Part shown: positions 1 to 37,707 of the stretch, piece after piece
How the letters are laid out: each line of letters opens with the position of its first letter
Position numbering within the stretch: the stretch's first letter is position 1
Source: Verrucomicrobiota bacterium
Lineage (GTDB): Bacteria > Verrucomicrobiota > Verrucomicrobiia > Opitutales > UBA2995
Assembly: GCA_027622555.1 (NCBI GenBank)
Contig: JAQBYJ010000054.1
Coordinates: forward strand, 1-37,707
Reading direction: 5' to 3'
Length of the DNA stretch: 37,707 bases
The notes under the pieces: model-generated
Databases searched by the model: none
What the model was told of the DNA's origin: nothing
The model's input: the letters and a program-made list of their open reading frames with translations, nothing else
Made by a program: the position numbers and the translations under genes

Positions 1-29
1 AACTCCTCGGACTTGTTCAACAAAGGACA

Positions 30-51
30 TAGATCATGCTACGATGATCTA
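30..51. repeat. Short palindrome at the breakpoint of the truncated receptor gene
   Basis: An 8-bp perfect inverted repeat (TAGATCAT, 6-nt spacer, ATGATCTA) sits exactly where the receptor reading frame at 49-1008 loses similarity to its paralog and stops; the stop codon lies inside the right arm. To its left, on the minus strand, an ATG at position 30 opens ten codons that run off the window edge (MSFVEQVRGV). I do not recognise this peptide. The palindrome could be an end or target of a mobile element or a rearrangement junction, but only 48 bases are available. Confidence 0.4.
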
Positions 52-1008
52 CGATCCTTTAACTGTTGGAGTCTCACGAAGAAACAGCTGGAATGCTTCA
101 TGACCATTATGAGTCGGTTTCGCAATTCCGAGGGGAGACACATCAAACCACCGGCTTACCATGTCCTGCGGAGGAATCGAGCGTGGACGGTTTGCAGTGA
201 TCGATCCATTCTCGTAGGTCGCACGCACAATTGTATTCTCGTATGGGCGCCACTCACCGGCGATGGTGATGCGACTGTCGTGCTCAAATGCTGGCTTCTG
301 CTGGTAGAATTGCTCTTCATTCAGTGCAGCTACACGAATGGATAGCTTATCTTCGATTAATACTTTTTCCACATCGAACTCCGTCCGATGAGAATCGTAG
401 CTTCCATACTGAAACGAAACTTCTCCGTGATTCTCGAAGACCGGTGCTATGATTTGGTTATTGATGATACCGGCCGGACTACCCAGGCCGAACAGGATCG
501 AATTCGCCCCGCGATTAATCACAACCCGACTGGTGTTGTAAGAATCCATCGCGACGATGGTCGGAAAATAATTACGTGTAAGGTCAGCTGCCGCCAAGCC
601 ACGCACACGGGTATTTTGAGTCGGCCTGGTAAACTGCGCATCCAAAACCCCGCCAACTGATCTCGACTCATCCGGATTGGCGAAATTGCCTCCGATACCG
701 AGGACTTCGGTATTTGCCGTGTAGACCAGCAGCTCCTGCAAATCCGTGGATCCGGTATCGTCCATAAACTCTTCGGTGACAACACTGATTGTAGCCGCGA
801 TATCCCTCAACGGAGTTTTCAAGCGGGTTCCAGCCAGGGAAGACCGGGCCAGGTAACCCACGTTCTCCTGTTCATCAATGGTGAAAGGACTTAAGGTAAA
901 AACGTCTTCATCGTCTTCTTGGGCAGTTAACGGGGATAGTCCGCCGACTATACCGAGAGTTAGTACAGCGATTAGCGCGTACAGCAGTCTGTTATTTTTG
1001 AGTTTCAT
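49..1008 (-). pseudogene. TonB-dependent receptor, N-terminal part only (truncated)
   Basis: The 319-residue product has a signal peptide (hydrophobic core at about residues 9-29, ending near SPLTAQ), an acidic stretch, and the plug region of a verrucomicrobial-type TonB-dependent receptor. It matches the full-length receptor at 4471-7803 closely from residue 1 to about 310, including SLAGTRLKTPLRDIAATISV and VINRGANSILFGLGSPAGII. After the shared LFL at residues 308-310 it switches to unrelated RETPTVKGS and stops, so most of the beta-barrel (the paralog has 1110 residues) is missing. As it stands the product could not form an outer-membrane pore. The start is the ATG giving MKLKNNRLLYALI, parallel to the paralog's MNLKNDKLLCALC. 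No Shine-Dalgarno sequence precedes it. A frameshift with the barrel continuing outside the window is unlikely, because neither other frame of the 48 available bases resembles the paralog. Confidence 0.8.
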
Positions 1009-1155
1009 AGGGATGATTTGTTATTTTTGGGGTTGGAAAGAAATTGAGTATCAGTGATCCTCAGCCTATCGGAAAAACTATAAAGAGCGTCGTTAGAATA
1101 GTTCGAATAGGATAAGTCTCAAGGAGAACTCATAGGTAAATTAGGTGGGGGGAAG

Positions 1156-1187
1156 GAGTCAAGGATTAGATATCCAATTTTGGATAT
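1156..1187 (-). promoter_or_regulatory. Conserved upstream element with palindrome, receptor copy 1
   Basis: About 150 bp upstream of the truncated receptor's start lies a perfect palindrome, ATATCCAATTTTGGATAT (1170-1187: 8-bp arms, 2-nt spacer). Reading towards the gene it is followed by TTGACT (complement of 1157-1162), a good -35 hexamer; no convincing -10 is seen. The 32 bases from 1157 match 27 of 32 positions upstream of the full-length receptor (from 7937). The conservation suggests a shared promoter with an operator just upstream of the -35 box. The bound regulator is unknown. Confidence 0.5.
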
Positions 1188-1325
1188 TTGATATAAAGTT
1201 GAAATCATCTCCCAAGCAGACAGGAATTTAGAGGCTTATACACATTTTAAAGACACGGAAGCCACGGGAGAGCTAAAGGTTTCAAACGTATTTCCCGGCC
1301 ATGATTTCCAGCTGCCAGCCGTTTT

Positions 1326-1396
1326 GTAAGAGAGGAGCTTGCTCCCGATAACGAAGGTCTTTTGTTTCACGGATCGGGAGCAAGCTCCTCTCCTAC
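1326..1396. repeat. Near-perfect 24-bp inverted repeat (REP/BIME-like hairpin)
   Basis: The arms 1326-1349 and 1373-1396 are complementary at 23 of 24 positions around a 23-nt loop. The core is GAGGAGCTTGCTCCCGAT and its complement. The core itself contains the sub-palindrome GGAGCTTGCTCC, so each arm can also fold alone. This is the layout of paired REP sequences; it lies in a gene-free stretch. Confidence 0.75.
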
Positions 1397-1444
1397 AGTC
1401 AATTAATGTACCTCTGAAATTACGGAAGTTATGTAAAAGACTAT

Positions 1445-1515
1445 GGCATCTTGCCGGTGCACCAAACAGGCCAGTCGTCGCTATTTGGAGCTATGACGCG
1501 GCGCGGCAGGACGCC
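1445..1515. repeat. Imperfect inverted repeat, second REP-like family
   Basis: GGCATCTTGCC (1445-1455) and GGCAGGACGCC (1505-1515) are inverted copies matching at 9 of 11 positions. The right copy is followed by TGTTCTACC. A single related half-site (GGGCATCTTGC) occurs near 4047. No coding signal is seen here. Confidence 0.4.
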
Positions 1516-1575
1516 TGTTCTACCCTATTTTGCCTAACGAGGGTGCAATTTCGAAAGAACTCATACACTATTTGT

Positions 1576-1619
1576 AGAACGATGACAATAGGGTCAAAGA
1601 ACGATGACAATAGGGTCAA
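1576..1619. repeat. Perfect tandem duplication of a 22-bp unit
   Basis: Two identical, directly adjacent 22-bp units (1576-1597 and 1598-1619) contain GATGACAATAGGGTCAA. The second copy overlaps the left arm of the larger inverted repeat at 1606-1759. Two copies without spacers do not make a CRISPR array. Confidence 0.85.
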
Positions 1620-1759
1620 TGATCAATTATCAAGTGAACCAACCGCCAGACTAACGCTCGGTCAGTTTTTCACCGGACTATATAAAACTTAATTCAGACC
1701 AAGGTATCCGTGAACAACAATCGCTGATAGATACTTGATGATTGACTATTGACCCTGTC
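1606..1759. mobile_element. Possible MITE-like element with terminal inverted repeats
   Basis: The left arm (1606-1634) and right arm (1734-1759) are imperfect inverted repeats, sharing CTTGAT-ATTGA-ATTGACCCT-GTC when read inward from the right arm. They enclose about 100 bp with no coding potential. The size and layout fit a non-autonomous element or the end fragments of an insertion sequence. The element abuts the 5' truncation point of the glycerophosphodiesterase-like remnant. No target-site duplication is obvious and no transposase is present, so the call is tentative. Confidence 0.35.
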
Positions 1760-1765
1760 GGCTAG

Positions 1766-1999
1766 TCCCTGATCGACTTAATCCACGCCAAAGGATCCAG
1801 CTGCATGGTCGGCTCCTCGCGCTACCTGGACCGTGAATTAAAAACCTTGGGACAACCCTCAACTCATTTGAAAGCTTCCTACGAGAAGTTGCTTGCCACA
1901 GGCATCGACATCATCGAAACCGACCTGCCGATTCAGGTCAGTGAACTTATATATCAAAACACTAAGGTGCCAACCCACAAAGCCAGGTTTTTCAAATAG
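1766..1999 (+). pseudogene. Remnant of a glycerophosphodiester phosphodiesterase-like gene (C-terminal end)
   Basis: The plus-strand frame from 1766 reads SLIDLIHAKGSSCMVGSSRY, then a linker and LLATGIDIIETDLPIQVSEL. This resembles the end of the GDPD TIM barrel, where a late strand (KGxxxMVNS-like) is followed by the final G-[VI]-D-[IM]-I-x-T-D-x-P strand. The catalytic N-terminal half is absent. An in-frame TAG at 1763-1765 and the possible repeat element immediately upstream mark the break. An ATG at 1805 could start a 64-residue peptide, but it would begin mid-fold. The family call rests on two short motifs and is moderate. Confidence 0.45.
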
Positions 2000-2051
2000 C
2001 CTGGATAGACGGTTCAAATCTGGAAACCGAACCTTGGGATATATATTCAAC

Positions 2052-2118
2052 TGTAGGGGTAGGTTTATGCCGCCCTAATAACTTTAATGAGGGATCGCGG
2101 CGTAAAGCCGCTCCTACA
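2052..2118. repeat. Paired REP-like palindromes (GCGGC-type)
   Basis: A right-hand unit at 2093-2118 contains GCGGCGTAAAGCCGC, a 5-bp stem with a 5-nt loop, then TCCTACA. A degenerate inverted copy at 2052-2074 (TGTAGG...TTTATGCCGCCC) faces it across about 18 bp. It lies 30 bp beyond the stop of the 2-hydroxyacid dehydrogenase gene and may also act as its transcript end. Confidence 0.55.
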
Positions 2119-2147
2119 ATTAGAAAGACCATCGAACTTTCCTTAGT

Positions 2148-3191
2148 TCACATGAGATCGATTTTCAAACGCTCCCACTTTTTTTGGAAAGAAACTTTAT
2201 CGAACACCTCAGGATTGATTGAACTACGAGGGCGCCGTCCTTGAGCGAGATCGATGATGCTTTGGCTGGCAGTAGAACCAATGTCTCGAAACAGTTCATG
2301 GGTCCACGCGATACTATGGGGTGCTAAAATTACGTTATCCAATTCACCAAATCGATGTGGGCTGTTAATGGGTTCTCCCACAAAACAATCGAGCGCCGCG
2401 CCTGCTATTTGATCTGAACTAAGCACTTCAAAAAGAGCGTCCTCGTTGATGATACCACCACGCGCTGTGTTGATCAGATAAGCGGTCGGTTTCATCAGAG
2501 ATAATTCGTGATGCGATATTAGATTTGTCGTCTGTTCGTTCAAAGGACAATGCACGCTCACAAAATCTGCCTGCTCCATGAGTTCGTTGAGTTCGACCAA
2601 ATCCACCCCAAGTTCAGATGCTGCCTGGGCATCTAGAAACGGGTCAAAAGCCAAGGGGCGATTCATGCCAAATCCGTCCAAAAGTTTTACCAGGGTGCGT
2701 CCGATACCACCCAGACCAACAATCCCAAGTGTATGTCCGCGCAACTCAGATCCCATAAAACCACTACGTCTGTCCCACTGGCCTTCACGCACCAGCCGAT
2801 CTTTCATGCGCATGTTATGGCTCAAGGCGATCATCCAGCCAACCGTCGCCTCGGCAACAGGACGATCAACGGCACCCACCGCGGTGCAAAGAACAACGTT
2901 GGCTTCCGTGCAAGCAGCTACGTCTACTTTCTCGAAACCCACCCCGAAACGACTGACAACCAACAGGTCCTCACTTCGTGCAAGACTCGCACGGGACACC
3001 GCAGGGGTCAGCACAATCACCCCTTGGACTCCCTCCAGTTGGTCTGGCCCAATTTCGGGTCTATGTTCCTCGAAAGGCACCACCTCAATACCTTCGGTTC
3101 CTTTGAGCAGACTCAAATCGAAATCCGGGTATACCGGAACGCCATTCTTAAAACTATCCCCGGTCAACGCGACTCGAAACAGCGAACTCAT
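2148..3191 (-). CDS. D-isomer-specific 2-hydroxyacid dehydrogenase
   Basis: This 347-residue cytoplasmic enzyme should interconvert a 2-hydroxy acid and a 2-keto acid with NAD(H). The Rossmann motif GLGGIG is at 159-164, with an acidic residue (D183) at the end of the following strand. The catalytic set of the family is present: R244 in NTARGG, E273 in VGEP and H292 in APHS. Length is close to that of short phosphoglycerate dehydrogenase-type members, with no ACT domain. Its ATG overlaps the stop of the upstream aldolase gene by 4 bp (ATGA), implying translational coupling. The pairing suggests that it handles a keto acid made or consumed by the aldolase, for example a pyruvate or hydroxypyruvate derivative, but the substrate cannot be read from sequence. 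SerA itself is possible but less likely in this setting. Confidence 0.88.
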   Translation of the reverse strand: MSSLFRVALTGDSFKNGVPVYPDFDLSLLKGTEGIEVVPFEEHRPEIGPDQLEGVQGVIVLTPAVSRASLARSEDLLVVSRFGVGFEKVDVAACTEANVVLCTAVGAVDRPVAEATVGWMIALSHNMRMKDRLVREGQWDRRSGFMGSELRGHTLGIVGLGGIGRTLVKLLDGFGMNRPLAFDPFLDAQAASELGVDLVELNELMEQADFVSVHCPLNEQTTNLISHHELSLMKPTAYLINTARGGIINEDALFEVLSSDQIAGAALDCFVGEPINSPHRFGELDNVILAPHSIAWTHELFRDIGSTASQSIIDLAQGRRPRSSINPEVFDKVSFQKKWERLKIDLM

Positions 3192-4009
3192 AGAGCCCCT
3201 CCTTCTCCGTCCCTTGGGTCGAGACTGGTTGTCGGCATTCGATCTCGGTCGACCGCTTTTAGCGATTCATGCAGTGATCGCAAAAAGAGACCGGCGTCAG
3301 ATCCGAGTCCAATCATGCGAAATCCCTGATCCCGACGCTGCTGTAAGTCCTCAATACTTTTTGTAATCAACCCGCACTGTTTCCCAGCTGCCCGAATCGT
3401 GTCCTTTAATTCTAAAATCTGTTCGGCAACTCCCGGTCCCTCCCACTGACCGCGATACCCCGCACTCGCAGAAAAATCTGCGGGGCCAAAAAACAAAACA
3501 TCCACTCCGTCCAAGGCGCACATGGCCGCGACATTGGGAACCGCTTCCACACGCTCAATAAGCGGTATTACCAGCACATGCTCATTCGCAGATTCTGTAT
3601 GCTCGACCAGAGCCTGTCCCCAGGCAGTAGCGCGTTCACCTCCGATACCGCGCCGTCCTTCTGGAGGGTAGCGACAATCAAGAATTGCAGCTTCCACATC
3701 TTCCACCGTTTCGACCCAGGGAACCACGATTCCATCCGCTCCGATGTCCAAAACACGTTTAGTGAGTGAAGTGCTCCTTTCCGCTATCCTGACCAACACA
3801 ACCGTATCACTGCGCAGGCCTGCTCTTACGTGTTCGTTAATTTCCTTCCAACCAAGATGCCCGTGTTCGGCATCCACCACAACCCAATCCAAGCCGAGGG
3901 AAACCGCCATGTCGGTCAGTGAAGCCGACTCAAGGGTAATCCAAAGACCATAGACAGGTTCGTCCGCGGCCAGCTTAGCTCGGAGTTTTTTCAGGGCGTT
4001 GATTTTCAT
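3188..4009 (-). CDS. HpcH/HpaI family aldolase (2-keto-3-deoxy acid aldolase type)
   Basis: This 273-residue class II aldolase should reversibly cleave a 2-keto-3-deoxy (or 4-hydroxy-2-keto) acid to pyruvate plus an aldehyde. Family features visible are GLW near 21-23, the DAEHG loop at 46-50 with the catalytic histidine H49, R74 in VLVRI, GADGIVVPWVE with the metal-site region, YPPEGRRGIGGERA, and LIERVEAV supplying a metal-ligand glutamate. Relatives include HpaI, GarL and the 2-keto-3-deoxy-L-rhamnonate aldolase RhmA. Specificity cannot be separated by eye. It is the first gene of a two-gene operon with the 2-hydroxyacid dehydrogenase (4-bp overlap). L-rhamnose mutarotase and a sugar-acid dehydrogenase/hydrolase pair elsewhere in the window make a deoxy-sugar acid substrate plausible. 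Confidence 0.87.
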   Translation of the reverse strand: MKINALKKLRAKLAADEPVYGLWITLESASLTDMAVSLGLDWVVVDAEHGHLGWKEINEHVRAGLRSDTVVLVRIAERSTSLTKRVLDIGADGIVVPWVETVEDVEAAILDCRYPPEGRRGIGGERATAWGQALVEHTESANEHVLVIPLIERVEAVPNVAAMCALDGVDVLFFGPADFSASAGYRGQWEGPGVAEQILELKDTIRAAGKQCGLITKSIEDLQQRRDQGFRMIGLGSDAGLFLRSLHESLKAVDRDRMPTTSLDPRDGEGGAL

Positions 4010-4028
4010 TTTAAAATTTCGTAACTAT

Positions 4029-4043
4029 TACTTTGAGAAAGTA
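4029..4043. promoter_or_regulatory. Perfect 6+3+6 palindrome upstream of the aldolase operon
   Basis: TACTTTGAGAAAGTA is a perfect inverted repeat starting 20 bp upstream of the aldolase ATG. Its position suits an operator or a 5'-leader hairpin. No matching copy was noticed elsewhere in the window. Confidence 0.3.
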
Positions 4044-4340
4044 GCACGGGCATCTTGCGTGTTTATTTTTCGGAGCAAAACAGACTGGGAAGCCAGAACC
4101 ATATACACACCCACCAAAATTCCTGCGGTTACATTAATTGACTGTAGGAGAGTAGCAAACGTTAGGATGAAAATAGAGCTAAAAAATAATGAATCGATTC
4201 ATGAGATTAAGATATGGCTTAGTAGGTAAAGGAATAAGGCTGTAACTGTGGAAACGGAAACAACAGATGACCTGGTATACGCAGATATGAAGTAATAATG
4301 TTTTTAATCATCTGTGTCTCTTGGAGTTCATCTTTTCAAT

Positions 4341-4372
4341 ACGACTCGCTCGGCGATCGACCCCTACCTACA
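4341..4372. repeat. Dispersed palindromic repeat, copy A
   Basis: ACGACTCGCTCGGCGATCGA followed by CCCCTACCTACA. It belongs to the same family as the copies at 24961-24992 and 30882-30911, all with the core TCGCT(C/T)GGCGATCGA, which folds through TCG/CGA pairing. All three copies are intergenic. Confidence 0.55.
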
Positions 4373-4406
4373 AAAGGCACTGCCGATTCTATTGATCATT
4401 ATGTGT

Positions 4407-4451
4407 CAAAAAAGAAACAGGCCGGGAATCCCTTGCTACGAATTCCCGGCC
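4407..4451 (-). terminator. Rho-independent terminator of the large receptor gene
   Basis: On the minus strand, 20 bp past the receptor stop codon, GGCCGGGAAT and ATTCCCGGCC (4442-4451 and 4420-4429) form a perfect 10-bp GC-rich stem with a 12-nt loop. It is followed by TGTTTCTTTTTT. This is a canonical intrinsic terminator for transcripts leaving 4471. Confidence 0.85.
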
Positions 4452-4470
4452 CGATCGCAAAAATCTGTTT

Positions 4471-7400
4471 TTAATAACTCAGCGACCCACTTAGTTCGAA
4501 TGTGCGCTCAGCTGGAATGCGAATGACCGGAATCGTTCCATCAGGATTTGCGACAACGGGAATAAGATCATTCTCATCCAAAAGGTTGCGGACGTTGAGC
4601 TGAATCCTCAACAAGGTATTTCTGCCGAAGTAAGGGCCGAGCTCCTTTTCCCATCCTACCCAGGCATCGACCATGGTCTCGGTCGGACCAAAATATGGGT
4701 GAGCAAGATCGGGAATGTAAACCAGATTATCCGGGGTGCTAAGTTCAGGATCGACTAGAATGGGACGACCGATGCCAATTTCGTCCTGCCAGCGCACCGC
4801 GCCACCGACGTTAAACCCCCGGAATCCGGAATTATTGTCAAAGTTGTAATTGGTCACCAGGTTCCAGCGCCACTCACGTATCTCATTGGTTTTCTTACCA
4901 CCGTCCTCAGCAATCTTGATCTTGTTTGCGATGAGTCCGGTCCGGTTGGTCCAACTGCTGATTGTTTCAACTTGTCCGCTACTGGTATTGAAATCACCGT
5001 ATTCAGCCAATACCGGATTCATGGTTTCTTGAATAAAAGCCGCCAGTAAGGGAGCGGTGTTGGTAGCTGATACTTCCTGTTGGGAAATATTGAACATGAG
5101 TCGCCAATTTTCAGTAAGGTTGGCCACCGCTTCGATTTCAAGCCCTTCGGACAACAGGTCGGTAGGGAAGGTCAGATTGGCCGGGAGATTCCGGACGACG
5201 AACTCTTGATCCGCGGAAAACGAGAAGTATTGTTCGAGATACTCGGAGTTACGGAAGGGATCGTAGTTGGCCAACCGAGCCATGTCGGATCTATTGGTAA
5301 GGTTGACCTCAATGTTTTCCGCACGGGATGCAGGCGCATAATTACGCAAATAAGGTCCCAGCATTCCACCAAAGTTGGTGGTTAAACCAGAGTTCTCATC
5401 GAGCTGCAGAGTCTCATACTTGTTGACCCGGATACTGAAGCGGTCGTCCAGGAACGAGACGGTGAAGCCCTTTTCCTCGGTGGATCCACTGACCGGACCG
5501 AGACTTTCACCACGCAGGTTGTTTCGCTCCGAGCCGATCTGCGAATTTTCCGATTTGGAAAAATGAAAACTGAGTCCAAATCCTCCGACAGCGTCCATCC
5601 ATTCGTCGGGCACATGGGCGACCACACCCCAACTACTGGAATCGGTACTGGACTTGAAGGTAGGATCACTAGGAAGGAAGAATGCATCGGGACTGATATC
5701 CCGGGTATTATCATTATTTCGAGGGGGTTGTGGTGTCGTCCAAACCTTTACATCGTCCTCACGGTAGCCATAAGTGGCAACGAGGTGATCTTCAAGAAAA
5801 CCACTATGGAGAATAAGCGCTTTACTTTCGATGTGGTTCTTCGACAAGGAACCGCCTGCGGGAAGATTCGATCGCGTGCCGAACGTACCGGTGGTAAACA
5901 GTTTCGTAACCGGATCGCGATAACTCATCGAGTAGGAATCCTGAAACTCCAGTTTAGATCGCAAGTTGGAGGCGTGGGAATCCGCCGAGCTGGACTGGTT
6001 GGCGATGCTGTCGCTCAAATAGACCAGGCTGCCAACAGCCGTTACGTTCAAAGCGTTGGGGGGGTTCCCGTTCTGCTGAAAATTATCATCCCACACGTGG
6101 TTGTAATAGGTGATGTTCCTCGCATTCCTTTTCGCGTCCTCCAAAAGAGCGGTGAGGGTGTGATCGCCCAGCAGTTCACCCCAGAAGCCATCCACTTTCT
6201 CGGTGGCATCGAATTTGAAAAAGCCCGTAAAACGGTGATTCTCAAGATCGATGCTGCTGGTAGTTGTTCTTCCGCCGTTCCCACCAGCCGATGCGAAAAG
6301 ACGCCCGAAGTTTGGATTCGCATCTCCATTGGGATAGGTAACATTTACATCCACCCCGATGGCCCCAAAGCGGGAACCGTCACCAATGACATTCCAAAAT
6401 CGATTACTGTAATCTTCTTTATTAAAGTGATAAGCCAGTCCGGCATTTCCTTCCAGAAAGGTTTGCTCTAAGGACCCGGTAAAGACATCGAAACTTTCCA
6501 TTTCTCTTTTGTTGGGTCCGTCGAAGAGCAGGTTGCGGAAATCGAAGAGACTCGTATCAGTGATATGTTCATTCACATAAAAATCCCGCGTGGCCGATTT
6601 TGAATTACCGTTCTGATCCTTGGGTGAACCCAGCATATTTCCGTACAGCTGGTTCACTCCTCGAATTGTCACAAAGGATTGGAACCTTATACCATTGGAG
6701 GCATCCGGTCCAAACCTGTTATTAATAATGGGAACAAAAGCATCGGTGCCATTGGGAAGGGCTCCACCCGCAATCCCGAATTCGGGGCCGGCATAAACAG
6801 CAGCTGCTTCGAAAGTAAACCCAATCGGCCCCCAATACAGGTTATCCACATTCACACCGTTTTCATCATAGAGGAACAATTGGAACAGATTGTGGGGATC
6901 ATGCGTTGGTTTTGCTTTGCCGGTTGGAGAGACATCGAACCACCGGGTTACCATGTCCTGCGGGGGAAGCGTACGAGGACGGTTCGCGGTAATATCACCG
7001 GATTCATAGGACAAACGGATAGTACTATTCTCAAAGGGGCGCCATTCACCGACTGCAGTGAAACGCTGGTCGTGCTCAAAAGCTGGATCCTGCTGGTACT
7101 TTCTTTCCTCATTCACGGCCATCAAACGGATTGACAATTTATCCTCGATGAGGACTTTCTCAAAATCGATTTCCCCGCGTTGTGAGTCGTAGCTGCCCAC
7201 CTGAAACGAGACCTCTGCGTGATCCTCAAAGACTGGAGCTTTTATCTGGTTATTAATAATACCCGCCGGACTACCCAACCCGAATAGGATGGCATTCGCC
7301 CCGCGGTTGATAACGATACGGCTGGTGTTATAAGAATCAAAAGCGACCGAGGTCGGAAAGTATTCGCGCGTCAGGTCAGCGCTAGCCAGGCCTCTTACCC

Positions 7401-7803
7401 GGGTATTTTGAGCCGGATTCCTGAATTGCGAGTCCTGAACCGCGCCGACAACAATCGACGTATTGGGGTTGGCGAAGTTACCGCCGATTCCCAGGACTTC
7501 GGTGTTGGCGGTGTAGACAAGCAGTTCCTGCAAGTCCGTGGAACCGGTATCGTCCAAAAACTCTTCGGTGACAACACTAATGGTCGCGGCAATATCTCTA
7601 AGAGGAGCTTTCAGACGAGTTCCAGCCAAGGAAGACCGTGCCAGATAACCAACATTATCCTGCTCATCAATCGAGAACGGGGTTAATTCATAGATGTCTT
7701 CATCATCGTCTTCCTGGGCAGTTAACGGAGATAAGAGGGAGGCAATCCCGAGTGTCAGTACAACACATAGCGCACACAGCAGTTTATCATTTTTGAGGTT
7801 CAT
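4471..7803 (-). CDS. TonB-dependent receptor, full length
   Basis: This 1110-residue outer-membrane receptor should import a large or scarce ligand using TonB energy. It has a signal peptide (core about 9-28, ending SPLTAQ), an acidic linker (EDDDEDIYELTPFSI) that probably holds the TonB-contact segment, a plug domain (about 45-210, with DIAATISVVTEEFLDDTGS and RVRGL), then a long beta-barrel. The C-terminus ERTFELSGSLSY ends in an aromatic residue, as expected for BAM-dependent insertion. The family is abundant in Opitutae and often linked to sugar or glycan uptake, but the ligand cannot be read here. It is a paralog of the truncated gene at 49-1008 and shares an upstream element with it. 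An intrinsic terminator follows. No SusD-like partner is adjacent. Confidence 0.93.
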   Translation of the reverse strand: MNLKNDKLLCALCVVLTLGIASLLSPLTAQEDDDEDIYELTPFSIDEQDNVGYLARSSLAGTRLKAPLRDIAATISVVTEEFLDDTGSTDLQELLVYTANTEVLGIGGNFANPNTSIVVGAVQDSQFRNPAQNTRVRGLASADLTREYFPTSVAFDSYNTSRIVINRGANAILFGLGSPAGIINNQIKAPVFEDHAEVSFQVGSYDSQRGEIDFEKVLIEDKLSIRLMAVNEERKYQQDPAFEHDQRFTAVGEWRPFENSTIRLSYESGDITANRPRTLPPQDMVTRWFDVSPTGKAKPTHDPHNLFQLFLYDENGVNVDNLYWGPIGFTFEAAAVYAGPEFGIAGGALPNGTDAFVPIINNRFGPDASNGIRFQSFVTIRGVNQLYGNMLGSPKDQNGNSKSATRDFYVNEHITDTSLFDFRNLLFDGPNKREMESFDVFTGSLEQTFLEGNAGLAYHFNKEDYSNRFWNVIGDGSRFGAIGVDVNVTYPNGDANPNFGRLFASAGGNGGRTTTSSIDLENHRFTGFFKFDATEKVDGFWGELLGDHTLTALLEDAKRNARNITYYNHVWDDNFQQNGNPPNALNVTAVGSLVYLSDSIANQSSSADSHASNLRSKLEFQDSYSMSYRDPVTKLFTTGTFGTRSNLPAGGSLSKNHIESKALILHSGFLEDHLVATYGYREDDVKVWTTPQPPRNNDNTRDISPDAFFLPSDPTFKSSTDSSSWGVVAHVPDEWMDAVGGFGLSFHFSKSENSQIGSERNNLRGESLGPVSGSTEEKGFTVSFLDDRFSIRVNKYETLQLDENSGLTTNFGGMLGPYLRNYAPASRAENIEVNLTNRSDMARLANYDPFRNSEYLEQYFSFSADQEFVVRNLPANLTFPTDLLSEGLEIEAVANLTENWRLMFNISQQEVSATNTAPLLAAFIQETMNPVLAEYGDFNTSSGQVETISSWTNRTGLIANKIKIAEDGGKKTNEIREWRWNLVTNYNFDNNSGFRGFNVGGAVRWQDEIGIGRPILVDPELSTPDNLVYIPDLAHPYFGPTETMVDAWVGWEKELGPYFGRNTLLRIQLNVRNLLDENDLIPVVANPDGTIPVIRIPAERTFELSGSLSY

Positions 7804-7936
7804 TTCGAGAAGTTGTTTTTATTAGGGTTAGTTTGAAATACGCGTCCGATTTTCGCATGTCACCGACTAACAAGATCTGTGGGGCGAATACTGAAAGCTA
7901 AGGAAAAACCTAAGCATGAAAAAAGAAAGAGGTAGA

Positions 7937-7972
7937 AGTCAAGGATTTGATCTCCATTTTTGGCTTTTGAAC
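7937..7972 (-). promoter_or_regulatory. Conserved upstream element, receptor copy 2
   Basis: This region, starting about 135 bp upstream of the full-length receptor, matches the element upstream of the truncated paralog at 27 of the first 32 positions. It keeps TTGACT (complement of 7937-7942) as a possible -35 hexamer and a partial palindrome, CCATTTTTGG (7954-7963), in place of the perfect one in copy 1. The surrounding intergenic DNA is much less alike, so this block appears selected. Confidence 0.5.
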
Positions 7973-8070
7973 TTTCTTGATTTTGCCTCAGCGGGTTTTT
8001 GCGGAGTCAAGTCTGCACTTGTTTCTCCGGCCAAGGAATTGCCGATGGCCGTATATACAGGACAAGTGAC

Positions 8071-8137
8071 GATTCCGCAGCAACACTCTTCGATTTGAGT
8101 CTTGGCGATGCAGAAGGTAGCTTGCTGCTGATTTCTA
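8071..8137. repeat. Imperfect REP-like hairpin at the end of the fusion gene
   Basis: GATTCCGCAGCAACACTCTTC (given here only as the left arm's position, 8071-8091) faces GAAGGTAGCTTGCTGCTGAT (8113-8132) as an imperfect inverted repeat. The right arm resembles the repeat at 25558-25581 (GGAGGTAGTTTGCTGCCGAT). It lies just past the stop of the 8138-11899 gene. Confidence 0.35.
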
Positions 8138-11100
8138 CTAATTTATTGGATGCGTCGTTCTCAAATACCCGATCAGGTCACGGACCTGGCTGTCCGACAT
8201 CGCGTTCAATTGCCCTTCGGGCATCATCGAAACAGGTGATGTTTGACGGGACAGTATTTCGGATTTTGCCAGGACCACTTCCTGGCCCACCATCGCCAGG
8301 GTCAGTCGTTGATCATCCTCGGCGGTGACATTCCCTGCAAAGGTCCGACCATCTTGAGTTGAGATCGTGACCAGTTGGTAGCCCTCAGGAATTTCACTAC
8401 TGGGATCGATGATGTTGCTTAGAATATATGCCAAGTCAGCACGGTTCGATCCTGTGATGTCTGGACCTATAATGCCACCTTCTCCATACATCTTGTGACA
8501 GGCTGCACAGGTTTGATCGAATATCGTTTTACCATTCATGACATCGGCATGAGCCATGTATTCATCGGTCAACAAGAATTTGTAGCGGTCCATAGCCTGT
8601 TGCTTGTCTTTGCTCAACGTTTCCATGGGTCCCCACCAATCTACAAAATCCGGACCGACCACCCGCCTGAGCTGGCGAGCATTCACCGCAGAGATGTCAC
8701 TTCGAGGAATCGAATTTCTTTTCAAAGCCGCGACCAATGTTCGGGCACTGCCACGACGAGTGGCCAGCGTTTGAACGGCGACTGCTTTTTCCTCAGGTGT
8801 GAATTCAGAATAGTATTCTAAAATATTCTCCTCAATAGAGTTATCTTCGTAAGAAGAAAGAGCTCTCAATGCGCTCAGTCGAAGATCAGAATTCGACAAG
8901 TAGCCGAGTATCGAATCAAAAGCCGGTGGAAATACATCGAGACCGAAATTCTGCAAAATTTCTTTGCGTCGCTCGAGATCAGTGGAGGAATCATTCAACT
9001 GAGCCAACTGAGCTTTACCGGCTTCTGCACTGCCGAATAACTGACCGATTTGCAGGACAAGATTGCGCAGGCTATCTACCCCAATCAGATTCGACTCCAT
9101 CTTCGACCAGCCGACGGGAGCGCTAAGATCTCTCTGCCCCAGCAACCCATCCCGCATGCCTTCGAGCAAGACTTTCCTGGAAGCATTCGAACTAGCTTTG
9201 GAGATTTCCCCCACTACGACATCGAGCAGTTGTCCTGATGTTGCTCTACGCGCAATAAACTGTGCCACTAAAGGAATGTTGCTTGAGGAGGCGAGCTGTA
9301 GCGCTTTTACCGGGTTTTCAGGAACATTTGGCTCCACACCAAACCATATCATCTTGGGTATATTATGGTCGTCCTGATCTTCAGCGCGGCTCAATAGACC
9401 TTCAGCAATATCCCAGGTACTTGCTTTCGGAATACGTTGTAAAGCTGAGGCCAAGTATAGACGAACGACAGGAGATGGATCTGACTTTGCCATGCTGATG
9501 AATTTCTTCAAAGCGGCCTTCCCAGGGTCCATATCCTCACATAGCAATTGAATGGCCCAGGCACGGACATATTCCGCCGAATCATTCAGAACCTTAACCA
9601 GCTGATCTTGAGAAGCTCCTCCCGTAACATGTAATGCCCACAGGGCACGTAGCTTGCGTCCAGAATCCGATTGACTCTTAAACATCGCCCAAAGCTTGTC
9701 ATGAACACCCGGCGACAGGATACCTTCTTCAGCGCGTTCATGCAAAATCACGCGGGCATGACGCACATACCAATCGTTCCTGTGTAACTGCATTTCGACC
9801 AGCTCGCTATCACTCAGATCTTTTAGATTAAAGTTCGTTGGGAACGGCGTTCCTTCAGGCGCCAGACGATAAACTCTGCCTGTGTCTTTGTCCTGAACGT
9901 CATTGCCACAAATATCGCCATCGTGCCAGTCCAGCATATAGATCGCGCCTTCAGGGCCGATTTCGAGACTGAAACCTATCCATTGAGGATCATTGGCCAA
10001 CACCGTGTCCTCACCGTGTTTCGCAATGAAGCCGGAACCGTTGCGCACCAGTTCATCGTTTAACAGGGCATGCTCATGGATATTGGCCATGAAAAGTTTG
10101 TTGTGGTATTTTTCAGGTAACAAATCCGCCAGATAAACACGCGCCCCTCCATGAGCGGAACGGTGGCGGTGATCCACGATCGTTTGAATGTCGGAATACA
10201 CATAGGGATTGATGTGCTTTCCGCCTTGGCGGTGAAAAATTCCGCCCTGAATAATATGAAAGGCGTGAGGAATCACACAGGCAGATATAAAAGCCTGTCC
10301 ATGGTCGTCAAAGTCCAATCCCCAGGGGTTACTAAATCCGTGAGAGACGACTTCAAAACGATCCTTGATCGGATGATAGCGAAAGATTCCTCCATCAATA
10401 AACTGACCATCGACGACTTCCTCACTGGTTGGAAAGGGATCACCTTTCTTAAATACGCGACCCCCATCGACAGGTTTACCAACCGTGGAAGGAGTAGCAA
10501 ATCCCTGGCAGCCGTAGAGCCATCCATCCGGGCCCCAAATAAAACTGTTTAACACCTCGTGACGATCACGGATTCCCCAGCCGGTTAAACGTACTTCGAT
10601 TTCCTCGTCGGCTTTGTCGTCCGCATCACGGTCAGGAACAAACATCAAGTTTGGTGGAGCCCCTAGCCAGAGTCCATCGAAGCCCACCGCAATGGCCGAA
10701 GGAAATGGAATACCTTCCAGGAACACTTTCTTCGTATCCATCTTCCCGTCTCCATCCACGTCTTCGAGGATTAGAATCCGGCTATCCCCATAATTGGAAA
10801 AGCCGCTTCTACGCGTTTCATAATCGCGATTTTCTGCTATCCACATACGGCCCCGATCATCCCAGCAAAACGCTAAGGGTTGGGTGATTTGCGGTTCCGA
10901 GGTTACCAAGGTAACTTCCAGCCCATCCGGCACGGTCATTTTCTCGATCGCTTGTTCACCGGTTAAAAATTCAGCCTCCTTTGCTTCATTTCTGGCAGTG
11001 ATCCATTCAGCATAGTTATTGGTCTGCCCGGTGTAGGCTTTCCAGTCCTCGTGCATATGAATATCGTTCAACTGACCGGTATAAACCTTGAATTGGTGGC

Positions 11101-11899
11101 GGTAGGTCTTGGTGGCGCCCGCAGGAATTTTCCAATCGCCCAAAAGGGACCTGGCCGGCCCGACACCCAATTGATTATCCACGCGCCAAGGCATAGGAAA
11201 GGCATCGTTATCCGGATGATCAAAAATGGCGATGTGCCCCCAATCGTCTTTGTCGCGTCCCTTTATTTCCATTCCAACATCCACCCAGGATGAACGCTGC
11301 CCCTCAGCGCGTTGGTTTTTCTGACGAGAACTGTTTACCACTTCGCCTTCGTTTCCTACTTCCCAGGGCATGCGAAGAAAAAGCCCACCATACTTAAATT
11401 CGGAAATGGTGAGATCAGTGTGGGCTTTTCCAGACCAGACAAGATCGATGAAATACTCATCGTCCAGGTCCCGCATGGACCAGACCTGAGTCTCCTCCAT
11501 CAGGGCCGTACCTTCTTCGTCCAACAGATGATAAATCGTCTCCCACTGAACCACCTCGCCTTCAGCGGAAATCACATTGGCCTCGAGTAATTTCCAATAG
11601 CCGTTGGAAGGGTTGTGGAAGTAATCGCGTCCGTTGACCCGGGTGAATCCCCAATAGAGTCCTGTTTGATGCAGGTGGTGGCCCGGGCTGTATTGAGTAA
11701 GCTCACCATTACCATCCGGTGCAACGATCGGATGTATGTAGGGCCGATGATCGGCGCGCACATTTTCCACCAGAATCGGTTCCGTCCCATTTTCACGGAA
11801 AACAGAAATCTTATTGTCGCTCTTTTCCAGACGGAGAACTCCAGCAAACAACTGGGCAGATGTGAGAAGAAAAAAGAGAAAGAATATACGAGGTAACAT
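8138..11899 (-). CDS. DUF6807/PmoA-like domain fused to a PVC-type dehydrogenase with cytochrome c
   Basis: This 1253-residue exported protein starts best at the ATG at 11899 (MLPRIFFLFFLLTSAQLFAG, a clear signal peptide); an in-frame ATG 25 codons earlier would bury it. Residues about 20-300 match the DUF6807 (PmoA) family, with RPYIHPIVAPDGN and SPGHHLHQTGLYWGF. From about 318, VPDGLEVTLVTSEPQITQP and AFCWDDRGRMWIAENRDYE open the beta-propeller of the PVC-type membrane-bound dehydrogenase family (TIGR02604-like), followed by an alpha-helical HEAT-like region (about 680-1090). The C-terminal cytochrome c has CAACH at about 1131-1135, and MMPEG about 93 residues later probably supplies the distal methionine. 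These proteins are thought to oxidise sugars or similar compounds in the periplasm and pass electrons to heme c; the substrate is unknown. It sits between the receptor and L-2-hydroxyglutarate oxidase genes, on the same strand. Confidence 0.9.
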   Translation of the reverse strand: MLPRIFFLFFLLTSAQLFAGVLRLEKSDNKISVFRENGTEPILVENVRADHRPYIHPIVAPDGNGELTQYSPGHHLHQTGLYWGFTRVNGRDYFHNPSNGYWKLLEANVISAEGEVVQWETIYHLLDEEGTALMEETQVWSMRDLDDEYFIDLVWSGKAHTDLTISEFKYGGLFLRMPWEVGNEGEVVNSSRQKNQRAEGQRSSWVDVGMEIKGRDKDDWGHIAIFDHPDNDAFPMPWRVDNQLGVGPARSLLGDWKIPAGATKTYRHQFKVYTGQLNDIHMHEDWKAYTGQTNNYAEWITARNEAKEAEFLTGEQAIEKMTVPDGLEVTLVTSEPQITQPLAFCWDDRGRMWIAENRDYETRRSGFSNYGDSRILILEDVDGDGKMDTKKVFLEGIPFPSAIAVGFDGLWLGAPPNLMFVPDRDADDKADEEIEVRLTGWGIRDRHEVLNSFIWGPDGWLYGCQGFATPSTVGKPVDGGRVFKKGDPFPTSEEVVDGQFIDGGIFRYHPIKDRFEVVSHGFSNPWGLDFDDHGQAFISACVIPHAFHIIQGGIFHRQGGKHINPYVYSDIQTIVDHRHRSAHGGARVYLADLLPEKYHNKLFMANIHEHALLNDELVRNGSGFIAKHGEDTVLANDPQWIGFSLEIGPEGAIYMLDWHDGDICGNDVQDKDTGRVYRLAPEGTPFPTNFNLKDLSDSELVEMQLHRNDWYVRHARVILHERAEEGILSPGVHDKLWAMFKSQSDSGRKLRALWALHVTGGASQDQLVKVLNDSAEYVRAWAIQLLCEDMDPGKAALKKFISMAKSDPSPVVRLYLASALQRIPKASTWDIAEGLLSRAEDQDDHNIPKMIWFGVEPNVPENPVKALQLASSSNIPLVAQFIARRATSGQLLDVVVGEISKASSNASRKVLLEGMRDGLLGQRDLSAPVGWSKMESNLIGVDSLRNLVLQIGQLFGSAEAGKAQLAQLNDSSTDLERRKEILQNFGLDVFPPAFDSILGYLSNSDLRLSALRALSSYEDNSIEENILEYYSEFTPEEKAVAVQTLATRRGSARTLVAALKRNSIPRSDISAVNARQLRRVVGPDFVDWWGPMETLSKDKQQAMDRYKFLLTDEYMAHADVMNGKTIFDQTCAACHKMYGEGGIIGPDITGSNRADLAYILSNIIDPSSEIPEGYQLVTISTQDGRTFAGNVTAEDDQRLTLAMVGQEVVLAKSEILSRQTSPVSMMPEGQLNAMSDSQVRDLIGYLRTTHPIN

Positions 11900-12142
11900 A
11901 AGAGAAGATTGGTAAAATTTTGGAAGTCTGTCTTGCCTAAAAGTGACAGTTTTTTTAGCTCCTGGCCATCCCACTTCTTGAAAACAATCAAGCCCAGAGA
12001 TAGAAGACCAAAGAAACAGACTTTCACTTCACCGCTAACGAAGAACGATTTCAAGCCTGCAATAGAAATAAGTCTCTTTATCGAAGTTCATGCTAAAACC
12101 TGCATTTTCTATCTTCGTTCTTCTGAGGTTGTTTTCTCGACC

Positions 12143-13363
12143 TTACTTTCTCCAGCCAAAATGCAGCTCGGCCATTTCTTTTATGTCGTTTCCAATGGCC
12201 AGACATGCAGTTGCTGCAGGAGAAGGCGCATTGAGCACGTGAATGGCATCATCCTTATATTCTATTCTGAAATCGTCACGCGTATCCCCATCAACCCCTA
12301 ACAACTGAGCTCTTACACCAGCTCTTCCAGGTTTGATATCCTCCATCGTCAAAGATGGAATCATGCGCTGTAAGGTTTCCAAAAACAGTTTCTTAGAAAA
12401 CGCCCGACGGTACTCGTTTATAGCAAAACCCATGTTTCCAAACAGTAATTTCCAGGTACCCCGGTAGGTCAATGCATCGAAAGTATCCCTGAAACTAAAG
12501 TCGGTTTTGCCGTACCCTTCTCGCTTAAAGGTAAATACTGCATTGGGTCCGCACTCGATTTCTCCGTTGGTCATTCTTGTGAAATGCACACCGAGGAATG
12601 GAAAGTCAGGATTGGGAACCGGGTAAATCAAGTTCTTCACCTTATGCTTCGCCGATTCAGTCAGTTCGTAATAATCTCCACGGAATCCAACCACTTTTTC
12701 TTTTAAAGGCACCCCATCCTTCTTTGCTAACCGATCCGCTTGAAGGCCTCCGCAGAAAATCAGTTTTTTCGCCTTAAAAGTCCCCTTGCTTGTCTTTAGG
12801 TTTCTCAGGTTTCCCGTCCTCTCAAATCCGAGCACTTCATGTCCGGTTAAAATCTTGGATTCACTGTTTATCGCCGTAACGAGTTCAGCCAGTTTATTGG
12901 TCGTACCGATAAAGTCGATGATACCGGTACAAGGAACCCAAATACCACCAATCGATTTAACATAAGGTTCAATTTCCTGTAATTGTTCAGCCGAAATTTT
13001 TTCGATTCCCTCGGTATTGTTTGCCAAACCATTGGCAAAGATCTTATCCATGAATGGCAATTCAGACTCGTGGGTTGCCGCCACCACCTTACCACAAACG
13101 TCATGAGCGATATGATGTTCCTTTGCGAAAGCAACAAGCTCATGACGGCCAATGACACAGTTCTTTGCTTTTTTGGAACCTGGCTTGTAATACAGGCCGG
13201 AGTGAATGACGCCTGAATTATTACCTGTCTGGTGTGGTGCCAGATGGTCTTCTTTTTCTAAAACCAGCACTTTAAAACCCGGGTAGGCTTTTTGTATCTT
13301 ATAGGCAGAAGCTGCTCCAACAATCCCACCACCAACAATGGCGATATCAAAAATAGTATTCAT
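12143..13363 (-). CDS. lhgO: L-2-hydroxyglutarate oxidase
   Basis: This 406-residue FAD-dependent oxidoreductase of the DAO family oxidises L-2-hydroxyglutarate to 2-oxoglutarate and passes electrons to the quinone pool at the membrane. It has the N-terminal dinucleotide motif IVGGGIVGAASA (residues 9-20), the hallmark HQTGNNSGVIHSGLYYKPGS, and a C-terminal GRAGVRAQ region followed by NAPSPAATACLAIG. Length agrees with bacterial LhgO (about 400-420). It lies about 240 bp upstream of the large fusion gene on the same strand; that gap shows no gene and no strong terminator. The family also contains related 2-hydroxyacid oxidases, but the motif set points to LhgO. Confidence 0.9.
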   Translation of the reverse strand: MNTIFDIAIVGGGIVGAASAYKIQKAYPGFKVLVLEKEDHLAPHQTGNNSGVIHSGLYYKPGSKKAKNCVIGRHELVAFAKEHHIAHDVCGKVVAATHESELPFMDKIFANGLANNTEGIEKISAEQLQEIEPYVKSIGGIWVPCTGIIDFIGTTNKLAELVTAINSESKILTGHEVLGFERTGNLRNLKTSKGTFKAKKLIFCGGLQADRLAKKDGVPLKEKVVGFRGDYYELTESAKHKVKNLIYPVPNPDFPFLGVHFTRMTNGEIECGPNAVFTFKREGYGKTDFSFRDTFDALTYRGTWKLLFGNMGFAINEYRRAFSKKLFLETLQRMIPSLTMEDIKPGRAGVRAQLLGVDGDTRDDFRIEYKDDAIHVLNAPSPAATACLAIGNDIKEMAELHFGWRK

Positions 13364-13454
13364 AATAATCAGGAATCGATTTCCTTGTTTTCCTAGTGAA
13401 CAAGAAGGATCTGGGCGGATGACACAATACGTTTATAGCTTTGAATCCGAAAAA

Positions 13455-13496
13455 CTGACCAGCGAATCCACCTGGTCAGATACATCTGCGACAGAT
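13455..13496. promoter_or_regulatory. Two adjacent small inverted repeats in a divergent promoter region
   Basis: CTGACCA (13455-13461) and TGGTCAG (13473-13479) form one inverted repeat. CATCTGCGACAGATG (13482-13496) forms a second, perfect 6+3+6 repeat. They lie in the 299-bp gap between the divergently oriented lhgO and beta-propeller genes, so operator function is possible. Nothing else is seen in that gap apart from a weak CTTGTT/AACAAG repeat at 13384-13404. Confidence 0.3.
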
Positions 13497-13662
13497 GGGC
13501 TTAAGATTCCATTTGAATAGGCCGTAAAATGTAACCTGCCGATCCAACTCAGTCGTTAACAACAAAACCAACTAATACCCCGTTTTGCTCTCGAATTCTC
13601 AAATACATCCACACTTTGAATAAAATCAAAAATTTGCGGTACTCCAAAAGCTCCATTCTTTT

Positions 13663-15150
13663 ATGAAAACACTTAACGCTTCATCATTTCTGCTTTGCTC
13701 TACAATTGGCCTTTTCTTTACTTCTTTCGCCGTGGCGGATGAATGGTCACAATACCTGGGCCCCAACCGCGACGGGAACATCAGCGGATTTGTAGCACCC
13801 GATACCTGGCCCAAGGAATTGAAGAAACACTGGAATCTTGAGGTGGGGGAAGGTCTTTCCCAACCCACCCTGTCTGACGGAAAACTTTATGTTTTTGCTA
13901 AAGCAAACGGGCTGGAAACCATCTATTGCTTAGACGCTGACAGTGGAAAGGAAATCTGGAAGAACGCCTACCCCTCTGCCGCAATCGAAGGCGGACCCAG
14001 CCGACATTCCGGACCTCGAAGCACACCTACCGTGGCCAACGGGAAGGTGGTAACATTGGGCCTGCATGGAGTGGTTTCATGCCTGGATGCATCCTCCGGC
14101 AAGCTCTTATGGCGAAAAGAAGATATTGAAGGCGAGCTCCCACAATTTTATACCTCCTCCTCTCCGCTGGTGGTAGACGGTTTGTGTATTACCTAGATCA
14201 GCGGCATCCATGCTTACGATCTCGATTCAGGAAAAGAAAAGTGGAAATGGACAGAAGATGGCCCCTCCTACGGATCTCCCATTTTAATTCATCTCGACGG
14301 AACGAAAGCTATCGTTACACCGACTCAAAAAACGCTGACCGTGCTGCGGGTGTCGGATGGAAAACAGCTTTGGCAGATGCCATATAACCAGGGAAGACAA
14401 AATACAGCTTCACCTATCGTGAGTGGTGAAACCTTCTATCTTGCCGGCCCTGGTCGCGGAATGACAGCTTCCAAATTTATTAAAACTTCCGACGGATTTG
14501 ATACAGAAGAACTGTGGCAGAACCCCGAAAACTCTCTTCAATACAATTCTCCCATTCTTAGAAAGGGTTTTGTTTACGGAATTTCTCAACGGAATGAATT
14601 GTTTTCATTAAACGCCGAAACAGGAAAGACGGCCTGGACATTAGCAGTGGGTCCCATTCCCGACGAAAACCGTCAACCGGGCGGACAAGGACGTCGCCCA
14701 CAGGGACAAGGAGGGCAAGGCGGCGAGCGCGTGCGTGGTGAAAATGCCGAACAGGGTCAGGGTGGTGGCCAGGCGAGACGTCCCGACAGAGAAAGCGGTA
14801 GTCAAGAAGTACAGCAAGGAGGCCGAGGCGGACAACAGGGAGAACGCGGCGGACAACAACCGGGACGTGGAGGTCCCGGAGGAGGAGGCGGACAAGGCGG
14901 TCGCGGACCTGGTGGTGGCGGAACTGGCGGAGGCCAACCCGGGTTTGGATCCATTCTCGCAACCGATTCCGTTTTGATCGCACTGACTCCATCCTCTGAA
15001 TTGATCGTTTTTCAACCTGATGAGAAAAACAGCAATGAGCTCGCCCGTTACAAAGTTTCTGATTCACCCACCTATGCCTACCCGGTCCTGGCAGGAAACC
15101 GTATTTTTATTAAAGACCAGAATTCGGTGACGCTTTATTCGATTGATTAG
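13663..15150 (+). pseudogene. Exported PQQ-like beta-propeller protein interrupted by an in-frame TAG
   Basis: The frame from the ATG at 13663 runs to 15150 (496 codons) with one interruption, TAG at 14194-14196 (codon 178). Coding similarity continues at once in the same frame, so this is one gene with a nonsense codon; a CAG-to-TAG change would explain it. It encodes a signal peptide (ending SFAVA), the WSQYLGPNRDG opening typical of PVC beta-propeller proteins, and PQQ/BamB-like blades (LDADSGKEIWKN, LDASSGKLLWRK, YDLDSGKEKWKW, LRVSDGKQLW, LNAETGKTAWTL). Residues about 330-428 form an extreme Gly/Gln/Arg-rich insert before the last blades. The product is probably periplasmic or surface-exposed with an unknown ligand. 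Without suppression, only a 177-residue N-terminal fragment would be made. A GTG at 14341 could restart the C-terminal part but without an export signal. Confidence 0.85.
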
Positions 15151-15289
15151 GGCAACTCGGCGGGAACGCAGGTGCAGTCATCCTTTATGACTCGCGGCGA
15201 TTATACAGTGCGCAAGATCTTGGGAGATAAAAAGCACCAAACAGGTTTCGGCTTTATTTCAAAATTTGATCTGAAATCGCGCAGGATAA

Positions 15290-15415
15290 TTAAGAAAAAT
15301 CAGCCTTTCCATTTTCGAATTCTTTGAGTGCAAAACGGACTGCATCATGTTCCTCGATTTTTATTTCAGCTGTCAGAAGCAACTGCCTAAGAAGATTAAC
15401 GATATCCGGTTTTGA
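15290..15415 (-). pseudogene. Remnant of a VapC-like PIN-domain toxin gene
   Basis: This is a 41-codon open stretch between stop codons. It reads SKPDIVNLLRQLLLTAEIKI then EEHDAVRFALKEFENGKADFS and stops. The pattern of two leucine-rich helices, E-x-x-D-A-V-x-x-A-L-x-x-[FY]-x-x-G-x-A-D-F is the middle of VapC/PIN toxins, where the last aspartate normally starts the D-[FY]-x-D metal-site motif. The gene stops right before the second aspartate, and its N-terminal half is missing. No antitoxin gene is seen beside it. It is a non-functional relic of a type II toxin-antitoxin locus, in the 3' gap of the serine hydrolase gene. Confidence 0.5.
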
Positions 15416-15479
15416 TTACTCATACCCACTGAACAAAACCCAGAGTAGCGGTTTTGATCAATCAGACTCCATACATTTT

Positions 15480-16523
15480 CTATTCCAGGAACAAAGCCGT
15501 GATATTTTCTTCGAGGTCGTTCCATTTCTGGTTGGAGAGATTCGATATGAGAGCAATCACGACTCCCTCCCCAGGATAGATCTTGAAAATAGTGGATCCA
15601 CCAACTGAACCACCGTTGTGACCAATCCAGGAACGACCAGCATCGTCGATTCCTGAACGCCATCCGATTCCGTAATCGATCACCTCACCCGCGGAAGATT
15701 TCTGGGAGGTCCATAGAAGTTTGATAGTTTCAGCTTTGAGGATTTCATTTCCCAGATAAGCGAAGCCGAAACGGACCAAATCGTCTGAAGTTGAAATAAA
15801 TCCTCCTCCAGCCCACTTATAGCTGTTATCCACTGCGGGGGCGTTATTCAATTGATCCCCATAGATTGCATAGTAGCGGCCTCTATTGGGAATTATGGAA
15901 TAAACCTGGTCCGCTTCAGTGTGATCCATACCCATTGGGCCAAACACATGATCATCCATGTACTCCAAATAATTCTGCCCCGATGCCCTTTCGATGACCG
16001 CGCTGAGCAAATTAAAGCCATAGCTCGAATAGGAGTATCCCAATCCCGGTGCATGAATCAATGGGTCATCTTTAAAAATGGATAACGCCTCCAGAACCGA
16101 TTCATAGCGTTTGCTGTTCTGCACTTCGTTACCTTTGTAATGACGAATACCCGCCAAGTGACCGGCCAGCAGACGCGTAGTGACTATTCCTTGTTTTTCA
16201 GGGAAAGACGGAACGTAGGTTTGGACCGGAGCATCCAGATCCAGTTTACCTTGCTCGTATAGAAGGCCAATTGCAGTCGCCGTCATAGGCTTGGCCACAC
16301 TACCCACTCTAAATCTGGTTCGGTCAGGGTAGACAGGCACCTGTTGTTCGAGATCAGAGTAACCAAAACCCTGCGACCAAACGATCTCTCCCTTAACACC
16401 AACACTGACCGTGATTCCGACCGTCTGAGTCTCAGCCATCCAATCATTAACCAGGGCGACAGCCTGATCACCTGGGTTAGCGGTTAGTCGATAGGATGAG
16501 CCGAACAAGACGACGGTCGCCAA
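15480..16523 (-). CDS. LACTB-like serine beta-lactamase/penicillin-binding-fold hydrolase
   Basis: This 347-residue product carries the class C beta-lactamase fold used by many peptidases and esterases. The nucleophile motif is SVAK (S75-K78), the second element is YSS at 165-167 (usually YxN), and the third is HNGG near residue 305 in place of KTG. The block VDNSYKWAGGGFISTSDDL and the HLAGIRHYKG segment are characteristic of the LACTB branch, a serine protease-like family, rather than of antibiotic-resistance enzymes. The start given is a TTG, which leaves a signal peptide without a basic N-terminus. The better start is the ATG at 16551-16553, giving MTK-stop-FVSISLLATVVLFG, but its fourth codon is TAA (16542-16544). 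The gene may therefore be weakly expressed or newly inactivated; the catalytic domain is intact. Confidence 0.8.
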   Translation of the reverse strand: MATVVLFGSSYRLTANPGDQAVALVNDWMAETQTVGITVSVGVKGEIVWSQGFGYSDLEQQVPVYPDRTRFRVGSVAKPMTATAIGLLYEQGKLDLDAPVQTYVPSFPEKQGIVTTRLLAGHLAGIRHYKGNEVQNSKRYESVLEALSIFKDDPLIHAPGLGYSYSSYGFNLLSAVIERASGQNYLEYMDDHVFGPMGMDHTEADQVYSIIPNRGRYYAIYGDQLNNAPAVDNSYKWAGGGFISTSDDLVRFGFAYLGNEILKAETIKLLWTSQKSSAGEVIDYGIGWRSGIDDAGRSWIGHNGGSVGGSTIFKIYPGEGVVIALISNLSNQKWNDLEENITALFLE

Positions 16524-16553
16524 TAAACTTATAGAGACAAATTACTTAGTCAT

Positions 16554-17251
16554 ACAATAATGAATAAACCTGAGTACGCACCTAGAGGAGCAAAACCGCA
16601 ACAAAAGTTTTTTCGACCACAGATTTCTCAGATGGACCCAGATTAAGTGATAGATTCTTAATAAAGATTGGTTATTGAAAACTGACAAAAATCACCGGAA
16701 ATAATGGAAAAAAATACAGAATTTAACCACCAGTCTCCGCCAAGGCTACGACACGGCACGGCTGATGGCACAGATTTTCACTGATTAGAAATCATCAAAT
16801 TATTCGTTATCACTAATTAGTTTAGGCTTTTCAAAGGGAGACTACATTCAGCTTTTCGCGTATTTCAGCGCATTTCGTAGTTAAAGCATTTTTCTTCGAA
16901 TTTATTTCACACTGATTAACTCAGATGGGCAGGATTGCTGTAGTAGATTCTTAACCACCAATGGACGAATTATTGAACAAGAGCTAACTGAGATAGCGGA
17001 GTACGAACCGCCTGAAACAACGAAGTGAACAACATACTTTTTACATAAGAACTCTGTTTCCTTTGTTACCTTGTTCAAATCAAATAATTGCTCCATTTGA
17101 GAAAAGAACAACATCCAGAGATCAATTGAAAGAAGTAGTTTGAATTCTTGGCTTAAAAACAAGATTCCAGCGGATAGTGGTACCAAGAGCACGAAGAAAT
17201 ACCTGATTCTATCTTTGCATCCTTGGAGGCTTGGTGGTTCATCTTTCTTCA
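16554..17251. repeat. Gene-free stretch with degenerate dispersed repeats
   Basis: No convincing gene is seen in about 700 bp. The stretch holds decayed copies of short motifs that recur between genes in PVC bacteria: a CACAGATTTCTCAGATGG type at about 16617-16644, related pieces at 16768-16786 and 16908-16935, a TTTCGCGTATTTCAGCGC type at about 16855-16880, and a TTTCCTTTGTTACCTTGTT type at about 17050-17073. A 116-residue minus-strand frame across 16902-17252 is built from these repeats and overlaps the next gene. Confidence 0.4.
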
Positions 17252-17896
17252 ATGTCCATCAAAACCTGTCTCTTTGACCTCGACGGAACTCTGACTGATC
17301 CCAAGCCAGGGATCACTGGATCCATTCAATATGCGCTGAAGAAGCTCGGACAAACCGTGCCGAGCCAGGACGAATTGGAGTCCGCGATCGGCCCTCCTCT
17401 CCTTGAAACTTTTATGCAGTTTATGGGAGGAGATTTAGATGCAGCCAGGCAGGGGGTGCTTTTCTACCGTGAACGTTTTGGCACCATTGGGTTGTTTGAG
17501 AACAGGGTGTACCCGGGCATCCACGACTGTTTGACAAAGTTGAAGGACGCAGGCCACTCACTCTTTGTCGCTACCTCAAAACCACATTATTACGCCAAAC
17601 AAATTGCCACGCACTTTAAGTTCGATCATTTTTTTGGCCACATTCACGGCAGTGAAATGACGGGTGAACGCCAGGATAAGGGCGACTTGATACAATACAT
17701 AATTGAAACTGAAGGCCTCAGAGCAGAGACCACGATAATGATCGGCGATCGCAAGCACGATATTATCGGCGCTAAGAAAAACAATTTAAGAACCATTGGA
17801 GTTACCTATGGATATGGCTCCAGGGAAGAACTGACGACAGCCGAGGCAGACGAGCTTGTGGAAACTCCGGCTGAGATTTCAAAATTACTTTTGTAA
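17252..17896 (+). CDS. HAD-family phosphatase, 5'-nucleotidase/phosphoglycolate phosphatase-like
   Basis: This 214-residue cytoplasmic hydrolase has motif I FDLDGTLTDP with nucleophile D9 and acid D11, motif II in VATSKP, a conserved lysine after the GSEMTGERQDKGD segment, and motif IV IGDRKHDIIGA with the metal-binding aspartates. An alpha-helical cap (about residues 16-85) lies between motifs I and II, as in subclass IA. The whole pattern, including PPLLETF and YGYGSREEL, is that of the HAD_5NT/Gph-like group, which dephosphorylates small phosphates such as nucleotides or phosphoglycolate. The ATG at 17252 is chosen because it places the family's N-terminus correctly; a TTG at 17231 lies only 1 nt after GGAGG. 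It converges with the thioredoxin gene, 19 bp apart. Confidence 0.88.
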   Translation: MSIKTCLFDLDGTLTDPKPGITGSIQYALKKLGQTVPSQDELESAIGPPLLETFMQFMGGDLDAARQGVLFYRERFGTIGLFENRVYPGIHDCLTKLKDAGHSLFVATSKPHYYAKQIATHFKFDHFFGHIHGSEMTGERQDKGDLIQYIIETEGLRAETTIMIGDRKHDIIGAKKNNLRTIGVTYGYGSREELTTAEADELVETPAEISKLLL

Positions 17897-17915
17897 CCCG
17901 CTTTACGGAATAAGC

Positions 17916-18881
17916 CTACTGTGATTCCGAAACAAAAACCAGTCGTGAAAACTTACTTGCTCCTCCCAGCGGAACATTCGATCGGATCCTTACTTTCTCC
18001 AAACCACCTTCCATCGATTCCGTAGAAAACGGTGCATTGCCGATGAGTGATTCGAAACCAGGACTTAAACTAAACTGAGGAACTACGGTAACATCGGTTG
18101 CCTCCGGATTTCGAATAAACTCAAGGACATGGTAATCGACTGAACCGATTGACATAATTTTGTTTACCGGACGAGAGAATGAAGCGGTATCCGAAGCATC
18201 GGTACCAAAAAAGTATTCAAGAACATTGGGAATGCCATCGAAGTCGGGATCGTCCTCTTCGGCACGTTGGTTTTCAGGAAGCTGAAGGCCATTCAGATAA
18301 TCCACAAATCCGGGAACCACCTGGGCGGCCTTAACGGAATTAATGACATTTCGAAACTCGGTGATTGGTGCAGTCAGATCACCATATCCCAAATGAGAGT
18401 ACACCAATTCCCATTGCTCATGACTTGCGGAATTTTTTACGCCATTAATAATGGCGAAGATGGGTTGACCTCCGGATTGAAAGCGGTTGGCGACAGCTCG
18501 ATTAAAGTCATTCAGGACAAATGGGAGTTGATAGAAATTAATAAAATTCTGCGTGGGGCTTTCGGCACCACCTTGAAGGTTGAGGGCAACGTGCATAAAC
18601 TCAACCCCATCTGCATTCCCGTTTCGACTACCGTAATAATCAATCAAGCCAGGACCAATCGCACCGGCTGCAGCTTTGCAGAAAGGACACCAGTAAGCAA
18701 ACCACTCCAGGAAAATCACCTTTCCTTCCAGATCATAAAGACTCACTGGCTGATTAGTTTCGCGATTCGTTAAGGTGAAGTTTTCTACGATATCTCCAAC
18801 CTGATACCGCTGGGCTTCAAGGTTTGAAAACGCGGAGGTCAACAGTGTTGTCAGTAAGAAGTTTTTGATGAATCGAGACAT
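17916..18881 (-). CDS. TlpA-like thioredoxin-fold protein with verrucomicrobial C-terminal domain
   Basis: This 321-residue exported protein has a signal peptide (residues 1-23, ending SNLEA), a redoxin/TlpA domain (about 25-185) with the active site WCPFC (C65, C68), and a C-terminal region from about 205. The C-terminal region opens with DPDFDGIPNVLEYFFGTD, a calcium-type acidic motif common in secreted Verrucomicrobiota proteins. It should carry out thiol-disulfide exchange outside the cytoplasm. It is the last gene of a three-gene operon, 12 bp after the barrel gene, and faces a small lipoprotein with two C-terminal cysteines encoded at the operon's head. That gives a plausible local substrate. 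The C-terminal domain may act in sorting or surface attachment; this is inference. Confidence 0.85.
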   Translation of the reverse strand: MSRFIKNFLLTTLLTSAFSNLEAQRYQVGDIVENFTLTNRETNQPVSLYDLEGKVIFLEWFAYWCPFCKAAAGAIGPGLIDYYGSRNGNADGVEFMHVALNLQGGAESPTQNFINFYQLPFVLNDFNRAVANRFQSGGQPIFAIINGVKNSASHEQWELVYSHLGYGDLTAPITEFRNVINSVKAAQVVPGFVDYLNGLQLPENQRAEEDDPDFDGIPNVLEYFFGTDASDTASFSRPVNKIMSIGSVDYHVLEFIRNPEATDVTVVPQFSLSPGFESLIGNAPFSTESMEGGLEKVRIRSNVPLGGASKFSRLVFVSESQ

Positions 18882-18893
18882 AACAATAGACAG

Positions 18894-20015
18894 TTAGAGG
18901 GATCGACTAACCGCAATTTGGGCAATCGTCCAATCGCGATCGCTGTACAAATTTTGGAAGAAATCGATACCTGGATTGGTTGGCTCATAGTCATTCTCAA
19001 GTGGGGCCGCATAAATCCTCATTGACCACTGATCACCAATCCATCTAACGCCGATGCCAACGCGACTACTCTCCAAGCCGGGTGCAGCGCTCGTGAAGAG
19101 GAGTGCATTTTCAATTTCGCCCGTATCTTCATAATACCAACCGTCGACAAATATATAACATTTATCGGAGGCCTGATACTCCAAGGCGACGCCCCCATAA
19201 AATGCTTCGAACTGAGGATCTTCTTTCGAGCCACCTACATTCCAACGTGAAACCCACTGTTCTCCATGAGCTACATTGATGTTAGCACCGACTCCATATC
19301 GGGTCGACCGATCAGTGGTTTGTGTCACCCTGAATTCAAGAAAGGAGCGAATGTTTTTCGTCAGAATATTCTCAGTCGATAGACTTGCCGCAACCGTATC
19401 TAAAGTGAGCTCACCTCGACGCAGTCCATCAAAATCAATTTCGTAACCCGGTGACACATCATCTCGAAGGGCCGAAATACTGAATTGGGCAAATCCATTG
19501 CCCGGTTGATACTCCCAACGAGTACCAGCCGTTGCATTGATGCCCTTAGGGTCAGCTTCGACATAGTTCTCTGCTCCGGGAAATCCGTACAACTCACTAA
19601 ACTGTTGCCGATAGTATTCATCGAGCCAAACAGATCGATAGTTCGTAAATCCATCGTAAGCCCCGGCTCCTCCCGATAGCCACCAATGGTCACCGAGTTG
19701 TTTCTTTGAATTAAATTGAATGGCAATAATTCTTTCACTCACCGCTTTTTCCTCTCCATTAAAGTCGAAAGCAACCGGTTGATAATCCAATTGATAGTCG
19801 CCGTAAGCCAGACTGATCGAAGATTCCCAATTGTCAGAATTAAAGTCACCTATCCAGCTTAGTTGTTTCAGCGTTATGTCGTCCGAATCAACCCACTCCA
19901 ACCCGCTATCCCAATTTGCCACTTCAATCGAATAAGCTACCCGGAACATAAACAGGATTTGGATAAAACCCAAGGCGGGAGAATTCATCCCTAGAAATTT
20001 AATTGACGCTCTCAT
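18894..20015 (-). CDS. Predicted outer-membrane beta-barrel protein of a lipoprotein/thioredoxin operon
   Basis: I do not recognise this 373-residue protein with certainty. It has a possible signal peptide (hydrophobic about 14-30) and then alternating amphipathic strands rich in aromatic residues (WESSISLAYGDYQLDY, WWLSGGAGAYDGF, SRVGIGVRWIGDQWSMRIYA), ending IAQIAVSRSL. That is the texture of an outer-membrane barrel of about 12-16 strands. In other bacteria a DUF4266 lipoprotein gene is typically followed by a DUF3570 barrel; this protein occupies that position but lacks motifs I can match to DUF3570. It begins 3 bp after the lipoprotein stop and ends 12 bp before the thioredoxin gene, so the three are almost certainly co-transcribed. 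Transport of, or interaction with, the lipoprotein is a reasonable guess. Confidence 0.65.
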   Translation of the reverse strand: MRASIKFLGMNSPALGFIQILFMFRVAYSIEVANWDSGLEWVDSDDITLKQLSWIGDFNSDNWESSISLAYGDYQLDYQPVAFDFNGEEKAVSERIIAIQFNSKKQLGDHWWLSGGAGAYDGFTNYRSVWLDEYYRQQFSELYGFPGAENYVEADPKGINATAGTRWEYQPGNGFAQFSISALRDDVSPGYEIDFDGLRRGELTLDTVAASLSTENILTKNIRSFLEFRVTQTTDRSTRYGVGANINVAHGEQWVSRWNVGGSKEDPQFEAFYGGVALEYQASDKCYIFVDGWYYEDTGEIENALLFTSAAPGLESSRVGIGVRWIGDQWSMRIYAAPLENDYEPTNPGIDFFQNLYSDRDWTIAQIAVSRSL

Positions 20016-20018
20016 CGC

Positions 20019-20258
20019 CTATCGACATGCCGTGCAACCAGCCGCAGCGGCTCCTCCGGAAACAGCACTGCCCGGCTCAATTTGAGGCAATAGATTAACC
20101 CGGTCTCCTTCCACCATGGAATCTGAACGAGTCATCCCGACTTTTGAGACAAGAGCTTGCTCGTAAACAGGGACATTCGTGCACCCCACTGCTGCAAAAA
20201 TTCCCGGTATTATGAGAACTAAACAAATGCGACAAAGGTAGTTGGAAGGCTTAATCAT
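20019..20258 (-). CDS. Small DUF4266-like lipoprotein with C-terminal CxxC
   Basis: This 79-residue protein has a lipoprotein signal (hydrophobic about 9-24) with the lipidated cysteine C26 in AAVGC. The position -3 residue is alanine, which is atypical. The mature part is about 54 residues: NVPVYEQALVSKVGM, a polar linker, then SGGAAAAGCTACR with C75 and C78 at the very end. The layout (VxxYE start, conserved methionine, glycine-rich tail, terminal cysteine pair) fits the DUF4266 family, whose members usually end GGGCGCN. The terminal pair could bind metal or be oxidised and reduced by the thioredoxin-like protein encoded two genes downstream. It heads the operon. No function is established for the family that I can cite. 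Confidence 0.7.
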   Translation of the reverse strand: MIKPSNYLCRICLVLIIPGIFAAVGCTNVPVYEQALVSKVGMTRSDSMVEGDRVNLLPQIEPGSAVSGGAAAAGCTACR

Positions 20259-20392
20259 CTAAAAGAAAATGCAGGTCTTAAACATAGACGCTTTGTGAAT
20301 GGTATTATTCCAAACCTGAATAACAGATTGAGTTAAGAGAATTCTTCTTAGAAACTGATGCCAGTACTATCCGTATCGGAAAAGTTGGTGAG

Positions 20393-20764
20393 CTAAACGT
20401 GCTGATCTACCAAAACTGGATTACCATCCGGGTCGATTACTATGAAACTAGCCGGGCCTATAGAACTCTCATCCGCCTCGCTCATGAGACTCACCCCTTC
20501 AGATTTTAGTTTCTTCTGAAGGTCCCGAACATCCGTAAACGCTTCGAGCTGTTTTGCAGACTGATCCCAGCCCGGATTGAAGGTCAGCATATTTTTTTCA
20601 AACATCCCTTGAAAAAGACCTATCACATGATCCCCATTCTTTAGAATCAGCCAGCCCTGAGAAATATCACCGCCGAATTCCTCGAATCCCAACTTTCCAT
20701 AAAACTCCTTGGAGGCTTCTATATCCTTCACCACCAAACTAATTGAAAATGCACCCAGTTCCAT
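20393..20764 (-). CDS. VOC-superfamily (glyoxalase/bleomycin-resistance fold) protein
   Basis: This 123-residue protein is a single VOC module pair: SISLVVKDIEASKEFYGKLG opens the first beta-alpha-beta-beta-beta unit, and FIVIDPDGNPVLVDQH closes the second. VOC proteins are metal-dependent enzymes or binding proteins of varied function. The usual first-strand histidine is replaced by a serine, so a classic metal site is uncertain. The ATG at 20764 (MELGAFSISL) is used because it starts at the first strand; an upstream in-frame ATG adds 18 unconserved residues. It stands alone between the lipoprotein operon and a divergent small gene. Confidence 0.8.
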   Translation of the reverse strand: MELGAFSISLVVKDIEASKEFYGKLGFEEFGGDISQGWLILKNGDHVIGLFQGMFEKNMLTFNPGWDQSAKQLEAFTDVRDLQKKLKSEGVSLMSEADESSIGPASFIVIDPDGNPVLVDQHV

Positions 20765-21026
20765 AATCTGCTTTTTTCTAATGATTTGGACGAAGAACTG
20801 CCCTAAGCGCAAGCCCAAGCCAAGGCTACCGGTTAATAACCAAGAGCGTGATTTGGTCTACAGCCCAGGAACAAAGTATTTGATCTCTACCCTGATAGGG
20901 TGGACTACTTCCTCTTTCGTGTTTGCTCATTTTTTTTACCGTGAGAACAATCGTATCCGAATAGCAATGAATCCAAATTCAAACAATAAACCTGGCCAAT
21001 ATTATTAAGAACAAGGCACCAGAAAG

Positions 21027-21356
21027 ATGACTTCCTATCACGTATACTTCACGGCAAAAGATGGAGTGACCGATCAGGAATTGCTTACGCAGGTGCATCA
21101 ATTCATGGAAGGTCAGATCTGCGATAATCATGCGGTATCTTACCGCGTGCTACGAATGACCAACAAGGCCAGCTTTGTGGATCTACCTGATTACCAGCTG
21201 ATCGTGGATTATCGATCAGAAGAAGATCTGCAGCTTGGCATGAGAAACATGAAGGAGAACTATCGGAAGGAGCCTCATGCCTCTCTCATGAAGATGGTAT
21301 CTACATTTCGAGTTGCGTTTTCCACGGACGAAACAGGGCCGGAGGCGCATCAGTAA
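21027..21356 (+). CDS. DUF6614-like small protein
   Basis: This 109-residue cytoplasmic protein starts MTSYHVYFTAKDGVTDQELL and continues with a regular beta-alpha-beta pattern (YQLIVDYRSEEDLQLGM). It resembles the DUF6614 family of about 100-residue proteins, which look like a dimeric alpha-beta barrel fold. No catalytic residues or function are known to me. AGAAAG lies directly before the ATG, a weak ribosome-binding site. The 200 bp upstream hold no gene. Confidence 0.65.
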   Translation: MTSYHVYFTAKDGVTDQELLTQVHQFMEGQICDNHAVSYRVLRMTNKASFVDLPDYQLIVDYRSEEDLQLGMRNMKENYRKEPHASLMKMVSTFRVAFSTDETGPEAHQ

Positions 21357-21423
21357 AAATTTTAGCAATAGGTAACATCCCAGTCGATGAATTAAACCAG
21401 GTAGTTGGAGAAATGAAAATCAT

Positions 21424-21518
21424 AACCACGGAGATCACGAAAGCACGGTGTAGAAGTGAAATTGGTTATTTCCGCAATTCCTCTGTGTCCTCCGCGTCCT
21501 CGAGCGAAGCGGGTGGTT
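21424..21518. repeat. PVC-type dispersed repeat with inverted ends
   Basis: AACCACGGAGATCACGAAAG opens the segment and GGGTGGTT closes it, with CTCTGTGTCCTCCGCGTCCT between. AACCAC and GTGGTT are inverted. The segment resembles the short CACGGAG-type motifs often found between genes in PVC genomes. The rest of the 21357-21664 gap shows nothing recognisable. Confidence 0.35.
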
Positions 21519-21664
21519 GAAAAAGAAAAGAGAATAATGAATCATGGAGTACGGAATAATCGTACAGGATCAGTCCTACGGAGAAGTCAAAAAATCTATC
21601 TCTACAACCAGACGAACTACCCAATCAGCGAAAATGCGTATAAGACTGAGGTTGGAAGCCATTG

Positions 21665-22651
21665 CTACTCTGGGGCGAGAAGGTAGCTCTTGATGAATGC
21701 CATATCGGCTGGGGATAATCTTCGTTGAACGACAGCCAGGTTGTTTTCCACTTGTTGGGCATTTCGGAAACCGGGAATGACGCTGCAGACCTGGGGAAAA
21801 TTTAGAACGAAGCGAAGAGCGACGGCTGCTAAATCTGGTATTGTGTCGCCGAAGCGTTTCTTGAGTTCGGTGAGTTTCGGCTGAAGTGAAGACAGGTTTT
21901 CTTTACTAAATTTCAGGGCACCTTGGCGGTGATCACCGGCCTCAAATTGAGGAGGATTATCCGGATCGAATTTATCGAGCAAAATCCCCTGGTTGAGAGG
22001 ACTGAATGCGACGAAAGAAAGTTCATTTGCCGATAGCAGTTTACCGACAGGACCATTCGGTTCGATGAACTGCGTATCCATGGCATGCGCCCAACTTTGT
22101 AATACAGTGGGTTGAACGACGGGAACCGCAGCCTTGAAATGGGCGGCTGTATAGGCTGACTGGCCTTTGAGCCTCACCTTGCCCTCCTCGACCAGCGAAT
22201 TGAGCGTTTCCGCAGCTTCAGACAGATACTGATTCTTCTTACAAAAATTCCCGTGATGGAGGTAATAGATGTCGATATAATCGCGGTTTAAATTCCGAAG
22301 CGACTGCTCACATTGATGACGAATATTCAAAGGATCGTATGCATGAGCAAAGGTCCCACGATTGTGCCCCACTTTTGTCGCGATAATAAAGTCTTCCGAT
22401 TTTAAACCGAGACGTCGAAGGATGCGTGCGAGCATCTGTTCAGCACGGCCATTCCCATAAACATCGGCATTATCGAAGTGATTTACGCCATTATCGACAG
22501 CCAATTTTATAGCCTGGAATATTTCCGCCTCATCGACATTAGCCCAGCCTGTCGCTTTGCCTTCTATAAAGTTCAATCCACCCATGGTCCAACAACCGAG
22601 ACTCATTTCTGAGACTTTGACGTCCGATTTCCCCAGGTTCCGATATTCCAT
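21665..22651 (-). CDS. Aldo/keto reductase
   Basis: This 328-residue NADPH-type oxidoreductase of the AKR superfamily folds as a TIM barrel. It has the opening MEYRNLGKSDVKVSEMSLGC, the catalytic aspartate and tyrosine in FDNADVYGNG, lysine in IATKVGH, and histidine in YYLHHG. The C-terminal cofactor region includes VIPGFRNAQQVENN. Substrates of the family are sugars, aldehydes and ketones; near the sugar-acid genes a role in sugar oxidation or reduction is plausible but unproven. The start is the ATG at 22651 at the family's usual N-terminus; the longer frame back to 22729 would add 26 unconserved residues. It is divergent from the BtuB-like receptor gene. Confidence 0.88.
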   Translation of the reverse strand: MEYRNLGKSDVKVSEMSLGCWTMGGLNFIEGKATGWANVDEAEIFQAIKLAVDNGVNHFDNADVYGNGRAEQMLARILRRLGLKSEDFIIATKVGHNRGTFAHAYDPLNIRHQCEQSLRNLNRDYIDIYYLHHGNFCKKNQYLSEAAETLNSLVEEGKVRLKGQSAYTAAHFKAAVPVVQPTVLQSWAHAMDTQFIEPNGPVGKLLSANELSFVAFSPLNQGILLDKFDPDNPPQFEAGDHRQGALKFSKENLSSLQPKLTELKKRFGDTIPDLAAVALRFVLNFPQVCSVIPGFRNAQQVENNLAVVQRRLSPADMAFIKSYLLAPE

Positions 22652-22775
22652 AGTTTTCACAAAATCACCGCCATGGCTCTTTGGCGGATTTGAAAAATAC
22701 ATTGATAGATGCCTACTTTTTGTAAACATCCTTCCTTCCCGAAAGGATTCGCGCTGAACGGTGAATCTTGACCCT

Positions 22776-24890
22776 ATGAACGCACTAAAATTTTCCTTAC
22801 CACATTCGACTTCATTTCACCGACTGCAACGAATTGGATTTTTTCTCAGCCTCAGCGTGATGGTATCCTTCACTTCGAGGGCAGACGAAGAGACCGTTAA
22901 CCTGGCACTGATGGAAATCATAGCCGACCGGGCTTTCGAATCTTCCCTGGCCATTCCGGCGGACGTGATGTTGGGAGAAATGGATACTTCGCTGTCTCTG
23001 GACCAGGCTTTAAGGAAATTGTCTTCTGTAGATACCTTTCGGTCGATAGATTCATTTACAGCGCATCCTACAACTCAAGGTGTTCGCTTTCGACACACCG
23101 CTACAAACGCTACCTCAAGAGCGCTTTTACTGGTGGACAGCGTCCCGCAAAATGATCCTTTTGGTGGCTGGATTTACTGGAACAAACTTCCTTCAGAAAG
23201 CATCAGCTCTTTGGAAACTTTTACCGTTGGTTCGGTGCCAGCATGGGGAAATTATAGTTCAGGTGGAGCGATTCAGATAACCACCAAGTCGCCGATGCTG
23301 GACCAGTCTCGCTACTCCGTTCAAGGCGGCTCATTCGGTACCGTAAAGGCTTCGCTACTGCACAACACTGCACTTTCAGAAAACACGGGGATATCAGTGG
23401 AGGGTCGTTTGTTCAGTTCGGACGGCTACACAGTAGTAAACCGTGAACAGCGAGGCCTGGTCGATATAGACTCGGAATCGGAGTACGAGTATTTTCGAAT
23501 TCAACTCGCTCACCAAATAAATGACGACTGGCAATGGGCACTCACCGGTCAGTATTTCGATGAGGAACGACTAAACGGAACGGCACTCTCTCCCAACTCG
23601 ACCAGCGCAACGGACCTATCCTGGACGCTAACCAAAGATGCAGGCGCTGGACCCGGATTCAACTTTGTGGCTTTTTACCAGGATCGGGATTTCAAAAATA
23701 TATTTACTTCGGTTGCTGAGGATCGTGCCTCCGAACTTGCCGTGCTGGACCAATACGCTGTACCGGCCGAAGCCATTGGAGGTCAGGCCACGTTTTTCTG
23801 GGAAGGCAGTGGTTATTTGAACTTCCTGGCTGGAGCAGATTTCCGGGAATCCACTGGAAGCGCCAATGAACTAACCCGGAACCTCGGGTCTGGCTTTACG
23901 CGAGAACGGCAGGAAGGCGGAGAGCAGTCATTTGTTGGCGGATTTTTTACGGCCCAAACACAACTGGATGAAAATAGTAGTCTGGAAGGAACCTTGAGAT
24001 TGGATCATTGGAAACAGAGTGATGGGTTTCGAAAGGAGTTTAACCTGGAAACCGGTGCGCAAACCAGAGACACGCTTTACCCCTATCGGTCAGGTGAGGT
24101 GGTTTCATTCAATGGTAGATATACCCGAAAACTGGATACCAACTGGAGCTTCGGTGCACTGGTATTTCAAGGATTCAGAATCCCTACCCTCAATGAACTG
24201 TATCGTCCATTCCGCGTCAGAAACGATATCACCGAATCGAATCCCGACCTGAAGGAGGAACGGACAACCGGAGGTGAATTAAGCATCAACTACCAGGACG
24301 AATCCAACACCTTTCAACTGTCCGTTTTTCACTATTCAATGGATGACATGGTAACCAATGCTTTCCTGCACGATAATGTTGGGTTCGATTCACTCTGTGG
24401 ATTTGTTCCCGGAGGAGGTTCTTGCAATCAACGGATCAACATCGAGGACAGTGAAGTTCAGGGCTTCGAAGCAGCATGGCAGTGGGATCCAGGAAAAGAC
24501 CTCGTTTTTCTGCTAAACTACACCTTCGCCGATACGGAGTTCAGAAACTCCACCATTTTGCAAGCCATCGAAGGAAACAGTTTTCCTTTATCGCCGAAGC
24601 ATAAGCTAAACTCCCAATTAATTTGGCAATTTAACGAAAGCCTGAACTTTGTCGGTCAAGCACAGTACCGAAGCAATCACTACGATAATGAACTGAATAC
24701 CCGCAAACTCGATAGCTCGGTTGTAGTCGGTGTAGGTATGCACTTTCAGGCTCCTGATCAGCCTTGGGGATTCCGCGTGCAGGTGGACAATCTGTTCGAC
24801 GAAGCGGTAACAACCGCCATCGCAAGCTCTGGTATTATGACACAATCTGCTCCACGCAATGCATGGATCAGTGTGAGTTATCGCAAGTAG
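22776..24890 (+). CDS. TonB-dependent receptor, BtuB/siderophore-size
   Basis: This outer-membrane receptor of about 704 residues is shorter than the other receptor and of a different type. It has a signal peptide (core about 24-33, ending SFTSRA), a divergent plug (about 60-170, ending SSGGAIQITTKSP, where the usual G-G-A-I-x-I-x-T motif is clear) and a 22-strand-size barrel. Barrel landmarks include FQGFRIPTLNELYRPFR, NPDLKEERTTGGELSINYQ and the C-terminal VDNLFDEAV then WISVSYRK. The FRxPTxNELY and NPxLxPE-like motifs place it with cobalamin, iron-chelate and similar receptors. No riboswitch, FecCD or TonB gene is nearby, so the ligand stays open. The extracellular loop containing CGFVPGGGSC has a cysteine pair. 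The ATG at 22776 is preferred; a GTG at 22761 is in frame. Confidence 0.88.
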   Translation: MNALKFSLPHSTSFHRLQRIGFFLSLSVMVSFTSRADEETVNLALMEIIADRAFESSLAIPADVMLGEMDTSLSLDQALRKLSSVDTFRSIDSFTAHPTTQGVRFRHTATNATSRALLLVDSVPQNDPFGGWIYWNKLPSESISSLETFTVGSVPAWGNYSSGGAIQITTKSPMLDQSRYSVQGGSFGTVKASLLHNTALSENTGISVEGRLFSSDGYTVVNREQRGLVDIDSESEYEYFRIQLAHQINDDWQWALTGQYFDEERLNGTALSPNSTSATDLSWTLTKDAGAGPGFNFVAFYQDRDFKNIFTSVAEDRASELAVLDQYAVPAEAIGGQATFFWEGSGYLNFLAGADFRESTGSANELTRNLGSGFTRERQEGGEQSFVGGFFTAQTQLDENSSLEGTLRLDHWKQSDGFRKEFNLETGAQTRDTLYPYRSGEVVSFNGRYTRKLDTNWSFGALVFQGFRIPTLNELYRPFRVRNDITESNPDLKEERTTGGELSINYQDESNTFQLSVFHYSMDDMVTNAFLHDNVGFDSLCGFVPGGGSCNQRINIEDSEVQGFEAAWQWDPGKDLVFLLNYTFADTEFRNSTILQAIEGNSFPLSPKHKLNSQLIWQFNESLNFVGQAQYRSNHYDNELNTRKLDSSVVVGVGMHFQAPDQPWGFRVQVDNLFDEAVTTAIASSGIMTQSAPRNAWISVSYRK

Positions 24891-24960
24891 TCCGGGATTC
24901 ACCAGAGCCTTTTGTAATAAGAGTCAGGCAGGACGATTTTGCAAAAACTGCCTAAACATA

Positions 24961-24992
24961 GACGATTCGCTTGGCGATCGAGACGTACCCAC
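24961..24992. repeat. Dispersed palindromic repeat, copy B
   Basis: GACGATTCGCTTGGCGATCG then AGACGTACCCACA. It is the same family as 4341-4372 and 30882-30911, here between the convergent receptor and rhamnose mutarotase genes. A weak AGGCAG/CTGCCT inverted repeat (24926-24953) precedes it. Confidence 0.5.
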
Positions 24993-25023
24993 AATCAAGC
25001 AAGGCAACCTAATCCGAAAACGT

Positions 25024-25338
25024 TCAGTCAATGTGAAAGACTTCCGGTAGTTCCCGAGCGACGGGACTGTTGTCCGGATTGGTAAGCATGAGATCTTTCA
25101 TATAAGCCCACCACTTTTGACAAATCTCGGTTTCCGCGATGGAGGCCCACAGCTCTTCCGATTGGACCTCGGTGTAGCCAAAAAGTTGATTCGTCTCAGG
25201 ATGAAGAAAGATCGAATAATTCGAAACACCCTTACGTTTGAGCACTGCTTCCAGTTCCGGCCAAATCGGTCTGTGGCGGCGCTCATACTCTTCTTCCTGT
25301 CCGGGAATGAGTGACATGACAAAGGCTTTTCTAATCAT
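25024..25338 (-). CDS. rhaM: L-rhamnose mutarotase
   Basis: This 104-residue cytoplasmic enzyme interconverts the alpha and beta anomers of L-rhamnose, speeding entry into catabolism. It shows the full family pattern: [12 protein letters not shown] with the catalytic histidine H22, [16 protein letters not shown], and the WWAYMKDLM tryptophan pair near residues 76-77. Length matches RhaM/RhaU (about 104). The ATG at 25338 starts exactly at the family N-terminus; a TTG five codons upstream is not needed. No rhamnose isomerase, kinase or aldolase of the phosphorylated pathway is in the window, while the divergent genes at 25.7-27.3 kb fit the non-phosphorylated route. Confidence 0.92.
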
Positions 25339-25510
25339 AAATTTATCTGGCAATATTTAATTTGGAAGATGGAGGGCTTCCGAGAAAACATCGACCTTTT
25401 TTCTGTTCCATGGAGAAATAATACACAGAAGAAGATTTCGAAAATGGTCGAAACGAGATATGTCGATCCATTTCGTGTTATTTTCCGTTTCGTACTTTCG
25501 AAGGTTCACA

Positions 25511-25581
25511 ATTCGGCAGCGAGCTACCTCCTACATTTCGACTTCAAGCTCACGGATATGGGAGGTAGTTTGCTGCCGATT
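25511..25581. repeat. Inverted repeat (REP-like) between rhaM and the SDR gene
   Basis: The arms 25511-25536 and 25558-25581 pair over about 22 positions: CGGCAGCGAGCTACCTCC against GGAGGTAGTTTGCTGCCG, with two mismatches and a 21-nt loop. It lies in the 380-bp gap between divergent genes. The rest of the gap (25339-25510 and 25582-25717) shows no gene and no convincing promoter. Confidence 0.6.
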
Positions 25582-25717
25582 CCATATTCTAGTCTCTTTT
25601 GGCAACTATAGAAATTACACACAATCCTACTTCGAGGGGGATTTCGGGTTTGACCCATGCAATGCTCTCTAATGAAGTCGGACACTAAAATTCCCTGAAA
25701 TTATCCCTGATACAAAA

Positions 25718-26464
25718 ATGAGTTCTGATTGGAGTAATCAAGTTGCCGTCATAACCGGTGGTGCATCCGGAATTGGATTCGCCCTGGCAGAGAAACTACA
25801 AACCGAAGGCGTTCATCTCGCTCTTTTGGACATGAATCCCAAAGGACTCGAGAACGCCAAAGCAAAGCTCGATGGCAAACCGCTGGTTGTTCAAATGGAT
25901 GTGAGCGATGAGGCATCGGTCACAAAGGCAATTGATACGGTTGTAGAACAATTGGGACGAATCGACATTCTAATGAACAGTGCCGGCATAACGGGCAAAA
26001 CGAATATCAAAGCGCACGAAGTTACGTCGGAAGACTTTGACCTGGTCTACGGTGTGAATTTGCGAGGCTCATTTCTTATCTGCAAGGCAGTCATTCCTCA
26101 CATGCTCAAAACCGGATACGGTCGCGTTTGTTTGATGGCCTCCATTTCCGGGAAAGAAGGCAACGCTGGAATGACCGCCTACTCGACCACCAAAGCCGGA
26201 GTCATCGGACTTACCAAAGTTTTAGGAAAAGATTACGCGGAAACGGGCGTAACCGTGAACGCATTGGCACCCGCGGTTATTTACACCCCCATCCACGACA
26301 CTATTCCACAGGAACAGATCGATTACATGACCTCCAAGATTCCCATGGGGCGATGCGGAACCCTGGAAGAAGTCGCCAACATGGCAAAATTTATCGTTTC
26401 ACCTGAAAACAGTTTCACAACCGGCTTCACCTACGACTTATCTGGCGGCCGAGCTACCTACTAA
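25718..26464 (+). CDS. SDR-family dehydrogenase, probably acting on a 2-keto-3-deoxy sugar acid
   Basis: This 248-residue classical short-chain dehydrogenase has the cofactor motif TGGASGIG (13-20), an aspartate at the end of the second strand (LLDMN, D38) that favours NAD, NSAG (87-90), and the triad S142, Y155, K159. The YTPIHDTIPQEQIDYMTSKI region and the GFTYDLSGGRATY end are typical. It is followed after 20 bp by an FAH-family hydrolase. That pair matches the 2-keto-3-deoxy-L-rhamnonate (or fuconate) 4-dehydrogenase plus diketo-acid hydrolase of the non-phosphorylative pathway. rhaM next door supports a deoxy sugar. The exact substrate is inferred from context, since the SDR family is very broad. 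Confidence 0.85.
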   Translation: MSSDWSNQVAVITGGASGIGFALAEKLQTEGVHLALLDMNPKGLENAKAKLDGKPLVVQMDVSDEASVTKAIDTVVEQLGRIDILMNSAGITGKTNIKAHEVTSEDFDLVYGVNLRGSFLICKAVIPHMLKTGYGRVCLMASISGKEGNAGMTAYSTTKAGVIGLTKVLGKDYAETGVTVNALAPAVIYTPIHDTIPQEQIDYMTSKIPMGRCGTLEEVANMAKFIVSPENSFTTGFTYDLSGGRATY

Positions 26465-26484
26465 TTTTATCCACAACATCATTC

Positions 26485-27285
26485 ATGAAAATTATTCGAT
26501 ACCTAGATTCACAGGGCGTAGAGCATTACGCAGCCGACCAGAACGGACAAAACAAACGCATTGAAGGCGACATATTTGGTTCGCATTCAGTAACCAACGA
26601 AGTGGCCGATGTCGCCAAGCTCCTGGCACCCATCGCTCCCGAGGTCATCTTATGCATTGGGTTGAACTACAAACACCATGCCGAAGAAAGCGGAATGCCG
26701 ATTCCAGAACGTCCTGTCCTGTTTGTAAAGAGCGCCAGTGCTACACAAAACCCGGGGGACCCGATTGAAATCCCAACCCAGCTCGCGAGCCACAAGGTGG
26801 ACTACGAATGCGAACTGGCCGTCGTTATCGGCAAGACTTGCAAAAACGCTACGGAAGAAAACGCGTTGGATTATGTGTTGGGCTATACCTGCTGTAACGA
26901 TGTAAGCGCCCGCGACTGGCAGATCGAATGGGGAGGCAGCCAATGGTGCCGAGGAAAAACATTTGATACCTTCGCTCCGCTAGGACCTTGTTTGGTGACA
27001 GGTGACGAGATCGGAGATCCGAATGAATTGAGCATTAAAACCACACTCAATGGTGAAGTCGTGCAGGATTGGAATACCAATGATATGATTTTCTCTATTC
27101 CTCAGATTATAAAATTCCTAAGCGGTAGCACCACACTGCTCCCGGGAACTGTCATCATCACTGGAACCCCCCATGGTGTGGGTATGGCTAGAAAGCCACC
27201 TCTCTGGCTAAAAGCCGGCGATGAAGTTACCATCGAGATTGAAAAGATCGGAGCGTTAACGAACCCGGTTGTGGACGAAGGTTGA
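26485..27285 (+). CDS. Fumarylacetoacetate hydrolase family protein (probable 2,4-diketo-3-deoxy acid hydrolase)
   Basis: This 266-residue cytoplasmic metal-dependent C-C hydrolase has the FAH fold. Metal ligands are visible in VDYECELAVVIG (E108, E110) and in GYTCCNDVSARD (D139). GLNYKHHAEESG and the end TGTPHGVGMARKPPLWLKAG complete the family signature. Members cleave beta-diketo acids; L-2,4-diketo-3-deoxyrhamnonate hydrolase, giving pyruvate and L-lactate, is the closest fit given the SDR dehydrogenase 20 bp upstream and rhaM beside it. Alternative roles in this family include oxaloacetate decarboxylation and aromatic meta-cleavage products. It converges with the first RND gene; an imperfect GCAGG/CCTGC hairpin at about 27294-27330 may end its transcript. 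Confidence 0.88.
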   Translation: MKIIRYLDSQGVEHYAADQNGQNKRIEGDIFGSHSVTNEVADVAKLLAPIAPEVILCIGLNYKHHAEESGMPIPERPVLFVKSASATQNPGDPIEIPTQLASHKVDYECELAVVIGKTCKNATEENALDYVLGYTCCNDVSARDWQIEWGGSQWCRGKTFDTFAPLGPCLVTGDEIGDPNELSIKTTLNGEVVQDWNTNDMIFSIPQIIKFLSGSTTLLPGTVIITGTPHGVGMARKPPLWLKAGDEVTIEIEKIGALTNPVVDEG

Positions 27286-27370
27286 GGAGTGGTTGCAGGA
27301 CGAATTTATTCGCAAATCAGAACCTGCTTTATTGCGGATCACTTTCAGTTCTCAGGAAAGGAATTCTTAG

Positions 27371-30300
27371 CTAAGCTTGGGTCAGTGGCCCAGCTTCCTC
27401 TTCCACATGTTCATTTAGATCGATGTTATACAATTTACAGAAAGCCAGTTTAATATCGTCGTAAATCAGAACCAAAACCGGTATCAAAAACAGCGTGATG
27501 GCTGTAGCGAACGCAATACCCCAACCCAAGGAAATTGCCATTGGTACCAGAAAGGCTGCTTGAGGACTTGTTTCAAACATAAGCGGACATAAACCAAAAA
27601 ATGTGGTCGCAGAAGTAAGCAAAATCGGCCGAAAGCGTCTAACACCTGATAAACGAACAGCTTCACCAAGTGGCATACCCTCTTTCGTTTTCGCATTCAT
27701 AAAATGAACCATCACAAGGCTATCATTCACAACCACGCCCGACAAGGCCATCATGCCGAATATCGATTGCATAGTCATGATTGGATCACCGCCGTTCCAA
27801 CCAAAAACCTTGGCCATTATCCAGTGTCCCAACAAGGCTCCTACGACACCAAATGGAATCGCTGACATAACTATCAAAGGCTGCACGTAACTTCGAAATG
27901 GGATGGCTAACAGAGCATATACGGCCCCGAGAATTACAAAGATGCCGACAACAATTTCCATCATATTGTCACGATTATCTGCCGCATACCCTTGCAGACC
28001 AAATTCCATTCCAGGATATTTCGTTGCCACTAACTCTGGTAAATATACGTCCAATAAATCGAACTGAATTGATTCAGTATCGGTTACCAAGGTGTCGGCA
28101 TCAGCTCTTACCTCAATAATCCGTTTTCTATCAATACGCCGGATGGAGGGTAGACTTTTTCCTGGGACAATTTCAGCAACCGTATCAAACGGAACTTCAG
28201 AACCATTCGCCGTTCGAATCATCATCGTTTGAAGTGAACCGAGGGATCGACGTTCGCTTTCAGGATAACGAACCATAACCTTCACTTCATCACGCCCCCG
28301 TTGAATGCGTTGTACTTCCGATCCAAAAAATGCGGTTCTAACTTGCTGTGCCAAGTTAACAGCCGTAATCCCCAGATACTCGGCCTCAGGTTTAAGGTCC
28401 AGCTGGTACTCTTCGCTGGCGCGCTCATAGGAGTCTTCGATGTCGTAAAATCCATCATAAGAAGCCAGTTTTCTCTGCAACTCTGCCGAAGCAGTTTTGA
28501 GCATATCAATATTGGGATGAATGAGTTCAATGCCAACGGCTGCGCCGGAATCAAATCGGGAAAAGGAAAAATTTAATTGTTCAGCTTCCGGAATGGGAGG
28601 AACCAGCTGACGCAAATCAGCTACCAGCTCTCTACCACTGTAAGCTGAATCCCGAGTTTCAGAAGGTGTTAATTCTATGAGGAGCTCCCCCATTTCCGCA
28701 ATGCCAGCAACGGGACCACCAGATCCTCCGCGCCCACGGCCGAACGGTTGGCCTCCGGCGGTAGCAAATACATTTAGAACTACCGTCTCTCCGAATCTTT
28801 CGTTCACCTCATCTTTTAACTTTAGAGCCACATCTTCAATCATCCCAACTTTTTCCAATGTCTTTTCAAACGAGGTACCTGCCGGCATTTGAAGCGTGAT
28901 GGTTGTAGTGTCTGAAGGAATGTTAGGAAAGGTCCGAAAACCGATTCGCTCACCTAAAACCAAAGCCACGAATATCAGGAGAAAGCCTACAAATAGAGAT
29001 ACAGAAACATAACGATTTTTGAGAGCCCAGTTGAGCATCGGTTTATAAGACTTTAGGATAAACCTTTCTAAACCATTGGAAAAGAATCGTTGAAAACGGC
29101 TAAAGATATTTAGTTTCTGCTCCCGGTCTGCAAGATGCGTGCAGTGCTTCAGGTGTGCTGGTAGAATAAGCTTCGATTCGATTAACGAGAAAAATAAAAC
29201 CGGAATTACAACCATGGGAATGTTGCTGAAAAAACTCCCCATAAATCCAGACATCATCATCAGGGGATAAAATGATACCATCGTGGTTATAACACCAAAG
29301 ATTACAGGAACGGCCACTTCCTGCGTTCCTTTGATCGATGCGGTCAGGGGGTTTTCCCCGCGCTGCATTCTCTGAAACACATTTTCCCCAGTGACTATGG
29401 CGTCGTCTACGACTATCCCCAAAGTTGTAATAAAGGCCATCAAGGTAACAATGTTTATACTTAATCCCAAAAACGGCATCACCAGGAATGCTCCTCCAAA
29501 TGCGATGGGAATACCCATTGCTACCCAGAATGCTAACGACGGCCTGAGAAACATAGAAAGAATAATCAGCACCAACACATATCCCATTATAGCACTATTC
29601 CTTAAGGTGCTTAGACGAACTTTGATTCTCTCAGTATCGTCATCCCAGTAGGATAAATGAATTCCCTCGGGCAATTGTACCTGTTTTGTAACTATCCACT
29701 CTTTTACGTTTTCTCCAATCTCGATAATATTTTGTGACCCCGTTCTAAATACATCTATTGCAATGGCACGCCCACCATTGAAATGCGCAACAATAGGAGT
29801 CTCATCAAAATCGTCACGGACCTCAGCGATGTCTCCTAACTTGAGCCTGGTTCCATCTTCACGTGTCAGAAGCGTAATAGATGCAAAATCCTCGCGGTTG
29901 TATGCTTGTTCGTTGGTACGCAGAAGAATACGACCTGTCTCAGTCTTTACACTACCTGCGGATAAATCGACAGAGGACGTTCGAATTGCCCGAATGATCT
30001 GATCAAATGTCAATCCGTATTGGAGCAGTGTCGCCTCGGATACTTCAATCGCAATTTCGTAGGGGCGGACCGCTTTTAATGAAGTCAAAGAAATACCAGG
30101 AATGTTGGACACTTCGTCCCGGAGCTGCTCTCCCAGGGTCTTTACTTCCTTCTCACTTAAATCTCCCGCAAGAACGATGGTGATGACACGTTCAGAACGA
30201 GAAGCCAAACTGATCTGAGGCCGCTCGGCCTCGGGGGGGAAAGTCCTAATCGTAGATACGCGATTCGTGACCTCATCCAGCTTTTCACTGAGATTATAGC

Positions 30301-30598
30301 CGTCTTCAATTTCCAACATCACAGTTCCCACACTGGAGTTAGCAGTTGCCTGCATTTCCTTGATGCCTTCTATATCGTACAAATTTTCTTCAAGCCGCGT
30401 AAGAATACTCTGCTCAATTTCTCCCGGCGTGGACCCAGGATACAGCACTGTCACCGTAATAAAACGCATAGGAAACTCAGGATATTGCTGCAGAATGATC
30501 TTGTTCGTCCCAGACCAAATGCCACCAGCAACGATCGCCACCATTAACAAATTGGCGGCTACTCCGTTTCGTGCAAACCAGGCTATTATTCCATGCAT
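27371..30598 (-). CDS. RND efflux permease, copy 1
   Basis: This 1075-residue inner-membrane proton-driven exporter has AcrB/MexB architecture: TM1 at about 11-30, a large periplasmic domain, TM2-6 (about 335-500), a second periplasmic domain and TM8-12 (about 870-1045). The proton-relay aspartates of TM4 are present in GIVVDDAIV near residue 398. In TM10 the motif is GVVVNDSLV near 956, so the AcrB relay lysine is replaced by asparagine, while RFRPILLTS keeps the arginine and threonine. The second periplasmic half has a Gly-rich loop (FGRGRGGSGGPVAG) that differs between copies. It is the most distal gene of the array, separated from copy 2 by a 352-bp gap with palindromic repeats. Substrate unknown; no adaptor gene is seen. 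Confidence 0.93.
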   Translation of the reverse strand: MHGIIAWFARNGVAANLLMVAIVAGGIWSGTNKIILQQYPEFPMRFITVTVLYPGSTPGEIEQSILTRLEENLYDIEGIKEMQATANSSVGTVMLEIEDGYNLSEKLDEVTNRVSTIRTFPPEAERPQISLASRSERVITIVLAGDLSEKEVKTLGEQLRDEVSNIPGISLTSLKAVRPYEIAIEVSEATLLQYGLTFDQIIRAIRTSSVDLSAGSVKTETGRILLRTNEQAYNREDFASITLLTREDGTRLKLGDIAEVRDDFDETPIVAHFNGGRAIAIDVFRTGSQNIIEIGENVKEWIVTKQVQLPEGIHLSYWDDDTERIKVRLSTLRNSAIMGYVLVLIILSMFLRPSLAFWVAMGIPIAFGGAFLVMPFLGLSINIVTLMAFITTLGIVVDDAIVTGENVFQRMQRGENPLTASIKGTQEVAVPVIFGVITTMVSFYPLMMMSGFMGSFFSNIPMVVIPVLFFSLIESKLILPAHLKHCTHLADREQKLNIFSRFQRFFSNGLERFILKSYKPMLNWALKNRYVSVSLFVGFLLIFVALVLGERIGFRTFPNIPSDTTTITLQMPAGTSFEKTLEKVGMIEDVALKLKDEVNERFGETVVLNVFATAGGQPFGRGRGGSGGPVAGIAEMGELLIELTPSETRDSAYSGRELVADLRQLVPPIPEAEQLNFSFSRFDSGAAVGIELIHPNIDMLKTASAELQRKLASYDGFYDIEDSYERASEEYQLDLKPEAEYLGITAVNLAQQVRTAFFGSEVQRIQRGRDEVKVMVRYPESERRSLGSLQTMMIRTANGSEVPFDTVAEIVPGKSLPSIRRIDRKRIIEVRADADTLVTDTESIQFDLLDVYLPELVATKYPGMEFGLQGYAADNRDNMMEIVVGIFVILGAVYALLAIPFRSYVQPLIVMSAIPFGVVGALLGHWIMAKVFGWNGGDPIMTMQSIFGMMALSGVVVNDSLVMVHFMNAKTKEGMPLGEAVRLSGVRRFRPILLTSATTFFGLCPLMFETSPQAAFLVPMAISLGWGIAFATAITLFLIPVLVLIYDDIKLAFCKLYNIDLNEHVEEEAGPLTQA

Positions 30599-30815
30599 AT
30601 TTTCTGGAAAGTTGGATTCAAGGGATCTCAGATATTGTAAATCTCAACAAATGAATCACTCTGACTTTTAATGCGAGTTTAAGAACGGAGATGAAAGCAT
30701 TTTAATCTTCCCGAAATGTGGTGCCTGAAACCAGCTCAATACTAAACCCTTTTACAGAGCTCAAATGAAGTTACCAAAACCTAGAACATGTTAACCTTAT
30801 TCTTTCGCTGAAAAT

Positions 30816-30911
30816 GGTAGGGCGGTTGTTGTTCGCTTCGCTGTCGACTTCGTCTTCGGTAGGCCCAAACCGCCGATTCCACGACGGCTCGCTCGGCGAT
30901 CGAGCCCTACC
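30816..30911. repeat. Composite palindromic repeat, including dispersed copy C
   Basis: The outer arms GGTAGGGC (30816-30823) and GCCCTACC (30904-30911) and inner arms GGCGGTT (30821-30827) and AACCGCC (30868-30874) are nested inverted repeats. Positions 30882-30911 carry the dispersed unit GGCTCGCTCGGCGATCGAGC, itself a GGCTCG/CGAGCC hairpin. It fills part of the 352-bp gap between RND copies 1 and 2 and may reduce or end transcription between them. No gene is seen in the rest of the gap. Confidence 0.65.
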
Positions 30912-30950
30912 TAAAATAAAATAGTTGTGACCATTTACAGTTAAACAGCT

Positions 30951-33900
30951 CTAGCTTTTAACCAGTATCTCATCTCCCTCATCGCCACGATCAATGGGAT
31001 CGATGTTGTAGAGTTTATAAAATACCTTTTGAATATCGTTATAGACCAATACGAGCACGGGTATGAGAATAAGTGTGATCGCAGTGGCAAACACAATACC
31101 CCAGGCCAGGGAAATGACCATGGGAACCAGATCAACAGCTTGAGGACTGGTTTCAAACATCAAGGGTGCCAATCCAAAGAAGGTGGTCAATGAGGTGAGT
31201 AGAATGGGACGAAAGCGTTTAACTCCGGCAAGACGAACCGCTTCATTGAGAGGCATACCTTCCTTCAGGCGAGCGTTCATGAAGTGAACCATGACCAGAC
31301 TGTCGTTCACCACTACTCCGGAAAGAGCCATCATGCCAAAGATAGACCGTTGGGTAATAATGGGATCCCCGCCGTTGAAGCCGAAGACCTTAGCCATAAT
31401 GTAATGGCCCATTATCGCTCCTACCACCCCGAACGGAATGGCTGACATCACTATAATCGGCTGAAAGTAGCTTCTAAAGGGAATAGCCAGCAGCGCATAG
31501 ATGACCGCCAAAATGAAATAAATTCCTACGATCATTTCCCGTTGATTGTCACGGGCAACCGCAGAAAAACCCCGTACACCGAAATGCAGACCCGGATACT
31601 TGGTGGCAACCAGCTCAGGTAAATATTCTTCGAGGATTTCCGTTTCCATCGATTCGATGTCCAGCTCCGTCGTATCACCATCAGCACTTACCTGGATCAC
31701 GCGCTTGCGGTCGACCCGTTGAATAGATGGCAGGCTCTTGCCCGGAACGATGGTAGCTACTGTTTCAAATGGCACTTCAGTTCCATTGGCCGTTCGAATC
31801 ATCATGGCCTGAAGCGACCCTAAGGAACGTCGTTCCGATTCCGGGTAGCGGACCATCACCCGAATTTCATCGCGTCCACGCTGGATACGTTGAGCCTCCG
31901 ATCCAAAAAATGCCGTCCGCACCTGTTGGGCCAGATTGGTGGCTGTTACCCCAAGATACTCAGCCTCGGGTTTCAGGTCCAATTCATACTCCTCATTGGC
32001 CTTTTCATAGGAATCCGTTATGTCAAATAAACCTTCAAAAGAAGCCAGTTTTCGTTGGAGGTCCGCGGAGGCTTCCTTGAGCATTTCGACATTAGGGTGA
32101 CTCAGCTCTATGGTAATAGCCGAACCTGAATTCCAACGTTCAAACGAAAAACTCAACTGCTCAGCCTCCGGTATGGGCGGAACCAGTTGGCGCATTTCGG
32201 ATACCAAATCCCGACTACCGTAATTCGCATCCCGTGTTTCCGAAGGAGTCAGTTCAATTATAACCTCTCCCGACTCTGCCTGCCCTACTGTGAGCTCTCC
32301 AGCCCGACTATACGAATTCCCAAATGGATGACCTCCCGATGTAGCGAAGACGTTTTGAATAACCGTAGTTCCAAAGCGTTCATTCACATCCTTTTTCAAT
32401 TTGAGAGCCACCGATTCAATCAAATCCACCTTTTTCTGAGTTACCTCAAAAGTGGTACCCGCGGGCATTTTCAAGGTGATATTGGTTGTATCCTGCGCGG
32501 TAGTGGCATACCGGCGATATCCAATTCTCTCGCCTAAAACGAGTGCCACAAAGATCAATAGAAACCCTATAAATACAGAGGTGGATATATACCGATTAAT
32601 CAGTGCCCAATTTAACACAGGTCGGTAATATTTTAGAATAAATCGTTCCAGACCATCCGCGAAAAACCGTTGTAATCTGGAAAAAAAATTCTGTTTCGAC
32701 GTTTTATCGGCCAAATGAGTGCAATGCTTCAAATGGGCTGGAAGAATCAACTTGGATTCAATTAAAGAAAAAAACAAAACCGGGATGACAACTTTGGGGA
32801 TGTTCGAATAGATAGTCCCTAATACACCTGATTGCATCATGATCGGGAAGAACGCCACCATGGTTGTAATCACACCAAATATAACCGGAACGGCCACTTC
32901 CTGTGTTCCTTTTATCGAAGCAGTAAGAGGCTTTTCGCCACGTTGCATGCGTTGAAACACATTTTCACCTGTGACAATGGCGTCATCCACCACAATACCC
33001 AAGGTCATGATAAAGGCCATGAGGGTAATGACGTTGAGAGACATTCCCAAAAACGGAAGTACTAAAAACGTACCAGCAAATGCGATGGGAATTCCCCACG
33101 CCACCCAGAACGCAAGCGTAGGACGGAGAAAAAGGGAAAGGATAATAACCACCAGAATGAAACCCATAATGGCACTATCCATGAGAGTGTTTAGCCGTAC
33201 TTTGATTTTCTCAGAATCATCGCCCCAATAGCTCAATTTAATGCCTTCCGGAAGCTGTTGCTGTTTTATGGCGAGGAACTCCTTCACGTCGTCACCTATT
33301 TTGATGATGTTTTGCAGACCTGACCGGAAGACATCGATCGCAATGGCACGCTCCCCATTGTATTTCGACACAATGGGTGTTTCATCAAAGCCATCGATAA
33401 CCGTGGCTAAATCGCCCAGTTGTAATTTTGTTCCGTCGGACCGGGTCAGCAGAGTGATAGAGGAGAAATCCTCACGGTTGTAGGCCTGTTGATTGGTCCG
33501 AAGCAATATGCGACCCGTATCCGTTTTAACGCTTCCGGCTGACAGATCAACGGAAGAGGAGCGAATGGCCCGGGTGACCTGATCGAAGGTAAGACCATAC
33601 TGTTGCAAAGTGGATTCTGAAATTTCTATAGCAATCTCATAGGGACGGACGGCCTTCAGCCCAGCCAGAGTAATTCCGGGGATATTGGAAACTTCATCCC
33701 GTATCTGCTCACCCAGCTTCGTTAGTTCTTTCTCACTTAATTCACCGGAAAGAACCATCGTGATAACGCGTTCACTTCGACTAAAGAGACTGATTTGCGG
33801 ACGTTCGGCTTCGGGCGGAAAGGTTCGGATAGTGGAAACACGATTGGTCACCTCATCCAGTTTCTCACTCAGACTGTAACCTTCTGAGATTTCCAGCATC

Positions 33901-34178
33901 ACCGATCCGGCACTCGCACTCGCTCTGCCGGTCATTTCCTTAATGCCTTCGATATCGTAGAGAGCTTCCTCAAGTCGAGTGACGATAGCCTGCTCAATTT
34001 CTCCAGGCGTAGAGCCGCGGTAAGTAACGGAAACAGTGATGTAGGGGTAGGTTCTATCCGGGTACTCCTGAAGAATGATTTTGTTGGATGTCGCCCAGAT
34101 TCCACCGGCAAGAATCGCAAACATAAGCAAATTTGCAGCGACACCGTTTCGGGCAAACCAAGCGATTATTCCATTCAT
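30951..34178 (-). CDS. RND efflux permease, copy 2
   Basis: This is a 1075-residue paralog of copy 1, the same length and colinear along its whole length, from MNGIIAWFARNGVAANLLM to the YNIDPIDRGDEGDE tail. GIVVDDAIV in TM4 and GVVVNDSLVMVHF in TM10 are kept. The variable loop of the second periplasmic domain here reads FGNSYSRAGELTVG instead of the Gly/Arg-rich form. It starts 54 bp after the stop of copy 3, so they are probably co-transcribed. Positions 31099-31166 are identical to 37640-37707 in copy 4. The membrane-facing halves are the most alike and the periplasmic halves the least, as expected if the copies export different compounds or pair with different partners. Confidence 0.93.
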   Translation of the reverse strand: MNGIIAWFARNGVAANLLMFAILAGGIWATSNKIILQEYPDRTYPYITVSVTYRGSTPGEIEQAIVTRLEEALYDIEGIKEMTGRASASAGSVMLEISEGYSLSEKLDEVTNRVSTIRTFPPEAERPQISLFSRSERVITMVLSGELSEKELTKLGEQIRDEVSNIPGITLAGLKAVRPYEIAIEISESTLQQYGLTFDQVTRAIRSSSVDLSAGSVKTDTGRILLRTNQQAYNREDFSSITLLTRSDGTKLQLGDLATVIDGFDETPIVSKYNGERAIAIDVFRSGLQNIIKIGDDVKEFLAIKQQQLPEGIKLSYWGDDSEKIKVRLNTLMDSAIMGFILVVIILSLFLRPTLAFWVAWGIPIAFAGTFLVLPFLGMSLNVITLMAFIMTLGIVVDDAIVTGENVFQRMQRGEKPLTASIKGTQEVAVPVIFGVITTMVAFFPIMMQSGVLGTIYSNIPKVVIPVLFFSLIESKLILPAHLKHCTHLADKTSKQNFFSRLQRFFADGLERFILKYYRPVLNWALINRYISTSVFIGFLLIFVALVLGERIGYRRYATTAQDTTNITLKMPAGTTFEVTQKKVDLIESVALKLKKDVNERFGTTVIQNVFATSGGHPFGNSYSRAGELTVGQAESGEVIIELTPSETRDANYGSRDLVSEMRQLVPPIPEAEQLSFSFERWNSGSAITIELSHPNVEMLKEASADLQRKLASFEGLFDITDSYEKANEEYELDLKPEAEYLGVTATNLAQQVRTAFFGSEAQRIQRGRDEIRVMVRYPESERRSLGSLQAMMIRTANGTEVPFETVATIVPGKSLPSIQRVDRKRVIQVSADGDTTELDIESMETEILEEYLPELVATKYPGLHFGVRGFSAVARDNQREMIVGIYFILAVIYALLAIPFRSYFQPIIVMSAIPFGVVGAIMGHYIMAKVFGFNGGDPIITQRSIFGMMALSGVVVNDSLVMVHFMNARLKEGMPLNEAVRLAGVKRFRPILLTSLTTFFGLAPLMFETSPQAVDLVPMVISLAWGIVFATAITLILIPVLVLVYNDIQKVFYKLYNIDPIDRGDEGDEILVKS

Positions 34179-34232
34179 ACGTTTAGGGGAAACTGGGCAG
34201 ATACCAAACTTAGACCAAACGCTAAATTGGAT

Positions 34233-37200
34233 CTATGCCGACGACAAGACCTCTTTTTCGTCCTTCACATCCGAATCGTGCGGAGTGATATCATACAACT
34301 TAAATAAAGCCTGCTTACAGTCATCCGTGATCAATACCAATACCGGGATAAGGACTAAAGTGACGGTAGTCGCAAATATGATTCCCCACCCCAATGAGAT
34401 AGCCATGGGGATCAGGAAAGAGGCGGTGGAATGAGATTCGAACATAAGCGGAGCCAAGCCGAAAAAGGTGGTCAACGAGGTCAATAATATCGGTCGGAAT
34501 CGTCTGACTCCCGCCAGGCGAACAGCCTCACCCAAAGGCATACCTTCTTTCACTCTGGCGTTCATAAAATGCACCATCATAAGGCTATCGTTAACCACAA
34601 CCCCCGACAAAGCCATCATTCCAAAAATAGAGGATTGAAATAACCTCGGATCCCCATCGTTCCAGTTAAATACCTTTGCCATGATCAGGTGACCCAACAC
34701 GGCACCCACCATTCCAAATGGTATGGCAGACATCACAATTAACGGCTGAAAATAACTTCTGAACGGAATGGCCAAAAGCGCATAAATAACCCCAAGAACC
34801 AAATAAATCCCCATGATCATTTCGCGGTTGTTATCCCTTGCTTCGGCAGCACGTCCCCGCACATCAAATTCCAAGCCCGTGTATTTTGTAGCAGCTAATT
34901 CCGGTAAGAACTGCTCCAGAACTTCGGTCTCCATTCCAGTGATGTCTAATTTCTCGGTATCACCATCCGCATTTACCTGAATAATCCTTTTCCGATCTAC
35001 CCTTCGAATCGTTGGCATACTTTTTCCGGGAACTACCTGGGCCACCGTATCAAAGGGAACTTCCGTACCATTGGCAGTTCGTATCATCATTTTAGACAAA
35101 GAACCCAAGGACTTTCTGTCTTTTTCCGGATAACGCACCATGACTCGAATCTCATCGCGTCCTCGCTGAATGCGCTGAGCTTCTGAACCAAAGAAAGCCG
35201 TTCTAACTTGTTGGGCCAGGTTGGCGACCGTTACGCCAAGGTATTCCGCTTCCGGTTTTAGATCCAACTCAAACTCATCGTTGGCTCGCTCATAGGAATC
35301 ACTGATATCATACAAGCCAGCAAATGATTTCAACTTCAGCTGCAACTCCGCTGAAGCGGCTTTCAAAACATCGATGTCCGGATGAATAAGCTCGAAGGTC
35401 ATAGCACCTCCACCACCTGCACGCTCGAAGGAAAAAGTCAGCTCCTCGGCTTCCGGAATCGGTGGAACCATTTGGCGCAATTCAGTCACAAATTCGCGAG
35501 TGCTATAAGCAATACTAGTGGTACCTGTTTCAGCCAATTCAATGATCACTTCGCCTAATTCATCCACGCCTGCAGCAGCATCGGCTGTAGTACCTGGACG
35601 AGAGCGTCCAAACGGCTGCCCCCCTGCAGTCGCAAATATATTCTTAACCACCTTTTCCCCTAATCGCTCATTAACCTGCTGTTTCAGTATCAGAGCCTGT
35701 TCCTCAATAATAGTAATCTTTTCCAGAGTCCTTTCGAAGGAAGTTCCGGAAGGCATGCGCAGTGTGACCGTGGTAGTATCAGAAACCATGGTAGGCCTTT
35801 CACGATAACCGATCCGTTCGCCTAAAATCATTGCAAGAAATATGGCGAGGAATCCGATAAAAAGAGAGATGGAAGTATACCGATGCACCAAGGCTTTTTG
35901 GAGCACAGGTTGGTAGATCTTTGTAACAAAACGCTCAAGGCCATCGGAAAATAACCGCTGAAATCGCATGAAAGGATTCTTGCTTCGTTCTTTGTCTCCC
36001 ATATGGCCGCAATGCTTCAAGTGAGACGGTAAAACGAGTTTTGATTCAACCAGGGAAAAAAACAGAACCGGAATAACCACCAAGGTTATCTGGCCGAAAA
36101 ACGCTCCATTACGTCCTGACATCAACATCAACGGATAGAAAGCAACCATGGTTGTGACAACGCCGAAGAACACAGGTACCGCCACTTCCTGAGTTCCAAT
36201 AATGGAAGCTCTCAGAGGTTTTTCACCCCGTTGCATATGCTGGTATACATTCTCTCCAGTCACAATCGCATCATCCACCACAATCCCAAGGGTCGTAATA
36301 TATGCCAAAATGACCGGAAGATTGATAGTAATTCCAAGGTAAGGGAGCATGATGAATGAACCTGCAAACGCTATAGGAATCCCCAGGGCTACCCATATTG
36401 CCAAAGTCGGCCGCAGGAACAGAGAAAGCACAAGCACTACAAGGCAAAATCCCATGATAGCGCTATCAACCAACATAGATAATCGGACTTTGATTCGCTC
36501 GGCACTGTCTCCCCAATACGTTAGGCTGATCCCTTCCGGTAATTGTTGCTGCTTCACCACAATGAATTCTTTCACGGCGTCGCCGATCTCGAGGATGTTT
36601 TGCATGCCTGTTCTAAACACATCGACAGCCACGGCTCTCTTTCCGTTGTAACGAGCAACGATAGGCGTCTCATCAAATCCATCAATAACGGTCGCAATAT
36701 CGCCCAAAGTTAACTTTGTTCCATCATCACGGGTTAGAATAGTAATGGCCGAATAATCCTCAAAGGTATATGCCTGTTGATTGGTCCGCAGAAGAATTCG
36801 CCCTGTTTCCGTCTTCACAGAACCAGCAGAAAGGTCGACGGAGGAAGTTCGTATGGCTCGAGTAACTTGATCAAAAGATAGCCCATACTGCCGCAACGTT
36901 TCTTCTGAAATTTCAATTGCTATCTCGTAGGGACGAACCGCTTTAACCGCAGCCATGGTAATCCCAGGGATATTAGAGACTTCATCTCGAATCTGCTCCG
37001 CCAGGGTCTTGAGTTCCTTTTCACTCAAATCTCCCGATAAAACCATCGTAATCACGGTTTCTGTCCGACTGGCCAAACTTACTTGTGGTCGCTCTGCCTC
37101 GGGTGGAAAGGTGCGAATGGTGGAGATACGATTGGTCACCTCATCCAACTTCTCGCTTAAGCTGTAACCTTCCTCAATCTCAAGACGAACGGTGCCTCTA

Positions 37201-37466
37201 CTGGCAGAGGCAGTGGCGTCCATCTCCTTAACTCCTTCGATGTCGTAAAGCGCTTCCTCTAATCGGGTAATAATGGTTTGTTCAATCTCACCTGGCGTTG
37301 ATCCGCGATACTCTATCGAAGCAGTGATTGAGCGATCTGGGACGTCCGGAAAGTCCTGAAGAATAATTCGGGTTTTCAACGACCATGCCCCTCCTGCAAG
37401 GATGGCGATCATTAACAAATTGGCAGCTACTCCGTTTCGGGCGAACCAGGCTATTATTCCATGCAT
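34233..37466 (-). CDS. RND efflux permease, copy 3
   Basis: This 1077-residue paralog has the same layout: MHGIIAWFARNGVAANLLM start, GIVVDDAIV near residue 397, GVVVNDSLMMVHF in TM10 and RFRPILLTSLTTFFGLAPLM. Its C-terminal TM region differs from copies 2 and 4 (FESHSTASFLIPM in place of FETSPQAVDLVPM), and its variable loop is FGRSRPGTTADAAAGVDELG, followed by a divergent AETGTTS where the others have TPSETRD. It lies 28 bp downstream of copy 4 and 54 bp upstream of copy 2. No promoter is visible in those gaps, so one transcript from beyond the right edge is likely. Confidence 0.93.
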   Translation of the reverse strand: MHGIIAWFARNGVAANLLMIAILAGGAWSLKTRIILQDFPDVPDRSITASIEYRGSTPGEIEQTIITRLEEALYDIEGVKEMDATASASRGTVRLEIEEGYSLSEKLDEVTNRISTIRTFPPEAERPQVSLASRTETVITMVLSGDLSEKELKTLAEQIRDEVSNIPGITMAAVKAVRPYEIAIEISEETLRQYGLSFDQVTRAIRTSSVDLSAGSVKTETGRILLRTNQQAYTFEDYSAITILTRDDGTKLTLGDIATVIDGFDETPIVARYNGKRAVAVDVFRTGMQNILEIGDAVKEFIVVKQQQLPEGISLTYWGDSAERIKVRLSMLVDSAIMGFCLVVLVLSLFLRPTLAIWVALGIPIAFAGSFIMLPYLGITINLPVILAYITTLGIVVDDAIVTGENVYQHMQRGEKPLRASIIGTQEVAVPVFFGVVTTMVAFYPLMLMSGRNGAFFGQITLVVIPVLFFSLVESKLVLPSHLKHCGHMGDKERSKNPFMRFQRLFSDGLERFVTKIYQPVLQKALVHRYTSISLFIGFLAIFLAMILGERIGYRERPTMVSDTTTVTLRMPSGTSFERTLEKITIIEEQALILKQQVNERLGEKVVKNIFATAGGQPFGRSRPGTTADAAAGVDELGEVIIELAETGTTSIAYSTREFVTELRQMVPPIPEAEELTFSFERAGGGGAMTFELIHPDIDVLKAASAELQLKLKSFAGLYDISDSYERANDEFELDLKPEAEYLGVTVANLAQQVRTAFFGSEAQRIQRGRDEIRVMVRYPEKDRKSLGSLSKMMIRTANGTEVPFDTVAQVVPGKSMPTIRRVDRKRIIQVNADGDTEKLDITGMETEVLEQFLPELAATKYTGLEFDVRGRAAEARDNNREMIMGIYLVLGVIYALLAIPFRSYFQPLIVMSAIPFGMVGAVLGHLIMAKVFNWNDGDPRLFQSSIFGMMALSGVVVNDSLMMVHFMNARVKEGMPLGEAVRLAGVRRFRPILLTSLTTFFGLAPLMFESHSTASFLIPMAISLGWGIIFATTVTLVLIPVLVLITDDCKQALFKLYDITPHDSDVKDEKEVLSSA

Positions 37467-37494
37467 AGTTTAAAAGGTTTAATTCAGTAGTAGT

Positions 37495-37707
37495 TTAGGC
37501 AGTGGTGAACGCTTTTTCTTCTTCCTCCCCTGCGAGTGGGTCGATGTTGTAAATTTTATAAACGGCTTTCTGCATATCATCGAAAACCAACACAAGAACA
37601 GGAATCAAAATTAAGGTAATAGCTGTCGCAAAAACAATTCCCCAGGCCAGGGAAATGACCATGGGAACCAGATCAACAGCTTGAGGACTGGTTTCAAACA
37701 TCAAGGG
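37495..37707 (-). CDS. RND efflux permease, copy 4 (C-terminal end, runs off the window)
   Basis: The last 70 codons of a fourth RND permease are present, continuing past the right edge. They encode the PLMFETSPQAVDLVPMVISL segment, the final transmembrane helix (ITLILIPVLVLVF) and a charged tail ending EEEEKAFTTA. It is closest to copy 2, identical in DNA over 37640-37707, but its cytoplasmic tail differs. It probably is a full permease of about 1075 residues. Confidence 0.88.
   Translation of the reverse strand, partial: PLMFETSPQAVDLVPMVISLAWGIVFATAITLILIPVLVLVFDDMQKAVYKIYNIDPLAGEEEEKAFTTA

Follow-up and report, generated by a model that had tools for sequence, protein, structure and literature searches.

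A conserved verrucomicrobial operon of a CxxC-tailed lipoprotein, an outer-membrane barrel and a TlpA-like thioredoxin, possibly a thiol redox module

Three genes, which encode a small lipoprotein with a C-terminal cysteine pair, an outer-membrane beta-barrel protein and a secreted TlpA/ResA-type thioredoxin (TlpA2), are kept together across the phylum Verrucomicrobiota. The conserved cysteine pairs of this gene set are found in the lipoprotein tail and in the thioredoxin active sites only. On the basis of sequence comparison it is tentatively proposed, with slightly less than even confidence, that the set may act as a module for thiol redox chemistry at the verrucomicrobial outer membrane, which would be a distant and ApbE-free sister of the DUF3570/DUF4266/TlpA electron-transfer sets.

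Operon layout and conservation

The operon is located in a window of 37,707 nt, i.e. the whole stretch of DNA that was analysed (contig JAQBYJ010000054.1 of assembly GCA_027622555.1, Verrucomicrobiota bacterium), and is read on the minus strand in the 5′ to 3′ order lipoprotein, barrel, TlpA2 (Table 1). The three reading frames, the gaps of 3 and 12 bp between them and the 54-residue mature lipoprotein with the end GCTACR were found in the sequence just as the initial annotation had given them. Among the three proteins only the thioredoxin was recognised by Pfam and NCBIfam, with a match to AhpC-TSA (29.8 bits at a cut-off of 26) and a weak match to ResA/TlpA/StoA/DsbE. The Pfam scan of the adjoining window ORFs gave a HAD hydrolase on the downstream side and a glyoxalase-like protein, DUF6614, an aldo/keto reductase and a TonB receptor on the upstream side, which are household genes with no relation to the operon.

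Table 1. Coordinates of the operon, its surroundings and related loci; positions are those of the window unless a locus is named.
Feature	Position	Strand	Basis
Lipoprotein gene, 79 aa (54 mature)	20019-20258	minus	ORF call, homologues, profile comparison
Lipobox cysteine codon (Cys26)	20181..20183	minus	sequence; invariant in 13-row alignment
Lipoprotein tail GCTACR with Cys75/Cys78 pair	20022..20039	minus	C-x-x-C-x end in 47/48 relatives
Gap lipoprotein/barrel, 3 bp	20016-20018		
Outer-membrane beta-barrel gene, 373 aa, 16 predicted strands	18894-20015	minus	ORF, AlphaFold2, fold comparison
Barrel helix 126-139 with the motif around YRSVWLDEYYRQQF, in the long loop that follows strand 5	19599..19640	minus	alignment, AlphaFold2
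Barrel motif NLYxDRDW, before last strand (last loop)	18930..18953	minus	alignment
Gap barrel/TlpA2, 12 bp	18882-18893		
TlpA2 gene, secreted TlpA/ResA-type thioredoxin, 321 aa	17916-18881	minus	HMM, model
TlpA2 active site WCPFC (residues 64-68)	18678..18692	minus	sequence
TlpA2 C-terminal tail (DPDFDGIPNVLEYFFGT region and beta-sandwich)	17919..18326	minus	genome comparison, model
HAD hydrolase	17231-17896	plus	Pfam scan
Three consecutive AcrB-type RND pump genes (1075, 1075 and 1077 aa)	27371-37466		PF00873 in each
Orphan lipoprotein with CxxC tail in G001	L037 9263-9505		
Long thioredoxin-like fusion after lipoprotein, 593 aa	L039 11052-12833		
Long thioredoxin-like fusion after lipoprotein, 599 aa	L042 6169-7968		
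Thioredoxin fused to DUF3179, downstream position	L080 3738-5495		DUF3179, 3.1e-72
DUF3570, ApbE-like, TlpA-like and DUF4266 run of the window genome (G000)	contig C38, L034 10581-13435		
TlpA2 genes with in-frame TGA	L068, L069, L071, L072, L075, L093, L097, L100		

A scan of genome contigs for the barrel with two peptide patterns, which reaches only relatives with either of them, matched 84 stretches, 55 of which were confirmed, resulting in 54 loci; 53 of these carry titles of Verrucomicrobiota taxa and one is titled 'Bacterium' alone. With local HMMs the lipoprotein was detected in all 48 barrel loci that are not cut at a contig edge (48/54 overall); the remaining six start at such an edge. 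The motif of the downstream thioredoxin was present in 51/54 loci, the exceptions being L073 (contig edge), L109 (broken barrel) and L078, in which the barrel and a lipoprotein with the tail CTACAGK, not terminal CxxCx, are kept and no TlpA2 was found. Beyond the operon set, no family from the clustering of ORFs of at least 90 aa was shared by more than seven of the 54 loci. Moreover, a lipoprotein search of 53 related genomes yielded 14 places with E < 1e-7 in 13 genomes, window included, and a 387-genome survey of the phylum yielded nine lipoprotein places with E of 1e-5 or better in seven genomes; a barrel adjoins the lipoprotein in all seven loci of the latter survey for which DNA was examined, again including the window. 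Two of the barrel loci, L068 and L103, are titled Akkermansia muciniphila; their barrels fall among those of other Verrucomicrobiota and are very unlike one another, and these labels may be loose.

Exceptions to the three-gene set were seen within the genus of the window itself. In the genome G001 (single contig, closed chromosome, 97% complete) a lipoprotein 71% identical to that of the window, with its tail intact, occurs with no barrel anywhere in the genome and no thioredoxin of the TlpA2 kind in the 19-kb stretch around it. Either the lipoprotein functions there without this barrel or the barrel was lost recently, and the case counts against a strict three-part machine. Neither lipoprotein nor barrel was found in G003, which belongs to the same genus. 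In G024 the barrel is located on a different contig, and the lipoprotein contig stops after two thioredoxin-like genes. A further long thioredoxin-like fusion follows the lipoprotein directly in two loci of one genus (L039 and L042).

The lipoprotein ends in C-x-x-C-x-stop in 47 of the 48 relatives from the barrel scan, the last residue being R (27), K (13), H (4), Q (2) or N (1), and 37 of the 47 lipoproteins with a recognised lipobox have no further cysteine between lipobox and tail. Outside this count of 48 loci, the lipoprotein of G242 has the tail CSACGE. In an alignment of 13 lipoproteins (the window and 12 others, with G004, which is cut by a contig edge, left out) the lipobox, EPG and the terminal C-x-x-C-[KR] are kept. 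The initial annotation had named three observations that would speak against its interpretation, and two of them, unlinked genes and unconserved terminal cysteines, were not what was found, since both the linkage within Verrucomicrobiota and the cysteines are conserved.

The 373-aa protein, previously described as barrel-like, was modelled with AlphaFold2 from 50 homologues as a 16-strand barrel (pLDDT 92.2, pTM 0.85), the strands being counted by hand from the DSSP line with two 4-residue strands omitted. Its most conserved stretch is the motif of helix 126-139. The N-terminus of such barrels is usually periplasmic, and provided that this applies here, helix 126-139 and NLYxDRDW would both be on the outer face. 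No cysteine of the barrel is conserved: 29/50 barrels are free of cysteine and the best column holds it in 4/50. A specific solved relative was sought by fold comparison and rejected, as many barrels of varied function align to the model with Z scores of 15-21 (up to 21.5) and none stands out.

Relation to the DUF3570/DUF4266/ApbE sets

Sets of DUF3570, DUF4266, TlpA and ApbE were assigned to extracytosolic electron transfer in 2021, and according to that source (PMC8238504) DUF3570 is flavinylated by ApbE, DUF4266 has a conserved CXC, and some clusters include DsbD or a ferrous iron transporter. The earlier remark that DUF4266 sets have no settled function is therefore only partly right; under the names DUF4266 and DUF3570 nothing was found in the literature beyond this source. 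As far as described in PMC8238504, a small lipoprotein with a terminal cysteine pair, a barrel-like protein and a thioredoxin-like protein are clustered in these sets as they are in the window, and in the DUF3570/DUF4266 loci L169 and L197 the order lipoprotein, barrel, thioredoxin is the same. In contrast, the window operon has a CxxC tail instead of the CxC seen in the 28 aligned DUF4266 rows, gives no Pfam match for lipoprotein or barrel, is without ApbE, and encodes a barrel of a family in which the flavinylation motif [ST]GA[ST] is present in 1/50 members. For ApbE, the Pfam scan of the window ORFs adjoining the operon gave no match and the clustering of the 54 loci gave no recurrent extra family. 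The motif was found in 18/29 of the DUF3570 loci looked at, so its absence from the barrels is not decisive; the DUF3570 of the window genome has TGST instead.

Direct membership in DUF4266 and DUF3570, as had been suspected in the initial annotation, was ruled out by the HMM scan, in which at E ≤ 1 neither the window lipoprotein matched DUF4266 (PF14086, Pfam cut-off 27 bits) nor the window barrel matched DUF3570 (PF12094, Pfam cut-off 25 bits). Profile-profile comparison with hhalign supports a distant kinship of the lipoprotein (46 rows) with DUF4266 (28 rows); the suspected relation is weakened all the same, since kinship is seen at this level only. The probability was 97.3 with signal peptides and 85.4 for the mature parts, the score of the latter being 27.9 versus 17.8 for the best of 60 column shuffles and 8.8 for the reversed profile; without the Gly/Cys tail 19.65 was obtained versus 13.65 for the best of 100 shuffles. 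Additionally, the lipoprotein profile of the window family (A1) reaches the DUF4266 of the same genome (E 0.007) and that of G256 (4.2e-5). For the barrel, the profile-profile comparison is weakly suggestive of kinship: 50 barrel rows against 18 DUF3570 rows, the latter chosen for the flavinylation motif, gave a probability of 67 and a score of 43.9 (reversed profile, the sole control, 19.1). This score may reflect general barrel likeness.

The window genome additionally contains a canonical set on contig C38, where the genes for DUF3570, for an ApbE-like and a TlpA-like protein and for a DUF4266 lipoprotein with the end GGGGCGCN follow in one run; the names ApbE-like and TlpA-like are sequence readings and not HMM matches. 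The one DUF4266 match of this genome above the cut-off and its DUF3570 matches are on C38. With the canonical set on C38, the set of the window is a second, separate, ApbE-free and CxxC-tailed version.

The thioredoxins and probable selenocysteine variants

Both the AhpC-TSA match and the structural model bear out the description of TlpA2 as a thioredoxin-fold protein with WCPFC, the model consisting of a ResA/TlpA/DsbE-like thioredoxin domain followed by a beta-rich tail. The best Foldseek matches were 4nmu and 1st9, and the model also matches TlpA in mixed disulfide with ScoI (PDB 4txo). TlpA2 has the fold, the active site and the Pfam family AhpC-TSA in common with the ResA/TlpA/DsbE thioredoxins and differs from them by its long, variable C-terminal tail and by TGA in place of the first cysteine codon in 8/51 relatives. 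The tail had been regarded as an unusual addition, a view that was abandoned: it is of an ordinary type for secreted proteins, at least four other proteins encoded in the same genome carry it, and relatives have unrelated modules in its place. Among eight relatives scanned, the tails were Ig-like in four (one of these with LRR), a P-domain in one and DUF3179 in one (the fusion in L080 lies in the downstream position), one protein was a thioredoxin alone, and one gave no family whatever. These modules are typical of secreted or surface proteins, so a location of TlpA2 at the cell surface is possible.

A second thioredoxin (TlpA1) was found upstream of the barrel in 22/54 loci, as a barrel fusion in 15 and as a separate protein in seven; a recount gave 14 fused and seven separate because the two domain envelopes of L075 overlap by a few residues. 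TlpA1 is absent from the window and from its closest relatives. In a quickly built tree of 50 barrels, 28 rows besides that of the window are without TlpA1, and the TlpA1 states need 10 changes. The second thioredoxin and the barrel fusion are new observations on this gene set.

In the eight TlpA2 genes listed in Table 1 TGA stands at the first active-site position, and conserved sequence follows in the same frame. In L093 both active-site positions are affected (TGA-x-x-TGA), L068 and L069 are near copies of each other, and L100 has TGA versus TGC in its close relatives L105 and L108; on the barrel tree the TGA label needs five changes. In these relatives TGA probably encodes selenocysteine. 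A selenoprotein in the window itself was rejected, since the first active-site codon of its TlpA2 is TGC, and no selenocysteine was found in the 21 TlpA1 active sites examined. Matches to RF01852 above the cut-off were obtained in 22 of 45 genomes searched, and an ARAGORN check of 17 positive genomes, which left out five weak matches (47-48 bits), gave tRNA-Sec in 13 and tRNA-Ser in four. The tRNA-Sec was present in 7/8 TGA genomes, that of L069 being without it, versus 6/37 others (Fisher p 0.00026, with genomes counted as independent despite their relatedness). The SECIS search revealed a hairpin with a GU-holding loop after the TGA in L068, L069 and L071; the folds were no better than shuffles in the five folded loci (z −1.41 to −0.01), and Rfam gave no SECIS match in seven TGA loci. 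TlpA-like selenoproteins with UxxC and UxxU, described as thiol:disulfide oxidoreductases, are already catalogued in PMC13188914. The TlpA2 relatives would share with them selenocysteine at the first cysteine of CxxC, and UxxU in L093, and differ in their linkage with an outer-membrane barrel and a CxxC lipoprotein; the families catalogued there may include these genes. No account of the present gene set was found in the literature searched on selenoprotein TlpA, on barrel/lipoprotein/thioredoxin sets and on outer-membrane thiol-disulfide transfer.

Possible functions of the gene set

In the proposed thiol redox module the lipoprotein would be anchored in the outer membrane and its flexible Gly/Ala-rich tail would bring the CxxC to the barrel, which may hold or pass either this tail or the final substrate. 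The thioredoxin or thioredoxins would exchange electrons with the CxxC, with DsbD, encoded elsewhere in the window genome, as the route by which reductant would in the end be supplied from the cytosol. Since the barrel has no conserved cysteine, the thioredoxins would most naturally have the lipoprotein pair as their partner, and with conserved cysteines only in this pair and in the thioredoxin sites, the simplest interpretation is that thiols are exchanged between the two. The idea of a lipoprotein CxxC served by the thioredoxin fits this distribution of conserved pairs, and as a whole the interpretation in the initial annotation is partly supported. The electron routes known so far cross the outer membrane by way of cytochromes or, according to a proposal, of flavins. 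A conserved, ApbE-free set of cysteine pairs, barrel and thioredoxins would be a third chemistry for electrons at this membrane, an idea made testable by the thioredoxin-barrel fusions and the probable selenocysteine variants. If the module is real, a function would also be assigned to a lipoprotein family without a Pfam name.

The boldest reading, which is considered unlikely, is a relay of thiol or selenol electrons from periplasm to surface. The periplasmic TlpA1, as fused to the barrel N-terminus in 15/54 loci, would reduce the CxxC of a lipoprotein tail lodged in the 16-strand barrel, the tail would pass the electrons to TlpA2 at the surface (with Ig-like, LRR, P-domain or other tails, and with selenocysteine in some), and the surface-displayed TlpA2 would reduce extracellular substrates.

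The main rival is metal handling, judged to be rather unlikely, in which the lipoprotein CxxC would bind copper, zinc or iron at the outer membrane, the barrel would pass the metal, and the thioredoxin would keep the cysteines reduced, as in TlpA-ScoI. CxxC pairs do bind metals. The match of the TlpA2 model to TlpA, including the mixed disulfide with the copper chaperone ScoI, and the ferrous iron transporter of some DUF3570 clusters mentioned above would agree with such a role; however, the recurrent neighbours, which were clustered and not individually named, show no prominent family of metal transporters, P-type ATPases or metal regulators, and selenocysteine in the thioredoxin would suggest turnover over upkeep.

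Two further explanations were considered. In assembly or quality control, an improbable role, the thioredoxins would serve the folding or repair of secreted or barrel proteins and the lipoprotein would act as assembly factor or plug of the barrel, with the tail cysteines as a structural or transient disulfide. Small lipoproteins do assist barrels elsewhere, as LptE assists LptD, and the tail of TlpA2 is of the secreted-protein type, but a barrel without conserved cysteine, a cysteine pair retained at the very C-terminal end of 47/48 lipoproteins and the persistence of the G001 lipoprotein without a barrel argue against it. An ordinary transport operon, composed of a substrate-specific porin, an accessory lipoprotein and a co-transcribed thioredoxin of independent function, is very improbable; the alignment of solved barrels of many functions to the model, none of them specific, would be compatible with it, whereas the thioredoxin adjoins or is fused with the barrel across the 54 loci, is doubled in 22 of them, and is accompanied by the conserved cysteine pair of the lipoprotein.
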